Shown here in pieces: positions 1 to 64,000 of a stretch of 64,000 nt of DNA. The stretch is from a virus: positions 51,852-115,851 of the IMG/VR virus record IMGVR_UViG_3300043436_000583; one strand, given 5' to 3'. The position numbers were made by a program, and so were the translations under genes. The first letter of the stretch is position 1. Every line of letters begins with the position of its first letter. The notes under the pieces are model-generated. The model was given only the letters and a program-made list of their open reading frames with translations. It searched no databases and was not told where the DNA came from.

Positions 1-88
1 CAGTCAATTTACCTACAGCACGCTTGTCCATAGAAGCTACTCTAGCATAGGTAAAACCAGTTAAACCTGGGATTGTTTGAATTGCCAT
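1..88 (-). CDS. 5' end of a probable major capsid gene (truncated by window edge)
   Basis: On the minus strand an ATG at 88 opens a frame that runs off the left edge after 29 codons; it begins MAIQTIPGLTGFTYARVAS. The fragment is too short for a domain call. Its place just downstream of terminase, portal and an acidic scaffold-like gene is where the major capsid gene usually lies in tailed phages, so the name rests on position only. Confidence 0.45.
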   Translation of the reverse strand, partial: MAIQTIPGLTGFTYARVASMDKRAVGKLT

Positions 89-124
89 TTGTTATTCTTT
101 TTTAATTTTTGTTATATAAATTGT

Positions 125-1405
125 TTATTTAAACCAAGAAGTGGATTGTGTAACTGGTTTAGATTTCACTGAACTCTTCTGGGCTTGTCTGGCAACTTCA
201 CCAAATAATTCATTAGACTTTTTGGTGATACCTGTCTTTTGAATAGTTGATAATGTAGGATCTTTCTCCATTATCTTCATTAGCAACGCAAGCTTTACTT
301 TTGTTGCATGATTCTCAGGACGTTTCAGCTCCAGAATTGTACGATCAAAATCAGTGAGAGTCTCACCTGAATTTGTTTTGTACTTGTCTGTTACTAGGAA
401 ATCTTGTAGTTCACCAGCTAATTTAGTGTTAATTGGTATGCCATCAAATTCTTTAGCTTTTATTTTCTCTTGTAAAACATTGTTTACATTTTGATAATAT
501 TGCTGTTTGATAGCTTGTTGTTGTTGTAATTGGGCCTCTCTTTCTTGCTCCATTTGTTGGAGCTTTTGGCCTTCTTTCTTTATTAGGACTTTATGGTGTT
601 TCGTAGCAACACTTTCTAGGTCACCATAATTTTTTAATCTTTCAACTTCTGTTGTAACATCTTCAGGCTCAAATCCTTGATCAGTCAAAGCTTGTCTAAT
701 GACAGCTACTTGATTGTTCTCTTGAGTTAAGTCCATATCAGAGAAAGATTTGATTTGGTTAAATGCACCAAAGTAATCTTCAGGTTTTACACCTTTTACA
801 TATATGGCATCAAATGCTTTTTGATAATCTTCTCCAAACTGACCAATGAAATTATCTACAATTTCAATAGCTCCTTTCTTCTTCTCTGCTTGGAACTTTT
901 CCAAGAAAGCTTCAGGAGTATCTATTGTAGCGTCTTCTTCATCTTCTTCTTTTGAAAATACACCTAGTTTGAAAAGATCTCTTGACAATGCAGTGAATTG
1001 ACTTGTAGGAGTTTCTTCACCTTCTTCATTATCAGCATCTTTACTATCTTCTTGATTATCAGCGTTTTGTACAGCTTTCTTAGCTGGTGCAGCTGCTGGT
1101 TCATCATTTGTTTCTTCCTCGCTTTCTTCATCATCCTCACCATATAAGAAACTTTGAATATCCTTTGTAGGATTTTCATCTTTCTTTTCAGGTTCTGGTT
1201 CTGAAGCAGCTGGTTGTTTAGAAGTAGTTTTCTTTGTTGGAGCAGGAGCAGGTTCATTCTTAATGTCCTGAATATCATCAGGGCTAGAAGTTGCACTTTC
1301 AGGGGACAATAAGTCATTTAATAACTCTTGACTACCCATTCCCATGTCCATAGTATCTTGAATACTAAAGTTGCCCATTTGGGGCATATCTAGATTTTCA
1401 GCCAT
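125..1405 (-). CDS. Acidic scaffold-like / head assembly protein
   Basis: 426 aa. The first half is very acidic and low-complexity (Asp/Glu, Pro and Ala around residues 40-135). The second half is predicted helical, with a Gln-rich coiled coil near residues 280-320 (QLQQQQAIKQQYYQ). Acidic disordered plus coiled-coil composition, together with a position between portal and the putative capsid gene, fits a scaffolding or capsid-assembly protein. I recognise no catalytic motif and no protease fusion. The 118-nt gap upstream (1406-1523) has no consensus promoter, so the gene probably shares the transcript from the terminase side. Function is inferred from composition and position. Confidence 0.6.
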   Translation of the reverse strand: MAENLDMPQMGNFSIQDTMDMGMGSQELLNDLLSPESATSSPDDIQDIKNEPAPAPTKKTTSKQPAASEPEPEKKDENPTKDIQSFLYGEDDEESEEETNDEPAAAPAKKAVQNADNQEDSKDADNEEGEETPTSQFTALSRDLFKLGVFSKEEDEEDATIDTPEAFLEKFQAEKKKGAIEIVDNFIGQFGEDYQKAFDAIYVKGVKPEDYFGAFNQIKSFSDMDLTQENNQVAVIRQALTDQGFEPEDVTTEVERLKNYGDLESVATKHHKVLIKKEGQKLQQMEQEREAQLQQQQAIKQQYYQNVNNVLQEKIKAKEFDGIPINTKLAGELQDFLVTDKYKTNSGETLTDFDRTILELKRPENHATKVKLALLMKIMEKDPTLSTIQKTGITKKSNELFGEVARQAQKSSVKSKPVTQSTSWFK

Positions 1406-1523
1406 ATGTAGTTGTATTTATTTGGTTTTCAATGTAAAAGTATATCAAGTTAAATTAACAGCAAAGAGACAAGGCTCTATATAGATCATTATTCAATATA
1501 ATATAGCATTAATGTTTTTTACT

Positions 1524-2054
1524 CTAATCTAATTTGTTAGTAAAATTGTCATTTATAAGTCTAAAGCTTCTGATTGGAGCCAAGTCAGTAAGGGTAACTT
1601 GTTGAACCTCAACTCCCCACTTCCTAGCTTCCACCCTAACCTTCTTTGTCAAAGTGTTGTCAAGTTCTGAATCTGTACATTCATCCATTGTCATAGACAT
1701 AATGACATTTTTGATGATGCTTTGAGACATATCTGACAGAGCATCCTGGGCATCAAATACCTCAAGAAGAAATATCTTGACATCAGCTATCTTATATTTA
1801 ATGACTCCTTTCACTACAATGTTCTGCTTGTCTTTAGTATATAAAGATTGGGCATCTAAACTGAGAGTTGTGACAACCACATGTTGGTCAATCACTTCAT
1901 CAAATAGAGGCATCTTGAAATGTATTCCAGGTTTGAGTACTCTTTTAAAGATACCAAACCTGAGTAATACTGCTTCTTCATAGTCTCTAATAATGATAGC
2001 TGGTGTGAGTTGTAACCACCAATTGGTGATTATCTCTATCAGTTTATCAAACAT
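1524..2054 (-). CDS. SPFH / Band-7 (prohibitin-stomatin-like) domain protein
   Basis: 176 aa. A hydrophobic N-terminus (IITNWWLQLTPAIIIRDYE) leads into a typical Band-7 core: EEAVLLRFGIFKRVLKPGIH, then the paired-strand region ending VIKYKIADVKIFL, then a helix and the segment RVEARKWGVEVQQVTLTDL, which matches the family's 'wGi.v..v.i.di' signature. Members oligomerise on membranes (stomatin, prohibitin, HflK/HflC). The protein is about the size of one SPFH domain and lacks the long C-terminal coiled coil of host homologues. It sits between portal (2-nt gap) and the scaffold-like gene. Possible roles are a portal-proximal ring or interference with host HflKC/FtsH proteolysis; neither is shown by the sequence. 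Confidence 0.85.
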   Translation of the reverse strand: MFDKLIEIITNWWLQLTPAIIIRDYEEAVLLRFGIFKRVLKPGIHFKMPLFDEVIDQHVVVTTLSLDAQSLYTKDKQNIVVKGVIKYKIADVKIFLLEVFDAQDALSDMSQSIIKNVIMSMTMDECTDSELDNTLTKKVRVEARKWGVEVQQVTLTDLAPIRSFRLINDNFTNKLD

Positions 2055-2056
2055 AT

Positions 2057-4639
2057 TTATTTAGTTTTCTTAGCTCTGCCCTTGGCATTCTCCTTGGCCA
2101 CAGCTAAATCATTTGCTTGGTTTTCTCTAGCTATCTTTAACTTCTCTCTTTCTATTTCTAGTTTTTGAGAAGCTAATTGATTTTTACTTTGTACATCCAT
2201 CATCTTAGCCTGATAGTCTCTTTCAGCTTTTGATTGAGCTAGGGCTAGTTTATCTATTTCTAAAACATCAGGGGTACCACTTGCGTCAATATCTGATAAA
2301 GGACCTGCTTTAGATTCAGCTGCAATAAGAGCAATCTCTTTCTTGTTGATTCTATCAAGCTCTGCTTGGTAGTTTTCATTAGCTATTTTCTCTTCAGATT
2401 GTTGTTGAGCTAATTGAATTTGAGCTTGAGCTTGTTGTTGTTGTTGCTCAAGTTCTTGTTGTTTTTGTTGTAACTGAGCATTCTGTAAAGCTTCTTGTCT
2501 ATCTTTCAACTTCTTAAAGACTTGCTTCATTTGTCTCATTGAGTTAGTACTGTAAAGCTCAATCACATCATGTAAGCTACCACCATTTTGGATGACAGCT
2601 TGAGATAATCCTCTAATCTCACTAAACATTTGTCTGTCTTCTGGTCTATTAGTTAAGAATACTTTAAGATCTCTGAAACGTAAATCTGTACCATTTACAG
2701 AAACAAACGCAGATTCTCCTTCATTAGTAATATAAGAAATAGTAGATTGTGGTTTAGCACTTTCTATATATAAAGCTGCGTCAATAATTGCTTGATACAA
2801 TTGACCTAGTACATATTCATGAGCTACAAATAAAGGTTCTGTCTGAGCGTAAGATTGTGTAATAGCTGCATTAGTACCTGTAGCTGATTCACTAGCTTGT
2901 ACAGATCCAAGTCTTTGTCTTGACATACCAATTAATTCCCAGCACTCATTCTTTATTTGTTGTGCTAGAGTATATCTTGCTTGGATTTCCTGTGTACGTG
3001 TAAGGTCAAGACTTGTAAATTGGTTGAAGCTAGATGGACTCTTTAAGTTCTCAGGACTATCATCAACAAATACTACACCTCTATTACGTGCTTCCATTTC
3101 CCAGATATCTAATGCATCTTGAGCATCACCATCTTTAGGAATAGGAATATGTCTTATAGACATTAACTGCACCTTACCTACTTCTTTCTCTAATAACTTA
3201 TAAAGTTGATTCATACAAACATTATAAATTACTTGGAAAGGTTTCATCATATCCACTAAGCTCTTAGCTTCTGTGTTCTTAACTTCAAATGTTTGTCCAA
3301 TGATTGGGCAATAAGGTAATAACTTATAAGGTTTAATATGATAGATGTCTGGACCAATCTTAATACCTTGGTACCATTGGTTAATCCATCCCCACTCTAA
3401 TGAAATTTGTGTAGGAATATTATTAGACTTATAGTCTTCATCAACTAACATAGACTGTTCGTTGCCCATCTCATCTGTATATATAACTTTACCAATCTTC
3501 TTTTTACTAATCCAATATGCTCTTACCACCACATACTTATAACCAAATGAGCTTACATTAGATGTAAGTCCTAAGAAGTCTTTAAGACCATCATTGTTTT
3601 CTTTCATCTCAGACTCAATGATCATTCTAGTTTGTAGAACAAGAGGATCGTATGTATCATATTGAATAGAGTCATTACCTGGAACAGCATTAGGATTACC
3701 TAAGTTAGATTCACGTACATTGATTAATCCATAGTCTTGTAATGAACTACGTAAGTGATCAATCTCATCTTTAGTTAAGTCAGGAACTGATTCAATAATC
3801 TCAGATAGTTCTAATACCTGTACAGTACCAGCAGCATATGCTCCTTGATTTCTACCTGTAGGATCTGAAATATATTTTCTATCAGGAGTAGTTAAGAACC
3901 AAGTATTTTTAGGGTTAGCTACCTCAATGTTAAAACCAGTTTTAGAATTGTCTTCGTATACATGGAAGAACTCTCTAGAAGAAATTAAAAGATCTCTAAA
4001 TGCATCTTCAGATTTCTCCTTTAATACAAACTCAGCTTTCTCAGCAGTCAATACATGGTTTGCCCATTTCTCTGCTACAGATGTATAATTGTCAAGTTCA
4101 TCTTTTACTTGTTGTAATGTTTTCTCTTGTAACTCTTCATCTGTAATCTCCACTCCATCAAATGAAGCTTTTTCTAATATCTTTCTTTGTGCTTGAGAAA
4201 CAACATAGTCTTGTAATAGTTGAGTTTTAAACTCTAACTCTTCAGACTTACTATCATCATCAAATGCTTTGACACGAAATGCATCAGGTCTTTTACTGAT
4301 CTCTCCCACTAATTCATTAATAGGAGTGGTCATTATAGAATAATGTTTTACATAAGCAGGAAGTTCAAGGTCTGCTGTAAGCACATCTGTAAAGCTTCTT
4401 ACTTCTGGTTCTACAAAGAAATCTTCTCTTCTTAAAATACCCTTTACAAGATCATAGTTCTTTACAAATGTATCTCTAGCTTTAACATATTCAGCATATG
4501 CCTTATTGGCAAAGTAATCCATTGAATTCTTTATCCAGCTCTCATCCATCTTTTCCTTCTCAGTTTTAAACTGATCAGGGAAGATATTTAGATAAGCATA
4601 TCTTATAGTTGCGTCTTTCGTGTATCTTATAATTGCCAT
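2057..4639 (-). CDS. Portal protein
   Basis: 860 aa, directly downstream of the large terminase (the genes share one base). The middle has portal-like features: extended beta segments, DIWEMEARNRGVVFVDDSPE, and a helical region with MSRQRLGSVQASESATGT (around residues 575-590), a pattern seen in many phage portals. The last 170 residues are a Gln/Glu/Lys-rich coiled coil (QQKQQELEQQQQQAQAQIQ), as in the large portals of podovirus-like Bacteroidota phages. It should form the dodecameric vertex ring through which DNA is packaged and ejected. The call rests on size, position and these motifs. Confidence 0.85.
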   Translation of the reverse strand: MAIIRYTKDATIRYAYLNIFPDQFKTEKEKMDESWIKNSMDYFANKAYAEYVKARDTFVKNYDLVKGILRREDFFVEPEVRSFTDVLTADLELPAYVKHYSIMTTPINELVGEISKRPDAFRVKAFDDDSKSEELEFKTQLLQDYVVSQAQRKILEKASFDGVEITDEELQEKTLQQVKDELDNYTSVAEKWANHVLTAEKAEFVLKEKSEDAFRDLLISSREFFHVYEDNSKTGFNIEVANPKNTWFLTTPDRKYISDPTGRNQGAYAAGTVQVLELSEIIESVPDLTKDEIDHLRSSLQDYGLINVRESNLGNPNAVPGNDSIQYDTYDPLVLQTRMIIESEMKENNDGLKDFLGLTSNVSSFGYKYVVVRAYWISKKKIGKVIYTDEMGNEQSMLVDEDYKSNNIPTQISLEWGWINQWYQGIKIGPDIYHIKPYKLLPYCPIIGQTFEVKNTEAKSLVDMMKPFQVIYNVCMNQLYKLLEKEVGKVQLMSIRHIPIPKDGDAQDALDIWEMEARNRGVVFVDDSPENLKSPSSFNQFTSLDLTRTQEIQARYTLAQQIKNECWELIGMSRQRLGSVQASESATGTNAAITQSYAQTEPLFVAHEYVLGQLYQAIIDAALYIESAKPQSTISYITNEGESAFVSVNGTDLRFRDLKVFLTNRPEDRQMFSEIRGLSQAVIQNGGSLHDVIELYSTNSMRQMKQVFKKLKDRQEALQNAQLQQKQQELEQQQQQAQAQIQLAQQQSEEKIANENYQAELDRINKKEIALIAAESKAGPLSDIDASGTPDVLEIDKLALAQSKAERDYQAKMMDVQSKNQLASQKLEIEREKLKIARENQANDLAVAKENAKGRAKKTK

Positions 4640-6678
4640 TATGAAAACAATTTATTGCGTTTATATTTATTTTTTGTTTGTCCAAACATATTATTCCTAG
4701 AGTCAGTGAAGAGTATGTTTCCTTTCCTCTTCTTAAACATAGAAGCAACTCTCTCATCTGATGTTCCACCTATCCTACCCATAATTGGGTCCATCTTTAA
4801 AGCTTGTGCTATGGCTAACTCTGCAGCTACAATTCTATCGAAGTTACCTGAATCATTGTATTGAATGATTTCTTCAAGTAATACAGGATCAAATATCTTA
4901 CTTACACCTAGCACTTCTCTTATCACTTCACCTGCTTCATTTGTTTCTTTAAAGATTGCAGCTTCCATATACTTCTTTAAACAAGTGTGAAGGTAGTCAA
5001 TTATCTTTGCAGCTGAACGATGTATACCAAAGTCTCTTTTTACAGTGGTGTTTGGTACAATCTCTTTTAACCATTCAGGTTGTTTTTCTAGATAATGAGC
5101 ATCTCCTTTACTCTTCATATATTCAATAAAGGATATATCATCATTCTCACAAAGAGCTCGTGCATTATAATACTTTATAAGAAGTCTAGCTTGTTCTTCC
5201 CAAGTTTCTTTCTTATCAGGTCTAGCACAATACGAAGCTACGAACATATCTTGATATTTCTCACCACTAATTTCATGCATCCTTTTATATATGTATACAG
5301 ATCCAAGTGAAGTTGAATATGCAGACTTACCTTGTCTATATGGATCGACTCCTGCTACATACAATCCATAAGGTGGATTATCTATAGGGAATTCATATAT
5401 AACTATAGGTGCTTCTTTTAGGTCTGAGTTCTTTAGAGGGAAGTTAGAGATGGGTAGTTTATCTGTAAACTCATGAGCTATCTTCTCTCCATCATTAAAC
5501 AATACAACAGGAGTTCCTGTTCTTTCTTGTTGTAACAATCTAGCTTTCTGTCTCTTAGCACTCTCAATATCAAATATATTTGTATCCTCATTCAAGAAGA
5601 TATCATCCACTTCCTGAGGATAGTACATCTTTTCTTTTAGATAGGCTATACGATCACCAGCTTTCTTAAGTCTTTCTAAATCTCTATTAGTAATTTCTGT
5701 AGCCTTATTCTCATCACTTACAAGCATCTTAACGTTATGTAAGTCTGATTTAGATGGCTCATTTAAATATGCTCCTAGTGTAGATTCATCTTTAGCCTCC
5801 ATCCTATACTTATGTGAGATGAACAAACCATGTATACGTTTATCATCTTTAGCATTGTTATATGTAAGGAAGTTAAAGTTATCTACGTCAAACATCAAGC
5901 TTTTAGCATCCATGAATTTCTTCATGTCACCACCAGTCCCAGTAAGAATGGGGCTACATCCCCAGCCATAGGGTGTAGTGAAACCAGGAATAGCTGCCTG
6001 TAAGCCTCGAAGGAAATTTCCTTTACCAATCTCATCTATAATTAATTTACGTGGTTTTGTACCTGCAATAGCCTCTTCATTATTACCTTCATCAAGGTTA
6101 CGTATTAGAATGGAAGAGAATGGGATACGTTCACCAGACTTGGTCTTTATACCTAGAGTCACTTGGTTCTTCCAGTTATCCTCAATTCTCTGCCATCTCC
6201 AATACTCAGGAATGAAATTCAATCCTTTGTCAATCTTATCAGTAATCAGTTTAATATCTGGGGCATTTAAGCCTGCTATGATATTCTGACTGTTTTCATC
6301 AAAGGTTGCACCCCATGCAATATAGGATGCTTCAAGAACAGACTTGGCAAAACGTCTAATACCTAGAATGACTAAGCCCCTCTTTTCTTGTTGAGCTCTG
6401 TCAATTTCGTTCGTCACAAGCCATTCATTATCTCTCAATAGGGGATTAGCATATTTCTGTGCAATCCTCCCATAATCATCTATTATATCTACTTCTGTAT
6501 GCCATATGTTAAGGTGCCAATATAAAAATGGGTTGATATATGTACCACCCATCATAGCTCCATTTAAACATAACTCTCTGTGAAAGTCAAAGAATGGCTT
6601 ACACTCCTGAGAGTCTTTATCAGGAATACGCTTCTGATTTATAAACCAGTCTTTGTAGTCTATACTTTGTAGTTCCAT
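4639..6678 (-). CDS. terL: Terminase large subunit (packaging ATPase-nuclease)
   Basis: 679 aa. The ATPase half has a Walker A variant GIRRFAKS (residues 106-113) with the catalytic Lys-Ser kept and Ala in place of the usual Gly, and a Walker B strand KLIIDE (D214, E215). The C-terminal half has nuclease-type motifs: GVDPYRQG (first acidic residue), then ALCENDD and later acidic residues. It powers DNA translocation into proheads and cuts concatemers. It overlaps the next upstream gene by one base and the portal gene by one base, showing a compact packaging operon on the minus strand. Confidence 0.92.
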   Translation of the reverse strand: MELQSIDYKDWFINQKRIPDKDSQECKPFFDFHRELCLNGAMMGGTYINPFLYWHLNIWHTEVDIIDDYGRIAQKYANPLLRDNEWLVTNEIDRAQQEKRGLVILGIRRFAKSVLEASYIAWGATFDENSQNIIAGLNAPDIKLITDKIDKGLNFIPEYWRWQRIEDNWKNQVTLGIKTKSGERIPFSSILIRNLDEGNNEEAIAGTKPRKLIIDEIGKGNFLRGLQAAIPGFTTPYGWGCSPILTGTGGDMKKFMDAKSLMFDVDNFNFLTYNNAKDDKRIHGLFISHKYRMEAKDESTLGAYLNEPSKSDLHNVKMLVSDENKATEITNRDLERLKKAGDRIAYLKEKMYYPQEVDDIFLNEDTNIFDIESAKRQKARLLQQERTGTPVVLFNDGEKIAHEFTDKLPISNFPLKNSDLKEAPIVIYEFPIDNPPYGLYVAGVDPYRQGKSAYSTSLGSVYIYKRMHEISGEKYQDMFVASYCARPDKKETWEEQARLLIKYYNARALCENDDISFIEYMKSKGDAHYLEKQPEWLKEIVPNTTVKRDFGIHRSAAKIIDYLHTCLKKYMEAAIFKETNEAGEVIREVLGVSKIFDPVLLEEIIQYNDSGNFDRIVAAELAIAQALKMDPIMGRIGGTSDERVASMFKKRKGNILFTDSRNNMFGQTKNKYKRNKLFS

Positions 6679-7010
6679 TATTTTCTATTTGCTAAGAACT
6701 CAGCAGCAGCTCCTGATAACTCACCTTTACCTCTCACTTCCACCTTTGCTTCTTCCATACTTCTTAGCTTGTCAACCACCTCTATTAATGCTAAATAGTT
6801 TTTCATTGTCTCTTGGACAAATTTACCTTGAGCTTCAATACTAGCAATTACCATTGGTAACATGCCACCTTTAGCTGTAGGTTTCCACTCAATTCTATCC
6901 TTTAGTTCATGTAGTGGATTAGCATTTACATAAGCTTTCCATGAAACGAGTTGTGACTCAGCCCATTCAAGCTCTGTATTTACATATGTAGTTTTCTTAA
7001 TAGTCGCCAT
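6678..7010 (-). CDS. Small helical protein, candidate terminase small subunit
   Basis: 110 aa, mostly helical with Trp-rich N-terminal segments (ELEWAESQLVSWKAYV) and no recognised motif. Its stop overlaps the ATG of the large terminase by one base, the usual place for the small subunit, and the size fits. No clear helix-turn-helix is visible, so the DNA-recognition role is inferred from position only. Confidence 0.5.
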   Translation of the reverse strand: MATIKKTTYVNTELEWAESQLVSWKAYVNANPLHELKDRIEWKPTAKGGMLPMVIASIEAQGKFVQETMKNYLALIEVVDKLRSMEEAKVEVRGKGELSGAAAEFLANRK

Positions 7011-7281
7011 CTTCTTCCTCCTCCTTGAGGATGTTATCGAGGTCCATGCCCTCTTTGATTATTTTTTCTAGTTCAGATTCATCTGTATGTGGAACATCCA
7101 TTTCTATTTCAGACTTATATTTGCTAAGAGCAAATGCAAGTTCTTTATCTGTTAGTCCCCAAATATCACCATAATCTGCAAGAGCTGTAGCTAGGTGTCT
7201 TCCAATGTTATACGTTGGAAAGTCCTTATGTAGTTCTTGTAATATATCAATCACTTCTGTATAGTGAGTCTTTTTACTCAT
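6997..7281 (-). CDS. Hypothetical protein with acidic tail
   Basis: 94 aa, predicted alpha-helical. Residues around 40-55 (WGLTDKELAFALSKYKSEIE) look like a helical pair, and the protein ends in an acidic run (LKEEEEDGDY). It overlaps the next gene by 14 nt. I recognise no family. The acidic tail and packaging-operon position suggest a small head or packaging accessory. Confidence 0.65.
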   Translation of the reverse strand: MSKKTHYTEVIDILQELHKDFPTYNIGRHLATALADYGDIWGLTDKELAFALSKYKSEIEMDVPHTDESELEKIIKEGMDLDNILKEEEEDGDY

Positions 7282-7286
7282 TAGTC

Positions 7287-7541
7287 TTATATTAATTCAT
7301 TTAAATCATCATCTGTTAACTTCTCAGTTCTGATCTCCACTTCTAGATCAACACCTTCAAAGTTCTTTCTTCCCTGATCTGTCATATATTCTCCAGTGAA
7401 GGCTATGCCCATTCTATCAAACTCTTTGCCAGGAACTCCCACTACATCAATGTAATCTATACCCTTGTTATATAGGTCAACAAGTGTATCAATTAACTTG
7501 TCCAGTGGAATCTTCTCTATTTTTACTTCCCTCTTTGCCAT
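7287..7541 (-). CDS. Hypothetical 84-aa protein
   Basis: Mixed alpha/beta protein: a helix (PLDKLIDTLVDLYNKGIDYI) is followed by strands DVVGVPGKE and MGIAFTGEYM. No family recognised. The ATG at 7541 lies within the 3' end of the gene upstream (53-nt overlap), so translational coupling is likely. Confidence 0.6.
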   Translation of the reverse strand: MAKREVKIEKIPLDKLIDTLVDLYNKGIDYIDVVGVPGKEFDRMGIAFTGEYMTDQGRKNFEGVDLEVEIRTEKLTDDDLNELI

Positions 7542-7836
7542 ATATTGTTTCTATTAATTGATTTTCATCATCCCTAGATTCTATTTCTGCAACCCATTTT
7601 TCTATGGGACAAGCACAAGACAAACACTTAGTTTTGGCTGAGAGAACACATCCACAATGTGTACAATGTTTATCAAACCTACGAGGTTTCTTAGGCTTGT
7701 TTTCAGAGCACCATTCACATGCATCACAGATAGCCATACGTTCTTGACTCACCTGTCTTATATGTTCCTTCATGTCGTCTGCTGGAAAGAGGTTATTCTT
7801 CCACCCCTCGTAAATCTGAGAGAAGTTGATCTTCAT
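7489..7836 (-). CDS. Cys-rich zinc-binding protein
   Basis: 115 aa with two Cys clusters: CDACEWC (about residues 38-44), then HCTHCGCVLSAKTKCLSCACP (about residues 57-77), typical of a treble-clef or zinc-ribbon fold. The N-terminus (MKINFSQIYEGWKNNLFP) is like that of small zinc-ribbon proteins found near structural genes in many phages. It may be a structural or nucleic-acid-binding accessory. It overlaps both neighbours (44 and 53 nt). Confidence 0.7.
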   Translation of the reverse strand: MKINFSQIYEGWKNNLFPADDMKEHIRQVSQERMAICDACEWCSENKPKKPRRFDKHCTHCGCVLSAKTKCLSCACPIEKWVAEIESRDDENQLIETIYGKEGSKNREDSTGQVN

Positions 7837-8179
7837 AGATAGTTTTTGTTTTTAACAAATTGATCAGAGCTTCTGTTTTTTCTAGTGTCACTTGAGACGA
7901 ACGTCTCTTTTGTTCAGATGTCGTTTCATCTGATATTATCTTTTCCATTGCCTGCTTCTTAGCATTCAATTGTCCAAGTCGTTTTGTAGCCTTCTTTTCA
8001 TTGAAATAGAACTTACCAAAGCCAGATATCTCTAGGCTATTGTTAAGATCCATCGCTTCGTTTGCAGACTGAAACTGGTGGTTTATTACAGTCTCAATTG
8101 TCTTCTCACTTGTCAACATCTTCACTGCCAGAGTTCTAATTAGGTAGTCTTTGACAGACATGCTTATAGGCTTATCCAT
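7793..8179 (-). CDS. IHF/HU-like DNA-binding protein
   Basis: 128 aa. The N-terminal 60 residues follow the HU/IHF pattern: helices (MSVKDYLIRTLAVKMLTSEK, then ETVINHQFQSANEAM) followed by the signature strand LEISGFGKFYFNEKK, equivalent to 'v.i.gFG.F'. The usual DNA-bending arm is replaced by a Lys-rich coiled coil (LGQLNAKKQAMEKI) and a helical tail. Host HU/IHF proteins are about 90-100 aa. IHF-like proteins are a recurrent feature of crAss-like and related phages; roles in DNA bending for packaging or replication are plausible. Overlaps the upstream regulator by 8 nt. Confidence 0.75.
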   Translation of the reverse strand: MDKPISMSVKDYLIRTLAVKMLTSEKTIETVINHQFQSANEAMDLNNSLEISGFGKFYFNEKKATKRLGQLNAKKQAMEKIISDETTSEQKRRSSQVTLEKTEALINLLKTKTIYEDQLLSDLRGVEE

Positions 8180-8531
8180 GTATTAGACTTATTTGCAATA
8201 TGATGTCCTTCTCGAAGTTCAGCAGAATAAGAGGATTGACCTTCACCTTTGTCCCATCCTTTACAAACACCCCCATCTTCTTCAGCTTACTAATGATGTT
8301 ATTAATAGCAGCAGATGTGCTGTCATATGTCTGGCAAAACTCCTGTCTAATATTAGCATAGGAGATGTTACCCTTTATAGCAGCAAACGCAATTAATTGC
8401 ACTTCCCTATTGGTCAGCTTAAGGTCATTGATGGCTGACAATATTCTATAATACTTCTCAGCCAAGGCAATATCATCCTTCACTGATTTTTTCAGTCGCT
8501 GTACAATGGGAGATTTTGGTTTGGTTTCCAT
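8172..8531 (-). CDS. Winged-helix / HTH DNA-binding protein
   Basis: 119 aa. The centre reads LKLTNREVQLIAFAAIKGNI, then YDSTSAAINNIISKLKKMGVF, a helix-turn-helix with a recognition helix and a short wing (VKDGTKVKVNPLIL). First gene of the minus-strand structural block after a perfect promoter at 8544-8574, followed by the IHF-like gene. Position and fold suggest a regulator of the late module or a packaging-initiation factor. Confidence 0.65.
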   Translation of the reverse strand: METKPKSPIVQRLKKSVKDDIALAEKYYRILSAINDLKLTNREVQLIAFAAIKGNISYANIRQEFCQTYDSTSAAINNIISKLKKMGVFVKDGTKVKVNPLILLNFEKDIILQISLIHG

Positions 8532-8543
8532 AATTAGTTAACA

Positions 8544-8574
8544 CAAAGGTATGTATATTCCATTGATTGTCAAA
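8544..8574 (-). promoter_or_regulatory. Consensus Bacteroidota promoter of the structural operon
   Basis: On the minus strand TTTG (plus-strand CAAA at 8571-8574), 19-nt spacer, TACCTTTG (CAAAGGTA at 8544-8551). Both boxes match TTTG / TAnnTTTG exactly. It lies 13 nt upstream of the ATG at 8531, giving a very short leader. Confidence 0.8.
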
Positions 8575-8609
8575 TAACTATTTTAGTTATTATAAAAGTT
8601 AATGCTATA

Positions 8610-8855
8610 TTATGCACCAAATCTCCTGAACAGGAAAATAACACTGAATATAAGCAAGCCTATTCTAAGCTCTTGCTCTAGTCCACCATCGTCTGTAACG
8701 TAGTTTCTATTAGATATTCCTAGTTCAAAACTATTGTAATCCTTAGGGAGAAACTCTATACCAAATTCCCATTCTTCAAAATTGGCAAACCCCCATATCA
8801 CTACAGCTATCATAAGGACAGCCACTATTGTTAACAACACATTTAATACTACCAT
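8610..8855 (-). CDS. Small membrane protein
   Basis: 81 aa. Strong N-terminal transmembrane segment (VLLTIVAVLMIAVVIWGFANF), a hydrophilic middle (residues 28-65) and a second hydrophobic stretch near the C-terminus (IGLLIFSVIFLF). First gene left of the divergent intergenic region, preceded by a promoter-like site at 8912-8944. Function unknown. Confidence 0.6.
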   Translation of the reverse strand: MVVLNVLLTIVAVLMIAVVIWGFANFEEWEFGIEFLPKDYNSFELGISNRNYVTDDGGLEQELRIGLLIFSVIFLFRRFGA

Positions 8856-8911
8856 ATATCTAAGCTTTGTTTAATGAGGAGGTATTAGCAGGGCCCCCCC
8901 TAAATCCCCCC

Positions 8912-8944
8912 CAAAGATACTGCTAAATAAATTTACCAGCCAAA
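8912..8944 (-). promoter_or_regulatory. Promoter-like site, minus strand, inside the divergent region
   Basis: TTTG (CAAA at 8941-8944), 21-nt spacer, TATCTTTG (CAAAGATA at 8912-8919). Boxes are exact; the spacer is at the long end. It would drive the membrane-protein gene at 8855 and start transcription inside two G7 (minus-strand) tracts. Confidence 0.6.
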
Positions 8945-9019
8945 TTTATTTTTAATGGGTTATAAAAAGGACAACCTATAAGTTGACATGTCCCTTATAA
9001 GACACATTAAGTAAAGCTA

Positions 9020-9052
9020 TAGCTTGACTAAACATCCCCCACAGTCAAGCTA
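9020..9052. repeat. 10-bp perfect inverted repeat, loop 13
   Basis: TAGCTTGACT at 9020-9029 and AGTCAAGCTA at 9043-9052. The left arm overlaps the palindrome AAGCTATAGCTT (9014-9025), so alternative cruciforms are possible. The loop carries a C5 run. Confidence 0.8.
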
Positions 9053-9100
9053 TCCCTTGACAATCCCCCTGCATGAAACTTTGGAAAAATTCATGCAAAC

Positions 9101-9114
9101 GTTCCATATGGAAC
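9101..9114. repeat. Perfect 14-bp palindrome
   Basis: GTTCCATATGGAAC. A gapless dyad of this kind is typical of a dimeric regulator or initiator site. The inverted repeat GCATGAA/TTCATGC lies 4 nt to its left (9071-9096). Confidence 0.75.
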
Positions 9115-9212
9115 TATCCCCTGCTTAGGCAACAAAATTTTCTATGGCCCCCACCCCCCTTTGTATGTATGGGAGGGTAGCCTTCTCCATATCACAACCC
9201 CCCCTACAAATT

Positions 9213-9232
9213 GGGGGATCGACACATCCCCC
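9213..9232. repeat. GC-only-stem hairpin
   Basis: GGGGGAT (9213-9219), loop CGACAC, ATCCCCC (9226-9232). A strong stem without a T-run, 36 nt before the first plus-strand gene. It could be an attenuator-like leader structure or an origin element rather than a terminator. Confidence 0.65.
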
Positions 9233-9268
9233 CATCATTAATCATTTCACAATTTAAAACGAAAACAG

Positions 9269-9682
9269 ATGCAAAAAAACATCTCAATGACAGACATTAC
9301 CTCAGGTACTTGGTCTGCAGCAGGCAACTTCACAGGTAAGGACATTACAGGTGAGCGAATCTTTATTGGCAAAGACCTAATGGCATCATTAGGCTACAGT
9401 GCAGGTGACGTAGCTTCAGGCTTCTCTTGTGCTTACAGAACTAATTTGATTGGCCAACTTGATGAGAAAGGCAATCCAAAGGTTGACACAACTACAGGCG
9501 AACCTATTAAGGTGGCTCGTGTTGAAGCAACTGCATTGTTTGAATCAACAGATGCAATGCACGAAGCGTTTGCGTCTCGTGAGAGTCATTCATTCAAAGT
9601 ACAAGCAAAGGTACAAGCTTCAGCTAAGTCTGCAGGCTTAACAGAATCTGCAATCAACAACTTGTTGAGCGTAGCATTCTAA
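9269..9682 (+). CDS. First early-block protein, unknown function
   Basis: 137 aa, soluble, rich in Thr, Ser and Ala. Begins MQKNISMTDITSGTWSAAG; a second ATG at codon 7 is possible. The middle contains LMASLGYSAGDVASGFSC and the C-terminus SAINNLLSVAF. I recognise no family. It sits alone between the divergent control region and a strong terminator (9689-9724), so it is an independent, probably highly expressed unit. The ATG follows an A-rich leader (AAAACGAAAACAG) with no Shine-Dalgarno sequence, as expected in Bacteroidota. Confidence 0.75.
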   Translation: MQKNISMTDITSGTWSAAGNFTGKDITGERIFIGKDLMASLGYSAGDVASGFSCAYRTNLIGQLDEKGNPKVDTTTGEPIKVARVEATALFESTDAMHEAFASRESHSFKVQAKVQASAKSAGLTESAINNLLSVAF

Positions 9683-9688
9683 ACTAAT

Positions 9689-9724
9689 AGAGAGTAGTGT
9701 TCCTTAATTGGGACATTACTCTCT
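9689..9724 (+). terminator. Rho-independent terminator after the first early gene
   Basis: 12-bp stem AGAGAGTAGTGT / ACATTACTCTCT (one G-T wobble), 12-nt loop, followed by an AT-rich stretch. It separates the 9269 gene from the rest of the early block. Confidence 0.75.
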
Positions 9725-9914
9725 TATTATATATAAGGGTGGGTGTGATGAACACATTTGGGTGGGTTTATTGCTAATTAACCTATTGATTCTCAACATT
9801 TTATCTATGAGAATGAGAATAGGTGTGTGCTCTATTCCCACATATTGGCACATTTTGACACATCATTAATAACAGCTATACAATACAATATATATAGCAT
9901 TAACTAACATTTAT
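9725..9914. other. Non-coding stretch with repeated GGGTGGG and a hairpin
   Basis: Contains GGGTGGGT twice (near 9737-9744 and 9760-9767), giving four G3 runs within about 30 nt, and an imperfect inverted repeat CCTATTGATTCTCA / TGAGAATGAGAATAGG around 9781-9825. No open frame of note and no consensus promoter box. Confidence 0.5.
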
Positions 9915-10097
9915 ATGACAATTACAATAAGAGATATATCTAATGGTTTAAATATTATTACATTAGATCTTAAACATATTCCTAGTAGGGAAGATGATAT
10001 AATTATAGATAAGATATGGTATAAGGTTGATGGAATCATTTGGAACTTTGATAATAATGATTATACACTCTACGTTGTACCTAGTAAAACTATATAA
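9915..10097 (+). CDS. Small hypothetical protein (60 aa)
   Basis: Begins MTITIRDISNGLNIITL and ends in a beta-rich segment (KIWYKVDGIIWNFDNNDY, then TLYVVPS), which looks like a genuine small beta-sheet domain. No family recognised. Its promoter is not obvious. Confidence 0.5.
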   Translation: MTITIRDISNGLNIITLDLKHIPSREDDIIIDKIWYKVDGIIWNFDNNDYTLYVVPSKTI

Positions 10098-10355
10098 TGT
10101 ACCATTTCTATTTCCCAAGGATAGACAGATGTAATACAATTTATGCAATACAGTATGTTAAACTCGATATGATACTCACTAATCATAAAGGTTTATAACA
10201 ATTAACAGAGACATTGCAATAGAGAAAGGTTGTTCCTTTCAGCATTACATCTGAGTACAGAGGGATATATATATCTTTGTCATTAGCCTTTAGCGTACCA
10301 AAGGTGATATATATTATATAACACATTATTAATCAATCATTTAACACATTAACAC
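10098..10355. other. Intergenic leader with stem-loop and TATCTTTG box
   Basis: 258 nt without a convincing gene. TATCTTTG (10272-10279) matches the -7 box but has no TTTG at the right distance. ATATATATC (about 10267-10275) can pair with GATATATAT (about 10306-10314), and AAAGG/CCTTT forms a small hairpin near 10225-10240. I tried and failed to fold a tRNA here. Confidence 0.4.
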
Positions 10356-10574
10356 ATGAAACTAATCAAACACGTCATTAACATTATGTTCCTATGGAGC
10401 ATACCTCACATTCTTTTAGCATTTGTTTTGCTAATTACAGGTCTTATATATAACTATCATGAAGCTGTTACATCAGAGATATGGATAGTTGTTATGTTCT
10501 TCTATTTCATTATTACAGCTATTATGTATGCTGTAAGCTCAGGAGAAGAAGACGAAATGAAAATACTCAAATAA
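10356..10574 (+). CDS. Small two-helix membrane protein
   Basis: 72 aa with two transmembrane segments (IMFLWSIPHILLAFVLLITG and IWIVVMFFYFIITAIMYAVS) and an acidic/basic tail (GEEDEMKILK). Early-region membrane peptides often target host envelope functions or exclude superinfection; the role here is unknown. A terminator follows at 10659. Confidence 0.6.
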   Translation: MKLIKHVINIMFLWSIPHILLAFVLLITGLIYNYHEAVTSEIWIVVMFFYFIITAIMYAVSSGEEDEMKILK

Positions 10575-10658
10575 ACATCACATTATCAATTAGTTATTAC
10601 ACAACACAACTACAGCTATAAAAAACATTGGCTAGTTGGTAATATGTGTGTTAGATTT

Positions 10659-10691
10659 AGGACTCTGCTTCCCCTAGCAGGGTCCTTTTTT
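10659..10691 (+). terminator. Rho-independent terminator
   Basis: AGGACTCTGC (10659-10668), loop TTCCCCTA, GCAGGGTCCT (10677-10686), then a T-run through 10691. Stem of 9 pairs with one T/G position. Confidence 0.85.
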
Positions 10692-10714
10692 ACTAATCAT
10701 CAAAAACAAACAAT

Positions 10715-11311
10715 ATGCTTATATTAGCAAAACTTGTATTTAAATCATATATGCCCAAGCAATTGGAGATAGGTATGTGGTTTAAGAAAGATCACAGTGA
10801 TGTGGTCTATGGTAAGATATATAACTATATCACCATATATGAACTAAAAGAGTTGCCACGTAATATGGAGGAATACATATCCATTAATGGTGCACCTGTT
10901 GAGCCTTATATTATACAGCCAATGACTAATCCAGATGATCCAGAAGAAATACTGGTGATATCTGATTTTGTAGGTTGGTGGGAGTCTGATGAAGGCTGGG
11001 AGGATGATGATGGTAATTGGATAGAGAATATACAGCTAGAAGACCTATCGCCTAAGATTATCAATGAATGGATATATGGTGAGAATGGAGACAATGATGG
11101 TCTCATAGCTCTTGAAGTCAATGATGACAGAGAAGCCATTACATATCTTGATGATGAAGGCAATGATACAGGCAAGGTTATCATCAAACAATCTGATTAT
11201 GTAAATGAAGATGATGACTATGATACAATAGAAGAAGAGTATCTTGAGGATGAAGAAGATTGGGATGATATGGATGATGAGCCTGAATTTGAATTAGGTG
11301 GATCTGAATAA
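10715..11311 (+). CDS. Highly acidic early protein
   Basis: 198 aa. The N-terminal 60 residues are neutral to basic (KQLEIGMWFKKDHSDVVYGK); the rest is strongly acidic, ending in long Asp/Glu runs (EDDDYDTIEEEYLEDEEDWDDMDDE). An alternative ATG at 10751 would remove 12 residues. Such acidic proteins can act as DNA mimics, but this is composition-based inference. No family recognised. Confidence 0.6.
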   Translation: MLILAKLVFKSYMPKQLEIGMWFKKDHSDVVYGKIYNYITIYELKELPRNMEEYISINGAPVEPYIIQPMTNPDDPEEILVISDFVGWWESDEGWEDDDGNWIENIQLEDLSPKIINEWIYGENGDNDGLIALEVNDDREAITYLDDEGNDTGKVIIKQSDYVNEDDDYDTIEEEYLEDEEDWDDMDDEPEFELGGSE

Positions 11312-11334
11312 AATAACAATTTAAAAACAAAACT

Positions 11335-11511
11335 ATGGCTATTTCAACATGCTGTGGAGCACACACCACAATGCCAGAATATGACATTTGTCCTGATTGC
11401 AGAGAACATTGTGATTGGGAAGATGATGAACTTGAAGAAGATAGAACATTATCTCATTTACAATATAATCTAAATAGAGATAAAATGGCTGAAAATGAAA
11501 AACATGAATAA
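11335..11511 (+). CDS. Small zinc-ribbon protein
   Basis: 58 aa. The N-terminus has Cys pairs CCGAH and CPDC with a following HC, a compact zinc ribbon, then an acidic helix (WEDDELEEDRTLSHLQ). The TAA at 11511 overlaps the next start. Likely a small metal-binding accessory or regulator. Confidence 0.6.
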   Translation: MAISTCCGAHTTMPEYDICPDCREHCDWEDDELEEDRTLSHLQYNLNRDKMAENEKHE

Positions 11512-11686
11512 CTCATTAAAAACCAAAGAGATGAAGAAGCTATATGAAATTTTATTTGAAGGCAAAAAGCCTGAAGAACAGCCATTAAAGCTTGAGATAA
11601 AGCTTAAATCTACTGCTACACCACAAGAGCAGCTAGAAATAAATGAATGGTATAGACATATTAATAACTCATTACAAAGAAATTAG
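11504..11686 (+). CDS. Small Lys/Glu-rich hypothetical protein
   Basis: 60 aa from ATG 11504 (an in-frame ATG at 11495 is an alternative). Charged, helical (MKKLYEILFEGKKPEE, then QEQLEINEWYRHINNSL). Overlaps the zinc-ribbon gene, suggesting coupling. A terminator follows at 11717. Confidence 0.5.
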   Translation: MNNSLKTKEMKKLYEILFEGKKPEEQPLKLEIKLKSTATPQEQLEINEWYRHINNSLQRN

Positions 11687-11716
11687 GTTAGATGTGTGTG
11701 TGGTTAGTAAGTAAAC

Positions 11717-11745
11717 AAAGCCCTGCAGAAATGTGGGGCTTTTTT
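11717..11745 (+). terminator. Rho-independent terminator
   Basis: AAAGCCC (11717-11723), loop of 12 nt, GGGCTTT (11736-11742), continuing into a T6 run. Confidence 0.8.
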
Positions 11746-11811
11746 ATGAACTCATAAGAATCAATACCACAAAGCATTACAGAAGAAAGTCCTAACATAA
11801 TAGAAGAGAAT

Positions 11812-12141
11812 ATGATAATTAAAGGAAATAGAAAACGTACAAGGTTGACGAATGGTAAGGAACCACTCAGAGATACTGATTTGAGTGTTGACACTGGTTA
11901 TATGAGTTACCAAACTGTACCTTTACCCCTAAAGAAGGATAAGAAATTTACTCAAGCATGGGATTATCTACCTAAAGATGATATACCAAAGCAAATATTA
12001 AGACAAAAAGGTCTTGCAAAGACTAATAAGCAGAAGTTAAAACATATTAAATCACATCAAAAACAAAAACATGAAAAGCAAAGGTCAAACCAACTATTCC
12101 AGCAAGGAATTAAAATCAATCAAACAAATGGTAGCTACTAA
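11812..12141 (+). CDS. Basic hypothetical protein
   Basis: 109 aa, rich in Lys, Gln and His, with a disordered basic C-terminal third (LKHIKSHQKQKHEKQRSNQL). No motif recognised. Overlaps the next gene by 71 nt, so one boundary may be wrong: either this protein is shorter in practice or the next gene starts at the internal ATG at 12128. Confidence 0.45.
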   Translation: MIIKGNRKRTRLTNGKEPLRDTDLSVDTGYMSYQTVPLPLKKDKKFTQAWDYLPKDDIPKQILRQKGLAKTNKQKLKHIKSHQKQKHEKQRSNQLFQQGIKINQTNGSY

Positions 12142-12379
12142 CAAAAATAGTGTTAAACCATTGTCTAAGCGTAAGTTAGCTACTCTTGTGGCTAATACAA
12201 TCAATAGACCTGTAGTAGGAGTCTATTATAAAATATTGAGTATGCCTAAGAAGCGTACATATACAAAGAGAACAAAGGAAGTGACAGCCACTCCTATTGT
12301 GAGCATGAAAAAATCTATTAGCTTTGGTAAGCCAAGCAAAATAGAGATATCTGATACAGGAATGACATTTTATTTCTAA
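12071..12379 (+). CDS. Basic hypothetical protein
   Basis: 102 aa. The N-terminal helix (SSKELKSIKQMVATNKNS) and the segment KLATLVANTINRPVVGVYYK look like a small helical DNA-binding fold; the middle is basic (MPKKRTYTKRTKE). If translation starts at ATG 12128 the protein has 83 residues. Function unknown. Confidence 0.55.
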   Translation: MKSKGQTNYSSKELKSIKQMVATNKNSVKPLSKRKLATLVANTINRPVVGVYYKILSMPKKRTYTKRTKEVTATPIVSMKKSISFGKPSKIEISDTGMTFYF

Positions 12380-12397
12380 TCAATAAACACACACACC

Positions 12398-12673
12398 ATG
12401 TCTTACAGCCTAGTTTACAGTGCTAAACCACATAGCACACATACAATCAACGTGTATGAATCATCTAAACAAGATTCTCCTTATATAAAGGGATTAAGAG
12501 CTTGTTCTAAACTAATAGATGCTATATTTACTGACAAATCAAAAGGTAGATATAAACCATCTAGACGTGTAGATTGCATACACAAAAAAGGACGTCACTT
12601 TATGTACATCAATTCTGATGAATATGAAATAACTAGAGAGTTGTTCATCAGGGTAAAAAACATTGGAAAATGA
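12398..12673 (+). CDS. Hypothetical 91-aa basic protein
   Basis: Contains SKLIDAIFTDKSKGRYKPSR and a C-terminal beta region (GRHFMYINSDEYEITRELF). The TGA overlaps the ATG of the next gene (ATGA). No family recognised. Confidence 0.6.
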   Translation: MSYSLVYSAKPHSTHTINVYESSKQDSPYIKGLRACSKLIDAIFTDKSKGRYKPSRRVDCIHKKGRHFMYINSDEYEITRELFIRVKNIGK

Positions 12674-12795
12674 TAGTATATTTTATTATCTTTGTTATTG
12701 TCATCTGGATATGGGTAGCATATGAATTCTTCAGTGCACCATATTCAGATAATGATAATAATAAAAACAAAAAAGATAAACATGGCAATAAGTAA
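12670..12795 (+). CDS. Single-pass small membrane protein
   Basis: 41 aa. Starts at the ATGA overlap with the previous gene. One transmembrane helix (VYFIIFVIVIWIWVAYEFF) is followed by a basic, Asn/Lys-rich tail. Too short for family assignment, but the coupled start and clear helix support it. Confidence 0.55.
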   Translation: MIVYFIIFVIVIWIWVAYEFFSAPYSDNDNNKNKKDKHGNK

Positions 12796-13030
12796 AAAGG
12801 TTGAGAATAAGGTAAAAGGTTATTTCTTTATGAGTATTAACAATGATGTAATCAATGTTGATATGGCTGGTGATGATACAGCATTAGCTGCAGCATTTGG
12901 CATGTTATTAACAAGCAAAGCTAAGAGTAATGCAGATATTAAAAGAATATTAGCAGCATCTCTTGAGTTTGCTATTCAGCAGTTAGAATCTAAAAAGAAG
13001 CCTATTGCTAAAGCTGTTAAAAAGAAATAA
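12782..13030 (+). CDS. Small helical protein with basic tail
   Basis: 82 aa from ATG 12782. The sequence MAGDDTALAAAFGMLLTSK, then ADIKRILAASLEFAIQQLE, suggests a compact helical domain; the tail is Lys-rich (SKKKPIAKAVKKK). No family recognised. Confidence 0.6.
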   Translation: MAISKKVENKVKGYFFMSINNDVINVDMAGDDTALAAAFGMLLTSKAKSNADIKRILAASLEFAIQQLESKKKPIAKAVKKK

Positions 13031-13031
13031 T

Positions 13032-13154
13032 ATGAATGAATATTTTAGTTATTATGAGAGCTTACATAAGCTTCCTAAGTCTAAGCAGAGATATTACATC
13101 TGGGACATGATTAAATGGTGTATTAAAGAATACATTAAAACATATAAGAAATGA
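13032..13154 (+). CDS. Tiny basic protein with KWCIKEYI motif (paralogue of 16892)
   Basis: 40 aa, MNEYFSYYESLHKLPKSKQR, then YYIWDMIKWCIKEYIKTYKK. The C-terminal half is nearly the same as in the 57-aa protein at 16892-17065 (MFKWCIKEYIATFKK). The TGA overlaps the polymerase ATG (ATGA). Function unknown. Confidence 0.6.
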   Translation: MNEYFSYYESLHKLPKSKQRYYIWDMIKWCIKEYIKTYKK

Positions 13155-15103
13155 ATGTACTTATCTATGATATAGAAACACTTAAAGAACTGTTTCTTAT
13201 TGTTATATACAATCCAGAGAGTGATGTAACATATGAGTTTCAGGTGAGTAAGTGGACTAATCAATTAGATGGGTTCATGAGGTTTACTGAGCAACATGAT
13301 GAGCATTATTGGGTGGGCTACAACAACTTACGCTTTGATAGTCAGGTTGTTGAGCATATACTTAGAACATATGAGAATTGGCATGAGCTGAGTGGTCTAG
13401 AGATCTGTGCATTAATATCACAGAAAGCTACAGATACTATTCATGATGCTAATTATGATGTATTCCCTGAATATAGAGAAGAATGGTTGAGTCTTAAGCA
13501 AATAGATCTATTCAAGGTGAACCACTATGATAACAAAAATAGAATGGTCTCACTAAAAAGATTAGAGTTTGAGATGGATCTAGAAAACATTGAAGAGATG
13601 CCTATACATCATAGTAAAGAGAACATGACTCAGGATGACATAGCTATAACAATAGACTATTGTCGTAATGATGTTATGGCTACGTATGAATTCTATAAGG
13701 TGACAACAGGTGACACTGAGCATCCACTATACAAGGGTAATAATCAGATAGAACTAAGACAAGACATATACGAGGAGTTTGGCATACCATGCTTAAACTA
13801 TTCAGATAGCAAGATTGGTGATGAGATGATTAAGAAGTATTATTGTGAGGCCAAGGGCATACAATATTCTGATCTACCAAAGAAAGGATTATTTAGAACT
13901 GAAGTTAAGGTGAAACATTGTATTGCTGATTATGTAGCATTCCAGACACCAGAGCTGCAACAGTTCTTAAAGAAGATTAGCAAAGAGCGTTTTACAATTA
14001 AGGATGAATTTAAAGAAGCATTAGAGTTTCATGGAAACATATATACATTCGCAAAAGGTGGCTTACACACAGAAAACAAGGCTAAAGTATTTGAAGCTGA
14101 TGAAGAGCATATTATTGTTGATTGGGATGTCTCCAGCTATTATCCTGCTATTATTATTAACAATAAGCGTTATCCTCAGCATCTTGGTTCTGACTTTCTT
14201 AGGGGCTATGAGCAAATGTTTAATAAAAGATTGGAGCTCAAACCCTTGGCTAAGCGAGATAAGAAGATTAAAGGGATTGTGGGAGCTCTTAAGCTTGCTG
14301 TCAATTCTGTGTATGGCAAAAGCTCTGATATGCAAAGCTGGATTTATGACAGACAACTAACTATGTTTACCACTATTACAGGTGAGCTTAGCTTGTTGAT
14401 GTTGATCGAAGCATATGAGTTAGCTGATATACATGTTATATCTGCAAATACAGATGGTGTAACTATTATGGTTAAGAAATCATTAATAGATAAGATGCAT
14501 GAGGTTAATCAATGGTGGATGGAATTGACTAAATATGAATTAGAACGTACTGACTATCAAAAGATTATATTCTCTACAGTAAATGACTACATAGCAATCA
14601 AAACAGATGGAGAAATTAAAAAGAAAGGTGATTTCCTTACAGACTTTGAGCTTCACAAAAATAAGTCAGCTAGGATTGTACCTATTGCACTCGAGCATTA
14701 TTATGTTCATGGTGTGCCTGTGGCTACCACTATTCACAATCACACAAATATATATGACTTTGCTCTCAGGCAGAAAGCTAGTAAAGACTTTCACTACGAA
14801 GGGCACAGTAAAGACAAGACAAGAGTCTATAATAAACTTATCAGATATTATGTAAGTAAAACTGGTGAGAAGCTATTAAAAGTTAAGAATGATAACTCAG
14901 ATAGCACAGCTGTAAATGTATCTCAGGTTGAAGCAGGTGAATGGGTGATGACAGTATGTAATCATCTAACATCAGATCATCCTCTAGATAACATCAATCA
15001 TGCATATTATATAGAGCGTGCTGAAAGACTGATAGGTAAGATACAGTTTGAAGGCAAGAAACGCAGAGTTATTATTAATCCTAATCAAATGAGTTTATTC
15101 TAA
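13151..15103 (+). CDS. Family B DNA polymerase with 3'-5' exonuclease
   Basis: 650 aa. Exonuclease motifs: Exo I YDIET (D6, E8), Exo II GYNNLRFD, Exo III YCRNDVMATYEFY. Polymerase motifs: A WDVSSYYPA (about residues 325-333), B LKLAVNSVYGK (about 378-388), C SANTDGV (about 431-437). Motif C has Asn-Thr-Asp instead of Asp-Thr-Asp; the second acidic residue is kept. It is shorter than T4 gp43 (about 900 aa). It is the replicative polymerase, the first large gene of the replication module, overlapping both neighbours by one to four bases. Confidence 0.92.
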   Translation: MNVLIYDIETLKELFLIVIYNPESDVTYEFQVSKWTNQLDGFMRFTEQHDEHYWVGYNNLRFDSQVVEHILRTYENWHELSGLEICALISQKATDTIHDANYDVFPEYREEWLSLKQIDLFKVNHYDNKNRMVSLKRLEFEMDLENIEEMPIHHSKENMTQDDIAITIDYCRNDVMATYEFYKVTTGDTEHPLYKGNNQIELRQDIYEEFGIPCLNYSDSKIGDEMIKKYYCEAKGIQYSDLPKKGLFRTEVKVKHCIADYVAFQTPELQQFLKKISKERFTIKDEFKEALEFHGNIYTFAKGGLHTENKAKVFEADEEHIIVDWDVSSYYPAIIINNKRYPQHLGSDFLRGYEQMFNKRLELKPLAKRDKKIKGIVGALKLAVNSVYGKSSDMQSWIYDRQLTMFTTITGELSLLMLIEAYELADIHVISANTDGVTIMVKKSLIDKMHEVNQWWMELTKYELERTDYQKIIFSTVNDYIAIKTDGEIKKKGDFLTDFELHKNKSARIVPIALEHYYVHGVPVATTIHNHTNIYDFALRQKASKDFHYEGHSKDKTRVYNKLIRYYVSKTGEKLLKVKNDNSDSTAVNVSQVEAGEWVMTVCNHLTSDHPLDNINHAYYIERAERLIGKIQFEGKKRRVIINPNQMSLF

Positions 15104-15309
15104 TGGAAAAGTATCCTATACCTTCAGAAAAAGCAGAAGAGCTAATAAATAAGTTCTTCAAAGCAAAACATCAACCATATAGTTATAAAGATGCACAAAG
15201 CTGTGCATTAATAACAGTAAATGAGATTATAGAGCAGATAACTCATTGGTGCCCAGTGCATATTCTTAATTATTGGATGAATGTTAGAAAAGAAATAGAA
15301 TTATCATAA
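15103..15309 (+). CDS. Small helical protein downstream of PolB
   Basis: 68 aa. MEKYPIPSEKAEELINKFFK, then KDAQSCALITVNEIIEQI, then YWMNVRKEIE: a small all-helical type I have seen often in Bacteroidota phages and mobile elements, without known function. Its ATG overlaps the polymerase stop, and its TAA overlaps the relic ATG at 15309. Confidence 0.6.
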   Translation: MEKYPIPSEKAEELINKFFKAKHQPYSYKDAQSCALITVNEIIEQITHWCPVHILNYWMNVRKEIELS

Positions 15310-15341
15310 TGGCAAAGATTAATAGAGAAAACATTTGGTAA
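15309..15341 (+). pseudogene. Orphaned 5' end of the gene now starting at 15976
   Basis: ATG 15309 (TAATG overlap with the preceding stop) encodes MAKINRENIW then stop. The gene at 15976 begins MSRINRENIADH. The shared INRENI with different synonymous codons suggests the original start was severed by insertion of the HNH gene (15381-15995) and a new start was supplied by the 3' end of the endonuclease gene. Confidence 0.6.
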
Positions 15342-15368
15342 TATCAACTATTCTGTTTATCTTTGCCA
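15310..15368. repeat. 10-bp inverted repeat around the HNH-gene promoter
   Basis: TGGCAAAGAT (15310-15319) and ATCTTTGCCA (15359-15368), perfect arms, 39-nt loop. The right arm contains most of the -7 box. Confidence 0.75.
15334..15365 (+). promoter_or_regulatory. Consensus Bacteroidota promoter of the HNH gene
   Basis: TTTG (15334-15337), 20-nt spacer, TATCTTTG (15358-15365): exact in both boxes and spacing. The ATG of the HNH gene is 16 nt downstream. The endonuclease therefore carries its own promoter inside the replication operon. Confidence 0.8.
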
Positions 15369-15380
15369 AAATAATAAATA

Positions 15381-15995
15381 ATGGAAGAAATTTGGAAAGA
15401 TATACCTGAATATGAAGGATTGTATCAAATTAGTAATTTAGGTAATGTTAGGTCACAACATTTTAATAAAATGAGTGGACAAAAACCTGGTCAGCTACTT
15501 AAAATTGGATTGATGTATAATGGTTATTTATCTATACAACTTAGAATGGGTGATACTAATAAAAGACATCTTGTTCATAGATTAATTGCAGAGTCATTTA
15601 TATCAAATCCTGATAATAAACCAGTAATTAATCATATTAATGGTATCAAAAATGATAACAGAATTGAGAATCTAGAATGGTGCACTCAATCTGAAAATGT
15701 TAGACATGCCATTGATACAGGATTAAGAACTAGTGCTTTTGGTCCAGCTAAAGGAACTAAACCTTGGAATACAGATAAACTTTTATCTGAAGAACATAAG
15801 ACTAAATTAAGCAAAGCTAAATTAGGTAAACCTTCATTAAAGAAAAGAAAAGTAATAGACACATCCACTGGTATAATTTATGATGGTATACAAGAAGCTG
15901 CAGATGCTTTTGGTGTAAAATATAGTAATATGTGTGGTAAATTGTATAAGAAAAACAAAATAAATTTAACATTTTATGAGTCGCATCAATCGTGA
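15381..15995 (+). CDS. NUMOD4-HNH homing endonuclease
   Basis: 204 aa. NUMOD4 domain at the N-terminus (EIWKDIPEYEGLYQISNLGN), HNH domain in the middle (LVHRLIAESFISNP, then PVINHINGIKNDNRIENLEW, residues about 74-113), NUMOD1-type repeat at the C-terminus (TGIIYDGIQEAADAFGVKYS, then MCGKLYKK) for DNA recognition. It is a free-standing homing endonuclease. It has its own promoter, lower GC than the flanking genes, and its 3' end overlaps the next gene by 20 nt, all signs of a recent insertion between the 68-aa gene and the 84-aa gene. Confidence 0.9.
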   Translation: MEEIWKDIPEYEGLYQISNLGNVRSQHFNKMSGQKPGQLLKIGLMYNGYLSIQLRMGDTNKRHLVHRLIAESFISNPDNKPVINHINGIKNDNRIENLEWCTQSENVRHAIDTGLRTSAFGPAKGTKPWNTDKLLSEEHKTKLSKAKLGKPSLKKRKVIDTSTGIIYDGIQEAADAFGVKYSNMCGKLYKKNKINLTFYESHQS

Positions 15996-16230
15996 AAACA
16001 TAGCTGATCATTTAGTTGATTATCAATTAGGTATAATTGGTAAGTCTATGCAAGAAGCATATATGACAAGAGAGTGGTACAGTAAATGGACCATGACTCA
16101 AGAACAACATGATGCATTCAAAGCATATGCTATACCATTAATGAAAAAGGTATTTAAAATAAATAAAACAAGGGCTGAAGCAAACTTTCAATGGTTTGAT
16201 TTAGAGTTTGGCCTGCGTATAAAAGATTAA
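15976..16230 (+). CDS. Small helical protein with start rebuilt by the HNH gene
   Basis: 84 aa, MSRINRENIADHLVDYQL, then MTREWYSKWTMTQEQHDAF. Helical, no recognised family. The first codons lie within the HNH gene, while a second copy of the same N-terminus (MAKINRENI) survives upstream of it at 15309, so this gene probably once began there. Confidence 0.65.
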   Translation: MSRINRENIADHLVDYQLGIIGKSMQEAYMTREWYSKWTMTQEQHDAFKAYAIPLMKKVFKINKTRAEANFQWFDLEFGLRIKD

Positions 16231-16241
16231 AACACACAATT

Positions 16242-16799
16242 ATGGGAGCATGTCAATTTAAAGGAAGATATGGTGGTAAAACAGCACAAGAAGCATATGA
16301 TAGAGCTTGTGAAGAAGCTGAACTTGAGTATGGTAGTCAAGATGGCTACAATGGTACAATTAGCACTACTCATGGATTTAGAGATGAAACAGAAGCATAT
16401 AATAAAAGTAAGTTTAATGATGTATCTGCTTACATACGTGACAGATTTGATAGTCATTCTATGAACAAACGTGATTGTTCAGCTATATGTGTTGTAAAAC
16501 CTGTAGGTAATAAAAACAAGACTAAGTCACAAGTGGAGCACATAGTTACACCAGGTACGAAGAAATGGGTACTTAAATATGTTGTTAAACATAATGATCA
16601 TGTTATTGGTGCATGGCCTACAAAAGGTGATGCTGTAAAAGATGCACGTAGATATACAGAGAGAAATCAGGTAACTACAACAATATCAATGGAAAAGTTC
16701 TTAGAGAAAGGTGATAACTTAGTAGCTAAGATAACATACAAAAAAGCTACTAATGAAAGAGATGGTGAGTGGATATTCTTTGGTTATGCAGCAGAATAA
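16242..16799 (+). CDS. Conserved-looking phage protein, unknown function
   Basis: 185 aa. The N-terminus (GKTAQEAYDRACEEAELEYG, then DGYNGTISTTHGF) and the C-terminal beta-rich half (TKKWVLKYVVKHNDHVIGAW, then VTTTISMEKFLEKGDNLVAK) look like a real two-part domain. I recall similar proteins in Bacteroidota mobile elements but no assigned function. Confidence 0.65.
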   Translation: MGACQFKGRYGGKTAQEAYDRACEEAELEYGSQDGYNGTISTTHGFRDETEAYNKSKFNDVSAYIRDRFDSHSMNKRDCSAICVVKPVGNKNKTKSQVEHIVTPGTKKWVLKYVVKHNDHVIGAWPTKGDAVKDARRYTERNQVTTTISMEKFLEKGDNLVAKITYKKATNERDGEWIFFGYAAE

Positions 16800-16810
16800 A
16801 ACAAATAAAT

Positions 16811-16888
16811 ATGTTAACAACAATTGTACTTATTATTATTTATGCAGCACTTATTATCTATAACCAAAACAAAGACAAAAACAAATAA
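16811..16888 (+). CDS. Tiny membrane peptide
   Basis: 25 aa, MLTTIVLIIIYAALIIYNQN plus KDKNK: one transmembrane helix and a basic tail. It fills the space between two genes with short spacers on both sides, which is the only support beyond composition. Confidence 0.35.
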   Translation: MLTTIVLIIIYAALIIYNQNKDKNK

Positions 16889-16891
16889 CCT

Positions 16892-17065
16892 ATGAGTGAG
16901 GTAGTGTTTCAGGTGTTTCAAGTGTTTTACACTAAGCCTGCTAGACAAAGAAGAAAGGCTGTATGGAAGATGTTTAAATGGTGCATAAAAGAATACATAG
17001 CCACATTCAAGAAAGAAGAGATTCCTGTAAACGTTATTACAGATCAATTAACTAAAATCAAATAA
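16892..17065 (+). CDS. Small basic protein with KWCIKEYI motif (paralogue of 13032)
   Basis: 57 aa. The central segment KMFKWCIKEYIATFKKEE is near-identical to the C-terminus of the 40-aa protein at 13032-13154. It has a longer C-terminal tail (IPVNVITDQLTKIK). The next ATG is 2 nt after the stop. Confidence 0.6.
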   Translation: MSEVVFQVFQVFYTKPARQRRKAVWKMFKWCIKEYIATFKKEEIPVNVITDQLTKIK

Positions 17066-17066
17066 A

Positions 17067-17297
17067 ATGCCAGACATTTCAATGTGCGAAGGTGGTAGTT
17101 GTCTATTAAGACTAAACTGTCACAGATATACAGCTAAGGCTGAAGAGATGGGACAATCATTTTTCTCAGAACCTCCATATAAACTAAACTTAATGTTAGA
17201 TGAAAATGTAGGCAGCCTTGGTGTTGCAACAATAAGTTGTGGTTATTTTTGGAATAATCAAAATTATGAGAATGAAAGACCAAAATCTAAAAATTAA
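17067..17297 (+). CDS. Cys-rich small protein
   Basis: 76 aa. The N-terminus MPDISMCEGGSCLLRLNCHR has three Cys, with a fourth near residue 58 (TISCGYFW): a probable metal site (zinc or Fe-S). Small proteins with this N-terminal pattern are common in Bacteroidota phages but lack an assigned function. Confidence 0.65.
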   Translation: MPDISMCEGGSCLLRLNCHRYTAKAEEMGQSFFSEPPYKLNLMLDENVGSLGVATISCGYFWNNQNYENERPKSKN

Positions 17298-17469
17298 TGA
17301 GGATTGGGAGAGGGATTATCTTAAAGATTTAGTATATTTGCAAGAGACACAACAGATACTTGAAGAGGAGTTTAGAAGAATAAAACTACCTGCTCAGATA
17401 GTAGTAATTGATAAAGACAAAATACTAGAAAAACACAATGAACCTCACACTAACGTTCTCCCATTTTAA
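17266..17469 (+). CDS. Small charged hypothetical protein
   Basis: 67 aa from ATG 17266 (ATG 17272 is also possible). Helical and acidic (DWERDYLKDLVYLQETQQIL, then EEEFRRIKLP). Overlaps both neighbours by about 32 nt. Confidence 0.5.
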   Translation: MRMKDQNLKINEDWERDYLKDLVYLQETQQILEEEFRRIKLPAQIVVIDKDKILEKHNEPHTNVLPF

Positions 17470-18064
17470 GGAGCTAACTAAGGCTGGATACACCTTAGAC
17501 ATGTTATGCTTCATAACACTAGTTGAAGAAGGCAATGATGTAGATGAAATGTGTGCAGAAGATAGCAAAATGAAAATGCTCTATCAAACTGTACGCAGAA
17601 AAGGTCTATTGTCAGAGTCAAATAAGATTACCATAATAGGTAAAGAAGTTTTGTCTTTTCTTAATGAGAAGATAGAACAACCTAAGATGGTTAAGAAGAA
17701 GAAAACAGATTCAGACTTTGATAAGTGGTGGATGACGTACCCAGGTACTGATACGTTCACATATAAGAGTCAATCATTTACAGGTACACGTGGTATGCGT
17801 GTAAAGAAAGATGAGTGTAAACTTAAATTCAACAGCATTGTTGGAGAAGGCGAGTACAAACCTACAGAGCTCATAGCAGCATTAGAATACGAAATACTGC
17901 AGAAGAAAGAGAATTCAATTAAGACAAAAGTCAATAGACTTACATTTATGCAGAACAGTCTCACCTATCTCAACCAGAGGTCATTTGAACCATTCATTGA
18001 GTTGATAAGAGATGGTAAGACTATCAAAGAATCTGCTGAACCAATTAAAGGTATGGATATATGA
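17438..18064 (+). CDS. Probable replisome accessory protein (helicase loader or organiser candidate)
   Basis: 208 aa. The N-terminal 80 residues are helical and winged-helix-like (YTLDMLCFITLVEEGNDVDE, then LLSESNKITIIGKEVLSFL). A basic linker (KMVKKKKTDSDFDKWW) leads to a second helical part. Its TGA overlaps the helicase ATG (ATGA). The layout of N-terminal winged helix, linker and C-terminal domain immediately before a DnaB-like helicase resembles phage replisome organisers and loaders; this is inference. Confidence 0.6.
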   Translation: MNLTLTFSHFKELTKAGYTLDMLCFITLVEEGNDVDEMCAEDSKMKMLYQTVRRKGLLSESNKITIIGKEVLSFLNEKIEQPKMVKKKKTDSDFDKWWMTYPGTDTFTYKSQSFTGTRGMRVKKDECKLKFNSIVGEGEYKPTELIAALEYEILQKKENSIKTKVNRLTFMQNSLTYLNQRSFEPFIELIRDGKTIKESAEPIKGMDI

Positions 18065-19122
18065 GTTTTGAAGATTTAAAACGAGAAGTTCAAGCAGGCC
18101 TAGATGGTAGAAACAATGGTATACCTATGGGCTTTGAAAGATTGAATAGATATATAGGCATCAGAAAATCTATGTACACACTGATTGGTGGCCTCACTGG
18201 TAGTGGTAAAACTAGCTTCTTAGATGATGCATATGTTTTAAATCCATTTGATTGGTTTATCAATCAAAAGACTCCAGGTCTGAAGTTACGCATCATATAT
18301 AGATCTATGGAGCGTAGCAGGACATATAAATATGCTAAATGGGTTTCAAGAAAGATATTCTTAGACCAAGGAGTTATTATACCTGTACCCAAGCTATTAG
18401 GTTGGACAGAGAAGATGACCAAAGATGAGCACGATCTGTTCCTGATGTATGAAGATTACATGGGACAGATGAAAGAAGTGATTACGCTTATTGATGGACC
18501 AGACAATCCAATTGGTGTATCAAAGCAAATCAGAGACCATGCATTAGCTAATGGTGTCATAGAAGATGTAGATCAATACAATAAGAAATACATTCCCAAT
18601 GATGAGAATGAAATAACTATTATTGTTGTTGACCATATAGGCTTATTAAAACCAACTAAAGACTATCCTACAAAGAAGCAGACAATTGATAAGATGTCTG
18701 ATGAGCTGAGATATGCTCGTGACATGTATGGATACAGTCCTGTAATTGTAAGCCAGTTTAACAGGGACATTAATAATCCCATCAGGATTAAGAATGGTGA
18801 TGTAGAACCACAGCTAGAAGACTTTGCTGAGAGTTCACAAACACAGAATGATGCTGACGTTGTCCTAGCATTGTTTGATCCCATGCGATATAAAGTAACA
18901 GACCCATCAGGGTATGACCTAAACAAACTTAGAGATGAGTTTGGTGCAAAGTATTTCAGATCATTGAGACTAATAAAGAACAGTTATGGAGAAGATGATG
19001 TAAGAATAGGCTTAGGTTTTCTTGGCCAGGTTGGTATGTTCAAAGAACTACCTAAGGTCAAGTATATGAACGAGAGTGTATATAGTGATATTACTAGTAA
19101 AACATTCTTTTTAAATAAATGA
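18061..19122 (+). CDS. DnaB-like replicative helicase (RecA-fold ATPase domain)
   Basis: 353 aa. Begins with the DnaB linker-type motif GIPMGFERLNRYIGIRKSMY, then Walker A GGLTGSGKTS (about residues 43-52), Walker B-type strand ITIIVVDHIGLL, and a motif SPVIVSQFNRDI like the DnaB H3/H4 region. It lacks the DnaB N-terminal primase-binding domain, so it is a single-domain hexameric helicase as in many phages. It would unwind the fork ahead of PolB. Confidence 0.85.
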   Translation: MSFEDLKREVQAGLDGRNNGIPMGFERLNRYIGIRKSMYTLIGGLTGSGKTSFLDDAYVLNPFDWFINQKTPGLKLRIIYRSMERSRTYKYAKWVSRKIFLDQGVIIPVPKLLGWTEKMTKDEHDLFLMYEDYMGQMKEVITLIDGPDNPIGVSKQIRDHALANGVIEDVDQYNKKYIPNDENEITIIVVDHIGLLKPTKDYPTKKQTIDKMSDELRYARDMYGYSPVIVSQFNRDINNPIRIKNGDVEPQLEDFAESSQTQNDADVVLALFDPMRYKVTDPSGYDLNKLRDEFGAKYFRSLRLIKNSYGEDDVRIGLGFLGQVGMFKELPKVKYMNESVYSDITSKTFFLNK

Positions 19123-19325
19123 TAATGAGATTAAATGTAAAAACATATAACACACTACCTGCAAAGAACAGTCACTGGTGGCAAGTGGTGTTATTTCCTA
19201 CAGTGAGTATAATGAACAATATACAGAAGAATGACCCATACGTGGCTATTAATATAGAATATCTATTTTGGTCACTTACAATAATTATAAGTTATGGCAA
19301 TTCCAGTTCTTACGCTACGAGATAA
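19119..19325 (+). CDS. Small hydrophobic protein
   Basis: 68 aa with a probable membrane or amphipathic region (HWWQVVLFPTVSIMN, then INIEYLFWSLTIIISYG). It overlaps the helicase stop (ATGA) and the following gene by 32 nt. Unknown function; could be partly spurious, but it is coupled at its start. Confidence 0.5.
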   Translation: MIMRLNVKTYNTLPAKNSHWWQVVLFPTVSIMNNIQKNDPYVAINIEYLFWSLTIIISYGNSSSYATR

Positions 19326-20382
19326 GAGACAGCAAGAATTTGCTCAAGTATTCTTAGACCATGCAGAATTTGGTATCCTTAATCTATGCCCTAGATTTGG
19401 TAAGATATTTACAACTATCAACATCCTAGAGAAATTAGATGATGATATCAACATCCTGATAGCATATCCTGATCTTAAGATTAAGAGTGCTTGGGAAGAG
19501 GATTTCAAGAAAAGGAAGTATAAGAATCAGAACATCACTTATACCACCCATTTGTCTATTAAAAAGCACACAGCTGGCTTTTACGACCTAGTTGTACTTG
19601 ATGAGATACATTTACTCTCTGAAGCACAAATAGAGGCTGTAAAGGAGCTAAAATGCGTCAGTGTGCTTGGTTTAACAGGTACATTATCTAGCTATACAGA
19701 AGAAACATTAGGAATAGAGTTAAAACTACCAGTTTTAGCCACCTATTCTATAGATCAGGCAATTAAAGAAGGTGTCATTACAGACTATGAAATCACAGTG
19801 GTGAGAGTACCACTTGATAACAAAAGAAAGAATGACTACAAGGGCAAATTGAAGACTGAGAAACAGCAATTTGACTCATATGGATGGGTGATAGACCAAC
19901 TAGAAAAAAAGGGTCAAAATACAATGTTCTTAAGACTAGCTAGAATGAGAGTGATTCAGAATAGTGTTGCTAAAATGGAGAAAACAAGAGCTCTATTAGC
20001 AAAACACAAAGATGAACGTGTGTTAGTATTCTGTGGACTCACAAGCATAGCAGATGAATTAGGAATCCCTGTATATCATAGCAAGTCAGGAGACAAAGAT
20101 GTCTTTGAGAACTTTGCTAATGGTGATGGTAATCATTTAGCTGTTGTCAAGATAGGCAATACTGGTGTTACATATAAACCTCTTAATAGGGTGATAATCA
20201 ATTACTTTGATAGCAACGCAGAGAATCTTGCACAGAAGATTAACAGATGCATGGCTATGGAGTATAATACACCTGATAAGAAAGCACACATCTACATCGT
20301 GTGCACTGTAGAAGATGTAGAAAGAAAGTGGCTTAAGAAAGCACTAGAATTTTTTGATAAAGATAAAATTAAATACACATGA
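19294..20382 (+). CDS. Superfamily 2 helicase, UvsW-like, with altered Walker A
   Basis: 362 aa. N-terminal Q-type region (LRDKRQQEFAQVFL), Walker A-like CPRFGKIFTT (residues 32-41) in which the canonical Thr/Ser after GK is Ile38, motif II DEIH (103-106), motif III GLTGT, and C-terminal motif VI-like AENLAQKINRCMAM. DEAD/DEIH helicases of this layout remodel forks or Holliday junctions (T4 UvsW). The Ile substitution is at a Mg-coordinating position, so ATPase activity is uncertain. The ATGA overlap with the next gene shows coupling. Confidence 0.82.
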   Translation: MAIPVLTLRDKRQQEFAQVFLDHAEFGILNLCPRFGKIFTTINILEKLDDDINILIAYPDLKIKSAWEEDFKKRKYKNQNITYTTHLSIKKHTAGFYDLVVLDEIHLLSEAQIEAVKELKCVSVLGLTGTLSSYTEETLGIELKLPVLATYSIDQAIKEGVITDYEITVVRVPLDNKRKNDYKGKLKTEKQQFDSYGWVIDQLEKKGQNTMFLRLARMRVIQNSVAKMEKTRALLAKHKDERVLVFCGLTSIADELGIPVYHSKSGDKDVFENFANGDGNHLAVVKIGNTGVTYKPLNRVIINYFDSNAENLAQKINRCMAMEYNTPDKKAHIYIVCTVEDVERKWLKKALEFFDKDKIKYT

Positions 20383-20591
20383 AAGTAGAATTAGAAGAGC
20401 AAGTAAAGTATAATGCAGAGCCTTGGTTTGTAATAAGAGTGGATGGTGAATATTTTACTGGTACAGGCAATAAAGCCAATGCTGTTAAGATGTACGAAGA
20501 AATAATAGCTGACCCAACTGTTATAAATACTAAGAGAATTATTTTGAAATCTGAAGAAATTACGTTACCTTTGGAGGAAACAAATCAGTAA
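20379..20591 (+). CDS. Small protein in recombination cluster
   Basis: 70 aa. Beta-alpha arrangement: PWFVIRVDGEYFTGTGNKAN, then AVKMYEEIIADP, then KRIILKSEEITLP. No family recognised. Sits between the SF2 helicase and the Sak4-like ATPase with tight spacing. Confidence 0.6.
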   Translation: MKVELEEQVKYNAEPWFVIRVDGEYFTGTGNKANAVKMYEEIIADPTVINTKRIILKSEEITLPLEETNQ

Positions 20592-20595
20592 AAAC

Positions 20596-21267
20596 ATGTC
20601 AAGTAAATTAATTGGAATTGTTGGTCCTACAGGCACTGGCAAATCAACATCAATCAAACATTTGAATCCCAAAGAAACGTACATTATCAATGTTGCTAAG
20701 AAAGAATTACCTTTCAAAGGAGCAGAGAAGTTGTACAACACAGAAAGTAAGAATTACAAAGAAGTGGATGACGCTAATGAGATTACACGTCTATTAAGGA
20801 CTATCTCTGAAAAAGCACCACACATTAAAAACGTTATCATTGAAGACTCTAATTACATTATGGGCTTCAATATGTTAGCACGAGCTACAGAAGTTGGTTT
20901 TACCAAATTTACCATTATGGCTAAAGATATGGTGGAACTATTCAGAGAAGCTAGACGCTTACGTGACGACATCAAAGTGTTCTATTTTACACACCCTGAG
21001 ACTATTGAGGATGGTGGTGAGATTATAGGATATAAGATTAAGACAGCAGGTAAATTGATTGACAATCAGATTGTATTAGAAGGATTGTTAACAGTTTGTT
21101 TGTACACATTTGTAGAAGAAAGCAAAGATGGCACAGCCACATATAACTTTGTAACTAACAGATTTAAAAAATATCCAGCAAAGAGTCCTGATGGAATGTT
21201 TGCAGAGATTAAAATACCAAATAACTTACAAGAAGTAGTCAATGCTATTGACGAATATTACAATTAA
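20596..21267 (+). CDS. Sak4-like RecA-fold ATPase
   Basis: 223 aa. Walker A GIVGPTGTGKST (residues 7-18) near the N-terminus, Walker B-type strand KNVIIEDSNYIM (about 77-88), and a later strand IKVFYFTHPET. This single-domain pattern (AAA_24/Sak4) is found in phage single-strand annealing or recombination modules, normally beside an SSB gene, as here (21288). A second recombinase, RecA, is at 34890, so two RecA-fold proteins may divide the work. Confidence 0.75.
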   Translation: MSSKLIGIVGPTGTGKSTSIKHLNPKETYIINVAKKELPFKGAEKLYNTESKNYKEVDDANEITRLLRTISEKAPHIKNVIIEDSNYIMGFNMLARATEVGFTKFTIMAKDMVELFREARRLRDDIKVFYFTHPETIEDGGEIIGYKIKTAGKLIDNQIVLEGLLTVCLYTFVEESKDGTATYNFVTNRFKKYPAKSPDGMFAEIKIPNNLQEVVNAIDEYYN

Positions 21268-21287
21268 TAACAAATAAATACAGAAAA

Positions 21288-22166
21288 ATGAGTAACATTG
21301 GAGGAGACAAAAGACAAAGCCCAGCATTTGAAGAAAAAGAGTTTGCCAAGAAGATTGGCTTATTCGAAGCAAGAGTGATTGCAGTTAACCCTACAACAGA
21401 AGAATATTCTGATGTATTAGGAAGACAATTAAAAGAAGATAGCAAAGCTACAGAGTACTTAGGTACTAGTAAAGATGGTAATGCTAGATTACGTTTAGAC
21501 TTTTGGTTAGAAGAAGTTAAAACACAAGAGAAGTTTAAATTAAGTTTCTTTATTGAAAACAAAGAGAAGGAAAATAAAGATCAAACTAAGAAACAATATA
21601 TTAATAACATTGGACGTTGTACATGGGCTGATAGTCCAAACAACTTACCACCATGGTTCAAAGAAAGAGAGAATCGTGTAGCATTTGTTGGTGAAGAAGA
21701 CCTTTACAATTTCTTACGCTCTTGGTTAAGTAACATTGACTTTAGCAGCAAGAAATCTACATTACAATTAGAATTCAACAAGTTGATTAAGGGTAATGTT
21801 AAGGAACTTAATGAGCAAATCAATGGTGAGTGGGCTACAAACATTGTAGCATTGGCAACTGTTAGTTCAAAAGAGACAGCAGATGGTGTAAAAGAATATC
21901 AAGCTATATATAACAAAGCATTCTTACCTCCATATAGTATTAAAGCATTCAGATTATTAGATTATAATAAAGCTGAAGCAATTAGTGCATTACGTCAAAA
22001 GTCACAGAAAGAATTAAAACCTCATGAGCGTTTTGTTTTGAATGTGGTTGGCGAATATGGCTGTAAAGATTTCTTTACATTCAAAGAGTTAAAAGATTAC
22101 AACTCTGAAGACAATCTAGTAGCATCTGACAAGGTGATTGCAGATGATGACAGTGAATTTCTATAA
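21288..22166 (+). CDS. Single-stranded DNA-binding protein candidate
   Basis: 292 aa. A beta-rich OB-like region (ATEYLGTSKDGNARLRLDFW, then KFKLSFFIENKE) is followed by a Cys (NIGRCTWAD) and helical parts, with a short acidic C-terminal tail (VIADDDSEFL) like the protein-interaction tails of SSB and T4 gp32. It follows the Sak4-like ATPase and ends at a strong terminator. The assignment rests on neighbourhood and tail. Confidence 0.65.
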   Translation: MSNIGGDKRQSPAFEEKEFAKKIGLFEARVIAVNPTTEEYSDVLGRQLKEDSKATEYLGTSKDGNARLRLDFWLEEVKTQEKFKLSFFIENKEKENKDQTKKQYINNIGRCTWADSPNNLPPWFKERENRVAFVGEEDLYNFLRSWLSNIDFSSKKSTLQLEFNKLIKGNVKELNEQINGEWATNIVALATVSSKETADGVKEYQAIYNKAFLPPYSIKAFRLLDYNKAEAISALRQKSQKELKPHERFVLNVVGEYGCKDFFTFKELKDYNSEDNLVASDKVIADDDSEFL

Positions 22167-22189
22167 TGGGTCCCACCAAAATAAGAATT

Positions 22190-22213
22190 GGCCTCACTTT
22201 TGTGGGGCCTTTT
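22190..22213 (+). terminator. Rho-independent terminator after the SSB-like gene
   Basis: GGCCTCAC (22190-22197), TTTT loop, GTGGGGCC (22202-22209), then TTTT. One wobble in an 8-bp stem. Confidence 0.8.
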
Positions 22214-22228
22214 CATTAACTTTACATT

Positions 22229-23233
22229 ATGATTAATGGAGTAAGAAAAACAAAACTATCCATAGAGGCTATTCTAAGCAGAATATCAGAGTATGACATC
22301 TTTAGATTTTACATGCCTAATCAAGATTGGAAGATTAATAGAGTGACATATTCTCCATTTAGACATGAGAACAATCCATCATTCATGATTGGTAATAAGA
22401 TGGGTTATCTTCTATTTATAGATTATGCTGATACTAGCAAACGTGGTGACTGTTTTAATTTTGTTCAGATGGTACATAATCTTCCTAATATGAGTGAAAC
22501 TTTGCGTAAGATAGATAAAGACTTTGGTCTTGGTCTTTCTACAGGAGTGATAACAGAAGACTATAAGAGGATTATATCTGAATATAAACAGCCCCATCTA
22601 GAGAAGAGATATTCCCTGATTCAGGTCAAGGTTAGAAAGTTCACAAAAAGCGAACTAGACTATTGGGCAGAGTATCACCAGGATCTGCAAGACCTTAGAG
22701 ATAACAATGTTTATTCTATTAAAGAACTCTATCTTAACAAGCAAAGATTCCCACTAGGGGAGAATGAGCTTAGATTTGGGTACCTTTATGAAGGACAGTA
22801 TTGGAAGATATATAGGCCATATGCTGATAAGAAGCATAAGTGGATGCCTAATAATGTTCCTATCACAGCAATGGATGGTAAATTGGATATCACAAATTGT
22901 GATGTTGCATTTATTAACAAGAGTAAGAAAGATTATATGGTAATGAAGAAGATATTTCCCTGCTGTTGTGCTGTACAAAATGAAGGACTTGGATGTTTCT
23001 CACATGAGAATGTAGAGTATCTAAAAGCAAACTCTGATAGACAAATCCTTAGCTTTGATGCTGATGATGTTGGTGTACAGAATTCCAAACAGATTACAGA
23101 GATGTTTGATTTTGAATATACTAACGTCCCACGTCAGTATTTATCAGAAGGGATTAAAGATTGGGCAGATCTTGCAAAAGCCCATGGATTACAAGCAATA
23201 AAAGATTATTTAAAAAGTAAAAACCTGTTATAA
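22229..23233 (+). CDS. DnaG-like primase
   Basis: 334 aa. The N-terminal region matches the zinc-domain neighbourhood of DnaG without the full CHC2 cysteines (TYSPFRHENNPSFMI, then DYADTSKRGDCFNFVQMV), and a TOPRIM fold follows: NCDVAFINKSKKDYMVMK, then CCCAVQNEGLG, then LSFDADDVGVQNSK (Asp-x-Asp metal motif near residue 274). It makes RNA primers for PolB. The 3' end overlaps the next ATG. Confidence 0.82.
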   Translation: MINGVRKTKLSIEAILSRISEYDIFRFYMPNQDWKINRVTYSPFRHENNPSFMIGNKMGYLLFIDYADTSKRGDCFNFVQMVHNLPNMSETLRKIDKDFGLGLSTGVITEDYKRIISEYKQPHLEKRYSLIQVKVRKFTKSELDYWAEYHQDLQDLRDNNVYSIKELYLNKQRFPLGENELRFGYLYEGQYWKIYRPYADKKHKWMPNNVPITAMDGKLDITNCDVAFINKSKKDYMVMKKIFPCCCAVQNEGLGCFSHENVEYLKANSDRQILSFDADDVGVQNSKQITEMFDFEYTNVPRQYLSEGIKDWADLAKAHGLQAIKDYLKSKNLL

Positions 23234-23994
23234 TGGACACATTTAACACCACAAAGGAATTGATCACAAATGCATCAGTTCCTGTACAAACACGTACATA
23301 TAAGCCAGTGAGTCATTCATCATTGATTGACCTTACACTAAACAGTATTGAGAAAGCAGGATTTATCCTAGACAAAGAAACTTATTCTGCAGCTAGAGAT
23401 GGTAATGTTGCTAATGGTAGATTTTCTATCAGCAATGTTGCAGACAGCGAGATGCAGTTACAGATTGGTTGGCAGAATAGTTATGACAGAAGCATGAGTC
23501 TTAAGTTTGCTATTGGTACAAGAATTATGATATGCTCTAATGGTTGTGTATCAGGAGACTTTGGTGCCTTTAAGAAAAGACATAAAGGTGACATACAAGA
23601 CTTTACACCAGGTGCCATCGTTGATTACATCAAAGGTGCAGGTGAAGCATTTACTACTATGCAAAAGCAAAGAGAACAAATGAAACAAGTGCAAATAACT
23701 AAGCGTACCAAAGCTGAATTAGTTGGTAGAATGATGCTAGAAGAACATTTCATTACATCTACACAATTAAGCATAATTGGTAAAGAGTTAAAAGCTCCTA
23801 CACATGATTATAATGCTAAAGATAGCTTATGGGAGTTGTACAATTATACAACATTTGCTATGAAAGAAACTCATCCATCACAATGGATGGAGAGTCACAT
23901 CAAGGCACATAAGTTCTTCAATGATTACGCATATGATCAATCAGCTCCATGGGAAGCAGAAGAAGCAACATTTAGTCAAATATCAATATTTTAA
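23233..23994 (+). CDS. DUF932-like protein
   Basis: 253 aa. Characteristic segment QLQIGWQNSYDRSMSLKFA, then IMICSNGCVSGDFGAF matches the DUF932 phage/plasmid family of unknown function. The C-terminal half is helical (DSLWELYNYTTFAMKE). It sits between primase and the UDG-like gene, both in DNA metabolism. Confidence 0.75.
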   Translation: MDTFNTTKELITNASVPVQTRTYKPVSHSSLIDLTLNSIEKAGFILDKETYSAARDGNVANGRFSISNVADSEMQLQIGWQNSYDRSMSLKFAIGTRIMICSNGCVSGDFGAFKKRHKGDIQDFTPGAIVDYIKGAGEAFTTMQKQREQMKQVQITKRTKAELVGRMMLEEHFITSTQLSIIGKELKAPTHDYNAKDSLWELYNYTTFAMKETHPSQWMESHIKAHKFFNDYAYDQSAPWEAEEATFSQISIF

Positions 23995-23995
23995 C

Positions 23996-24712
23996 ATGAA
24001 CTGGATAAAGTTCCAAGATCATTTTCATCCTTCTTGGCATAGATTTATGCAGCCTTTTATTGAAAGCGAAGCATGTGATAACATCTATAAATATCTCAAA
24101 GCTGAAAGTCAGAGGGGCAAGAAGATTGCTCCTCTCTCTCAGAATGTTTATAGATGCTTCTCTGAGACATCATATGATGACCTGAAGTTGGTTATGGTGG
24201 GCATGTGTCCATATCATTCTATAAAGAATGGACAGTATGTAGCAGATGGCCTATTAATGGGCTGTTCTACAACAGGCATATTACAACCTTCTCTAATAAA
24301 GTTTTATGATGGTGTTGAAAAAGAGGTACACAATGGATTATGCGTGACATGTGAAAGACCAGCAGATGTATCTTTCTTAGCACAACAAGGTGTGTTGATG
24401 TATAACGCTGCTCTCACTACAGAGATTAATAAAGCAGGCTCTCATATTGATTTGTGGGAACCATTTACTAAATATCTATTTGAGGAAGTCTTAGCACCAA
24501 CAGGAACACCTATATTGTTTCTAGGTAAAGATGCTTCTAAATATGAGAAATATGTGGCACCATTTACATGGCATTTCACATTGAGTCATCCAGCCAGTGC
24601 GTCTTATAAACAAACTGAATGGGACACAGAAGGAACATTTACAAAAATTAACAAAATATTAAAGGAAAACAACAATCTACAGATAGATTGGATGTTAGAC
24701 ACACCCTTTTAA
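23996..24712 (+). CDS. Uracil-DNA glycosylase family 1-like protein with altered catalytic motif
   Basis: 238 aa. Overall family-1 UDG layout: motif A position GMCPYHS (residues 69-75, canonical GQDPYHG), YNAALT with Asn137 (canonical LNTVLT), and leucine-loop motif LSHPASAS with His198 (canonical HPSPLS). The catalytic Asp is Cys71 and the neighbouring Gln is Met70, so normal hydrolysis is doubtful. Start chosen at 23996, two nt after the previous stop; the longer frame upstream is inside the DUF932 gene. UDG-like proteins are also known in crAss-like phages. Confidence 0.8.
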   Translation: MNWIKFQDHFHPSWHRFMQPFIESEACDNIYKYLKAESQRGKKIAPLSQNVYRCFSETSYDDLKLVMVGMCPYHSIKNGQYVADGLLMGCSTTGILQPSLIKFYDGVEKEVHNGLCVTCERPADVSFLAQQGVLMYNAALTTEINKAGSHIDLWEPFTKYLFEEVLAPTGTPILFLGKDASKYEKYVAPFTWHFTLSHPASASYKQTEWDTEGTFTKINKILKENNNLQIDWMLDTPF

Positions 24713-24722
24713 AAACACAATT

Positions 24723-25085
24723 ATGTATACAGTATTACATGGTGGAGATATCCACAAAGGAGATTTAATAGCAGTGGCTAGTAGTAGCTACATGAGTATT
24801 GGTATTTATATTGGAAGAGGACAAGGAGGATCACTTCAATATCTATGGCCTGGTAGTGCCACAGCACAAAGAGATTGGCATGAAGAACAGTTAAAGAACT
24901 GGAAAGGTGATAAACCAATGAAACCACTTAGAATTTCTCAGATGGGCAAAAACTTTATTAATAGTCCAACTGGTACCAGAATTATTAAGTTAAACAAAGA
25001 AAACATCACAGACCAAGAAACTATAGAAAGACTTTTAACAGATAAAGAAGTGTTAAGAGAATTTAACATTACAGTAAACTACTAA
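24723..25085 (+). CDS. Hypothetical protein
   Basis: 120 aa. The N-terminal half is beta-rich (GDIHKGDLIAVASSSYMSIG, then IYIGRGQGGSLQYLW), possibly a small barrel; the C-terminus is helical (ENITDQETIERLLTDKEVL). Upstream of the rIIA-like gene with 4 nt between them. Not recognised. Confidence 0.6.
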   Translation: MYTVLHGGDIHKGDLIAVASSSYMSIGIYIGRGQGGSLQYLWPGSATAQRDWHEEQLKNWKGDKPMKPLRISQMGKNFINSPTGTRIIKLNKENITDQETIERLLTDKEVLREFNITVNY

Positions 25086-25089
25086 CACA

Positions 25090-27444
25090 ATGATTTTAGA
25101 AAAACAAACAGAATCACACATCCTTGAAGAAGGAAGTACACAGGAAACTGTGAAGATGTCACTAGACTTAGATTCTGCTCAGGTCCTGATGCAGATGTTA
25201 AGTAAGAATCTATATTCAGATTCAGTAGGCTCTACTATCAGAGAATGTGCATCCAATGCACTAGATAGTCACAGAAGAGCTGGGTGTGATAAGCCTATTA
25301 TTGTTTCATTTAAAAGAAACAATCAGGCAGATACATTTGAATTTGCTGTTGAAGACTTTGGTATTGGCCTAGATGCAGATGATGTACGCAATATTATCAG
25401 TAAATATGGTAAATCAACTAAGCGTAATAGCAATACAGAATTAGGTATGATGGGCTTAGGTTTTAAGGCACCTTTAGCATATAGTTCTAGCTTCTACTTT
25501 GTATGTAGAAAGAATTCTATGGAACGTAAATACATGATGTATGAAGGAGATGATACAAACAGTATTGATCTTTTATATGAAAGGCCTACAACTGAGCCAA
25601 ATGGTGTAAAGGTTATTGTCCCTGTTAAATATGAAAATAGATATAGTTTTACTCAGAAGATCAAAGAACAACTAGCTTATTTTGAGAGTGTTTATTTTGA
25701 TGTAGATAGTTCTTGGGGAAGAGTAGATAATGATTTTACTATACACAGAGCTGAGCATTATCAATATTCTGATCTTGCTACTAATGGTCACATGCATTTG
25801 TGTTTAGATAATGTATCCTATCCAATTGACTGGGAGAAGCTTGGTATTGATAGAATTCCTATGAAACTAGCTTTACGTTTCAGTCTTAGTGATGGATTAT
25901 TCCCTACACCAAATAGAGAAGCACTTAGATATACACAAGAAGCTAAAGAAACCATTCTTAAGAAGATAACTACAGTGGCTAATATCTTCATGGAGAAGTT
26001 CAATGAGTCTATCACAGATAGTGCTGATATCAAAGCTATTATGGATTATTATGGTAATAATGATAAGTCTATTGATAGTTCTTTTATAGGACAATCAGGA
26101 AGAATTGATGTAAGCTATTTACTTAGACATGCTACAACTATTAGTAAACAACCTAAATTAAAGGGTGCAGAATCATTAAACTTAAAGAGAATAGCTGAAA
26201 TGTGTAAAGATTACATGTTAGCTGAGTATCAAGTGAAGTTTAGATACAATACCAATAGATTTAATAAGTCTACTAGTTATTGGACCACTAACTTAAGAGT
26301 GAATGATTTTTCAGGTGGTCATTTTGGTGGTGTATATATATTTAGTGATAGACTTAGTAAAGGTAAACAAGACTATCTAAGAAGTATATTGGGAGATAAT
26401 CATAAAACATATTATTTTGTTAAAAAAGATAAACAATTTAAGCTTGGATCTAAGACAGTTACAGATTGGGAAACTTACCATTCTATATTAGATTTAAAAA
26501 ATCATCCAAAGACTCAATGGAGACAGATGATTAAAGAGTTTAGATATGTAATAGATATGTATTCTAAAACCTTTATTGATGTAGATGCTATTGATATACC
26601 ACAAGCATTTATAGATGCTCAGAAAGCTAAAAGAATGAAGGTTATAGCTAAAGCTACCACTGTAAAGGGTGTTAAGAAGGTTAGAATGAAAGGTGAATTC
26701 TCTGGTAAAAGAGGTGAATCAACACAACATACTCTAACTGACCAATATTGTAAGTTTGTTCCTAATACGTACAAAATGGAGGACATCCATAAACTAAAGA
26801 TGTTACATGTATATGCTAAGGAAGTTGATAAAAAGCAAATGGACAAAGCTTGGTCTTGTTTTAGCAAGCACGCAGCATTCATATTAGTTGCCCAAGCTAC
26901 ATTTGATAACTTACAGAAAGCAGATTTACATAACTGGATAACATTAGATAAATTTATGGAAGGTAAAAATAGACCATTTAAGACAATAACTACAGCGTTC
27001 TTAATTGATGAGCTAATGACAAATCATAATGCTACATTCAAAAGAATTAATGTAGTTAGAGATATATCTGCTGATTTAGCAGATAAATTACAGATATTGT
27101 ATGATTATGATAACAATCACAATAGAAGCTATGCAGATGCTACAACTAAAAAAGCAGTTATAGAACATGCTAAAGCAAACAACTTATTTGACCAGCCTAC
27201 ATATCTAGTGTATCAGCAAGTTAATGAGGTGCTTACTAAGCTAAAGTTCTTAGATGCTATATTAGATACAATGCATTATAGCAATTCTAAAAAGGATTCT
27301 CCTATGATGATGGCTATAGTTGATCTTTTTAAATATCATAAGCATAGAGTGAATCTAGAGCATTATAAAATTACACTAACAGAAGATGCCCCTTTAGAGG
27401 AGGTGTTAACACAAGACACAATTGAAGAATTAGAAACAATTTAA
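25090..27444 (+). CDS. rIIA-like GHKL ATPase
   Basis: 784 aa. Bergerat ATP-binding fold: N-box STIRECASNALDSHRRAG (E52, N56, D59), G1 box VEDFGIGLD (D89, G91, G93), G2 box GMMGLGFKAPLAYS. This is the HSP90/MutL/gyrase ATPase fold at the N-terminus of T4 rIIA relatives, and the following gene is a clear rIIB-like protein. In T4 the rII pair is membrane-associated and counters RexAB-type exclusion; the same role is unproven here. The C-terminal 500 residues are helical with no known domain. Confidence 0.8.
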   Translation: MILEKQTESHILEEGSTQETVKMSLDLDSAQVLMQMLSKNLYSDSVGSTIRECASNALDSHRRAGCDKPIIVSFKRNNQADTFEFAVEDFGIGLDADDVRNIISKYGKSTKRNSNTELGMMGLGFKAPLAYSSSFYFVCRKNSMERKYMMYEGDDTNSIDLLYERPTTEPNGVKVIVPVKYENRYSFTQKIKEQLAYFESVYFDVDSSWGRVDNDFTIHRAEHYQYSDLATNGHMHLCLDNVSYPIDWEKLGIDRIPMKLALRFSLSDGLFPTPNREALRYTQEAKETILKKITTVANIFMEKFNESITDSADIKAIMDYYGNNDKSIDSSFIGQSGRIDVSYLLRHATTISKQPKLKGAESLNLKRIAEMCKDYMLAEYQVKFRYNTNRFNKSTSYWTTNLRVNDFSGGHFGGVYIFSDRLSKGKQDYLRSILGDNHKTYYFVKKDKQFKLGSKTVTDWETYHSILDLKNHPKTQWRQMIKEFRYVIDMYSKTFIDVDAIDIPQAFIDAQKAKRMKVIAKATTVKGVKKVRMKGEFSGKRGESTQHTLTDQYCKFVPNTYKMEDIHKLKMLHVYAKEVDKKQMDKAWSCFSKHAAFILVAQATFDNLQKADLHNWITLDKFMEGKNRPFKTITTAFLIDELMTNHNATFKRINVVRDISADLADKLQILYDYDNNHNRSYADATTKKAVIEHAKANNLFDQPTYLVYQQVNEVLTKLKFLDAILDTMHYSNSKKDSPMMMAIVDLFKYHKHRVNLEHYKITLTEDAPLEEVLTQDTIEELETI

Positions 27445-27454
27445 AAAACAAAAC

Positions 27455-28993
27455 ATGGGACTATTTAGCCTAAACTGGTTCAAGAACCAGAAAGAAAAAC
27501 AGATTCAAGATTTAAAAATTGAAATCAAAATTGCAGAATTAGAAAAAACATTAGAGAGAACAATTGCTCATCCTAAACCATCAGATTATTCTCATGCGAC
27601 AGCTGGTGGATATACCTCTAGTTGTTTAACTGCATCAATCTCTAAGCCATATATGAATATAAAGATGGTAAATGATACATTGACTATTATATTAAATGAT
27701 GGTTCTATCATTACTAAATCTCCTGCAACTGCAGGGGATTTTGATAAAGCAAGAGAATGTAAGACAGAATCTTGTTTATTAAGTCTTGTAAGCTCTCCAG
27801 AAATAAAAGAAGAAAAGAGAAAAGCTGAAGCTGAGTATGAGAAAGCTAAAGCTATTCAAAGAGGTGCTGAATTCTTAGCTACCCTTGAGGAATTTGAGAT
27901 GAAGAACAATGCTTTGTATTTAAAAGGTATCAGTAGAAGTCTACCTCCATTACTAGTAGAAGAGTTCTTAGAAGTGGTTGGTAAACATGGTGGTACAAAA
28001 AATGATGAATTCAATGCTTTGCATAGATTCTTTATGTGGTGCTGCTTGAATCCAAGAGCTGAGGTTGCAGATAAGTTATTTACCTTCTTGAAGAAGAATA
28101 GCTTTAGCATCACTAAGCAGGGCTTCTTTGTAGCTTTGAGGAATGTAGTTACATTGCATGGTTCTACAGAATTAGTACAATTCATAAGCAATGCTTATAA
28201 TAAAGTGAAGGCTGTTTGGAAGAAGAAACCTGAAGATTACACTGTATTCTTACAAGATGATGGTACATACAAAATGGTTCATAAAGATTTACTTACAAAA
28301 GAAGAAACATGTACATATTGTGATGGATCTGGTTATATTCCAGGGTATGATGAAGATGGTTTTGAGTCAGATGATGATGATAATAGAGAATGTCCAGATT
28401 GTGATACTACAGGTAAAGTTAATGTAACTTGTGAAGATGAATATGGTCAACCTATTGGTAATCTGACAGAACTATATCTTGATCTTCCTAATAGAGCAGA
28501 GAATAGATTTACAGATGCTCATACAAGAACATTTGATATCAGAATTGGTAGACCAGTGAGTATGCCTATGGAAAAGTGCAGATGGAATACTGATGACTGT
28601 GGTGCTGAAGGTCTACACTTTACTAGTGATGAGATTCATTATGTAGGATGTGGAGATACAAGCGTTCTTGTACTTATTAACCCAATGAAGGTGGTAGGTA
28701 TTGGTGAGTCTAAGGGTAGATGCTATGAGTATTTACCAATTATGACTGTGCCACGTGAGGAAGCAACAGACATTTTACATGATCTTGACTTTGATACACT
28801 AGAGCTAGATGAGAGTTATGCTGTACGTGAATTAGATAACTTGGCTGAGAAGGCTAAGGAAGGATTTACAGAAGAGCGTAAGAAGTATGATTTCAATCTC
28901 CCTGCCCTATCTGCTGTAGAAGTTTATACAATTGTAAAGAGTCTTGATGAAATAAAACAAGAAATATCTAAAAGAATTGTAGAAATTGATTAA
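27455..28993 (+). CDS. rIIB-like protein with zinc motif
   Basis: 512 aa. Central rIIB signature: ALYLKGISRSLPPLLVEEFL, then FNALHRFFMWCCLNPRAEVA, then FSITKQGFFVALRNVV. A DnaJ-type Cys cluster CTYCDGSG and CPDCDTTG lies near residues 286-325, and the C-terminal rIIB block (FTDAHTRTFDIRIGRPVSMP, then GAEGLHFTS, then VLVLINPMKVVGIG) follows. Ten nt after rIIA. Coiled-coil N-terminus. Likely partner of the rIIA-like ATPase. The gene ends at a terminator-like hairpin (29002). Confidence 0.8.
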   Translation: MGLFSLNWFKNQKEKQIQDLKIEIKIAELEKTLERTIAHPKPSDYSHATAGGYTSSCLTASISKPYMNIKMVNDTLTIILNDGSIITKSPATAGDFDKARECKTESCLLSLVSSPEIKEEKRKAEAEYEKAKAIQRGAEFLATLEEFEMKNNALYLKGISRSLPPLLVEEFLEVVGKHGGTKNDEFNALHRFFMWCCLNPRAEVADKLFTFLKKNSFSITKQGFFVALRNVVTLHGSTELVQFISNAYNKVKAVWKKKPEDYTVFLQDDGTYKMVHKDLLTKEETCTYCDGSGYIPGYDEDGFESDDDDNRECPDCDTTGKVNVTCEDEYGQPIGNLTELYLDLPNRAENRFTDAHTRTFDIRIGRPVSMPMEKCRWNTDDCGAEGLHFTSDEIHYVGCGDTSVLVLINPMKVVGIGESKGRCYEYLPIMTVPREEATDILHDLDFDTLELDESYAVRELDNLAEKAKEGFTEERKKYDFNLPALSAVEVYTIVKSLDEIKQEISKRIVEID

Positions 28994-29001
28994 ATTTGTA
29001 G

Positions 29002-29023
29002 TCCCAGGGATAAAACCCTGGGA
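29002..29023 (+). terminator. Hairpin after rIIB
   Basis: TCCCAGGG (29002-29009), loop ATAAAA, CCCTGGGA (29016-29023): perfect 8-bp stem followed by TTATATATA, not a clean T-run. Terminator or mRNA 3'-end stabiliser. Confidence 0.7.
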
Positions 29024-29034
29024 TTATATATATT

Positions 29035-29454
29035 ATGATAAAAAAGAATGCAACAAAGAGAATCTCTAAAATACCTAGAAAGGTAGTCAGTAAAACAAGA
29101 TGCCATGGGACCATGACAGAGTCAGCATTTTGGAGCTTTATACGCAGTGCACTTAGACAAAAGTCTAGATTTTGGAAGCCTATTACAGAATGCAAGCTTA
29201 AAGCACGCAGATTGTACAAGGGCACAAATAAGAGACAAAAGTTTGAGTATCAATGCAATGTGTGTAAAAACTGGTTCATAGAGAAGAAAATAAATGTTGA
29301 CCACATTAATGCTGCAGGTAGCTTAAGAAGCTCAGAAGACCTACCAGGATTTGTAGAGAGATTATTCTGTGAGGTAGACAACTTACAAGTCTTATGTGAA
29401 AAATGCCATGACAAAAAAACAAAAGCAGATAAACATGAAAAGGACAATTACTAA
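29035..29454 (+). CDS. HNH endonuclease
   Basis: 139 aa. Basic N-terminus (KKNATKRISKIPRKVVSK), then CNVCKNWF, IEKKINVDHINAAGSL and NLQVLCEKCHDKKTKAD: zinc-stabilised HNH with CxxC pairs and the His of DH. It may be a free-standing homing or packaging-type nuclease. The next gene starts in its last codons. Confidence 0.82.
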   Translation: MIKKNATKRISKIPRKVVSKTRCHGTMTESAFWSFIRSALRQKSRFWKPITECKLKARRLYKGTNKRQKFEYQCNVCKNWFIEKKINVDHINAAGSLRSSEDLPGFVERLFCEVDNLQVLCEKCHDKKTKADKHEKDNY

Positions 29455-29683
29455 GCTTAACAACAAGAAGCTTGCAGATCTAGTAGATCACAATGTAAGA
29501 GAATGTATTCAAAAGAAAGAAAACTATGAAATTGAATACAGAGGTAAGTCAATGATACTTACACCAGAAGAACTCAAAACAAAATGTGTTGGCAGACAGT
29601 ATATTGCTGAGCCAAAGTTTGGGGATAAGCCATATCATTTGCTATCCTATCTTTGGGAACCCACTAAAATATCAGAAAAATGA
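29435..29683 (+). CDS. Hypothetical 82-aa protein
   Basis: Begins MKRTITKLNNKKLADLVDHN; then ENYEIEYRGKSMILTPEEL and a conserved-looking GDKPYHLLSYLWEP at the end. Function unknown. ATG 29435 preferred over an upstream in-frame ATG inside the HNH gene. Confidence 0.55.
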   Translation: MKRTITKLNNKKLADLVDHNVRECIQKKENYEIEYRGKSMILTPEELKTKCVGRQYIAEPKFGDKPYHLLSYLWEPTKISEK

Positions 29684-29961
29684 GTAATGATGAAAAAGTA
29701 GTAGTTTCTATTAACAGACAGCCATCTTTTACAGAGATATGGCATGAAGGCTCTGTTACGTATAATGAAACAGAATACATGTTTTGGTTAATCAATCCAA
29801 GAGGACTTGATGAACAAGGACGTGAATATGAAATGGAGATAAGATGGTGGTTTAAGCAAGTTCCAATGGAGATTAGATCTATGAGTGAACAGATTATTAA
29901 AGACTTTAAAGAAAACAGACATGATAGTCCAAACAGTACACGAGATTCTAAATCCATTTGA
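29680..29961 (+). CDS. Hypothetical 93-aa protein
   Basis: Beta-rich N-terminus (VVVSINRQPSFTEIWHEGSV, then EYMFWLINPRG) and a helical end. Starts at the ATGA of the gene upstream and overlaps the next by 41 nt. Not recognised. Confidence 0.6.
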   Translation: MSNDEKVVVSINRQPSFTEIWHEGSVTYNETEYMFWLINPRGLDEQGREYEMEIRWWFKQVPMEIRSMSEQIIKDFKENRHDSPNSTRDSKSI

Positions 29962-30199
29962 TGTAGAAGTTAAACAATTAGGATATGGTGTGGCATTGTT
30001 TATGATTGTAGGTAGTATTCATTCTAATCCTCAATTTATTGTAAGGTTTTATAACACAGGACAGCTTAGAACTGTTGATCAAAATGATCTTTCTGTGTAT
30101 GGTAATCCCACTGCAGGAGAAGATTTAGTTCCAGATCCTGATGTAGTAACTAAATTACCAGCAAATGCAAGAAGAAACACAGATTTTTTAAAAAAGTAA
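29921..30199 (+). CDS. Hypothetical 92-aa protein
   Basis: Starts at ATG 29921 (MIVQTVHEILNPFDVEVKQL); a frame from 29885 would overlap more. Beta-rich core (GYGVALFMIVGSIHSNPQFI, then FYNTGQLRTVDQND). Function unknown. Confidence 0.6.
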   Translation: MIVQTVHEILNPFDVEVKQLGYGVALFMIVGSIHSNPQFIVRFYNTGQLRTVDQNDLSVYGNPTAGEDLVPDPDVVTKLPANARRNTDFLKK

Positions 30200-30206
30200 A
30201 AAGAAT

Positions 30207-31250
30207 ATGATACAAGGAACAGTAAAAACAGAAGCTCAATACAGAGCAATTTATCTAGACAGTAGTTCTAGTTTAAAGGAATTCTCCACAGACAGGAGAA
30301 AATACCATAAGAAATATATCCTTAACGAAGTAGTTGAGGATGAAGACAGTAAAGCTGCTACAATGGGCAGAATGGTGGAGACATTACTAATGGAACCACA
30401 TTTATTTGATGAGAGATTTCATTTATCTACATGCATGACTACACCCACTGGTCTTATGTTAGAGTTTGTAGAAGCTTTATATAAGCACACTGCAGAAGCT
30501 ACAGCTGACAATGGTACCATCACTAGAAGCTTTGAAGACTTGGCTAAGGATGCATATGCAGATTCAGGGTTTAAGATTAAACTAGAGGCTGTGTTGACTA
30601 AGTTTATAGGATCTGAAGCTGAGATATACTACAAAGAGATTAGAGAGGTGAGAAGCAAAGGATTGACAGTGGTAGCTACACAAGATATTACAAATGCTGA
30701 GAAGATTGTAACAGAGTTAAAGACTAATCCAGTCACAGCAGACATTGTAAACTTAGTAGATGATGTACAGTATTCTGTACACAATCAGTTACAAGTGGAA
30801 GGCTATGAAGTGTTTGGACATATGTTCAAGAGCATGATGGATAAAGTGGTTGTAGATCACAAAGCAAAGAAAGTACAGGTTTATGACTTGAAATGTACAT
30901 GGTCTGTAGAGAACTTCTATAATGAATACTATTTATATAGAAGAGCATACATCCAAGGATTTTTATATCATAAAGCTGCAGAGTCTTGGGCTAGTGAAAT
31001 GGGATATGGAGATTATAAAATACTCCATCCTAAGTTTATTGTCTGTGACAGCACAAACTATATGAATCCTTTGATTTATGCAATGTCTGATATAAATATG
31101 GTGGATGCTCGTGCTGGATTTGAGCACAAAGGAAGAGAATATCCAGGTGTTGCACAACTCATTGAAGATCTTAAATGGGCTTTAGAGAATGACAAATGGA
31201 ACATATCACAAGAAAACTATTTATCTAATGGCATTGTAAAACTAGGGTAA
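30207..31250 (+). CDS. PD-(D/E)XK nuclease-like protein
   Basis: 347 aa. The catalytic segment MMDKVVVDHKAKKVQVYDLK, then CTWSVENFY contains the D...D-x-K triad (D227, K229 in YDLKC) on beta-strands, followed by an aromatic helix with YYLYRRAYIQGFLYHKAAE, which matches RecB/YqaJ-type phage exonucleases. Likely the 5'-3' exonuclease that works with SSB and the Sak4-like ATPase or RecA. It lies in the DNA-metabolism operon. Confidence 0.78.
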   Translation: MIQGTVKTEAQYRAIYLDSSSSLKEFSTDRRKYHKKYILNEVVEDEDSKAATMGRMVETLLMEPHLFDERFHLSTCMTTPTGLMLEFVEALYKHTAEATADNGTITRSFEDLAKDAYADSGFKIKLEAVLTKFIGSEAEIYYKEIREVRSKGLTVVATQDITNAEKIVTELKTNPVTADIVNLVDDVQYSVHNQLQVEGYEVFGHMFKSMMDKVVVDHKAKKVQVYDLKCTWSVENFYNEYYLYRRAYIQGFLYHKAAESWASEMGYGDYKILHPKFIVCDSTNYMNPLIYAMSDINMVDARAGFEHKGREYPGVAQLIEDLKWALENDKWNISQENYLSNGIVKLG

Positions 31251-31255
31251 CACAC

Positions 31256-31807
31256 ATGGAGAGAAAACACACAATCACTAGCATATTCATTGTCCCCACT
31301 CTTAGCATTGGCAAAGATAAGTTGATAGACAATGGATTTGTAAATGGATATATAAAAGATGGTAAAAGAGATATACAGTATGAAAATGCTGTGTATCTTT
31401 TATTTAAGCCAACAGATTTAGATAAGTTTAGAGATTTTCTAGATGGACAATATGAAAAAACTAAATCTATTATAGATGACTATGACTATGAAGATGGTTA
31501 CGTAGTGGTTGTTTATGAAATAAATCCTAGACTTAAGAATGATATAGAATTAGTAAAACAGGGTAAATATTCCCAAACTTCTAAGAAATTTCAGGAGATT
31601 TTCCCTAAAGTTGTTAAAATTAGAAAGAATGGATTGAGTAGAGATGAGATATCTCTTCAATTTAGAGTCTTTAACAAAACAGAAGATCTTGTGCAATTTT
31701 GGGAAGATAAGCTAGGTGTTGAGCTTCCAGAGGACGTGGAAGTTTGGCATGGTTTCTTTGATGAATTTGAAACATTAGACCTTGATAAAATTAAAGAATA
31801 TGTATAA
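31256..31807 (+). CDS. Hypothetical protein
   Basis: 183 aa. N-terminal beta-rich part (ITSIFIVPTLSIGKDKLIDN) and a region IDDYDYEDGYVVVVYEINPR; C-terminus acidic. Follows the nuclease gene by 5 nt. No family recognised. Confidence 0.6.
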   Translation: MERKHTITSIFIVPTLSIGKDKLIDNGFVNGYIKDGKRDIQYENAVYLLFKPTDLDKFRDFLDGQYEKTKSIIDDYDYEDGYVVVVYEINPRLKNDIELVKQGKYSQTSKKFQEIFPKVVKIRKNGLSRDEISLQFRVFNKTEDLVQFWEDKLGVELPEDVEVWHGFFDEFETLDLDKIKEYV

Positions 31808-32006
31808 CAGTGAAATACTAGACCATCTAATCAGTAAATATGGTATAGATGATGTAATTAAATTCTGTGACATGGAGAGCGAAAAGAATTCTCTCCTAGC
31901 AGGATCAGTAGACAAAGACAAGCAGCACCATCCAGAACCTAACGAATGGAAGTTTGAGAGAGACTGGTGGGCTCAATCAGGTAAACAATTAAAAAGCAGA
32001 ATATGA
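31800..32006 (+). CDS. Hypothetical 68-aa protein
   Basis: From ATG 31800 (MYNSEILDHLISKYGIDDVI). Helical N-terminus, then EPNEWKFERDWWAQSGKQLK. Overlaps both neighbours by 4-8 nt. Unknown. Confidence 0.55.
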   Translation: MYNSEILDHLISKYGIDDVIKFCDMESEKNSLLAGSVDKDKQHHPEPNEWKFERDWWAQSGKQLKSRI

Positions 32007-32356
32007 CAGGACTAGAATTATTAGAAGCCTATCCTAAGGCAGCTAAAGTTATCAACGAATTCTATCGTAGTAAAATGATGAATTCAATGGAAACTGATGA
32101 TGTACCAGATGAGTTCAAAGAAATGTTGAAAGAACAAGAGTTTGATAATCAATACATTGCAACGTTTATAGATTCAAGTCCTAGATTTTTGTTTGATGTA
32201 TTTGATGATCATGAAATATATATTAATATTAGTGCACCTAAGTTTTCTTTTTCTATTGGTACTGGAGGTGTAATTTCTGGAACTTTGAAAACTAGAAAAG
32301 AAGCTGAGAAAGCAGCTATAGAACATGCATTTCAACTTTTAAATGATAAGTTATGA
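32003..32356 (+). CDS. Hypothetical 117-aa protein
   Basis: Helical N-terminus (LLEAYPKAAKVINEFYRSKM) and a beta segment (FLFDVFDDHEIYINISAPKF) with a helix at the end (TRKEAEKAAIEHAFQLLND). The ATGA overlap with the next gene shows coupling. Confidence 0.55.
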   Translation: MTGLELLEAYPKAAKVINEFYRSKMMNSMETDDVPDEFKEMLKEQEFDNQYIATFIDSSPRFLFDVFDDHEIYINISAPKFSFSIGTGGVISGTLKTRKEAEKAAIEHAFQLLNDKL

Positions 32357-32604
32357 GTGACCAAATAGTATTGGAGGTGATAGAGAAGTATGCTCAGCGT
32401 AGTGAGATAGGGATAGCCAAGTATGGCACCACTCTACAGACTAACAATAAGGATAATTATCTTAAGCACCTACAGGAAGAACTGATGGATGCCACACTTT
32501 ATTTACAGAAGTTAATGACTTTGAATAAGGAAATAACTAAATTAGTTAAAGATCATTCCAATGATGCAGAACTTGGTTACAAAATAAGAGATTTAGTTAA
32601 GTAG
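32353..32604 (+). CDS. MazG-like / nucleotide pyrophosphohydrolase-type small protein
   Basis: 83 aa. Helical signature IGIAKYGTTLQTNNKDNYLK, then HLQEELMDATLYLQKLMTLN resembles the EExxD-type core (EELMDA) of MazG-like helical domains common in phages. A role in controlling (p)ppGpp or NTP pools would fit the nucleotide-metabolism cluster (RNR follows). Assignment from motif shape only. Confidence 0.5.
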   Translation: MSDQIVLEVIEKYAQRSEIGIAKYGTTLQTNNKDNYLKHLQEELMDATLYLQKLMTLNKEITKLVKDHSNDAELGYKIRDLVK

Positions 32605-32628
32605 AATTTTCAAAATGTCTTGGTTTGT

Positions 32629-32667
32629 ATGAAGGGCTGTTGTATATTCGCAGCCCTTCATTTTTTA
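32629..32667 (+). terminator. Strong terminator upstream of RNR
   Basis: ATGAAGGGCTG (32629-32639), 11-nt loop, CAGCCCTTCAT (32651-32661): perfect 11-bp stem followed by T6. Confidence 0.9.
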
Positions 32668-32688
32668 ACTAATAAAACACAAATTAAC

Positions 32689-34545
32689 ATGGATTTAGGA
32701 TTAGAAGCCTTGAGCAAAATTACCATTTTTAGTAAGTACGCAAAGTACATCCCTGAACTAAAAAGAAGAGAGACATGGGACGAGATAGTAGACAGATATG
32801 AGAACATGATGGTTAAGAAGTATCCTAATCTAGAGACACAAATCAAAGACAGTGCTACATTCATCAGAAAGAAGAAAGTCTTACCTTCTATGAGAGCTCT
32901 TCAGTTTGCAGGACCTGCAGCTGAGGTGAACAACTCACGCATTTACAACTGTTGTTTCCTACCAATTGATAGTGTTCATAGCTTCAGTGAGACTATGTTC
33001 CTATTATTAGGAGGTACAGGAGTGGGTTATTCTGTACAGAAGCACCACGTAGACCAACTACCTACAATTATTAAGCATGAGCGTTACAAGAACAGAAACT
33101 GGCTTATTGAAGACAGTATTATGGGCTGGGCTGATGCTGTGAAGGTCTTGATGAAGTTCTATTTTGAGGGTGGTCTTAAGCCTAAGTTTGACTTTAGAGC
33201 TATTAGACACAAAGGAGCACGATTAGTGACAGCTGGTGGTAAAGCACCTGGTCCTGAGCCATTAAAGATTTGTCTAGCACATATTGATGCTATTATGGAG
33301 CGTAAAGAACATGGATCAAAGCTTACACCATTAGAGTCTCACGATATCTTATGTTACATTGCTAACTCTGTATTAGCTGGTGGTATTAGAAGATCAGCAA
33401 TGATTGCTCTATTTAGTCATGATGATGAAGAGATGATTACATGTAAGTATGGTAACTGGTGGGAACTAAACGAACAACGTGGTAGAGCTAATAACTCTGC
33501 AGTTCTTAAGAGAGGTGAGACATCACAGGAAGAGTTTGTAAGCTTATGGAAGCGTATTGAAGCATCAGGAAGTGGTGAACCAGGTATCTATTGGTCTAAT
33601 GACCTAGATTGGGGAACTAATCCTTGTTGTGAGATTGGATTACGTCCATATCAGTTCTGTAACCTGTGTGAAGTGAATGTATCTGACATCACATGTCAGG
33701 AAGATCTTAATGATAGAGTGACAGCAGCTGCATTCTTTGGTACATTACAGGCAGGATTTACAGACTTTCACTACCTACGTGATGTATGGAAGATGACAAC
33801 CTTTAAAGACGCTCTATTAGGCATAGGAATGACTGGTATTGCTTCTGGAGAAGTATTGAAATACAATCTAGAAGTGGCAGCAGCTGTTGCTAAGAAGACA
33901 AATCAATTAATCACTGAGATTATTGGCACCAACGAAGCAGCTCGTATTACATGTATCAAACCTTCAGGAACTACATCATTAGTCTTAGGTACAGCAAGTG
34001 GTATCCATGCTTGGCATGCTCCTTACTATCTACGTACAATGAGATTTAACAAGAGTGAAGACCTTGCACAATACTTGATGATCAATCACCCAGAGTTGTG
34101 TGAAGATGATGTATTACGTCCTACAGATACTTTATGTGTACGTATTCCTGTTAAAGCTCCTAATGATTCTATTCTACGTACAGAGACAGCAATTAATACG
34201 CTAGAGCGTGTTAAGAGATTCTCTACAGAATGGGTAAAATCAGGACATATTAATGGTGCTAATACACATAACGTCTCAGCAACAATATCTGTCAAAGAAG
34301 GAGAATGGGAAACTGTAGGAGATTGGATGTGGAATGAACAGGAACATTATAATGGTCTTTCTGTATTACCAGCCTTTGATCACACATATAAACAAGCTCC
34401 ATTCGAGGACATTACAGAAGAACAATACAATGTACGCATTAACACATTGAAAGCCATAGACTTAAACAAGGTGATGGAGATTGATGACAATGTTGAGTTT
34501 AGTCAAGTGGCAGCTTGTGCTGGTGGTGCTTGTGAAATACAATAA
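32689..34545 (+). CDS. nrdJ: Class II (adenosylcobalamin-dependent) ribonucleotide reductase
   Basis: 618 aa from ATG 32689 (the upstream in-frame ATG at 32620 lies in the terminator region). Catalytic-core motifs: IRHKGARLVTAGG, TNPCCEIGLRPYQFCNLCEV (active-site Cys region), ITCIKPSGTTSLVLGTASG, ATISV; C-terminal redox Cys pair CAGGACEIQ. The chain length and lack of a separate NrdB-type subunit fit monomeric B12-dependent enzymes such as Lactobacillus RTPR. It makes deoxynucleotides for phage replication using host cobalamin. It has its own segment between two terminators. Confidence 0.88.
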   Translation: MDLGLEALSKITIFSKYAKYIPELKRRETWDEIVDRYENMMVKKYPNLETQIKDSATFIRKKKVLPSMRALQFAGPAAEVNNSRIYNCCFLPIDSVHSFSETMFLLLGGTGVGYSVQKHHVDQLPTIIKHERYKNRNWLIEDSIMGWADAVKVLMKFYFEGGLKPKFDFRAIRHKGARLVTAGGKAPGPEPLKICLAHIDAIMERKEHGSKLTPLESHDILCYIANSVLAGGIRRSAMIALFSHDDEEMITCKYGNWWELNEQRGRANNSAVLKRGETSQEEFVSLWKRIEASGSGEPGIYWSNDLDWGTNPCCEIGLRPYQFCNLCEVNVSDITCQEDLNDRVTAAAFFGTLQAGFTDFHYLRDVWKMTTFKDALLGIGMTGIASGEVLKYNLEVAAAVAKKTNQLITEIIGTNEAARITCIKPSGTTSLVLGTASGIHAWHAPYYLRTMRFNKSEDLAQYLMINHPELCEDDVLRPTDTLCVRIPVKAPNDSILRTETAINTLERVKRFSTEWVKSGHINGANTHNVSATISVKEGEWETVGDWMWNEQEHYNGLSVLPAFDHTYKQAPFEDITEEQYNVRINTLKAIDLNKVMEIDDNVEFSQVAACAGGACEIQ

Positions 34546-34546
34546 T

Positions 34547-34726
34547 ATGGAAAAGAAAGAATTCATAAAAGATGTTGATTATTATCTTGAAGATGGTTTT
34601 GTAGTCTTTACAGAGAAGTATCATATAGAAAAAGGAGAGTGCTGTGGTAATGATTGCAGACACTGTCCATATGAGAAACCTGCTATAAAAGGCAACAAAA
34701 TGTTAGTAGATGATAAAATAAGATAA
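34547..34726 (+). CDS. DUF5522-type small Cys protein
   Basis: 59 aa. DGFVVFTEKYHIEKGECCGN, then DCRHCPYEKP: the motif CCGNxCRHCPY is the hallmark of a small, mostly bacterial family (DUF5522) with a probable metal site and unknown function. Follows the class II RNR by 1 nt, hinting at a link with reduction or cofactor handling. Confidence 0.75.
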   Translation: MEKKEFIKDVDYYLEDGFVVFTEKYHIEKGECCGNDCRHCPYEKPAIKGNKMLVDDKIR

Positions 34727-34791
34727 AATAGTTTGCGTGTATATGCATAAGTATGCGTATGTTTGCATCTCTGTTTTTCGTTAATTGTGTC

Positions 34792-34828
34792 AGCCCCTGG
34801 GATTTCTATCTTGGGGGCTTTATTTTTT
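34792..34828 (+). terminator. Rho-independent terminator after RNR operon
   Basis: AGCCCC (34792-34797), loop of 16 nt, GGGGCT (34814-34819), then TTATTTTTT. Upstream, near 34735-34765, is a purine/pyrimidine-alternating tract (TATATGCATAAGTATGCGTA). Confidence 0.85.
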
Positions 34829-34863
34829 AACGAAAAAAGTATGGAAATATCAGAGAAAAGTAG

Positions 34864-34871
34864 TAAATTTG
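34864..34871 (+). promoter_or_regulatory. TAnnTTTG box upstream of recA
   Basis: TAAATTTG, 18 nt before the recA ATG and just after a terminator, so a promoter is expected. No good TTTG is found 19-21 nt upstream, so this is a weaker match. Confidence 0.55.
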
Positions 34872-34889
34872 TATACAAAATTAACAATT

Positions 34890-35921
34890 ATGGCGAAAGC
34901 AGTAAAACAACCAACAGACAGTGGTGTCTCTAAACTCCAAGACGCTTTGGATAAATTAAACAAAGCATATGGTACAGGTACAGTGTTATCATTAGATTCA
35001 AAAACAGATGGACATTATGATGTTATCAGTACAGGTTCAATTGGATTTGATTGGACTACATTAGGAACAGGAGGATTTGTAAAAGGTAAGATGTATGAAC
35101 TAATGGGATGGGAAGGTTCAGGCAAATCTACAATTTGTGGTCATGCAGTTGCTGAATGTCAAAAGGCAGGAGGCAGAGTAGTTTACATTGATGGCGAGCA
35201 TGCTGTTGATAAAAACTATTTTGAAGCAATTGGTGTAGACACAACCAAGATGTTAATTGCTCAACCAAGTTGTGGTGAGGAAGGTTTTAACATTGCAATG
35301 GATATGATTGCTACAGGAGAAGTTGATTTAATTATCATTGACTCAGATAGTTCTTTACTACCTAAGAAAGTTATTGATGGTGAAGTGGGTGACAGTGCAA
35401 TTGGTAAGAAGGCTGTGTTAAATAACAATGCCTATCCAAAACTAAAAGGTGCCCTATCACAACACAATGTATGTGTGATTGTCATCTCTCAATATCGTGA
35501 GAAGATTGGTGTGATGTTTGGTAATCCAACAACCACACAAGGTGGACATGCATTGAAGTTCTACACAGATGTAAGAATTGAGGTGAGCAAAACTGGTGCC
35601 AAGGATGGTGATGTACAATATGGTAATTTCACTAAGGTGAAAGCTATTAAGAATAAGATGAGTCCTCCATATAAACTATCTACATTTGAGATTGTGTATG
35701 GTGTAGGTATTGATAAAGTGAAAGAGATTATGGAACTTCTTAATGAGTTTGAACTTGGTAGAAAATATGGTAAGACTATGACATTTAATGATATTAAATA
35801 TGACTTAGATGACTTTAAAAGAATGCTTGTTGATAATGAGGAATTCTATAATGAAATCAAACAAAGCATTATTAATAAGATTAAACAACCTAAAATTGAA
35901 TTAGCAGATGTTGAAGATTAA
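34890..35921 (+). CDS. recA: RecA-like recombinase
   Basis: 343 aa from ATG 34890. Walker A GWEGSGKST (residues 73-81), catalytic-region VVYIDGEHAVDK (Glu of GEHA), Walker B LIIIDSDSSLLPK, and QYREKIGVMFGNPTTTQGGH (the RecA L2/NTPase region with FGNP). Size matches bacterial RecA core proteins. It promotes strand exchange in phage recombination. Ends in an overlap with dut. Confidence 0.9.
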   Translation: MAKAVKQPTDSGVSKLQDALDKLNKAYGTGTVLSLDSKTDGHYDVISTGSIGFDWTTLGTGGFVKGKMYELMGWEGSGKSTICGHAVAECQKAGGRVVYIDGEHAVDKNYFEAIGVDTTKMLIAQPSCGEEGFNIAMDMIATGEVDLIIIDSDSSLLPKKVIDGEVGDSAIGKKAVLNNNAYPKLKGALSQHNVCVIVISQYREKIGVMFGNPTTTQGGHALKFYTDVRIEVSKTGAKDGDVQYGNFTKVKAIKNKMSPPYKLSTFEIVYGVGIDKVKEIMELLNEFELGRKYGKTMTFNDIKYDLDDFKRMLVDNEEFYNEIKQSIINKIKQPKIELADVED

Positions 35922-36360
35922 ACTACAAAAGACAACAGAGGATGCAAACATGCCATTTAAAGCATCCTCTGATGCTGCTTGCTATGATGTATATGCTCAT
36001 AGCATTATCAGTAAAGAAGAAGGTAAAGTACATGTAGGACTTGGATTTAAAACTGAAATCCCTAAGGGATATAAAGGCATTCTAGTTCCACGCAGTAACT
36101 TAACTAAATACTTTTGGATGATGAACAACTCCTTTGGTGTAATTGATGCTGATTACAGAGGAGAGTGGATGGCAATATTTACACAAATTCCTGTTCCTTT
36201 AGGTTCTCATGAAGGCAAAACATCATTTCCTTACAATGTAGGTGATAGAGTGGGTCAAATATTCTTTGAACCTGTAATACCTATATCTTTTGAAGTGGTG
36301 CCTGAGCTAGAGCAATCTGATAGAGGTGAAGGAGGATTTGGTTCAACTGGTTTGAAATGA
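35908..36360 (+). CDS. dut: dUTPase
   Basis: 150 aa trimeric dUTPase with motifs: I AACYDVYA, II PRSNLTKYF, III GVIDADYRGEW, IV GDRVGQIFF, V DRGEGGFGSTGL. It removes dUTP and supplies dUMP. Overlaps recA by 14 nt and the next gene by 4 nt. Together with the UDG-like protein it bears on uracil handling in phage DNA. Confidence 0.92.
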   Translation: MLKIKLQKTTEDANMPFKASSDAACYDVYAHSIISKEEGKVHVGLGFKTEIPKGYKGILVPRSNLTKYFWMMNNSFGVIDADYRGEWMAIFTQIPVPLGSHEGKTSFPYNVGDRVGQIFFEPVIPISFEVVPELEQSDRGEGGFGSTGLK

Positions 36361-36752
36361 GTAAATGCAAAACCTGTGGTAAAAACTGTGAAGGAGACTA
36401 TTGTTTTCAGCACAAGCCTAGAAAACCTCTAAAAGCTACTAGTGGATTTACAAAATCTGTCAAGAAAGAAGACCCAATTCGAAAGAATATAGAGATGAAG
36501 GACTTTTTCTTACAGATTTGGAAAGATAGACCCCATAAATCTGAGATTAGTGGATTGCCTTTAGGATCTGAGCCTTTGTCAACGTTCTTTCATCACATTC
36601 TACCAAAAAATAAATATCTAGAAGCTTCTTTAGATGAAGAAAATATCATACTTTTGACGTGGGAAGAACATGACCAGGTAGAAAATGATACAACTAGGTA
36701 CGAAGAAGTAAACAAAAGACGTGAACAATTAAAGAAAAAGTATGATATATAG
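36357..36752 (+). CDS. Zinc-finger HNH nuclease-like (NinG/Rap-like) protein
   Basis: 131 aa. N-terminal zinc motif (CKTCGKNCEGDYCFQH), basic linker, then an HNH-type region KSEISGLPLGSEPLSTFFHH, then ILPKNKYLEASLDEENIILL, then WEEHDQVEN. This resembles NinG-type recombination nucleases, placed after RecA and dut. Catalytic His residues are present in FHHILPK. Confidence 0.7.
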   Translation: MSKCKTCGKNCEGDYCFQHKPRKPLKATSGFTKSVKKEDPIRKNIEMKDFFLQIWKDRPHKSEISGLPLGSEPLSTFFHHILPKNKYLEASLDEENIILLTWEEHDQVENDTTRYEEVNKRREQLKKKYDI

Positions 36753-37161
36753 ACTATTATTACTAATTATCCTGTTTTCAGGATGTTCTTCTGAAACATT
36801 TACAAGATATCAAGTGTACACCCTTGGAGGAGATACATTTGATATTGATGTCATTGTCCTGATTACAGAAGATGTAGAGTTTGCTACTAAGTTTGTAAAA
36901 GATAACTTAGATTCTACAGTGACAATCCAAGACTTTGATGCTAGAGCTGTATCCTTTCCTACAGATGCAGGAAGATCTCCTATTATATGGATGGCTACCA
37001 CAGATGATCAGGGTGTCATAGCACATGAGATATTCCACACTACTTTGAACATAATGTATTGGGCAGGTATGGAGCTTAACTCAGAGACAGAAGAAGCATT
37101 TGCATATGAGGTGCAGCATTTAACCAATTCTTTTTACAACCAAATAAATAAAATACAATGA
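36742..37161 (+). CDS. Lipoprotein with HExxH metalloprotease motif
   Basis: 139 aa. Lipoprotein signal: MIYRLLLLIILFSGCSS with lipobox Cys15. Residues 95-99 HEIFH are HExxH, with a downstream Glu cluster (ETEEAFAYEVQH, E117 or E118 as possible third ligand). A secreted, lipid-anchored putative zinc metallopeptidase is unusual in a phage replication operon; it could act on the host envelope or on another phage protein. Motif-based; activity not shown. Confidence 0.7.
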   Translation: MIYRLLLLIILFSGCSSETFTRYQVYTLGGDTFDIDVIVLITEDVEFATKFVKDNLDSTVTIQDFDARAVSFPTDAGRSPIIWMATTDDQGVIAHEIFHTTLNIMYWAGMELNSETEEAFAYEVQHLTNSFYNQINKIQ

Positions 37162-37421
37162 GTTTATTCTTTTACACAAGAGAAGTAGATGGAAAGATCT
37201 ACACAGACAGTTTTAACATTAACAAGGTAGTTAGATCTATGCAATTAGAAGATAACAAAGTAATCCTTGTATTAGATGACATACATGAGCGTGCTGAGCA
37301 AGTACCTGATGTTAAAAATGGTAAAGTGGTTGGTTCCAAAAGAGAACGTAACACTTTCCAAACAGAAATCACTTTAACTGGTGAAGATATTACAAGATTC
37401 CATAACCTAGCAAATAAATAA
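37158..37421 (+). CDS. Hypothetical 87-aa protein
   Basis: Strand-rich protein (SLFFYTREVDGKIYTDSFNI, then MQLEDNKVILVLDDIHERAE) with a basic middle. The ATGA overlap with the gene upstream couples it. Unknown function. Confidence 0.6.
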   Translation: MSLFFYTREVDGKIYTDSFNINKVVRSMQLEDNKVILVLDDIHERAEQVPDVKNGKVVGSKRERNTFQTEITLTGEDITRFHNLANK

Positions 37422-37422
37422 T

Positions 37423-37704
37423 ATGAAATTATTAGGAAATCGCATCTATTTAGAGATGCCTATTCAAGAAGAAGAAAACAAGATTGTTGTAGATGAGAAC
37501 ACTAAAGAAGCATTACAAAGAGAAATGCTTAAGAAGTTTTCTAAGCTAAAAGTACACACAGTGGGTGATATTGTAACTACAATAAAAGCAGGAGATGTAG
37601 TTTTGGTAGATCCAGGTACATTAACAAAAGCTCCATTAGTTAACCTATCAGAGGATGAACAAGTATTACTAGTTTCTCCATTTGATGTTATAATGATCTG
37701 GTAA
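37423..37704 (+). CDS. GroES-like co-chaperonin candidate
   Basis: 93 aa. The N-terminus MKLLGNRIYLEMPIQEEENK resembles the GroES start, and the middle VHTVGDIVTTIKAGDVVLVD, then PGTLTKAPL matches the GroES fold's 'VgpGk ... vkvGD.Vlf' region; the mobile-loop area has no Gly-rich IVL tripeptide but has KIVVDEN. T4 gp31 is a precedent for a phage GroES replacement for capsid folding. Moderate support. Confidence 0.6.
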   Translation: MKLLGNRIYLEMPIQEEENKIVVDENTKEALQREMLKKFSKLKVHTVGDIVTTIKAGDVVLVDPGTLTKAPLVNLSEDEQVLLVSPFDVIMIW

Positions 37705-37705
37705 T

Positions 37706-38452
37706 ATGAACCATCCATTTATATCATGTAAATGCATAACATATGGAAGAGTAGCCACGCTTGAGGAGAGTATTGAATCTTTCCTCAAGCAGGATTACCC
37801 TGCAGATAAATGTGAACTTATCATAGTAAATGATTATCCCTTACAAACCCTTATATTTGAGCATCCTCAAGTTAAGGTAGTTAACCTAGTTAAGACCTTT
37901 GAGACCATAGGAGAGAAAGAAAACTATGCCACAGAGTTGTGCCAAGGAGATATTATATGTCAATGGGATGATGATGACGTGGCTCTACCAAACCATCTAA
38001 AGAATGTAGCTAAATACATGACAGAAGAAGTTAACATACTTCATTGGCAAACAGGTGTGCTGTGTCATGTTACAGGTATTGAGAATGTTGGTTGGATAGG
38101 TAACTCTGGTATTGTCTTTAGAAAAGCAGCTTGGAAAGCAATAGGAGGACATCCTCTTGAAAATGCTGGATATGATATGACTTTTATAGAAACCTTACAT
38201 AAATATGGAGGTAGGCTATTTGCCAATCCACCTAAAGAAGAAGCTAGTTGGTTTTATATGTGGGGAGGACGTGGTTATCATATGAGTGGACAAGGTCATG
38301 ATAAACCTGGTAAACTTAATGCTATTCAAAGACATAGTGCTCACATTGAACTGGAAAGAGTTATGGGAAGAGTTCCTACAGGAAATGTTCATCTTAATCC
38401 TTGTTGGGAAAAAAACTACACAGATTTATTAAAGAAATATTTAAACTTATAA
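37706..38452 (+). CDS. Family 2 glycosyltransferase
   Basis: 248 aa GT-A fold. N-terminal PFISCKCITYGRVATLEESI with a nucleotide-sugar-binding region, and the DxD motif CQWDDDDVALPNHLKN. The chain ends in HLNPCWEKNYTDL. It could transfer a sugar to a virion or envelope target. Last but one of the plus-strand block before the methyltransferase. Confidence 0.8.
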   Translation: MNHPFISCKCITYGRVATLEESIESFLKQDYPADKCELIIVNDYPLQTLIFEHPQVKVVNLVKTFETIGEKENYATELCQGDIICQWDDDDVALPNHLKNVAKYMTEEVNILHWQTGVLCHVTGIENVGWIGNSGIVFRKAAWKAIGGHPLENAGYDMTFIETLHKYGGRLFANPPKEEASWFYMWGGRGYHMSGQGHDKPGKLNAIQRHSAHIELERVMGRVPTGNVHLNPCWEKNYTDLLKKYLNL

Positions 38453-38453
38453 A

Positions 38454-38990
38454 ATGGCACACACAGAACAGAGAGAATTCATGACAAGTGTAAAGGAAAA
38501 GTTTCCTGAAAAGTTTGTCAATTGCAGAGTGTTAGACATTGGTTCATTAGATATTAATGGAAACAATAGATATCTGTTTACAGATTATACATATGTTGGT
38601 GTAGATATTGGTGAAGGAGAAAATGTAGACGTTGTATCTAGAGGACATGAATTTAAAGACTCTGAGGGATTTGATATTGTTATATCATCAGAATGTTTTG
38701 AACATGATGAATTCTGGAAGGATACTATTAAAAACTGCATAAACCTAACTAAACCAGGAGGAATATTCTTATTTAGTTGTGCTACAACAGGAAGACCTGA
38801 ACATGGTACCAAGAGAACTACTCCTCAAGACTCTCCATTTACATCCTTAATAGAAAATGATTATTACATGAATCTTACAGAACAAGATATTCGTAAAGAG
38901 ATAGATATGGAAAATCATTTCTCACAGCATCAGTTTATCACTAGAGAAATATGGCCTCAGGATTTGTATTTTTGGGGATTAGCTCGTTAA
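38454..38990 (+). CDS. SAM-dependent methyltransferase
   Basis: 178 aa class I methyltransferase: motif I RVLDIGSLDINGNNR, YVGVDIGEGENVDVVS, DIVISSECFEHDEFW, LTKPGGIFLFSCATT. It probably modifies a glycan or lipid given its neighbours. Its last 50 nt overlap the 3' end of the minus-strand beta-propeller gene. Confidence 0.82.
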   Translation: MAHTEQREFMTSVKEKFPEKFVNCRVLDIGSLDINGNNRYLFTDYTYVGVDIGEGENVDVVSRGHEFKDSEGFDIVISSECFEHDEFWKDTIKNCINLTKPGGIFLFSCATTGRPEHGTKRTTPQDSPFTSLIENDYYMNLTEQDIRKEIDMENHFSQHQFITREIWPQDLYFWGLAR

Positions 38991-39831
38991 CATCAAAGAC
39001 CCTGATTGTATTATCCCCATAGTTTGTTATAGCTATCTTATTGTTCTTATAATCAATACCATGTGGAAAGTTAAATCCACTTATGCGTTTTTCAATGTGT
39101 AGTTTATTGTCTACATATTTAAAATGCAACACTGTATCATCTCCTTGAACAGTAATGAATCCATCTTCTCCATTTACAACAATAGAGTCTGTTTGTCCAT
39201 GGAATGTAGCTTCATCTATCTTCTCAAGTGTGTTCTTATCAAACGCATATACAATTGATTCTTTTATAACTGTTGTCTGTCCTATTTGAGGAAGACTGGC
39301 TGCACAGACAATGAACAACACATCTCCTACAATACATACATCTTTAGGATAGTGTTGAAAATTATTAAAACGTTTAATGATTTTATTACTAGTCACATCT
39401 ATAAATAATAATCCTCTGTTGTCATCACTATTAGATGTTATGATGATAGTTTTATCATCTATTATACAGCACCCATGGGCTTTTGTATTTATAAGAGCAA
39501 TTTCTTTTCTAAATACAATCTTTCCATCTATAAAATCATATATAGAAGCATGTCCATTAGGCTCTCCATGAGGATAGTCTGATGTTAAAATGACACCATC
39601 TTTGTATTTCATAAGATCTGGAGAATGTCTTGTCTTTATCTCTTGAAGAATATTATGTCCTTCTGCAGTTATTTCCACTAAATAAAGCTTTCTACTGTTA
39701 AATGCAGCTGAGACAAACAATGTGTCAGTGATGAAAGCCACAGCTGTAGCTGTTGAGAATCTCTTTCTATTACCTATAGTCACCTCTGGAGCAATTGTTA
39801 GCTCCTTTCTAGGCATTTCAATCTTTATCAT
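38941..39831 (-). CDS. Beta-propeller (NHL/PQQ-like) protein
   Basis: 296 aa of repeated four-stranded blades (for example AVAFITDTLFVSAAFNSRKL, IIDDKTIIITSNSDDNRGLL, CIVGDVLFIVCAASLP, NGEDGFITVQGDDTVLHF, FPHGIDYKNNKIAITNYGDN), six to seven blades by eye. No signal peptide seen. Encoded with two glycosyltransferases on the minus strand; it could be an adaptor. Converges with the methyltransferase gene over a 50-nt overlap. Confidence 0.7.
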   Translation of the reverse strand: MIKIEMPRKELTIAPEVTIGNRKRFSTATAVAFITDTLFVSAAFNSRKLYLVEITAEGHNILQEIKTRHSPDLMKYKDGVILTSDYPHGEPNGHASIYDFIDGKIVFRKEIALINTKAHGCCIIDDKTIIITSNSDDNRGLLFIDVTSNKIIKRFNNFQHYPKDVCIVGDVLFIVCAASLPQIGQTTVIKESIVYAFDKNTLEKIDEATFHGQTDSIVVNGEDGFITVQGDDTVLHFKYVDNKLHIEKRISGFNFPHGIDYKNNKIAITNYGDNTIRVFDVNELIPKNTNPEAIFL

Positions 39832-40474
39832 AGTCTTGTATGGTTTTAATAGGAGGATTAGGCCAAGTTTGCTTGGATAAATGTACGTTTATATAGTCTA
39901 CATATGTTTTTCTTATAGGTGACCCATGCCCTGTTTCTTTTTTAACAGTGAGATTGTCTTGATGAAGTCTTCTGTAATAACAAACATCAGGGATAGTTTT
40001 ACAAGAGAAGTTGTTATATTGTAGTCTATTAACAAGTTCTGTATCAGCAGAGCATCTCCATGGATAGAATCCATTAATACTGTTAAACACATCTTTTTTA
40101 ATGCCTATCACAGCATTGCTATATACAATTCCACTTAACAAAGGTTTCTTAATAAAGTCTATATAACTTAAATTTACATAATCCTTTGATTCAAGAACAT
40201 TTGTAACCTCTTCTATTGTTCCTTCAGCCATGATATCATCACTATCAAAAAACAATATACTATCATATTTGGCTTGATCTACTAGTGTGTTCTTAATTAC
40301 ATAAGGACCCACATTCTCTTTAAAATAATAGACATTCTCTAAATGTCTAATGTGGTTGTATGTTTCTTCACATGCGTCCACCCCTATAAGAATTTCACAA
40401 TCTCCCTTAATAGAAGCTATACACTCGTCTATATATTTAGTTGCTTTATATGCAGGTATTATAACAGATAGCAT
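39818..40474 (-). CDS. Family 2 glycosyltransferase
   Basis: 218 aa. MLSVIIPAYKATKYIDECIA (GT-A start), DxD motif DSILFFDSDDIMAEGTI, and CSADTELVNRLQYNNFSCKT. The gene overlaps the next minus-strand gene by 14 nt. Second of three glycan genes in the 38.9-41.1 kb minus cluster. Confidence 0.8.
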   Translation of the reverse strand: MLSVIIPAYKATKYIDECIASIKGDCEILIGVDACEETYNHIRHLENVYYFKENVGPYVIKNTLVDQAKYDSILFFDSDDIMAEGTIEEVTNVLESKDYVNLSYIDFIKKPLLSGIVYSNAVIGIKKDVFNSINGFYPWRCSADTELVNRLQYNNFSCKTIPDVCYYRRLHQDNLTVKKETGHGSPIRKTYVDYINVHLSKQTWPNPPIKTIQDYDKD

Positions 40475-41103
40475 TAATCAATGTCTTTTTCTCTAGCAGT
40501 AGGAACACTCATAATCATATAAGTGGCTTTTGCTTTAGACTTCTTAAATACATATTTCTTTTTAAGCATTCTTTCCACTAATCTCCAATCATGTTCATAT
40601 TGATCATCTGGTTCATATTCATCTTTAAGAGCTTGGGCTTTAAATATAAGCTCAGCATTACCAATCCCCCCTCTACTCAAACAAGCAACTCTTTCTTTGT
40701 TCCAAGGAACAGTGTATGCATTTAAATACCCTACATGTATATCAGGATTATCTTTCATAAAAGAATAATAACTGGTGAAATGGTTTGGTTTTAACACATC
40801 ATCATTATCTAAGAAACAAATATATTCTCCTGTAGCCATTTCTATTCCTTCTTTTCTAGCCATATGGCCCCAACCACTTCCTCTTTCTACAAGGTTTGTA
40901 AATATAAGTGTATTTCCTTTAGCTGCAGCTAGTTCTGTATACTTTTGGAAGGTACCATCATCAATCTTTTCTTGAAAAAGAGGACAACAGTCTCCTACAA
41001 ATATAGCTTCATAACCTTCAAAGTCTTGAGCTATGACAGATTCAATAGCACGAATTGTTCTTTGTGGTCTTTTCCAACAAGGACATATACAAGTTAATTT
41101 CAT
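40474..41103 (-). CDS. Family 2 glycosyltransferase
   Basis: 209 aa. MKLTCICPCWKRPQRTIRAI, then DxD motif CFLDNDDVLKPNH. One-base overlap with the glycosyltransferase downstream. Preceded (in transcription order) by a terminator at 41122-41148, so an internal promoter is implied but none was recognised. Confidence 0.82.
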   Translation of the reverse strand: MKLTCICPCWKRPQRTIRAIESVIAQDFEGYEAIFVGDCCPLFQEKIDDGTFQKYTELAAAKGNTLIFTNLVERGSGWGHMARKEGIEMATGEYICFLDNDDVLKPNHFTSYYSFMKDNPDIHVGYLNAYTVPWNKERVACLSRGGIGNAELIFKAQALKDEYEPDDQYEHDWRLVERMLKKKYVFKKSKAKATYMIMSVPTAREKDID

Positions 41104-41121
41104 AATATTGGTTTAAATAAA

Positions 41122-41148
41122 AAAAGCCTCCATTTCTGGAAGCTTTTC
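41122..41148 (-). terminator. Terminator of the 41-47 kb minus operon
   Basis: On the minus strand AAAGCTTCC, loop AGAAAT, GGAGGCTTT followed by T5: 9-bp stem with one wobble. It separates the basic-protein operon from the downstream glycosyltransferases. Confidence 0.7.
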
Positions 41149-41150
41149 TT

Positions 41151-41357
41151 TTATTTTGATAACCTCTTTTGTTTAAGAGGCCACATTTTACTTTTCAATC
41201 TAGCAGGTGTATCAGCTTCCTTCATATAATTACCATTGATTGGTTTAGGAGGAGCTACTTTAGGAGCTGGTCTTGGTGTACCAGAGCCTTTAGCTTTCCC
41301 AGCAGTCATTGGTTTTACTGATTTTGCTTGTTTGCTAGTTACTTTAGCTGATCTCAT
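41151..41357 (-). CDS. Basic protein (68 aa)
   Basis: From ATG 41357 (TAATG overlap with the gene upstream). Pro/Lys/Ala-rich (PRPAPKVAPPKPING) with basic tail LKSKMWPLKQKRLSK. Last gene of the basic-protein operon. No family. Confidence 0.6.
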   Translation of the reverse strand: MRSAKVTSKQAKSVKPMTAGKAKGSGTPRPAPKVAPPKPINGNYMKEADTPARLKSKMWPLKQKRLSK

Positions 41358-41917
41358 TAGCAACCATATTTACATTTGCCACCTTTTTTCATCATAGTTT
41401 TACCATACATAGCTTTAGTTAAACCTACAGCTTTTGTAGCTTTACCAGTGTAGTTTTTACCAATTTGTCTGTCATAACTACCAAGTTGCATAGATACAGT
41501 GCCACCAGATTTATACTTCTTTTTCATACCACCTTTCTTCATAGTAGGTACCATAGAAGCAGCTTCACCACCATATTGCATCTTCTTCTTAGGTGTTTTA
41601 CCAGCTTTCTTCATAGCAATTGCTATTGCAGCTTGCTTAGCAGCAGCACCACCTAACTTCATCATTTTTGTACCAGATGTAGCTTTTTTCTTAGCACCTG
41701 CAATCTTATCTGCAAATGTAGCTTTAGGATTACTATCCACACCAGCTTTCACTGATAACATACCAAAAGAAGAACCATTTTTAGCTTTCTTTTTCATCAT
41801 CATTCCACCTTTTTTCATTGGTCGCATTGATTCAACATTAGCAATAGCTTTCTTTTGAAATCCTTTGTCTTCTAATTTAGTTTGAAGAGCACTATGTTTT
41901 TTAATTTTTACGCCCAT
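41357..41917 (-). CDS. Lys/Gly/Met-rich basic protein with KKGG repeats
   Basis: 186 aa. Starts MGVKIKKHSALQTKLEDKGF; repeats of a short basic tag: MKKGGMMMKKKAKNG, MKKGGMKKKYKSGG, MMKKGGKCKYGC, and KKMQYGGEAAS. Predicted disordered, extremely basic. It resembles a DNA-condensing or capsid-cargo protein more than an enzyme. It shares its N-terminal pattern with the neighbouring basic genes (see findings). Confidence 0.65.
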   Translation of the reverse strand: MGVKIKKHSALQTKLEDKGFQKKAIANVESMRPMKKGGMMMKKKAKNGSSFGMLSVKAGVDSNPKATFADKIAGAKKKATSGTKMMKLGGAAAKQAAIAIAMKKAGKTPKKKMQYGGEAASMVPTMKKGGMKKKYKSGGTVSMQLGSYDRQIGKNYTGKATKAVGLTKAMYGKTMMKKGGKCKYGC

Positions 41918-41922
41918 TTTAT

Positions 41923-42060
41923 TTAGTTTTTAATAGTTAATGTATCAATGTGAACAGAATCAGCTTTAACTGAATCAGCTTTAATCTCTTCTGGTTTAAC
42001 ACCAGATGTTCCACAAGCTGCTAATAATATTACAGCACTAATAAGAATTACTTTTTTCAT
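41923..42060 (-). CDS. Small lipoprotein
   Basis: 45 aa: MKKVILISAVILLAACGTSG with lipobox LLAAC (Cys17), then a tandem KADSVKADSVHIDTL tail. Signal peptide is convincing; a second possible role is a spanin-like outer-membrane component. Confidence 0.6.
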   Translation of the reverse strand: MKKVILISAVILLAACGTSGVKPEEIKADSVKADSVHIDTLTIKN

Positions 42061-42063
42061 TTA

Positions 42064-42384
42064 TTATTTAGTTTTAGATTTGATTTTTCTTTCTTGTTTT
42101 AACATAGCAGCTGTAGGTTTCTTTCCAGATCCTTTAGCAGCTCTGATGTTATCCCATAATCCACGTTGTGAATATGAACCATCAGCACGCTTTAACATTT
42201 GCTTACCATTCTTAGCTTTAGGTTTAACTTTAGCTTTAGGCTTAGCACCTAACATCTTAGAATAGTTACCAGTTTCATAGTTAGACTTAGACTTTGGAAT
42301 CATCTTTCCTGGGGACATTTCACTTTCAACCATTCCTTTAGGAACATTTTTACCTGTCTGAGCCCTTTTCATAATTTTTGCCAT
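42064..42384 (-). CDS. Basic protein with MAKI/V tag
   Basis: 106 aa from ATG 42384 (the longer frame runs into the gene upstream). MAKIMKRAQTGKNVPKG; Lys-rich middle (KAKVKPKAKNGKQM) and basic tail. One of a set of small basic proteins with similar N-termini; probably disordered. Confidence 0.6.
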   Translation of the reverse strand: MAKIMKRAQTGKNVPKGMVESEMSPGKMIPKSKSNYETGNYSKMLGAKPKAKVKPKAKNGKQMLKRADGSYSQRGLWDNIRAAKGSGKKPTAAMLKQERKIKSKTK

Positions 42385-42385
42385 A

Positions 42386-42817
42386 TTAACATTTCCATTT
42401 ACGAAGTGACTTATTAATTCTGCTATTAGGATCATTGGCAGTCTTAGAGCTTGTAAGCTTCTTCTTCATGCCAGACATCCTTGCACAGAATGATCTTTTT
42501 CTAGGACCTCCTTGAGGTTGTGGAGCTTTAAGACCAGGCTTACCTGGGTTAGCTCTGTTGTAAGATGCTCTACCTTTTGCATTAAGACCACCTGAAGGAT
42601 TCTTACCTGCTTTGCGTTGCCAAGCTGGAGAACTACCACCATTCTTAAGACTAGAACCTTTAAATGGACCCTTCTTTTTAATTAATGGACCATTAGGAAC
42701 AGGACTAAAGTGACCTTTGATTGCAGTAAGAGTATCTCCATTTCTAAGAACACCTCTACCTACATAGGCTTCAGCCTTCTGTGGGTTGTATACTTTTGTC
42801 TTAGGTATCTTTGCCAT
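42386..42817 (-). CDS. Basic protein, Gly/Pro-rich
   Basis: 143 aa. MAKIPKTKVYNPQKAEAYVG; Gly/Pro/Lys-rich middle (GKNPSGGLNAKGRASYNRAN, then PGKPGLKAPQPQGG) and C-terminal RSFCARMSGMKKKL. Same operon and composition as its neighbours; unknown function. Confidence 0.6.
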   Translation of the reverse strand: MAKIPKTKVYNPQKAEAYVGRGVLRNGDTLTAIKGHFSPVPNGPLIKKKGPFKGSSLKNGGSSPAWQRKAGKNPSGGLNAKGRASYNRANPGKPGLKAPQPQGGPRKRSFCARMSGMKKKLTSSKTANDPNSRINKSLRKWKC

Positions 42818-43227
42818 TATTTGCCTTTTCTAGCTCTGCCCATTGCTTTGAATGTCTTTGCTAAAGCTTTACGCTTAGGAGTACATGTAGCTTTGGTCAT
42901 TGGTGTACAATATCCTTTATGTTTAGGGTTGACAGCTTTTTGAATCCATTTACCATCTTTAGCTTTCACCTTAGATGTTTTTCCACCCTTCTTTTGATTA
43001 GCAAGGTTTTTTATATCAATAGGATTAATATCTTTAGCTCTTGTAGAATCAGCAGAGTTAGCTCTAGCACGTGCATTGTTTAACATTCTTGCTGTGTTCT
43101 CATTAGTATTAGTGGCTTGATAATATCTAGGACCTTCTTTAGTGTTAGCTTTAGTAACTACATTATACTTTCCTGATTTATCTTGCGATACAGATGAGCC
43201 ATATTGACTTTTCTTAACTTTTGCCAT
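42817..43227 (-). CDS. Basic protein with MAKV tag
   Basis: 136 aa. MAKVKKSQYGSSVSQDKSGK start, central helix (NENTARMLNNARARANSA), and basic C-terminal part with KAKDGKWIQKAVNPKHKGYC. Overlaps the gene downstream by one base. Belongs to the tagged basic set. Confidence 0.6.
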   Translation of the reverse strand: MAKVKKSQYGSSVSQDKSGKYNVVTKANTKEGPRYYQATNTNENTARMLNNARARANSADSTRAKDINPIDIKNLANQKKGGKTSKVKAKDGKWIQKAVNPKHKGYCTPMTKATCTPKRKALAKTFKAMGRARKGK

Positions 43228-43232
43228 GATGA

Positions 43233-43580
43233 TTACTTTTTAGATTTCATACGAGGAGCCATCTCACCACTACGCTTTTCTATAATTTCAGATTCACGCT
43301 TTAAAGCAGCCTTTCTGAAACTTGCTGGATTAATCTCTTTTGAAGCTGCTTGCTTCTTATTAAGACCAAATTGCATTTCAGAACGTCCACCATTTTTCAT
43401 CTTGGTAGCACCTAGTTCTTTATCTCTTTTTAAAGTAGCCTTCATTCTAGCACCTGCTAAGGTAGCTTCTTGAACTTTAGTCCAAGCACCATTAGGATCA
43501 ATAGGTCCTACACGTTTGTCAGAAGCATTTAAGCCTGACATGCTACCCATTCCATCCTTAGATTTTTTAATCTTTCCCAT
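43233..43580 (-). CDS. Basic protein with MGKI tag
   Basis: 115 aa. MGKIKKSKDGMGSMSGLNAS; helical middle (WTKVQEATLAGARMKATL) and MKNGGRSEMQFGLNKKQAAS. Member of the tagged basic set, 5 nt before 42817-43227. Confidence 0.6.
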   Translation of the reverse strand: MGKIKKSKDGMGSMSGLNASDKRVGPIDPNGAWTKVQEATLAGARMKATLKRDKELGATKMKNGGRSEMQFGLNKKQAASKEINPASFRKAALKRESEIIEKRSGEMAPRMKSKK

Positions 43581-43590
43581 TATTTTTCTT

Positions 43591-43863
43591 TTATTTTTGT
43601 TCTGGAATCTCTACAATTATACCTGATTCAACACCACTAGCTAATGTTTTTTCAAGAACATCACCAGCTTGTTGTGCTAGGATAACAGTCTGTGCTTCCT
43701 TTGTGCTTGTTATAGCACGTAATGTGTTTAATAACAATCCAAATTCACCACCACTGATTGTGAATACTGTGTCTTGTGCCCAAGTGTATTTCTTTGCTGG
43801 GTCAAATTTAGGACCTTGAGGAGCTGATTCTTGAGCTCCCTCTAAATTAATAATCTCTGCCAT
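43591..43863 (-). CDS. Hypothetical 90-aa protein
   Basis: Starts MAEIINLEGAQESAPQGPKF (ATG 43863 chosen because the promoter -7 box at 43887-43894 excludes the longer frame). A helical core KYTWAQDTVFTISGGEFGLL, then TSTKEAQTVILAQQAGDVLE. First gene after a perfect promoter, so it heads the basic-protein operon. Not recognised. Confidence 0.65.
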   Translation of the reverse strand: MAEIINLEGAQESAPQGPKFDPAKKYTWAQDTVFTISGGEFGLLLNTLRAITSTKEAQTVILAQQAGDVLEKTLASGVESGIIVEIPEQK

Positions 43864-43886
43864 ATAATTATATTTTGGTTTAGTCA

Positions 43887-43918
43887 CAAAGATATGCAGT
43901 TATTGCGTATCTTCCAAA
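43887..43918 (-). promoter_or_regulatory. Perfect Bacteroidota promoter
   Basis: TTTG (CAAA at 43915-43918), 20-nt spacer, TATCTTTG (CAAAGATA at 43887-43894). The -35-type box lies in the end of the upstream gene. Drives 43863 and probably the tagged basic genes. Confidence 0.8.
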
Positions 43919-44193
43919 TTTATTTCGAACGTTATAGTTGCAGAACTTTTAATACTTTTAGATAGATTTAATCTAATCTGAAACAGGTTGTGTAGCTTTA
44001 ATATCTCCTGCAGCAACATATCATTGTACATAGGCAATGAGGGAGCTAATCTAAAGTGATACGATAGAGGATTCTTAGTAATTTCTAACGTAGAAAGTTC
44101 ATCAACTGAGGAAATTACTCCCTCAAGGTGAGCAAAATAAGCTATTTCATTATCTTGCATGACTTGAGGGAAGAATTTTTTATTTACTTGCAT
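43900..44193 (-). CDS. Hypothetical 97-aa protein
   Basis: Alpha/beta protein (VISSVDELSTLEITKNPLSY, then NDMLLQEILKLHNLFQIRLN) ending in strands (SATITFEINLEDTQ). One-base overlap with the ferritin-like gene. Unknown. Confidence 0.6.
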   Translation of the reverse strand: MQVNKKFFPQVMQDNEIAYFAHLEGVISSVDELSTLEITKNPLSYHFRLAPSLPMYNDMLLQEILKLHNLFQIRLNLSKSIKSSATITFEINLEDTQ

Positions 44194-44597
44194 TAAGACA
44201 AGGTTAATAAGTATTTAGTTTTAGCAGCTTCACCACTTAAGGCATCAGCTAAATTAGCTATATCATGAAATTTATTAGTCTCACCATATGCTTTTAAGTT
44301 GCTAGCAAAGTCCATTAGTGCTGTGACAACTGAATTAGCGTCTATTGTACTCAATGCTTCTATTTTATATACACCAGGACGTTTACCTGTATACCCCATG
44401 ATCTTCTCAATTACACCATCTTTGAAATCATGTACATAATCATACAATCCTCCTAGAGCTTGATGCTCAGCATAACTCTTTGTCTGCCAATGCAATAGAT
44501 GTAGTTGCTCATGAAAATATGTAAGCTTTCCAGCTACTGTTTCCAAGTTTAATTCTCCTGATTTCATCATCTCCTCAGGGAATAATGATTTTGCCAT
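44193..44597 (-). CDS. Ferritin/Dps-like four-helix protein
   Basis: 134 aa. LTYFHEQLHLLHWQTKSYAE, then HQALGGLYDYVHDFKDGVIE, then IMGYTG resembles the first half of Dps/ferritin-type bundles with His and Asp/Glu ligands (HxxLHxxHW, then YDxxHDFKD). Related phage proteins of unknown role (DUF5856-type) exist. Whether it binds iron or DNA is not visible. Confidence 0.65.
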   Translation of the reverse strand: MAKSLFPEEMMKSGELNLETVAGKLTYFHEQLHLLHWQTKSYAEHQALGGLYDYVHDFKDGVIEKIMGYTGKRPGVYKIEALSTIDANSVVTALMDFASNLKAYGETNKFHDIANLADALSGEAAKTKYLLTLS

Positions 44598-44609
44598 GTT
44601 GTTTGAGTT

Positions 44610-44903
44610 TTATCCAGGTGATGTAGTCGTAGTAGTAGTAGTTGGTGTAGCTGTAGTAGTTGTACTAGTAGTTGTACTAGTTGATGTACTTGTACTTGTA
44701 GAAGTAGAAGTAGTAGTTGTAGTAACTGGAGCCTCTGTAGTAGTGGTTGTAGTGGTTGTAGGATTACAACACTCATTTGCATCTATCTCTTGCCAGTTAC
44801 CAACCTTTGGTTTGAATCTTTGTAGTATTAAGCTACCTGCTATGACACGTCCTGTACCATCGTAACGTACATATGCTTTTAATTTATTATTGCTATTTGC
44901 CAT
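44610..44903 (-). CDS. Mucin-like Thr/Ser-tailed protein, copy 1
   Basis: 97 aa. The N-terminal 50 residues form a small domain (KAYVRYDGTGRVIAGSLILQ, then KPKVGNWQEIDANECCN); the rest is almost only Thr and Ser with Pro, Ala and Val. Paralogue of 44916-45206. The tail looks like an O-glycosylation substrate; the domain probably docks to the virion. The antisense Val-rich frame (44596-44865) is a shadow. Confidence 0.7.
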   Translation of the reverse strand: MANSNNKLKAYVRYDGTGRVIAGSLILQRFKPKVGNWQEIDANECCNPTTTTTTTTEAPVTTTTTSTSTSTSTSTSTTTSTTTTATPTTTTTTTSPG

Positions 44904-44915
44904 GTTTATTTAATT

Positions 44916-45206
44916 TTAACGAGGTTCAGTGGTTGTTGTTGTAGTTGTTTCTGGAACAGCAGTCGTAGTAGTAGTCGTTGTACTTGTACTTGTGCTAGTA
45001 GATGTACTAGTAGTTGTGCTAGTGCTTGTACTACTGGTTGTAGTAGTTGTAGAAGGAACGTAATTGCAACATTCATAAGCTGGGATCTCTACCCACTTAC
45101 CTACCTTGGGTTTCTTTCTTCTTAAGATTAGGCTACTTGGAACGATTCTTCCAGTACCATCAAAGCGTACATAAGCTTTGAGAGGGCGATTAGTATTCTG
45201 GGCCAT
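44916..45206 (-). CDS. Mucin-like Thr/Ser-tailed protein, copy 2
   Basis: 96 aa. Same architecture: KAYVRFDGTGRIVPSSLILR, then KPKVGKWVEIPAYECCN, then a 45-residue Thr/Ser tract. Two adjacent copies suggest duplication with divergence of the head domain (basic in this copy). Lies next to a glycosyltransferase gene (45209). Confidence 0.7.
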   Translation of the reverse strand: MAQNTNRPLKAYVRFDGTGRIVPSSLILRRKKPKVGKWVEIPAYECCNYVPSTTTTTSSTSTSTTTSTSTSTSTSTTTTTTTAVPETTTTTTTEPR

Positions 45207-45208
45207 AA

Positions 45209-46225
45209 TTAATAATTTATATTATATTTGTTTTTTAAATCTATAAGCTGTGTTAGATAGTAATGATTAGCTTTTTTCTTAGAATTCTCATCATTAAGCA
45301 CCTTATCTAAATGTGTATCTTGAAAAGGATCTTTACCAGCGTGATATGCTCCTTTATAGAAAGCAGGATATCCCATACTAGTTTGTCCTGTAATCCCTGC
45401 ATTGTGTAATATTGTTGTTCTCTCCAATTTCTCTATAGGATCTGAAGACCAACAGAATTCCAATTCAGGAATGTTCTTTGTTTCTTGTTCTCTAAGCCAA
45501 ATGTTCCATAGCACAGCCCACATATCTGCACACCAGCTTTGAAACCCTTTGTCTTCATTTTTGAAGAACTCTTTATTTATATTCTGAAGGTAGATACGTA
45601 TTAATATACAGTCATTCATCACCTTCTTCCAAAAGTCACTGTCTATGTTCTTAAGAAAGTATTGAGCTCCTCCTGAGTGATCATTGTTAGCTTCAGCTAT
45701 CTCTCTTGTTATACCAATTAAGCTTGTAAGCTCAGCTAATATGTCTCTAGTGCGATATTCTTCTAGTTTGTCTGGTAGAACATCTCTTTCTTTACTATCA
45801 AAGTATGAAGCATTGATGTAACTATTTGTGTCAGACAAGTAGTTTATTTCATCATCCTTGAATTTCTCAAGGTCAAATTTATCAGTGAAGATTACATCAC
45901 AATCACAATAAAATACTGCTTTGGTAATCATCTCAGGGTGGTCCTGGAAATATCTCATTAAGCAATATGGACGTAGGATAGGAATATAAACTCCTAAATA
46001 CTTACTTACATCCCCTGAATCCTTGTAGAAAGCAAACTTTGCTTCTGGATACAGTTCCATTATCTTCTCCCATTTACCATTGTATTCTCTAAAACTAGGT
46101 GTGTACACTAAAACAATTGCTTTGTCTGAGTGTCCAAGCTTCTTCAAGCTTTCCAACCATAGATGTACCTGCCATGTGTAGTATACATCATCTGGCTGTG
46201 CACAGATAAATTTAAGATCCTTCAT
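45209..46225 (-). CDS. Glycosyltransferase (GT-A-like)
   Basis: 338 aa. KDLKFICAQPDDVYYTWQVH, then IVLVYTPSFREYNGKWEK, then FYCDCDVIFTDKFDLEK (DxD motif), then SGGAQYFLKNID and WCADMWAVLWNIWL. Built like glycogenin/GT8-type or related DxD glycosyltransferases. Its genes are flanked on both sides by Ser/Thr-rich virion-type proteins, so these are attractive acceptors. Confidence 0.75.
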   Translation of the reverse strand: MKDLKFICAQPDDVYYTWQVHLWLESLKKLGHSDKAIVLVYTPSFREYNGKWEKIMELYPEAKFAFYKDSGDVSKYLGVYIPILRPYCLMRYFQDHPEMITKAVFYCDCDVIFTDKFDLEKFKDDEINYLSDTNSYINASYFDSKERDVLPDKLEEYRTRDILAELTSLIGITREIAEANNDHSGGAQYFLKNIDSDFWKKVMNDCILIRIYLQNINKEFFKNEDKGFQSWCADMWAVLWNIWLREQETKNIPELEFCWSSDPIEKLERTTILHNAGITGQTSMGYPAFYKGAYHAGKDPFQDTHLDKVLNDENSKKKANHYYLTQLIDLKNKYNINY

Positions 46226-46252
46226 ATATGTAGTTTGTTGGTTTTCTCTTTA

Positions 46253-46396
46253 TTAAGGAGTAGCTGTAGTGGTAGTGCTAGTTGTACTAGTAGTGCCATT
46301 AGCTGTAACTTGTGTCAAATATTCCAATTGCTTGGATATCTGCCAAAGTAAATTATCTGTTGTACTCCAACCTATTTGTCTAGATGGTATTGCCAT
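46253..46396 (-). CDS. MAIPSRQIGW-tagged Thr-tail peptide
   Basis: 47 aa: MAIPSRQIGWSTTDNLLWQI, then SKQLEYLTQVTANG, then TTSTTSTTTTATP. The first 24 residues are near-identical to the start of 46399-47121, and the end is a short Thr/Ser tail like the mucin-like genes. Probable virion or tail-associated peptide with an O-glycosylatable tail. Confidence 0.65.
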   Translation of the reverse strand: MAIPSRQIGWSTTDNLLWQISKQLEYLTQVTANGTTSTTSTTTTATP

Positions 46397-46398
46397 TG

Positions 46399-47121
46399 TT
46401 AAAATGTTTTATTTAGTATAAAGACATCACTATAAATACTATTTTCTGGATCAGTGCTGCCCCAGGTTGCTGTGATATCTAATGTGTTACTAATTGTAGT
46501 GTTAAATGAGCTACTATTTACAGTGTTAAATCCAAAACCTTCAAAGGCACCATTGTTTGTTTTTAAATAAGTAAATCTACCTAATGATGCAATTGATGCT
46601 ACACCAGCAGCTCCAATCTGTCTAATTGTAAAGTCAACATTTAGAGACCATATATCATTTGTAACAGCACTTGTAAGAGTTTGAATACCACTATCAAGAA
46701 GTATAGTAGATCCTGCTTTCACTTTAATTCTTATAGTTTCATTGTTACCAGCATCTATAACACCTCCCATAAGCACTCTAAAAGAATCACCAACAGTGAA
46801 TCCATTAGCTGGTACAGTTAATGTACCTACACCACCATTGATTAATGTGGTTTCTACAATTGTTCCAGAGACAGGAAAACTATCTCCTGTTTGGCTAAAC
46901 AGTCCATAGTTTAATGATACAGGTAGTGAAGGACTAACTCCTGAAGTACCACTTGATCCTGAGATACCTGAAGTACCTGACACACCAGAGGTACCTGATG
47001 TACCAGAACCTCCAGACGTACCACATGCTACTATACAACCTATCCCTTCTATCTGTTTAGAGATTTCCCACAACAGGTTGTCAGTTGTGCCCCATCCTAT
47101 CTGTCTACTTGGTATCGCCAT
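46399..47121 (-). CDS. Collagen-like virion protein with GTSG repeats
   Basis: 240 aa. Tag MAIPSRQIGWGTTDNLLWEI, then CGTSGGSGTSGTSGVSGTSG, then ISGSSGTSGVSPS: Gly-x-Ser/Thr repeats like the collagen-like regions of phage fibres, with Ser and Thr in place of Pro. The C-terminal 170 residues are a beta-rich trimeric-fibre-type domain (VNADFT, YSDVFILNKTF). Heads an operon driven by 47129-47159. Probable tail-fibre or decoration protein and possible glycosylation acceptor. Confidence 0.75.
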   Translation of the reverse strand: MAIPSRQIGWGTTDNLLWEISKQIEGIGCIVACGTSGGSGTSGTSGVSGTSGISGSSGTSGVSPSLPVSLNYGLFSQTGDSFPVSGTIVETTLINGGVGTLTVPANGFTVGDSFRVLMGGVIDAGNNETIRIKVKAGSTILLDSGIQTLTSAVTNDIWSLNVDFTIRQIGAAGVASIASLGRFTYLKTNNGAFEGFGFNTVNSSSFNTTISNTLDITATWGSTDPENSIYSDVFILNKTF

Positions 47122-47128
47122 AATCTAA

Positions 47129-47159
47129 CAAAGATATGTTACTTTTTAATATTAACAAT
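47129..47159 (-). promoter_or_regulatory. Promoter of the collagen-like gene
   Basis: ATTG (CAAT at 47156-47159), 19-nt spacer, TATCTTTG (CAAAGATA at 47129-47136). One mismatch in the -33 box. Confidence 0.7.
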
Positions 47160-47210
47160 GAGTGTCAATAATTTACAATAACAATTTTAGTTATATGTGT
47201 TTTAACTTTT

Positions 47211-47381
47211 TTAGTTAGAGAATCTTCCATCAAGCTTCCACATGATTTCGTTCCCTATTTTAGTCTCTAGTTGAGGATTTACCACGCTTAATGTAAGCAT
47301 AATGGCTTGGAAGCTCAAAGCAAAGATAACCCACATGAATGCTAGACGTGCGAACACGTCTATAAATTTTACTTTTCTCAT
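47211..47381 (-). CDS. Small membrane protein
   Basis: 56 aa. MRKVKFIDVFARLAFMWVIF, then ALSFQAIMLTLSVVNP: one transmembrane segment and a hydrophilic C-terminus. Starts at the ATGA overlap with the gene upstream (47378-47381). The longer frame at 47260-47463 is a shadow of this and the next gene. Confidence 0.6.
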   Translation of the reverse strand: MRKVKFIDVFARLAFMWVIFALSFQAIMLTLSVVNPQLETKIGNEIMWKLDGRFSN

Positions 47382-47506
47382 TTGCCTTGTCTATTATAAG
47401 GTTTAGTAGCTTTGTCCTTAGGACCTTTAAACTTGGTAGCTTTGCCACCTTTACGTTTGCCAAAGGTAACCTTTTTTGTAGATGACCCCCCTTTTGCTTT
47501 TGCCAT
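47378..47506 (-). CDS. Tiny basic protein (42 aa)
   Basis: MAKAKGGSSTKKVTFGKRKG, then GKATKFKGPKDKATK: basic, disordered, same character as the tagged basic proteins at 41-43 kb. ATGA overlap with the membrane protein. Confidence 0.6.
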   Translation of the reverse strand: MAKAKGGSSTKKVTFGKRKGGKATKFKGPKDKATKPYNRQGK

Positions 47507-47512
47507 GTTGGT

Positions 47513-47917
47513 TTATTTTAAACTTTGAAACTGTATTAGAATAATTGCGATTAATATAATCTTTTGAGCTAGATGGTATCTCTCCATAGTATTTATACTA
47601 CTTTCTCTTCTAAAGAAGATCTCCCTGTTAGCCTCATACTTCCATTTGTATTGCATTGCATCATAAAGCTTTCTTCCTAGACTATCACATTTGTTTTGTA
47701 ATGAGTCTATAATAAGTCTATTTGCTTGAGCATCAACCTTTAATGAATCTATTTGAAACCTATATTGTTTATATAATGTATTAATTGCATTCCCTTGTTC
47801 AATGGTCATTATCACCACAGAATCCCTACCTATCTTTCTTGTCTTTGGGTATTGGGAGTAGGATGAAATTGCTACCAGTGTCAGAACTAACACTATCAAG
47901 AGCTGCTTTAACTTCAT
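47513..47917 (-). CDS. Secreted coiled-coil protein, possible spanin-type component
   Basis: 134 aa. Clear N-terminal signal (KLKQLLIVLVLTLVAISSYS), then a coiled-coil periplasmic part (IEQGNAINTLYKQYRFQID, then SLKVDAQANRLIIDSLQNK) and a hydrophobic end (AQKIILIAIILIQFQ) that could be a second membrane anchor. The first 92 nt are encoded inside the lipoprotein gene 47826-48167 in another frame. Rz/Rz1-type spanins often overlap in this way. Function inferred. Confidence 0.6.
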   Translation of the reverse strand: MKLKQLLIVLVLTLVAISSYSQYPKTRKIGRDSVVIMTIEQGNAINTLYKQYRFQIDSLKVDAQANRLIIDSLQNKCDSLGRKLYDAMQYKWKYEANREIFFRRESSINTMERYHLAQKIILIAIILIQFQSLK

Positions 47918-48167
47918 TTAATTCTAATTTAAGTGTTGTAACTGTTTCATTTAGGTTAGTTATCTTCTCAACTGTTTCTGTAACAATCTTCTTTTGTGTC
48001 TCAGTAGCTTGGGCTTGAACTTGTAAGCTTAGCTTATTATTTGTTTCAACTTTGCTAAGAAGTTCTTCAAACTCCCTGTCTTCTTGAATAGAAGGATCAA
48101 CTTTTTGAGCAGTTGTAGTTTGGCATCCATAGATGAGTGGTATTAATATGATTAATAAATATTTCAT
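47826..48167 (-). CDS. Lipoprotein, o-spanin candidate
   Basis: 113 aa. MKYLLIILIPLIYGCQTT with lipobox Cys15, followed by a long coiled coil (EELLSKVETNNKLSLQVQAQ, then TEKITNLNETVTTLKLELNE region) and a Pro-rich end. An outer-membrane lipoprotein with coiled coil is the expected partner of the inner-membrane protein encoded next upstream (48167-48469). Confidence 0.6.
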   Translation of the reverse strand: MKYLLIILIPLIYGCQTTTAQKVDPSIQEDREFEELLSKVETNNKLSLQVQAQATETQKKIVTETVEKITNLNETVTTLKLELNEVKAALDSVSSDTGSNFILLPIPKDKKDR

Positions 48168-48469
48168 TAGTTAAGCTTTTTGATTGCTCCCAACTGTTGC
48201 AAAGTCTGCAACTGTGTAGTAGTCACAGCCTTAGCTGAATCACTAACTCTCAAAGATTCTTGTACCCTATCTAACCTATTTTCCACCTTTTCAATACGTA
48301 CATTCTGAGAAGTTGCCTGCTCTTTAAATGTTGTACGAACATCTATGTATAGGTATGAAATAGCAATGAGCACCAAGAAAAGGGTGCCCACAATTGGGTT
48401 TTTAGCAAACTCCTTAAAGCTTATAGGCAATGGGTTTGCTGATATATTTGTTTCTTTCTTTGCTGCCAT
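48167..48469 (-). CDS. Inner-membrane coiled-coil protein, i-spanin candidate
   Basis: 100 aa. Cytoplasmic N-terminus (MAAKKETNISANPLPISFKE), transmembrane helix (IVGTLFLVLIAISYLYIDV), then a periplasmic coiled coil (EKVENRLDRVQESLRVSDSA). Topology is that of a class I i-spanin. One-base overlap with the lipoprotein gene. Confidence 0.6.
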   Translation of the reverse strand: MAAKKETNISANPLPISFKEFAKNPIVGTLFLVLIAISYLYIDVRTTFKEQATSQNVRIEKVENRLDRVQESLRVSDSAKAVTTTQLQTLQQLGAIKKLN

Positions 48470-48615
48470 TATTTATAGTTTTTTAAAACTTGTTGAGCAT
48501 TAAGGGCTGTCCATACATTGTACAGCACTTCACTGTTATGTTGTAATAGTTCTGCCTTTTTAATTCCAGAGCGTCTGCTACGCATTGCTTTAGGTTTTTT
48601 CTTAGCATTTGCCAT
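48469..48615 (-). CDS. Small basic protein (48 aa)
   Basis: MANAKKKPKAMRSRRSGIKK, then AELLQHNSEVLYNVWTALNA, QQVLKNYK. Basic, helical C-terminus. TAATG-type overlaps on both sides. The basic start is like the other tagged proteins. Unknown. Confidence 0.6.
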   Translation of the reverse strand: MANAKKKPKAMRSRRSGIKKAELLQHNSEVLYNVWTALNAQQVLKNYK

Positions 48616-49010
48616 TATCTTAATTTGTTTTTGTATTCTAATACAGCCAAACGTTGTTTAATCTCTGCCCTTTCAGTAGCTGCTGATTCTTTTATATTAG
48701 TCATTCTTTCAACTATTTCCATCTTCATATCTGCCCTACTTTGTGCTGCTGCTGCCCTAATTGCTTCCATCTCAATAGTTGTTCCCTGAGGTGGTATAGC
48801 TTTGTTCTCAGCATTTACTACAACTGCTACCTTGTTATTCAAAATAGTTACCTGATTCTCTAATGCACTCACTTGTGTAAGTAACCAACCAATAGCTGAT
48901 ACACATATAGGTAAAAGAGTAAAGACTAGCTTTTCAACTAGTCCTGATTTGCTTTTATCAGCTGCCATCTGTTCAGATATCTTTTCATTCCTTTCTTCTT
49001 GGGTCATCAT
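48615..49010 (-). CDS. Transmembrane coiled-coil protein (holin-like accessory)
   Basis: 131 aa. A transmembrane helix around residues 25-45 (LVEKLVFTLLPICVSAIGWL) and a long Ala/Glu-rich coiled coil (MEAIRAAAAQSRADMKMEIV). Adjacent to the endolysin (4-nt overlap). May serve as holin or spanin-like element. Confidence 0.55.
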   Translation of the reverse strand: MMTQEERNEKISEQMAADKSKSGLVEKLVFTLLPICVSAIGWLLTQVSALENQVTILNNKVAVVVNAENKAIPPQGTTIEMEAIRAAAAQSRADMKMEIVERMTNIKESAATERAEIKQRLAVLEYKNKLR

Positions 49011-49612
49011 ATACTACCATTTAAAAGGTTATTGTATTCATTGAAGTGTTTGATACGATCAGGAAGACCTATTGTACCACCATTAACACGTTTAGTCACC
49101 TTAGTAACCACTGCGTCTGTAGCTCCCTCATCAGCAATCTTGTGTAATCCATTCTTATGGAAAAACCAAGCAGCAGATAAAAGTGGGTACTTTGTAGCTA
49201 TAAGGTCTGGGTTAGCTAGGATATCATCTTCAACTGTCTTATCAAAAGCAGCGTAGTTATCCTTCCCTGTTAACTGAATGTATCCACGTCCTCTAAACTT
49301 ATAACCTTCTCCAGAAGCTTGATTACCATTACCCATACGATTAGCATAGACAATATTGGCAATCTTTTCTGGCTTGCGTTCAAACTCTTTAGCACTCTCA
49401 GCAGTGAAGTACTTCTTAAAAATGCTCTGTAAACCAGCAGCACCATAGTTTAAGTTCTCTGACACAGCTTTGAATCCACCTGATTCATGTCCTGTTTGTG
49501 CTAAGAAATGAGCCAAACGTAATGCTGTATTGATTTCAAACTTATCTACTACACCAGGGATTTGTGCAATCACTGTGTCTGGAATGTGTCCTTTTAATTT
49601 ATCTACGTTCAT
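49007..49612 (-). CDS. GH19-type endolysin
   Basis: 201 aa. ALRLAHFLAQTGHESGGFKA contains the catalytic Glu43 (GHESGG), followed by ENLNYGAAGLQSIFKKYFTA, then GYKFRGRGYIQLTGKDNY. This is the chitinase/lysozyme GH19 fold used by many phage endolysins; no signal peptide, so a holin is needed. It cleaves host peptidoglycan at lysis. Confidence 0.9.
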   Translation of the reverse strand: MNVDKLKGHIPDTVIAQIPGVVDKFEINTALRLAHFLAQTGHESGGFKAVSENLNYGAAGLQSIFKKYFTAESAKEFERKPEKIANIVYANRMGNGNQASGEGYKFRGRGYIQLTGKDNYAAFDKTVEDDILANPDLIATKYPLLSAAWFFHKNGLHKIADEGATDAVVTKVTKRVNGGTIGLPDRIKHFNEYNNLLNGSI

Positions 49613-49614
49613 AG

Positions 49615-50208
49615 TTAATTAATTTTCCAATAGGAATTTACACCATATACAAGTTGATTGTTACCATTGATGCCAATGTTTAAGCCAAACATTTTATCAC
49701 GTTTAGACTTATATAACAATCCTCCTTGAAGAAGTTCTAATCCATTCTTGTTACCTGTAACACCCCCACCAATAAATAGAGCTCCCTTAGGAGGAGCCTG
49801 CTTAGTGATATTGTTTGTTACAGTGATTGTAGGAATCTTATAATTGTACTTATAAGACCTACCATGTATCTCGTTTTTATGTACTGTATCAGTTACAGCT
49901 ACATAGCCCAAAGTATCTATCTTTAATGTATCAGTATAGAGAGTCTTTGCCAAATGGGCAATGACCAAAGCATCATATTGTGCTTTAAGCTTAGGGTAAT
50001 TTGTGTCTGCAATATATTCTGCAGGTAGTGTGTCGTGTATTATCTGTTTAATCTTTAACTTCTTGACAATCAATGAGTCATGTACTTGCCAAGCTGTATC
50101 ATGTAATGTTACAGTGTCAGCTTTTATTTGAGGATAATTACATCCTTTATTTTGAAAAGCCATTGCAAATACTAAAGCCATTATGATAAACGTCAAAATC
50201 TTATTCAT
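49615..50208 (-). CDS. Exported protein with beta-rich C-terminus
   Basis: 197 aa. N-terminal hydrophobic segment (ILTFIIMALVFAMAFQNKGC) with a Cys, a helical middle with HDTLPAEYIADTNY, and a Gly-rich C-terminal part (GALFIGGGVTGNKNGLELLQ, then FGLNIGINGNNQLVYG) that looks like outer-membrane or periplasmic strands. In the lysis cassette between holin-like and endolysin genes. Function unknown. Confidence 0.6.
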   Translation of the reverse strand: MNKILTFIIMALVFAMAFQNKGCNYPQIKADTVTLHDTAWQVHDSLIVKKLKIKQIIHDTLPAEYIADTNYPKLKAQYDALVIAHLAKTLYTDTLKIDTLGYVAVTDTVHKNEIHGRSYKYNYKIPTITVTNNITKQAPPKGALFIGGGVTGNKNGLELLQGGLLYKSKRDKMFGLNIGINGNNQLVYGVNSYWKIN

Positions 50209-50452
50209 TATCTTCAGTTTGGTTTTTCTTATTGATAAACTTGTCTACAGAAGCAATTCCAAAACAAGCTATGGTCAAAACTTTGAATGAGTCATATATG
50301 AACTCATTGACAACCAACTCTTTATGCATACTTCCAGTGACAATATCTGCTACAGCAAATACCACCATGATTACAAAAGAAGCAAAGCCAATTACAGCTT
50401 TCTCATTGATTGTGTTATTATCATCAAATAGATCAGAGAAGAACTTTTTCAT
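50201..50452 (-). CDS. Holin-like protein
   Basis: 83 aa. Two hydrophobic helices (VIGFASFVIMVVFAVADIVT and SFKVLTIACFGIASVDKFIN) and a charged tail (NKKNQTEDNE). Typical size and topology of a class II holin. Overlaps both neighbours (8 nt with 49615-50208). Confidence 0.7.
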   Translation of the reverse strand: MKKFFSDLFDDNNTINEKAVIGFASFVIMVVFAVADIVTGSMHKELVVNEFIYDSFKVLTIACFGIASVDKFINKKNQTEDNE

Positions 50453-50753
50453 TTCTTATAATTAATTTATTATTAGGTAATATTGCTAAGTGTTTAAATA
50501 CTGCAGGTGTTATAGGAACACTAGTAGGGAAGGACGCAGCTGTTTTATAGACTACTCTTTCAAGGTTGTCTATACGTGTCTTGTCTACATTAGATTGAGC
50601 CATTAGGGCTTTGACATCTGACTTTACCTCAGCTAAGTCATCTTTGATGTCTTTTAACATCATACCAGCAAATATCCCAATGATTGTAACAATACCAGGG
50701 AATAGCCAGTTTTTAATTTCTGCAATAACAGAACTCTGTTGTTTTGTCGTCAT
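50433..50753 (-). CDS. Membrane-anchored coiled-coil protein of the lysis module
   Basis: 106 aa from ATG 50753 (MTTKQQSSVIAEIKNWLFPG). One transmembrane segment (LFPGIVTIIGIFAGMMLKDI) and a coiled coil (DLAEVKSDVKALMAQSNVDK). First gene of the lysis transcript after a perfect promoter. Possibly a pinholin or anti-holin type accessory; not resolved. Confidence 0.6.
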   Translation of the reverse strand: MTTKQQSSVIAEIKNWLFPGIVTIIGIFAGMMLKDIKDDLAEVKSDVKALMAQSNVDKTRIDNLERVVYKTAASFPTSVPITPAVFKHLAILPNNKLIIRNEKVLL

Positions 50754-50845
50754 TATAGTGATTTGTAGAAATAAAAATACACCCAGGACATGGATGTACA
50801 ATATGGTCAGATTGACCTATTTAAGTTAAACTATCTAATTCCTCG

Positions 50846-50877
50846 CAAAAGTAAGTAAAAAAGTTGAAACTACCAAA
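50846..50877 (-). promoter_or_regulatory. Perfect promoter of the lysis operon
   Basis: TTTG (CAAA at 50874-50877), 20-nt spacer, TACTTTTG (CAAAAGTA at 50846-50853). Located in the non-coding 50754-50887 gap, about 90 nt before ATG 50753. Confidence 0.82.
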
Positions 50878-50887
50878 TCTTTTTTTG

Positions 50888-51256
50888 TCAGTAGGGCTGA
50901 TAGGATTTCTCCTCTACAAACTCACTTCCATACTTCATATTAATTTCTTTTTTAATATTTGCTCGCTTGTCATTCAATATGTAAACGCTTCTAGCTAGCT
51001 GTACGAAGTGGTCATCAAATGTCTTGTTTCTTTCACAATCTCTAAGCCTGTCCTCTACATTCCAAAGGCTCTTGTTTACAACAAGCAATTGATCAGTTAA
51101 AGGGTCATGTAGAATCTCAGGTTCTATCACTGTATTTAGATAGGTTCTTTCCTTGAATACATTTACTAACTTGTCTTTATCAGTAATATTCAATGCTTTG
51201 ATAGAAAGTATAGTCCACTTGTCTACTACTTCCCCAATACTTACATTAATGTTCAT
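50888..51256 (-). CDS. DUF6165-like helical protein
   Basis: 122 aa. VSIGEVVDKWTILSIKALNI is close to the start of a family (DUF6165) often encoded in glycan or sugar-transfer clusters. All-helical, no catalytic motif. Divergent from the glycosyltransferase operon and sharing its promoter region. Function unknown. Confidence 0.65.
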   Translation of the reverse strand: MNINVSIGEVVDKWTILSIKALNITDKDKLVNVFKERTYLNTVIEPEILHDPLTDQLLVVNKSLWNVEDRLRDCERNKTFDDHFVQLARSVYILNDKRANIKKEINMKYGSEFVEEKSYQPY

Positions 51257-51263
51257 AAGAAAT

Positions 51264-51295
51264 GTTGTTTATTATTAACAAAAGTAGTACATTTG
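51264..51295 (+). promoter_or_regulatory. Promoter of the plus-strand glycosyltransferase operon
   Basis: GTTG (51264-51267), 20-nt spacer, TACATTTG (51288-51295). Start codon 17 nt downstream at 51313. Interlocks with the minus-strand promoter at 51279-51310. Confidence 0.7.
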
Positions 51296-51310
51296 TTGCA
51301 AATATCCAAC
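51279..51310 (-). promoter_or_regulatory. Promoter of the DUF6165-like gene, interlocked with the plus promoter
   Basis: GTTG (CAAC at 51307-51310), 20-nt spacer, TACTTTTG (CAAAAGTA at 51279-51286). The two divergent promoters overlap and carry the same GTTG variant of the -33 box. Confidence 0.7.
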
Positions 51311-51312
51311 AG

Positions 51313-52239
51313 ATGAAACCAGTTTGTTTAGACTTGTCACAATGTAATGGATTGGGTGATCTAATCTGTGCCACTCCCACTATCAAAAAACTGTCTGAAA
51401 GCTATGGCCAAAAGATAACCATCCTCTCTCAGATGCCTGAGCTATTTAAGATGAATCCTTATGTAGAGAAGAGCTATAAAGCTGCTTCAGTTGACATGCC
51501 TTACTTTTCAATCCACTACATTATACATAGTTCCTTTTATCTTGTAGGTAAGAAGGATGAGCGTGGTATAGAGATGAAGCATAACATGATGGATATCAGA
51601 CAGTTCCATGCTATACACCTAGGATTTATGCTTGGACAAGATGAGATGGAATGCTATTACAAACCTACAGAACCTAAAGAGCATTTTATAGATGGAAAGT
51701 ATGCTGTGATACATCCTGTTAATAGCTGGCCTAATAGAACATGGTCACAAGATAATTGGACAAAGTTATGTGAAGAGTTAATCAAATGTGGATACACTGT
51801 AGTGGCTGTAGGTAAGGATAGCAGTGAGACAGGCTTCTTTAATGTAGACAAACCTGTACATGAGATGGGTAATAACATTATCAACTTGATGAATCAAACA
51901 TCTATATCTGAGACCTGGCACTTGATTAATAATGCTGCAGTTGTAATTACAATGGATAGTGGAATTCTACATCTAGCAGGTACAACAGAGACACCTATAA
52001 TTGAATTAGGATCTCCCATCAACCCAGAGTTTCGTAGACCATATAGAAAGACTAGTAAACATATATACGTAAGAGGAGCATGTGGATTACACTGCAGCTC
52101 TAATATGAAATATGCTCTTGAGTATTGGCCTACAATTGATTCTGTACAACCATTGATTGGATGTTTAGAAAAGAAAGAAACCTTTGAATGTCATCCATTT
52201 GTAGAACAAGTTATTGATGCAATTAAAAGAGAATTATGA
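51313..52239 (+). CDS. GT9/heptosyltransferase-family glycosyltransferase
   Basis: 308 aa from ATG 51313. N-terminus KPVCLDLSQCNGLGDLICAT (typical of GT9 ADP-heptose transferases), then YAVIHPVNSWPNRTWSQDNW, then TMDSGILHLAGTTETPIIEL (nucleotide-sugar site). The C-terminus carries four Cys (GACGLHC, then LIGCLEKKETFECHP) recalling the iron finger of autotransporter heptosyltransferases. First gene of a five-gene operon. Confidence 0.78.
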   Translation: MKPVCLDLSQCNGLGDLICATPTIKKLSESYGQKITILSQMPELFKMNPYVEKSYKAASVDMPYFSIHYIIHSSFYLVGKKDERGIEMKHNMMDIRQFHAIHLGFMLGQDEMECYYKPTEPKEHFIDGKYAVIHPVNSWPNRTWSQDNWTKLCEELIKCGYTVVAVGKDSSETGFFNVDKPVHEMGNNIINLMNQTSISETWHLINNAAVVITMDSGILHLAGTTETPIIELGSPINPEFRRPYRKTSKHIYVRGACGLHCSSNMKYALEYWPTIDSVQPLIGCLEKKETFECHPFVEQVIDAIKREL

Positions 52240-54890
52240 AAAAACTATTAATCATTACACCTCACCTATCAACTGGAGGAGCTCCCCAGGTAACAGTGAA
52301 TAAGGTGGAACTATTACAGAATCACTTTGATATTAAGGTGGTAGAACATGCATTCCTAGCATGGCAGTTTGTTGTGCAAAGAAATAGAATTATTAAACTA
52401 GTGGGTGAGCAAAACTTTCATTCACTAGGAAGTGATAAGTTTAGTGAGCTATTTAAAATCATTGATGAGTTCAAACCAGATGTGATATCTATGGAAGAGT
52501 TTCCAGAGATGTTTATGGATGATAGTATATCTAAGCAGCTATATCATAGTGATAGACCTTGGAAAATTACTGAGACTACACATGATAGTTCATTTAGTCC
52601 TAGCAATAAAAGATGGACACCTGATAAGTTTATTTTTGTTAGTTCCTATAACTCATTTCAATACATTACACTAGACGTTCCTACAGAGGTAATTGAATAT
52701 CCTGTAGATAAAAAGACTAGAAACAAGAGACAGATGAGAGAAAGATTAGGACTGGAACATGACTATAAACATTTTGTCACTGTAGGACTGTTCACTCCTA
52801 GAAAGAATCAAGCTTATGGATTTGAACTAGCTAAGCACCTTAAGAATTATAAAGTGAAGTTTCACTTCCTAGGTAATCAAGCAGGTAACTTTGCAGACTA
52901 TTGGAAACCCTTGATGGCTAACAAACCAAATAACTGTGTTGTCTGGGGAGAAAGAGATGATGTATATGACTTTTTACAGGCATCTGATGTGTTCTTCTTC
53001 CCTTCAAAAGGAGATAGAGGTAACAAAGAACTAAATCCTATAGCTATTAAAGAGGCTTTAGAATATGATGACTTAATCAAATCAATGTACAATCTAGATG
53101 TATATTGTAACAAGTATAATGATGAGGAGAATGTAGTTTATTTAACTGGTGATATCAGTAGGGATGCTACCAATTTAATCAAAAAATTAAACCTAGATGT
53201 GGTAGATGAAGAGTGTATCATCTTGGGCACCTATCCTAATATTAAGGACAGAGTGCAATGGACCAAGGACACCATCAATAGTCTTAAGCCATTGGGTAGA
53301 AAGATTATTCTATTGTCTCACTATCCTGTAGACCAGGACATACAACGTATGGTGGACTATTACATATACGATGCACATAATCCCCTAACTCACCATAGCT
53401 ACTACACTAGATTTTACAATGATAGGGATGACTATTTTGCTGAGATTAACATCAATGGTTTGAAGGATAGTAACCAATCATTGACTGTATTAACTAATAT
53501 ATTCAATGGTGCCAAGGCTGCTAAAGAGCTTGGGTTCAAGAGATTCTTCTACACTACATATGATGTTATATTAAATGAGAAGGATATCCCTGCAGTGAAT
53601 GATGCATTTAAAACAGATAAGAAACTTTGTGCTGCTACTCTACCCACCCCACAGGGTAAGGGAATTCAGACTAATGGTATTATGTTTGATACAGACTTCT
53701 TCATAAAAGAGTTTGATGATGTACGTACACCAGAAGAGTGGAATGAAACATGTAAGCGTAGAAGATGTGAGAACTATCTAGAGGACTACTTATCTAAGGT
53801 GATATTTAGTTTCAATCCAAATGATATACAATTAGTTACTAATGATAAGGATACTCTATTGATACACAGTGGATTAGGTGTAGCATCTAATAGTGAATAT
53901 TATTCTATAATTCCTGTAGAAGGAAAAGCAAACTTTTACATGTTCTATTTCTTTACATATAATGTAGATGAAAGAGTGGTGAAAGGGAATATAGGAGATG
54001 TATTCTTCCAATTTGATATAGCTAAGACCAAAGAATATAAATATGAGTTTGCCTATACAGGTAAGCAAATAGATATAAACTTTGAGTTCTATGATGGAAA
54101 TCATATGTACAAGAGAGAGAGTCACACCATCAATGATAGTACAATTGCTAAGTATAGAAATACAGGTAACTTTAGATGGAAGAATATCAAACCTAAAATT
54201 AAATTAGTTCACATACAAACTACATTAAATGATGAAAGAGAACAAGCAAGCAGAGCTTCCCTTGAAAGAGTTAAAGACTATGGATGGGAATATATCCTAC
54301 ACACTAACGAGCCCTATAAGTCATTACCACCATCATATAACTGCCTTAGACCCAGTTGTGTTTCAATGGAACTCTTCAATGAACAGCAAGTTCAACAGCA
54401 TGGTACAGCACTTACCCCAGCACATTATGGATGCTATGAAGCATTCAAGAATGCCATCTTAAGTGAGTTTCATGATTGTGACTTTTTAATGGTGTGTGAG
54501 GGAGACTGTATCATTGAGACAGACATACACTTTTTCGTACGAAAAGTTGAGCAATGTGCACACTTAATTGGACCAAATGGTATCAACTACATGTCTTTTG
54601 GAGACAAGGATACATTAGAATATGGCTGGCCTCAGAGTCCTGTTATTAAAGATATTAATGAAGACATGTATGTTACAGACCATATCATAGGTTTACAATC
54701 TATTATGTTCCCTATATCTGTAGCTGACTATTTAAAAAACACTTTAAGAAAACATAAGTGGGATGCTTCTGATATGTATTTTAATAATATCTTTGCAGGG
54801 CCACAAATGGGTATAGTTAAGAAAAGACTTACCACCCAAGCAGATGGTTTTTCTTTAATAGACAATATGCAAAAAACATTTAGAAAATGA
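52236..54890 (+). CDS. Large multidomain glycosyltransferase
   Basis: 884 aa. N-terminal GT4-type domain: KLLIITPHLSTGGAPQVTVN, FVTVGLFTPRKNQAYGFELA, ASDVFFFPSKGDRGNKELNP. A middle domain (ECIILGTYPNIKDRVQWTKD) follows, then a C-terminal GT-A-like domain (KLVHIQTTLNDEREQASRAS, then CDFLMVCEGDCIIETDIHFF, with an acidic EGD motif). At least two, probably three, catalytic units fused in one chain. ATGA overlap with the gene upstream. Confidence 0.75.
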   Translation: MKKLLIITPHLSTGGAPQVTVNKVELLQNHFDIKVVEHAFLAWQFVVQRNRIIKLVGEQNFHSLGSDKFSELFKIIDEFKPDVISMEEFPEMFMDDSISKQLYHSDRPWKITETTHDSSFSPSNKRWTPDKFIFVSSYNSFQYITLDVPTEVIEYPVDKKTRNKRQMRERLGLEHDYKHFVTVGLFTPRKNQAYGFELAKHLKNYKVKFHFLGNQAGNFADYWKPLMANKPNNCVVWGERDDVYDFLQASDVFFFPSKGDRGNKELNPIAIKEALEYDDLIKSMYNLDVYCNKYNDEENVVYLTGDISRDATNLIKKLNLDVVDEECIILGTYPNIKDRVQWTKDTINSLKPLGRKIILLSHYPVDQDIQRMVDYYIYDAHNPLTHHSYYTRFYNDRDDYFAEININGLKDSNQSLTVLTNIFNGAKAAKELGFKRFFYTTYDVILNEKDIPAVNDAFKTDKKLCAATLPTPQGKGIQTNGIMFDTDFFIKEFDDVRTPEEWNETCKRRRCENYLEDYLSKVIFSFNPNDIQLVTNDKDTLLIHSGLGVASNSEYYSIIPVEGKANFYMFYFFTYNVDERVVKGNIGDVFFQFDIAKTKEYKYEFAYTGKQIDINFEFYDGNHMYKRESHTINDSTIAKYRNTGNFRWKNIKPKIKLVHIQTTLNDEREQASRASLERVKDYGWEYILHTNEPYKSLPPSYNCLRPSCVSMELFNEQQVQQHGTALTPAHYGCYEAFKNAILSEFHDCDFLMVCEGDCIIETDIHFFVRKVEQCAHLIGPNGINYMSFGDKDTLEYGWPQSPVIKDINEDMYVTDHIIGLQSIMFPISVADYLKNTLRKHKWDASDMYFNNIFAGPQMGIVKKRLTTQADGFSLIDNMQKTFRK

Positions 54891-55561
54891 CAATAGATGT
54901 AATCATATTAACAGATAGTTCTGATGTAGCTCTTACACAACGTACAATAGATACATTACATGATAGTGAGATTGACTTTAGGTTTCGTGTACAATTAGTA
55001 GACTCAGGTACACAAGATCCAAACAGGTATGTACGTATTCATAACTATATACATCCTGAGAGTTCTTTTAACTATAACAAGTTTTTAAACATAGCATTTA
55101 CATATTGCCAAGGTGATTGGGTGGTTATATCTAATGATGATGTAGCTTATGAAAGATGGTGGTTCTCAGAGATGATGAAGGTACATGACTATAGAGAAGA
55201 TATAGAAGCTTTCTCTCCTAAAGACCCATTGTTATATGCTAGATGGTTTCCTAATCATTTTGTAGGAACTAATAGTAAATATCATGAATCATATGCTGTT
55301 ACAGAAGCTCTTCAGGGTTGGTGTACAGTGATTAAGAGATGTGCATTAGATAAAATCCTACCATTTGATGAACTGTTTGATATGTACTATCAGGATAATG
55401 ATTATGCTGAGAGACTAAAACAAGTGGGGGTTAAGCATGCTCTTGTAAGACATTCTATTGTATGTCATATGGAAACATTAAATGTAGGACAGATAAGTGA
55501 AGCTAAGTCTAGAAAGCTTAGAATAGATGAAATTAAATTTAGAAACAAATGGAATCAATAA
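54887..55561 (+). CDS. Family 2 glycosyltransferase
   Basis: 224 aa. TIDVIILTDSSDVALTQRTI, then DWVVISNDDVAYERWW (DxD-like NDD), then DMYYQDNDYAERLKQVG. Overlaps both neighbours by 4-13 nt. GT-A-fold transferase in the operon. Confidence 0.78.
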   Translation: MTIDVIILTDSSDVALTQRTIDTLHDSEIDFRFRVQLVDSGTQDPNRYVRIHNYIHPESSFNYNKFLNIAFTYCQGDWVVISNDDVAYERWWFSEMMKVHDYREDIEAFSPKDPLLYARWFPNHFVGTNSKYHESYAVTEALQGWCTVIKRCALDKILPFDELFDMYYQDNDYAERLKQVGVKHALVRHSIVCHMETLNVGQISEAKSRKLRIDEIKFRNKWNQ

Positions 55562-56571
55562 AATCAGTACATGTTGCTACAGGACTAATAACCATACCAC
55601 CAAATGGATGGGGTGCTGTAGAAAGACTTACATGGGAATATAAAATAGCTCTTGAGAAACTTGGACATGGTGTAGATATTAGATACATGAACGAGTTGGA
55701 GAAGTGGCCCAATACAATTGTGCACACGCATTTAGCTAATCAAGCTCTTGATTGTAGAGATAAGGGTATTCCCTATGTGTATTCTTTACATGATCATCAT
55801 ACAGAATGGTATGGTAAGGATAGCTGGGTGTTTAAACAAAACCTAGAAGCTATGAAGAGTAGTATTATATCCTTCACTCATGCTGAATATTTGGTAGACT
55901 ATTTTGATGCTGTAGATAAACTATTCTATCTACCACATGGGGCTAATACAGATTTCTTTGTTCCTAATTATGAACCAAAACCACATGCATTATTTATGCT
56001 TGCTAATAATGGATTAGCAGGTGATTCAGGATTTGATAGAAAAGGATTTAGATGGGGGATAGAAGCAGCTGAAGAACTAGACTTACCCATCACTATAGCT
56101 GGACATCCTAATAATCAAAAGTTCTTTGACATTCATTCAGAGCTATTGCAATATAAAAAGTTAACTTTAAAGTTAACAAACCCTACAGATGAAGAGACTA
56201 GAGAGTTATATCAGTCTCACACCATATTCTTACATCCATCTATGCTAGAAGCAGGTCATCCTAACCTAACACTTATGGAAGCCACAGCTTGTGGTATTCC
56301 TATTGTAGGAACTTATAGAGGTAGTAAACCTATACCTGGAATGCATGTTCTTGATAAGATTACAAAAGAATCTGTAATAGATGGCATTGTAGATGTTATG
56401 TATAACTATGATGAACGTAGACAAGATATATTTAACAAGCGTACAGATTATAGTTGGGATGAGGTGGGTAAGATATTAGCTAAATACTATTACAATATTC
56501 TTAAGATTAATGAGGGATATACATCAGAAAAAACAAGACAATTATATATAAACGCATATGATAACTTATAA
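55549..56571 (+). CDS. GT4-family glycosyltransferase
   Basis: 340 aa. HVATGLITIPPNGWGAVERL, then FLPHGANTDFFVPNY-type region, then SHTIFLHPSMLEAGHPNLTL, then MEATACGIPIVGTYRG (donor-binding E-x7-E: E232...LMEATACG). Retaining GT-B-fold transferase. Overlaps both neighbours. Confidence 0.82.
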   Translation: MESIKSVHVATGLITIPPNGWGAVERLTWEYKIALEKLGHGVDIRYMNELEKWPNTIVHTHLANQALDCRDKGIPYVYSLHDHHTEWYGKDSWVFKQNLEAMKSSIISFTHAEYLVDYFDAVDKLFYLPHGANTDFFVPNYEPKPHALFMLANNGLAGDSGFDRKGFRWGIEAAEELDLPITIAGHPNNQKFFDIHSELLQYKKLTLKLTNPTDEETRELYQSHTIFLHPSMLEAGHPNLTLMEATACGIPIVGTYRGSKPIPGMHVLDKITKESVIDGIVDVMYNYDERRQDIFNKRTDYSWDEVGKILAKYYYNILKINEGYTSEKTRQLYINAYDNL

Positions 56572-57628
56572 AATAACACATGTTAATGGTCTTTATTTTG
56601 AACTATTAGATGATGAGGGGAAAGGCAGAGAGTATGATGTAACCTTTGTAGATAGAAAAGATGATGGGCATATATATGAAACCAAGCTTAAACCAGGAGC
56701 ATGGGCTAAGCTTAGCAGAAGCTATCTATCTGATATAGCCATCTTTATTAAATACCAAGGACGTACAGTTAAACAGATTAACTTGTTAGATGAGTTGAAA
56801 GGAAAGCGTGTGTTTATATCTTATGAATCTAAGAGTCTTGGAGATAGTATAGCTTGGATACCATACTGTTTAGAGTTCCAAGAAGTGTACAAGTGTGAGG
56901 TGATTGTATCCACATTTAAGAATGAGCTATTTGAAACTGCCTATCCTGAACTAAAGTTTGTAGGCAGAGGTGTGATTGTCAATAACATCATAGCAATGTT
57001 TGAACTAGGTTGGTTTTGGGATGACAATAAGGAACCTGTCAATCCTATCACTATACCTTTACAACAGGCAGCTAGTAATATATTAGCTCTTCCTCATAAA
57101 GAAATACAGCCTAGGATAGCTTTTGTTCCTAATGAAAAGCCTATAGATGGTAAATACATATGTATATCTACAAGATCTACATCACAATGTAAACACTGGT
57201 ACTATTGGCCAGAGCTAATTCAATCTTTAAAAGATATGGGATATAGAGTGTTTGAGATGTCTCAGGATGCTGATGAGCTAGGAGCAGAGAAGCTAGAAGA
57301 TGTGTCTTTGAATAATGTAATGAACCATCTGTATTATGCAGAGTCATACATAGGCCTTTCTAGTGGCATTAGCTGGCTAAATTGGGCACTTAATAGGAAG
57401 ACAGTGATGATCTCTAACTTTACACTATCAAGCCATGAATTCCAATCTAATTGCATTAGAATCACCAATGCAGATGTATGCCATGGCTGTTGGAACAATC
57501 CTATGTTTAAGTTTAATAAGGGAGACTGGAAATGGTGCCCTGAGCACGAGGATACCCCTAGACAATTTGAATGTCATAAATCCATCAATATGGAAACTGT
57601 ACTAGAGAAGGTTAAAGAAACTTTATAA
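56558..57628 (+). CDS. Autotransporter-type O-heptosyltransferase-like protein (BAHT/TibC family)
   Basis: 356 aa. Family-specific blocks: YESKSLGDSIAWIPYCLEFQ (D96 in SLGD, matching the proposed general-base region), EVIVSTFKNELFETAYPELK, ITIPLQQAASNILALPHKEI, YICISTRSTSQCKHWYYWPE, ESYIGLSSGISWLNWALNRK. The C-terminus holds an iron-finger Cys set: C308, C311, C327, C339 (spacing 3, 16, 12; C-x2-C-x15-C, as in TibC). TibC-type enzymes put heptose on Ser of autotransporters. Here the likely acceptors are Ser-rich virion proteins. Last gene of the operon. Confidence 0.85.
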   Translation: MITYKITHVNGLYFELLDDEGKGREYDVTFVDRKDDGHIYETKLKPGAWAKLSRSYLSDIAIFIKYQGRTVKQINLLDELKGKRVFISYESKSLGDSIAWIPYCLEFQEVYKCEVIVSTFKNELFETAYPELKFVGRGVIVNNIIAMFELGWFWDDNKEPVNPITIPLQQAASNILALPHKEIQPRIAFVPNEKPIDGKYICISTRSTSQCKHWYYWPELIQSLKDMGYRVFEMSQDADELGAEKLEDVSLNNVMNHLYYAESYIGLSSGISWLNWALNRKTVMISNFTLSSHEFQSNCIRITNADVCHGCWNNPMFKFNKGDWKWCPEHEDTPRQFECHKSINMETVLEKVKETL

Positions 57629-58237
57629 TTATTTATAATGTGTTCCACCCACCCATAACACAAATGAACGTCTAGTTCCTTTTGTTATAGGACTCACTCT
57701 ATGCATCATAAAAGAAGGGAATATAAATACTACACCCTTTCCTCTTGGTGCTTTGTCAGCCTTTTCTGGATCTCCACCCTTGAAATACTCCAAGTCACCA
57801 CCTTCATATTCATCAGAATCAGATAGTTGCACTGTAATACTTATCTTTCTTTTAGACATAGAACCAGCACCAATATCTTGGTGCCATCCATAATGTCCAC
57901 CTTCTACATCATAGTATTCTGTATATTGAATACAATCTAGTGCTGTAAACAAATCAAAATGCCATAGAGCATTGTTAGCTTCTATGGCCATGTTATATAA
58001 CTTTGTATATAACCATTCCCATTCATTTGTTTTAGGAATCCATTTAACAGAAGAAGATCTTATTTCTTTATCAGCAGGGGTAGTTTCTGTCCCTACAGTG
58101 GCTTTGTGAAAGGAAAGAGTGTCAACATCTCTATATACCTTTTCTAATTCCTCTGTGGAAAATCCTGTAGCATAGAAGTAATAATTTTGAATATCCACTT
58201 CCTCAGTTGGAAATATTGGGTGTAGTTCTAGGCTCAT
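57629..58237 (-). CDS. 2-oxoglutarate/Fe(II) dioxygenase (prolyl hydroxylase-like)
   Basis: 202 aa double-stranded beta-helix dioxygenase: YGWHQDIGAGSMSKRKISIT (HxD iron ligands), then EYEGGDLEYFKGGDPE, then GVVFIFPSFMMHRVSPITKG (distal His), TRRSFVLWVGG (Arg for 2-oxoglutarate). It hydroxylates a protein, nucleobase or sugar. It is convergent with, and directly abuts, the heptosyltransferase gene, and lies downstream of a small gene in its own operon. Confidence 0.85.
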   Translation of the reverse strand: MSLELHPIFPTEEVDIQNYYFYATGFSTEELEKVYRDVDTLSFHKATVGTETTPADKEIRSSSVKWIPKTNEWEWLYTKLYNMAIEANNALWHFDLFTALDCIQYTEYYDVEGGHYGWHQDIGAGSMSKRKISITVQLSDSDEYEGGDLEYFKGGDPEKADKAPRGKGVVFIFPSFMMHRVSPITKGTRRSFVLWVGGTHYK

Positions 58238-58259
58238 AAGCTTAATTAAAAGAGATGTA

Positions 58260-58439
58260 TTATCCCTCTATAACTGGTTGATTCTCAGCCTTATCTAATT
58301 CAATAGCAACTTTCTCAATAAATCCTAGTATTTCTTTACCATATTTAGTTGGTAATTGCTCGTTAGCATAGTTCATTATCACTTGAACTTGTTCTGCTGT
58401 TAATGATGGTACTGGTAATTGTTTAGTTTCTTGGTTCAT
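58260..58439 (-). CDS. Small helical protein (59 aa)
   Basis: MNQETKQLPVPSLTAEQVQV, then IMNYANEQLPTKYGKEILGF, then IEKVAIELDKA. Amphipathic helices, no family recognised. Follows a perfect promoter at 58455-58485 and precedes the dioxygenase. Confidence 0.65.
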   Translation of the reverse strand: MNQETKQLPVPSLTAEQVQVIMNYANEQLPTKYGKEILGFIEKVAIELDKAENQPVIEG

Positions 58440-58454
58440 ATATTTTTATTTTTG

Positions 58455-58485
58455 CAAAGATACTTAATTAATTTAATTATCCAAA
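58455..58485 (-). promoter_or_regulatory. Perfect Bacteroidota promoter
   Basis: TTTG (CAAA at 58482-58485), 19-nt spacer, TATCTTTG (CAAAGATA at 58455-58462). The upstream box lies in the last codons of the GIY-YIG gene. Drives 58439 and the dioxygenase. Confidence 0.82.
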
Positions 58486-59034
58486 TGTAGTATGACAATT
58501 TTTACTTACATAATTGTCCATTAAATAATTCAATACCCCCTGGGCTGATGTTAAGTTCTGTTCTTTTTGAATCATATTAAGTTTGTCTAAGTCAAATCTG
58601 ACACCTATTGGCTCACTTTTACCTTTCTTAGCATTAAACATTTTATTAGATAACCCTATCCTAGAAAACTCTTGAATCCAGAATCTTTCTCTTTTATTTA
58701 GTATTGAAATATTCTCAACAAACTCAATCTCCTCAATAATAATATCCATCCCTGCATCTAATATTAGATTAATAATCTTATCCTTTTCAGTATTTTTATT
58801 TTTACCACATATGTGATTACTTAATCTTTTGTTTAATGGACCAACAGTCTTACCAATATAAAATACTTTATTGTCCTCTAATGGGTTTTTAAGGCAATAT
58901 ATAAACCCACCATCCATTTCTGCTAAATGCCTATTGAAATATACCCTACATTTATTTGAACAAAACTTTTTCTTAATGTTCTTAACCTCCATATCTTGCT
59001 CACAATATAAACAACTTGTTTTTATAGCATTCAT
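58477..59034 (-). CDS. GIY-YIG endonuclease with zinc finger and ribbon-helix-helix tail
   Basis: 185 aa. N-terminal zinc motif (CLYCEQDMEVKNIKKKFCSN, KC), GIY-YIG domain (GFIYCLKNPLEDNKVFYIGK, then LNKRLSNHICGK, with ERFWIQEFS) and a C-terminal ribbon-helix-helix-type segment PIGVRFDLDKLNMIQKEQNL, then TSAQGVLNYLMDNYV. A homing-endonuclease fold with a repressor-like DNA-binding tail. Four TGTTACG repeats sit over its promoter (59035-59095), so autoregulation is likely. Confidence 0.8.
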   Translation of the reverse strand: MNAIKTSCLYCEQDMEVKNIKKKFCSNKCRVYFNRHLAEMDGGFIYCLKNPLEDNKVFYIGKTVGPLNKRLSNHICGKNKNTEKDKIINLILDAGMDIIIEEIEFVENISILNKRERFWIQEFSRIGLSNKMFNAKKGKSEPIGVRFDLDKLNMIQKEQNLTSAQGVLNYLMDNYVSKNCHTTFG

Positions 59035-59095
59035 TTGTTACGTTTTTGTTACGCAAATATAACAAATGTTACGATACAAACAAAATATTGTTACG
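59035..59095 (-). promoter_or_regulatory. Promoter overlaid by four TGTTACG direct repeats
   Basis: Promoter on the minus strand: TTTG (CAAA at 59081-59084), 19-nt spacer, TATATTTG (CAAATATA at 59054-59061). TGTTACG repeats (plus strand) at 59036-59042, 59047-59053, 59067-59073 and 59089-59095; three are in the fuller TTGTTACG form. Starts are 11, 20 and 22 bp apart, close to one or two helical turns, one lying inside the spacer and one next to the -7 box. Confidence 0.8.
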
Positions 59096-59121
59096 ATAAT
59101 TCTAAATTAGCTACAAATATC

Positions 59122-60195
59122 CTACAACCCTGCTTTGTTTAATCTTTCATTTAATTCTTGAATAGCTTTTACTAAGTATGTGATATATCCTGTTGGGTTA
59201 TACATATAATATCCATCTTTATCTTTCCCATAAGCCTCTGGGAAATTATCTACCATATCTTGAGCTAAGAATCCTTTATAAACTACTGATTCATCTTCAT
59301 CAGCTATATGATTATATGTTTTTAATTTAGCATTATTAAATAATGGTAAAACAGATTCTTCAACATCTTTAATATTTGATTTTAACCTTGCATCAGAAGG
59401 GCCTGTATAAAATTGTATTGTTGATGATGTAAGATAATTTATACCTCCTGTTTGGCCTCCACTTGAATTCATAAAATAAATATAGTTACCACCAGGATAT
59501 GTATTTTGAATTGATATAAGATTATATTGTAATGCAGAACCTTTTATATTTAATAATCCAGCTCCTACTGCAGTTGTACTACCAATACAAACTTCAGCTC
59601 TATTTGTAATACGCATAACTTCAAGAACAGTATCAGAAAAAAAGTTTCTTGTATAAAATCCAATAGAACCATAAGCAACATTATCTGCTCCTAAAATACC
59701 TCTAATATTAGCTACATTTATATTATTGTTATTAAAAAACCCAATATTTAAACCATCGCCAATTGCAGTTGTTCCTGTAAGTCTTAGACTTATCATATCT
59801 AGGTTTTCAACACCACTACCTGCCTTTGCCTTTTCTAAACTTAATAATGCATTAAGACTAGTTGTACCAATACCTACATTACCATTGTCTAATAATATCA
59901 ATTTTGGATTAGTTCCATAAGGAGTACCATTTGCTAAATATGCTCCAAAGTTTAAATAGTTGCTTGAATCACTATTAATTTGCCAATAATAATCATTTGC
60001 ACTTCTATTTAATTTTATACCATTGCTACTTTGTATTTGAACACTACTAGAGAAAGTAGCTGCCCCGCTAAATCTTCCTGTACCAGTTACTTCTAATTTA
60101 TAACTACCACTAGGTGCTGCTCCTATTCCTACGTTAAGAGAAGAGTCTGTAAATAAACTAGGAGATAATCTCCCAAGATTGAATGAAAGCCCCAT
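59122..60195 (-). CDS. Tail fibre with C-terminal S74 chaperone domain
   Basis: 357 aa from ATG 60195 (the longer frame is inside the GIY-YIG gene). N-terminal fibre shaft repeats (LNVGIGAAPSGSYKLEVTGT, then NGNVGIGTTSLNALLSLEKA), and a C-terminal intramolecular-chaperone domain: GPSDARLKSNIKDVEES, then YKGFLAQDMVDNFPEAYGKD, then ITYLVKAIQELNERLNKAGL. The domain self-cleaves before the Ser of the SDxRLK motif. Host-recognition fibre. Confidence 0.85.
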   Translation of the reverse strand: MGLSFNLGRLSPSLFTDSSLNVGIGAAPSGSYKLEVTGTGRFSGAATFSSSVQIQSSNGIKLNRSANDYYWQINSDSSNYLNFGAYLANGTPYGTNPKLILLDNGNVGIGTTSLNALLSLEKAKAGSGVENLDMISLRLTGTTAIGDGLNIGFFNNNNINVANIRGILGADNVAYGSIGFYTRNFFSDTVLEVMRITNRAEVCIGSTTAVGAGLLNIKGSALQYNLISIQNTYPGGNYIYFMNSSGGQTGGINYLTSSTIQFYTGPSDARLKSNIKDVEESVLPLFNNAKLKTYNHIADEDESVVYKGFLAQDMVDNFPEAYGKDKDGYYMYNPTGYITYLVKAIQELNERLNKAGL

Positions 60196-60196
60196 A

Positions 60197-61030
60197 TTAA
60201 TTATTTTTAAATTTCCAAGTAAAGTTTTTATGCGTTTTTCTAGTTCCTCTACAACAATCACCTATTTTGCTTTGACCAGTCCTTCCAAATAGTTCCTTTG
60301 CGGCATCCAAAGAACAATCCCATTCTCTTATAAATTCCCCTTTTCTAGTCATTTGTATAATAGGCTTAACGTGTGCTAGTTTGTTCTTTAATTTTGATTC
60401 TACAGAATGTTTAAGACCTCTTGGATATGTTTCTAATGCTCTTATTTTTACTGGCGGTTTTATATACTTTTTACCATCGTGTAAATTATCTAAGTACTTC
60501 CATAAAAACCCTTTATATTGTCTTATTCTATATCTAGCACAACCAATAACTTTTTCTGTTTTAAAACCAAAAGAACCAGCTTCTTTTATTGAATCCCATA
60601 TTTTAACTATGTTACTATCCATATCTAATTGAACAATTTTTCTCCAATTAGCTATAGCTGCTTTTCTTTTTTGCTCTTCTGTTTGAGGAGGTCTAACCCT
60701 ATTTCTTTGCTTTTCTCTTGTTTCTTCTGAAACTACAAGACCTTTAGTTCCTTCCCCACCATCTGTCAAATTACATAAAATGCCTGTCTTGTTGTTTACC
60801 CTACCATATAAAGCTATAAATTCCTCTTCTTTTTTAATGGCTTCTTCATAAGTTATTTCATCAAATAGTATCTCTACTTCGTAGTCTGTTTTGCCAACTA
60901 TTCTATGCCAATATTTATTTCTACCCCTTGTGCCTTTATAATCTGCCCTTTGGTATTTCTCATCACTACCTATCCCTATATAGAATGGTTCGTTTTTGTC
61001 AAGTCTGATATGTCGGTAGACGTATGCCAT
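60197..61030 (-). CDS. GIY-YIG homing endonuclease (fibre-array copy 1)
   Basis: 277 aa. MAYVYRHIRLDKNEPFYIGI: GIY-YIG domain (DYEVEILFDEITYEEAIKKE, then EEFIALYGR), then NUMOD-type recognition repeats (IVKIWDSIKEAGSFGF and GEFIREWDCSLDAAKELFGR). Paralogue of 62198-63094. It starts in the stop codon of the fibre at 61030 (TAATG). Inserted between two S74 fibre genes. Confidence 0.85.
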   Translation of the reverse strand: MAYVYRHIRLDKNEPFYIGIGSDEKYQRADYKGTRGRNKYWHRIVGKTDYEVEILFDEITYEEAIKKEEEFIALYGRVNNKTGILCNLTDGGEGTKGLVVSEETREKQRNRVRPPQTEEQKRKAAIANWRKIVQLDMDSNIVKIWDSIKEAGSFGFKTEKVIGCARYRIRQYKGFLWKYLDNLHDGKKYIKPPVKIRALETYPRGLKHSVESKLKNKLAHVKPIIQMTRKGEFIREWDCSLDAAKELFGRTGQSKIGDCCRGTRKTHKNFTWKFKNN

Positions 61031-62184
61031 TATTTTGTAGCTACAATATTGTTTATTTGTTCTTGTAATGATGTGATTAATGCATTTTGTTCTTGAATAG
61101 CTTTTACTAATCTTGCTTCTGTTTTACTCCATCCAGTAACAGTTAAAAATCCTTCTGAATCTTCTCCAACAACATCTGGATAAACTTCTTGCATTTCTTG
61201 AGCAATAAATCCTATTTGATGTCCAGAACCATTTTTATAATCAAATTCTGAAGGCTTTAAAGCCAATATTTTATCTAATTGTGTCTCTAATTCTACAATA
61301 TTTTCTTTTAATCTTCTATCTGACCAAGAACCAAAAGCGGCAGCATTTGCTCCATTAGCATTAATTTGACCAGATGTAAAGTTACCGTTACCAATTACAA
61401 ATCTTTGGAATACTTGAGATGCTGTATTTACGTTATCATATTTAACTATGAATAGTGCAGCAGTACCTTGGTCACCAGCCCAAGAACTCCATATTTCAGC
61501 AGTAGCATCTCCAGTAGTTTGTTTAACTGATAATCTAACATTTGAATATAAGGATGCAGTATTAAAAATTAATGTTTGACCCCCACTTGTAATACGCATT
61601 CTTTCGGCATTAGTAGTAGCAAATGACATATAATTAGCAGTTTCAACATTAAATGCCATTATACCAGAAATACTATTTATAAATAAATCATTTCCGTTTT
61701 GAAATAAATATGACTTAGCAGTACCGCCAACGCTTAATCCTAATAAACTTGTACTTGTACCATTAATGTCTAAAACTGTTCTATTTATATTAGTTAAATT
61801 AGGACTACTTGTACCAATACCTACATTACCTGCGTTAGTGATAGTCATTCTTGGAGTAATTGTACCACTTGTTACACTTGCTATTTCAAAATTAAAACCA
61901 GCAGCTGGTGCACCCCAAACCAATGATACTTCACCATTTGCACCACTTCTATTATATCCGATAGAAAGACCTGTTGATAATGGTGTTTGAGTATGTGCTG
62001 AATTGCTAAATATTGCATAACCTGCATTGCTAACTTGTAAAGCACCACTTGGACTACTTGTACCAATTCCAACATTAGTTCCATTATCAAATATTAAGCT
62101 ATTGCCTAAAGTAGTTCCATTTGCTTTTAGGACATAGTTGGTGGTAGTCAAAGGTGCGCTAGCGAGGATGGTATTGGTGGACAT
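61030..62184 (-). CDS. Tail fibre with S74 domain (fibre-array copy)
   Basis: 384 aa. Shaft repeats GTNVGIGTSSPSGALQVSNA and GNVGIGTSSPNLTNINRTVL; S74 domain SWSDRRLKENIVELETQLDK, then IGFIAQEMQEVYPDVVGEDS, ends EQINNIVATK. Coding end shares the 18-nt string ATTGTAGCTACAAAATAA with the fibre at 63094 and with the GIY-YIG gene at 62198. Confidence 0.85.
   Translation of the reverse strand: MSTNTILASAPLTTTNYVLKANGTTLGNSLIFDNGTNVGIGTSSPSGALQVSNAGYAIFSNSAHTQTPLSTGLSIGYNRSGANGEVSLVWGAPAAGFNFEIASVTSGTITPRMTITNAGNVGIGTSSPNLTNINRTVLDINGTSTSLLGLSVGGTAKSYLFQNGNDLFINSISGIMAFNVETANYMSFATTNAERMRITSGGQTLIFNTASLYSNVRLSVKQTTGDATAEIWSSWAGDQGTAALFIVKYDNVNTASQVFQRFVIGNGNFTSGQINANGANAAAFGSWSDRRLKENIVELETQLDKILALKPSEFDYKNGSGHQIGFIAQEMQEVYPDVVGEDSEGFLTVTGWSKTEARLVKAIQEQNALITSLQEQINNIVATK
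61035..61046. repeat. TTGTAGCTACAA palindrome, copy 1
   Basis: Perfect 12-bp palindrome in the 3' end of the 61030 fibre gene (encoding IVATK). Same 18-nt string ATTGTAGCTACAAAATAA at the other copies. Confidence 0.85.
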
Positions 62185-62197
62185 AAACTTTTTTCTT

Positions 62198-63094
62198 TTA
62201 TTTTGTAGCTACAATTTTTTGTTTTCTTGGTTTTCTTCCCATTTTTTCAGGATATTTATATTTCCATATAAATCCATATGCTTGTTTAAATTTACCTTGG
62301 CAGCATCTCATAATATTTGTAGAATGTCCTCCTATTGATTTTGTAGCATCTACAATACCATCCCATTCTTTAACAAAAATACCATTTAAATCATATTGCA
62401 ATATAGGAAGTTTTTGATTATTGCCCATTTTTTGCTTTGCTTGTTCTGACATTTTTTTGCCTAAAGATGATTTAGATATTTTTTTGCAAATTTCAATAAA
62501 TTGTTCTTTACCAAATAAAATGCCTCCATTATTAGCAATTCTTTTCTTTTGTGCTGTAGATATTCTTACTTTAGTTTCTTCACTAACTACTTTGTTTTTT
62601 TGAGATGCAGATATTTTCATTCTATGCTCTAAAGACATTTCTTCCTTGTGTTTAGTGCCAGTTATATTCGCAATATGTTTTTTATAAGCATAAGGGTCTT
62701 GTAATCGTTTTTTTTGTGTTTCAGACCACTGTTTCTTAAGCTCTTCAGAACGTTTTTTACCCTTGTTTGAGTTTCCTATCTTTTCTGCAGTTTCTTTTGT
62801 AATTATTTTATTTAAACAACCATCACCGCCATCTGTCATATTAACAAGACATCCAGTTCCCATATCTTTTCTTCCATATAAAGAAATAAATTCAATTTCT
62901 TTTAATTTTGCTTCATCATAAGAAATATCATCAAATAATATTTCTACTTCATAATCCGTCATATTAACTATATTAAGCCAATATTTATTTCTATTATCAT
63001 TATCATATGCCCTTCTATTATTCTTAGAATTACCTATACCAATGTAAAAAGGTTCATTTTTATCCAATCTGATATGTCGATATAAATATGCCAT
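62198..63094 (-). CDS. GIY-YIG homing endonuclease (fibre-array copy 2)
   Basis: 298 aa. MAYLYRHIRLDKNEPFYIGI, a close relative of the 60197 protein: GIY-YIG domain, NUMOD3-type Lys-rich repeats (SEELKKQWSETQKKRLQDPY, and LEHRMKISASQKNK), then ILQYDLNGIFVKEWDGIVDA. It ends KPRKQKIVATK, the same C-terminus as the fibres flanking it, showing it inserted at a fibre 3' end and carries the fibre sequence in its own stop. Confidence 0.85.
   Translation of the reverse strand: MAYLYRHIRLDKNEPFYIGIGNSKNNRRAYDNDNRNKYWLNIVNMTDYEVEILFDDISYDEAKLKEIEFISLYGRKDMGTGCLVNMTDGGDGCLNKIITKETAEKIGNSNKGKKRSEELKKQWSETQKKRLQDPYAYKKHIANITGTKHKEEMSLEHRMKISASQKNKVVSEETKVRISTAQKKRIANNGGILFGKEQFIEICKKISKSSLGKKMSEQAKQKMGNNQKLPILQYDLNGIFVKEWDGIVDATKSIGGHSTNIMRCCQGKFKQAYGFIWKYKYPEKMGRKPRKQKIVATK
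62203..62214. repeat. TTGTAGCTACAA palindrome, copy 2
   Basis: At the 3' end of the GIY-YIG gene, inside the sequence coding IVATK. Confidence 0.85.
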
Positions 63095-64000
63095 TATTTT
63101 GTAGCTACAATTTGCTCTAATTGAATTATTTTGGTATTCATCTCTTGAATAGCTTTTACTAAAGCCGTAGTTATTGCTTGGTAATCTAAGCCAATAAAAT
63201 CTTCCTTTTCGCCTTTTGATTGAATGTATGCTTGTGGAATAAATTCTTTTACTTCCTGTGCAATAAATCCTAAATGCTTATCAGAAGTTTCATCTTCATC
63301 TTTCATTCTATATAAAGTAGGTTTTAATTGTAAAACCTGATTTAAACCTATTGTAGATACTTCAAAATCTTTCTTTTTATTAATGTCTGATAATGGGGTG
63401 TAAACTCCATTTGCAGGATTTATTGAAGCAACACTTATAGAACCATTGTATAAATATATAGTTCCACCTGTTGTGTACCAACCATACCAATTAGAATTGT
63501 AAGTTACTCCGCCACTTCTATTTTCCCAAAAAAATCCTGCTGTAGTACCTGTTGAAAGTATATCAGAATTAATTTGCATTTTAGTTCCAGCACTAGCAAC
63601 ACTTGCTGATGTTTGATTTATAAAAACTTGACCCCCACTTGTAATACGCATACGTTCTCCAGAACTTGACCCGTTAAAAGTTCCAAAAGTTAATGCTGAA
63701 GCTCCATCAGCTGCGTTATCTATAACATTTGTAATTTCACCTGTTGGTATAGTAGAAAAAGTTGCTCCTGTAGAAGTTCCAAATTTGATACCCGCTTTAT
63801 TACCCGTAGCTGAAGCCGCTGGATTGTCTAAATATAAATAACCCCCTTCTCCACCAGAAACACTTTTATTGACATGCAATAATGTTTCAGGAGTACTTGT
63901 ACCAATTCCCAATCTTGCATTAGTATTATCCCAATAAAGATTAGATGAACTACTTATAGCTGCTGAAGAAGTAAAATAAGCCACTTGAGTAGCCGTTCCA
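63094..64000 (-). CDS. Tail fibre with S74 domain (truncated by window edge)
   Basis: Open to the right edge; the frame continues upstream of the GTG at 63984 as GTATQVAYFTSSAAISSSSN, a common fibre-shaft sequence, so the 5' end is missing. S74 domain SDINKKKDFEVSTIGLNQVL, then LGFIAQEVKEFIPQAYIQSK, ending IIQLEQIVATK. Shares the IVATK end with 61030 and 62198. Confidence 0.85.
   Translation of the reverse strand, partial: GTATQVAYFTSSAAISSSSNLYWDNTNARLGIGTSTPETLLHVNKSVSGGEGGYLYLDNPAASATGNKAGIKFGTSTGATFSTIPTGEITNVIDNAADGASALTFGTFNGSSSGERMRITSGGQVFINQTSASVASAGTKMQINSDILSTGTTAGFFWENRSGGVTYNSNWYGWYTTGGTIYLYNGSISVASINPANGVYTPLSDINKKKDFEVSTIGLNQVLQLKPTLYRMKDEDETSDKHLGFIAQEVKEFIPQAYIQSKGEKEDFIGLDYQAITTALVKAIQEMNTKIIQLEQIVATK
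63099..63110. repeat. TTGTAGCTACAA palindrome, copy 3
   Basis: In the 3' end of the truncated fibre gene. A 9-nt partial match (TAGCTACAA, 59108-59116) lies just beyond the fibre gene ending at 59122. Confidence 0.8.

Follow-up and report, generated by a model that had tools for sequence, protein, structure and literature searches.

The last gene of a five-gene phage glycosyltransferase operon encodes a protein that, judging from its sequence and modelled fold, belongs with TibC and Aah in a superfamily of GT-B glycosyltransferases with an iron finger, but lacks the thumb. This enzyme probably glycosylates Ser/Thr residues of the phage's own [Gly-(Thr/Ser)-Ser]n tail-fibre repeats as the first step, with the other operon glycosyltransferases extending the glycan; we infer that the repeats are its acceptor from genomic association. 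The window, i.e., the whole 64,000-nt stretch of DNA analysed, corresponded to G000:C1:51852-115851 of the 115,851-bp virus record (positions are those of the window unless given as record C1), and a record-wide search found one copy of the ORF (Table 1).

Family membership and residues compared with TibC

The 356-aa ORF product matched NCBIfam model TIGR04414 with 239.3 bits (cut-off 200, E 6.4e-71) and TibC (PDB 4RAP) with E 8.5e-45 in phmmer, Pfam Glyco_transf_9 scored 21.9 bits on it against a gathering score of 22, and the PHROGs search returned no family. The AF2 model of the product (pLDDT 95.8, pTM 0.92) had TibC 4RAP as its best PDB match in Foldseek (E 2.8e-31, TM 0.85), with WaaC next among the matches (TM about 0.47). 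A structural match to TibC and the retention of the cysteine cluster in relatives had been set in advance as checks on the TibC-family call of the earlier note, and both turned out in its favour; the fold match and the TIGR04414 score support that call as kinship of sequence and fold. All 39 rows of alignment A2 matched the TIGR04414 model, and at least 595 viral stretches encoded a relative of the enzyme.

In TibC, the iron ligands are Cys339/342/358/370, and activity requires Asp110, Lys230, Arg286 (the adenine contact), Trp305, the four Cys, and Phe265/Val266 of the β-hairpin thumb, which hold the dodecamer together (PMC4358343). The phage protein kept (i) the catalytic base, Asp110 of TibC, as Asp96, (ii) the donor residues Thr226/Lys230/Trp305 as Thr208/Lys212/Trp273, and (iii) the four cysteines at 308, 311, 327, and 339 noted previously, for which iron binding is predicted from the TibC-identical spacing. 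The Asp, Lys, Trp, and all four Cys were invariant across the homologs compared (88 distinct viral and 80 bacterial sequences). The residue that limits TibC to D,D-heptose, Pro300, had Ser268 as its phage equivalent, the same as in Aah.

The further claim that the whole motif series was present went too far, because beside the retained Asp/Thr/Lys/Trp/Cys4 set, Arg286 was replaced by Val254 and the thumb with Phe265/Val266 was deleted (19-residue span vs. 30 in TibC). Arg286 was retained in 3/88 viral rows vs. 69/81 bacterial rows (TibC counted), and a thumb-length insert was present in 63 of the 80 bacterial homologs and in essentially none of the 88 viral ones; the long thumb-region span of L020 (29 aa) was inspected as a candidate true thumb and set aside as an unrelated-looking insertion. 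Since the thumb is absent, a TibC-type thumb-linked dodecamer ring is unlikely for the phage enzyme. Since the residue contacting adenine in TibC is lost, the phage enzyme may use another nucleotide donor; heptose is a possible sugar.

A maximum-likelihood tree, drawn with a midpoint root, contained a 100/100 branch separating the thumb-type enzymes (21 rows) from all thumbless enzymes (74 rows: 54 viral and 20 bacterial). The thumbless bacteria fell into at least two distinct groups, a gammaproteobacterial one and one made up mainly of methanotrophs, plus single branches.

Operon, neighbouring genes, and repeat proteins of the phage

Table 1. Coordinates of the enzyme gene, its operon and neighbours, and the repeat proteins
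Feature	Position	Strand	Evidence or remark
Thumbless TibC-like iron-finger glycosyltransferase, 356 aa	56558..57628	+	ATG start, single open frame
Iron-finger cysteines C308, C311, C327, C339 (codons)	57479..57574	+	Spacing identical to TibC; invariant in 88/88 viral rows
GT9-family glycosyltransferase	51262..52239 (likely start 51313)	+	Pfam Glyco_transf_9 E 7.3e-20
Large GT4-containing protein, 884 aa	52236..54890	+	Pfam Glycos_transf_1 E 4.4e-8, GT4 domain about 164-276
GT2-like glycosyltransferase, 224 aa	54887..55561	+	Pfam GT2 weak, below cut-off; PHROG glycosyltransferase E 1.2e-10
GT4-type glycosyltransferase, 340 aa	55549..56571	+	Pfam Glyco_trans_1_4 E 1.7e-8
DUF6165 protein	50888..51256	-	Pfam DUF6165 E 5.9e-9
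2OG-Fe(II) oxygenase, 202 aa	57629..58237	-	Pfam 2OG-FeII_Oxy_3 E 1.4e-13
240-aa protein, short GTS/GSS collagen-like stretch	46399..47121	-	Pfam Collagen E 0.0034, below cut-off
Fibre-like repeat protein, 99 G-[ST]-[ST] triplets	record C1:1330-5925, outside window	-	Pfam Collagen/PHROG
Fibre-like repeat protein, 40 G-[ST]-[ST] triplets	record C1:5934-7295, outside window	-	Pfam Collagen/PHROG
Fibre-like repeat protein, 40 G-[ST]-[ST] triplets	record C1:43483-45165, outside window	-	Pfam Collagen/PHROG

The TibC-like gene was, as the earlier note had it, the last of five glycosyltransferase genes in the operon; the five plus-strand ORFs overlapped, and it shared a 14-nt overlap with the GT4 ORF before it. 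The description of the first operon gene as GT9-like with a Cys-rich end was also borne out: its start is likely at 51313, with the alignment to most relatives beginning at residues 12-18, and the C-terminus of its product displayed a Cys4 cluster of its own (C274-x3-C278-x22-C301-x8-C310, conserved in all 18 rows covering the region), possibly a second metal finger. Residues 341-884 of the 884-aa GT4 protein had no Pfam or PDB match.

In 57/88 viral relatives, the TibC-like domain formed the C-terminus of a longer protein with other glycosyltransferase domains upstream, and three kinds of fusion partners were seen: (i) GT4 homologs in 11, (ii) GT2-GT4 in three (L043, L176, and L205), and (iii) homologs of the large GT4 protein in 43. 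In 14 of the 88 viral relatives, a homolog of the GT4-type protein (about 47-54% identity) was the immediate fusion partner of the TibC-like domain. Long upstream domains were found in only four of the 80 bacterial proteins, all four of them thumbless.

The DUF6165 gene was found beside the glycosyltransferase cluster in 34/88 viral loci, and in L175 it was fused to a cluster protein. The 2OG-Fe(II) oxygenase gene adjoined the operon on the opposite strand and was a neighbour in 14/88 viral loci; a role of its product as hydroxylase of fibre residues is conceivable. Elsewhere in the window, RIIA/RIIB-like lysis-inhibition genes and a terminase were observed (25090-28993 and 4639-6678), and a tRNA search of the window found none.

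The three large repeat proteins matched Pfam Collagen and PHROG families of tail fibres or collagen-like minor tail proteins. The viral repeats had Thr (55%) or Ser (32%) at position X and Ser (76%) at position Y, with Pro at about 1%; the bacterial repeats (see below) were similar (X: Thr 49%, Ser 45%; Y: Ser 81%). Proline or hydroxyproline is the usual basis of collagen stability. Thr glycosylation has been put forward as an alternative route to collagen stabilisation (cited in PMC3368898). The phage repeats may form triple helices.

Association of thumbless enzymes with G-[ST]-S repeats

The whole-record search was applied to 25 phage records known to carry the enzyme, and repeats were found in 24 of them, this phage included, with the reversed control pattern matching 0/25; the sole exception, LR756504, had the enzyme without repeats, and its enzyme was the most divergent. 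A six-frame scan placed repeats in the flanks of 48/88 viral enzyme loci. The search was also run blind in the opposite direction, on viral contigs of at least 20 kb picked solely by the G-[ST]-[ST] DNA pattern and confirmed by translation: the enzyme was present in 23/50 contigs, and in 23/47 of those with G-[ST]-S type repeats, so about half of the repeat-bearing contigs were without it, many of these being fragments. The rate among the 47 contigs climbed with length (4/19 at 20-50 kb, 9/16 at 50-100 kb, and 10/12 at 100 kb or more). The enzyme was found in 0/33 control contigs fetched by random 15-mer and in 0/41 control contigs with Gly-Pro-X collagen repeats. The link to tail-fibre proteins with G-[ST]-S repeats lends good support to the previously raised idea that the enzyme would modify virion proteins; the genes of these fibre proteins lie beyond the window and so were hidden from the earlier note.

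The terminase of the window was closest to that of Leptolyngbya phage Lbo-JY46 (38.7%), followed by those of Cellulophaga and crAss-like phages, and Lbo-JY46, the nearest named phage by terminase, had neither enzyme nor repeats. The cultured Microcystis phage Mel-JY01 (L047, PP395634.1) contained a 1016-aa repeat ORF on the plus strand (nt 2-3052) and, shortly downstream of it, a GT4-TibC-like fusion at 4750-8430. In the deposited annotation of Mel-JY01, minus-strand ORFs were called across most of the plus-strand repeat gene.

The same pairing was observed in bacteria, where thumbless genes were flanked by genes of small, apparently secreted proteins composed of SGTSGTSGT repeats. The six-frame scan found repeats in the flanks of 11/17 thumbless vs. 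0/63 thumb-type bacterial loci (Fisher p 1e-9). In a set of 251 genomes from one methanotroph order (that of a Methylobacter, G022), repeats were present in 8/9 genomes with the thumbless enzyme (within 2 kb of it in five of the eight), in 0/5 genomes with the thumb-type enzyme, and in about 9/237 genomes without the enzyme, the last figure being counted by eye among the matches listed. Within the thumbless clade, the repeat association recurred in three separate branches. GTS-repeat protein genes beside thumbless genes of Gammaproteobacteria and methanotrophs were seen at L055-L057, L060, L062, L065-L067, and L120, and a DUF6502 gene also adjoined in L065 and L067.

Proposed mechanism, rival explanations, and known systems

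In the proposed mechanism, the thumbless enzyme would move a sugar from a nucleotide donor to Ser/Thr of the collagen-like [Gly-(Thr/Ser)-Ser]n repeats, which contain little Pro, and would thereby add the first sugar; the GT4, the GT2, the large GT4 protein, and the GT9 of the operon would then lengthen the glycan, which may stiffen or shield the fibre. As a counter-reading of the association, joint descent can keep fibre and glycosyltransferase modules together in phages.

The enzyme could also act later, on a glycan that the operon GT4 or GT9 begins on Ser/Thr of the repeats and to which it would add an inner or terminal sugar. The operon holds five glycosyltransferases, and in 57/88 viral relatives the enzyme sits at the C-terminal end of a protein with several glycosyltransferase domains, so it might extend a glycan begun by another of them. 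TibC itself, however, glycosylates Ser of a protein (PMC4358343). At bacterial loci L057, L065, L067, and L120, moreover, the thumbless gene adjoined the repeat gene and a scan of the neighbours found no further recognisable glycosyltransferase, so the thumbless enzyme may act directly on peptide; a later step for the enzyme is rated unlikely. It is more doubtful still that the operon alters surface polysaccharide of the host, to mask receptors or exclude superinfection, with an indirect link to the fibre repeats. Phage glycosyltransferases commonly make such changes, and GT9 and GT25 homologs are found in LPS synthesis, but the association was specific to G-[ST]-S repeats, being absent for Gly-Pro-X collagen fibres, and bacteria showed the same pairing, there with repeat proteins that appear to be secreted.

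The identity proposed in the earlier note, a genuine autotransporter O-heptosyltransferase (BAHT) that would target host adhesins, is highly improbable. Its score above the TIGR04414 cut-off, the conserved Asp, Thr, Lys, Trp, and four Cys, and the Aah-like Ser at the stereoselectivity position all speak for it. Against it stand the missing thumb and Arg286, the separate 100/100 clade, and the distribution of the TIGR04415 acceptor repeats, which were found in none of 25 phage records (this one and 24 others) and none of three thumbless bacterial genomes vs. both thumb-type genomes examined. No ADP-heptose synthesis gene (HldE domains, GmhA) was found in this record, and the standard autotransporter heptosyltransferase assignment is not supported; the host might provide an autotransporter acceptor or a heptose donor. 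Heptose-pathway matches in other phages were scattered, with only one over the cut-off, and so gave no support for a phage-made donor in general. Two very large enzyme-bearing phages had heptose-pathway genes, L242 (LR756504.1, 430182-430640) and L243 (LR756501.1, 209213-210175), namely a GmhA scoring above its cut-off (251 bits) and an HldE-kinase-like gene that narrowly missed its own (306 vs. 345 bits).

We lean slightly towards a widespread, undescribed protein O-glycosylation system. In it, thumbless enzymes, found in phages and in some bacteria, would cover Pro-free [Gly-(Thr/Ser)-Ser]n repeats densely with glycans, whose sugar is possibly not heptose, and glycan-stabilised shafts would replace hydroxyproline-stabilised collagen; no description of a thumbless enzyme/repeat system was found in the open-access literature searched. 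Tail-fibre genes of environmental phages are rich in collagen-like G-[ST]-S repeats, which are nearly Pro-free and have no explained role; a dedicated glycosyltransferase, if true, would help account for them, and virion glycosylation would then become testable in cultured phage Mel-JY01. The acceptor class of this TibC-kin enzyme is probably new, and a clade whose likely acceptor is different is receiving the NCBIfam name "autotransporter strand-loop-strand O-heptosyltransferase". The equivalog name of TIGR04414 lands on thumbless phage and bacterial proteins for which no autotransporter partner was found, and its cut-off is perhaps too permissive.

Among known systems, the GT9 LPS heptosyltransferases WaaC/WaaF are placed in one superfamily with the phage enzyme on the borderline Pfam Glyco_transf_9 score (21.9 vs. 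22 bits), but the fold similarity is low (TM only about 0.47), and to our knowledge they have no iron finger of the TibC type. BclA of the Bacillus exosporium has Pro-rich GPT repeats and is glycosylated by other enzymes. As a glycosylated collagen-like protein of bacterial spores (PMC8968730), it resembles the proposed phage fibres, but it is not of phage origin, and the phage repeats have about 1% Pro. Mycobacteriophages are cited as having phage-encoded glycosyltransferases that decorate virion proteins (Freeman et al. 2023, cited in PMC12619734); according to the passage concerned, the decorated sites in these Mycobacterium phages are C-termini of the capsid and tail tube, and that passage describes no TibC-like enzyme or collagen-like repeat. 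The closest system is TibC/Aah (TIGR04414; PDB 4RAP and 4RB4; PMC4358343), which has in common with the phage enzyme the GT-B fold, N-terminal β-rich domain, catalytic Asp, Thr/Lys/Trp donor site, and 1Fe-type Cys4 iron finger of identical spacing. The phage enzyme differs from it in the deleted thumb, the Arg286-to-Val replacement, and the lack of an autotransporter acceptor among the records searched, while enzymes of the phage type form a separate clade, are often fused to other glycosyltransferases, and are linked to G-[ST]-S repeats.
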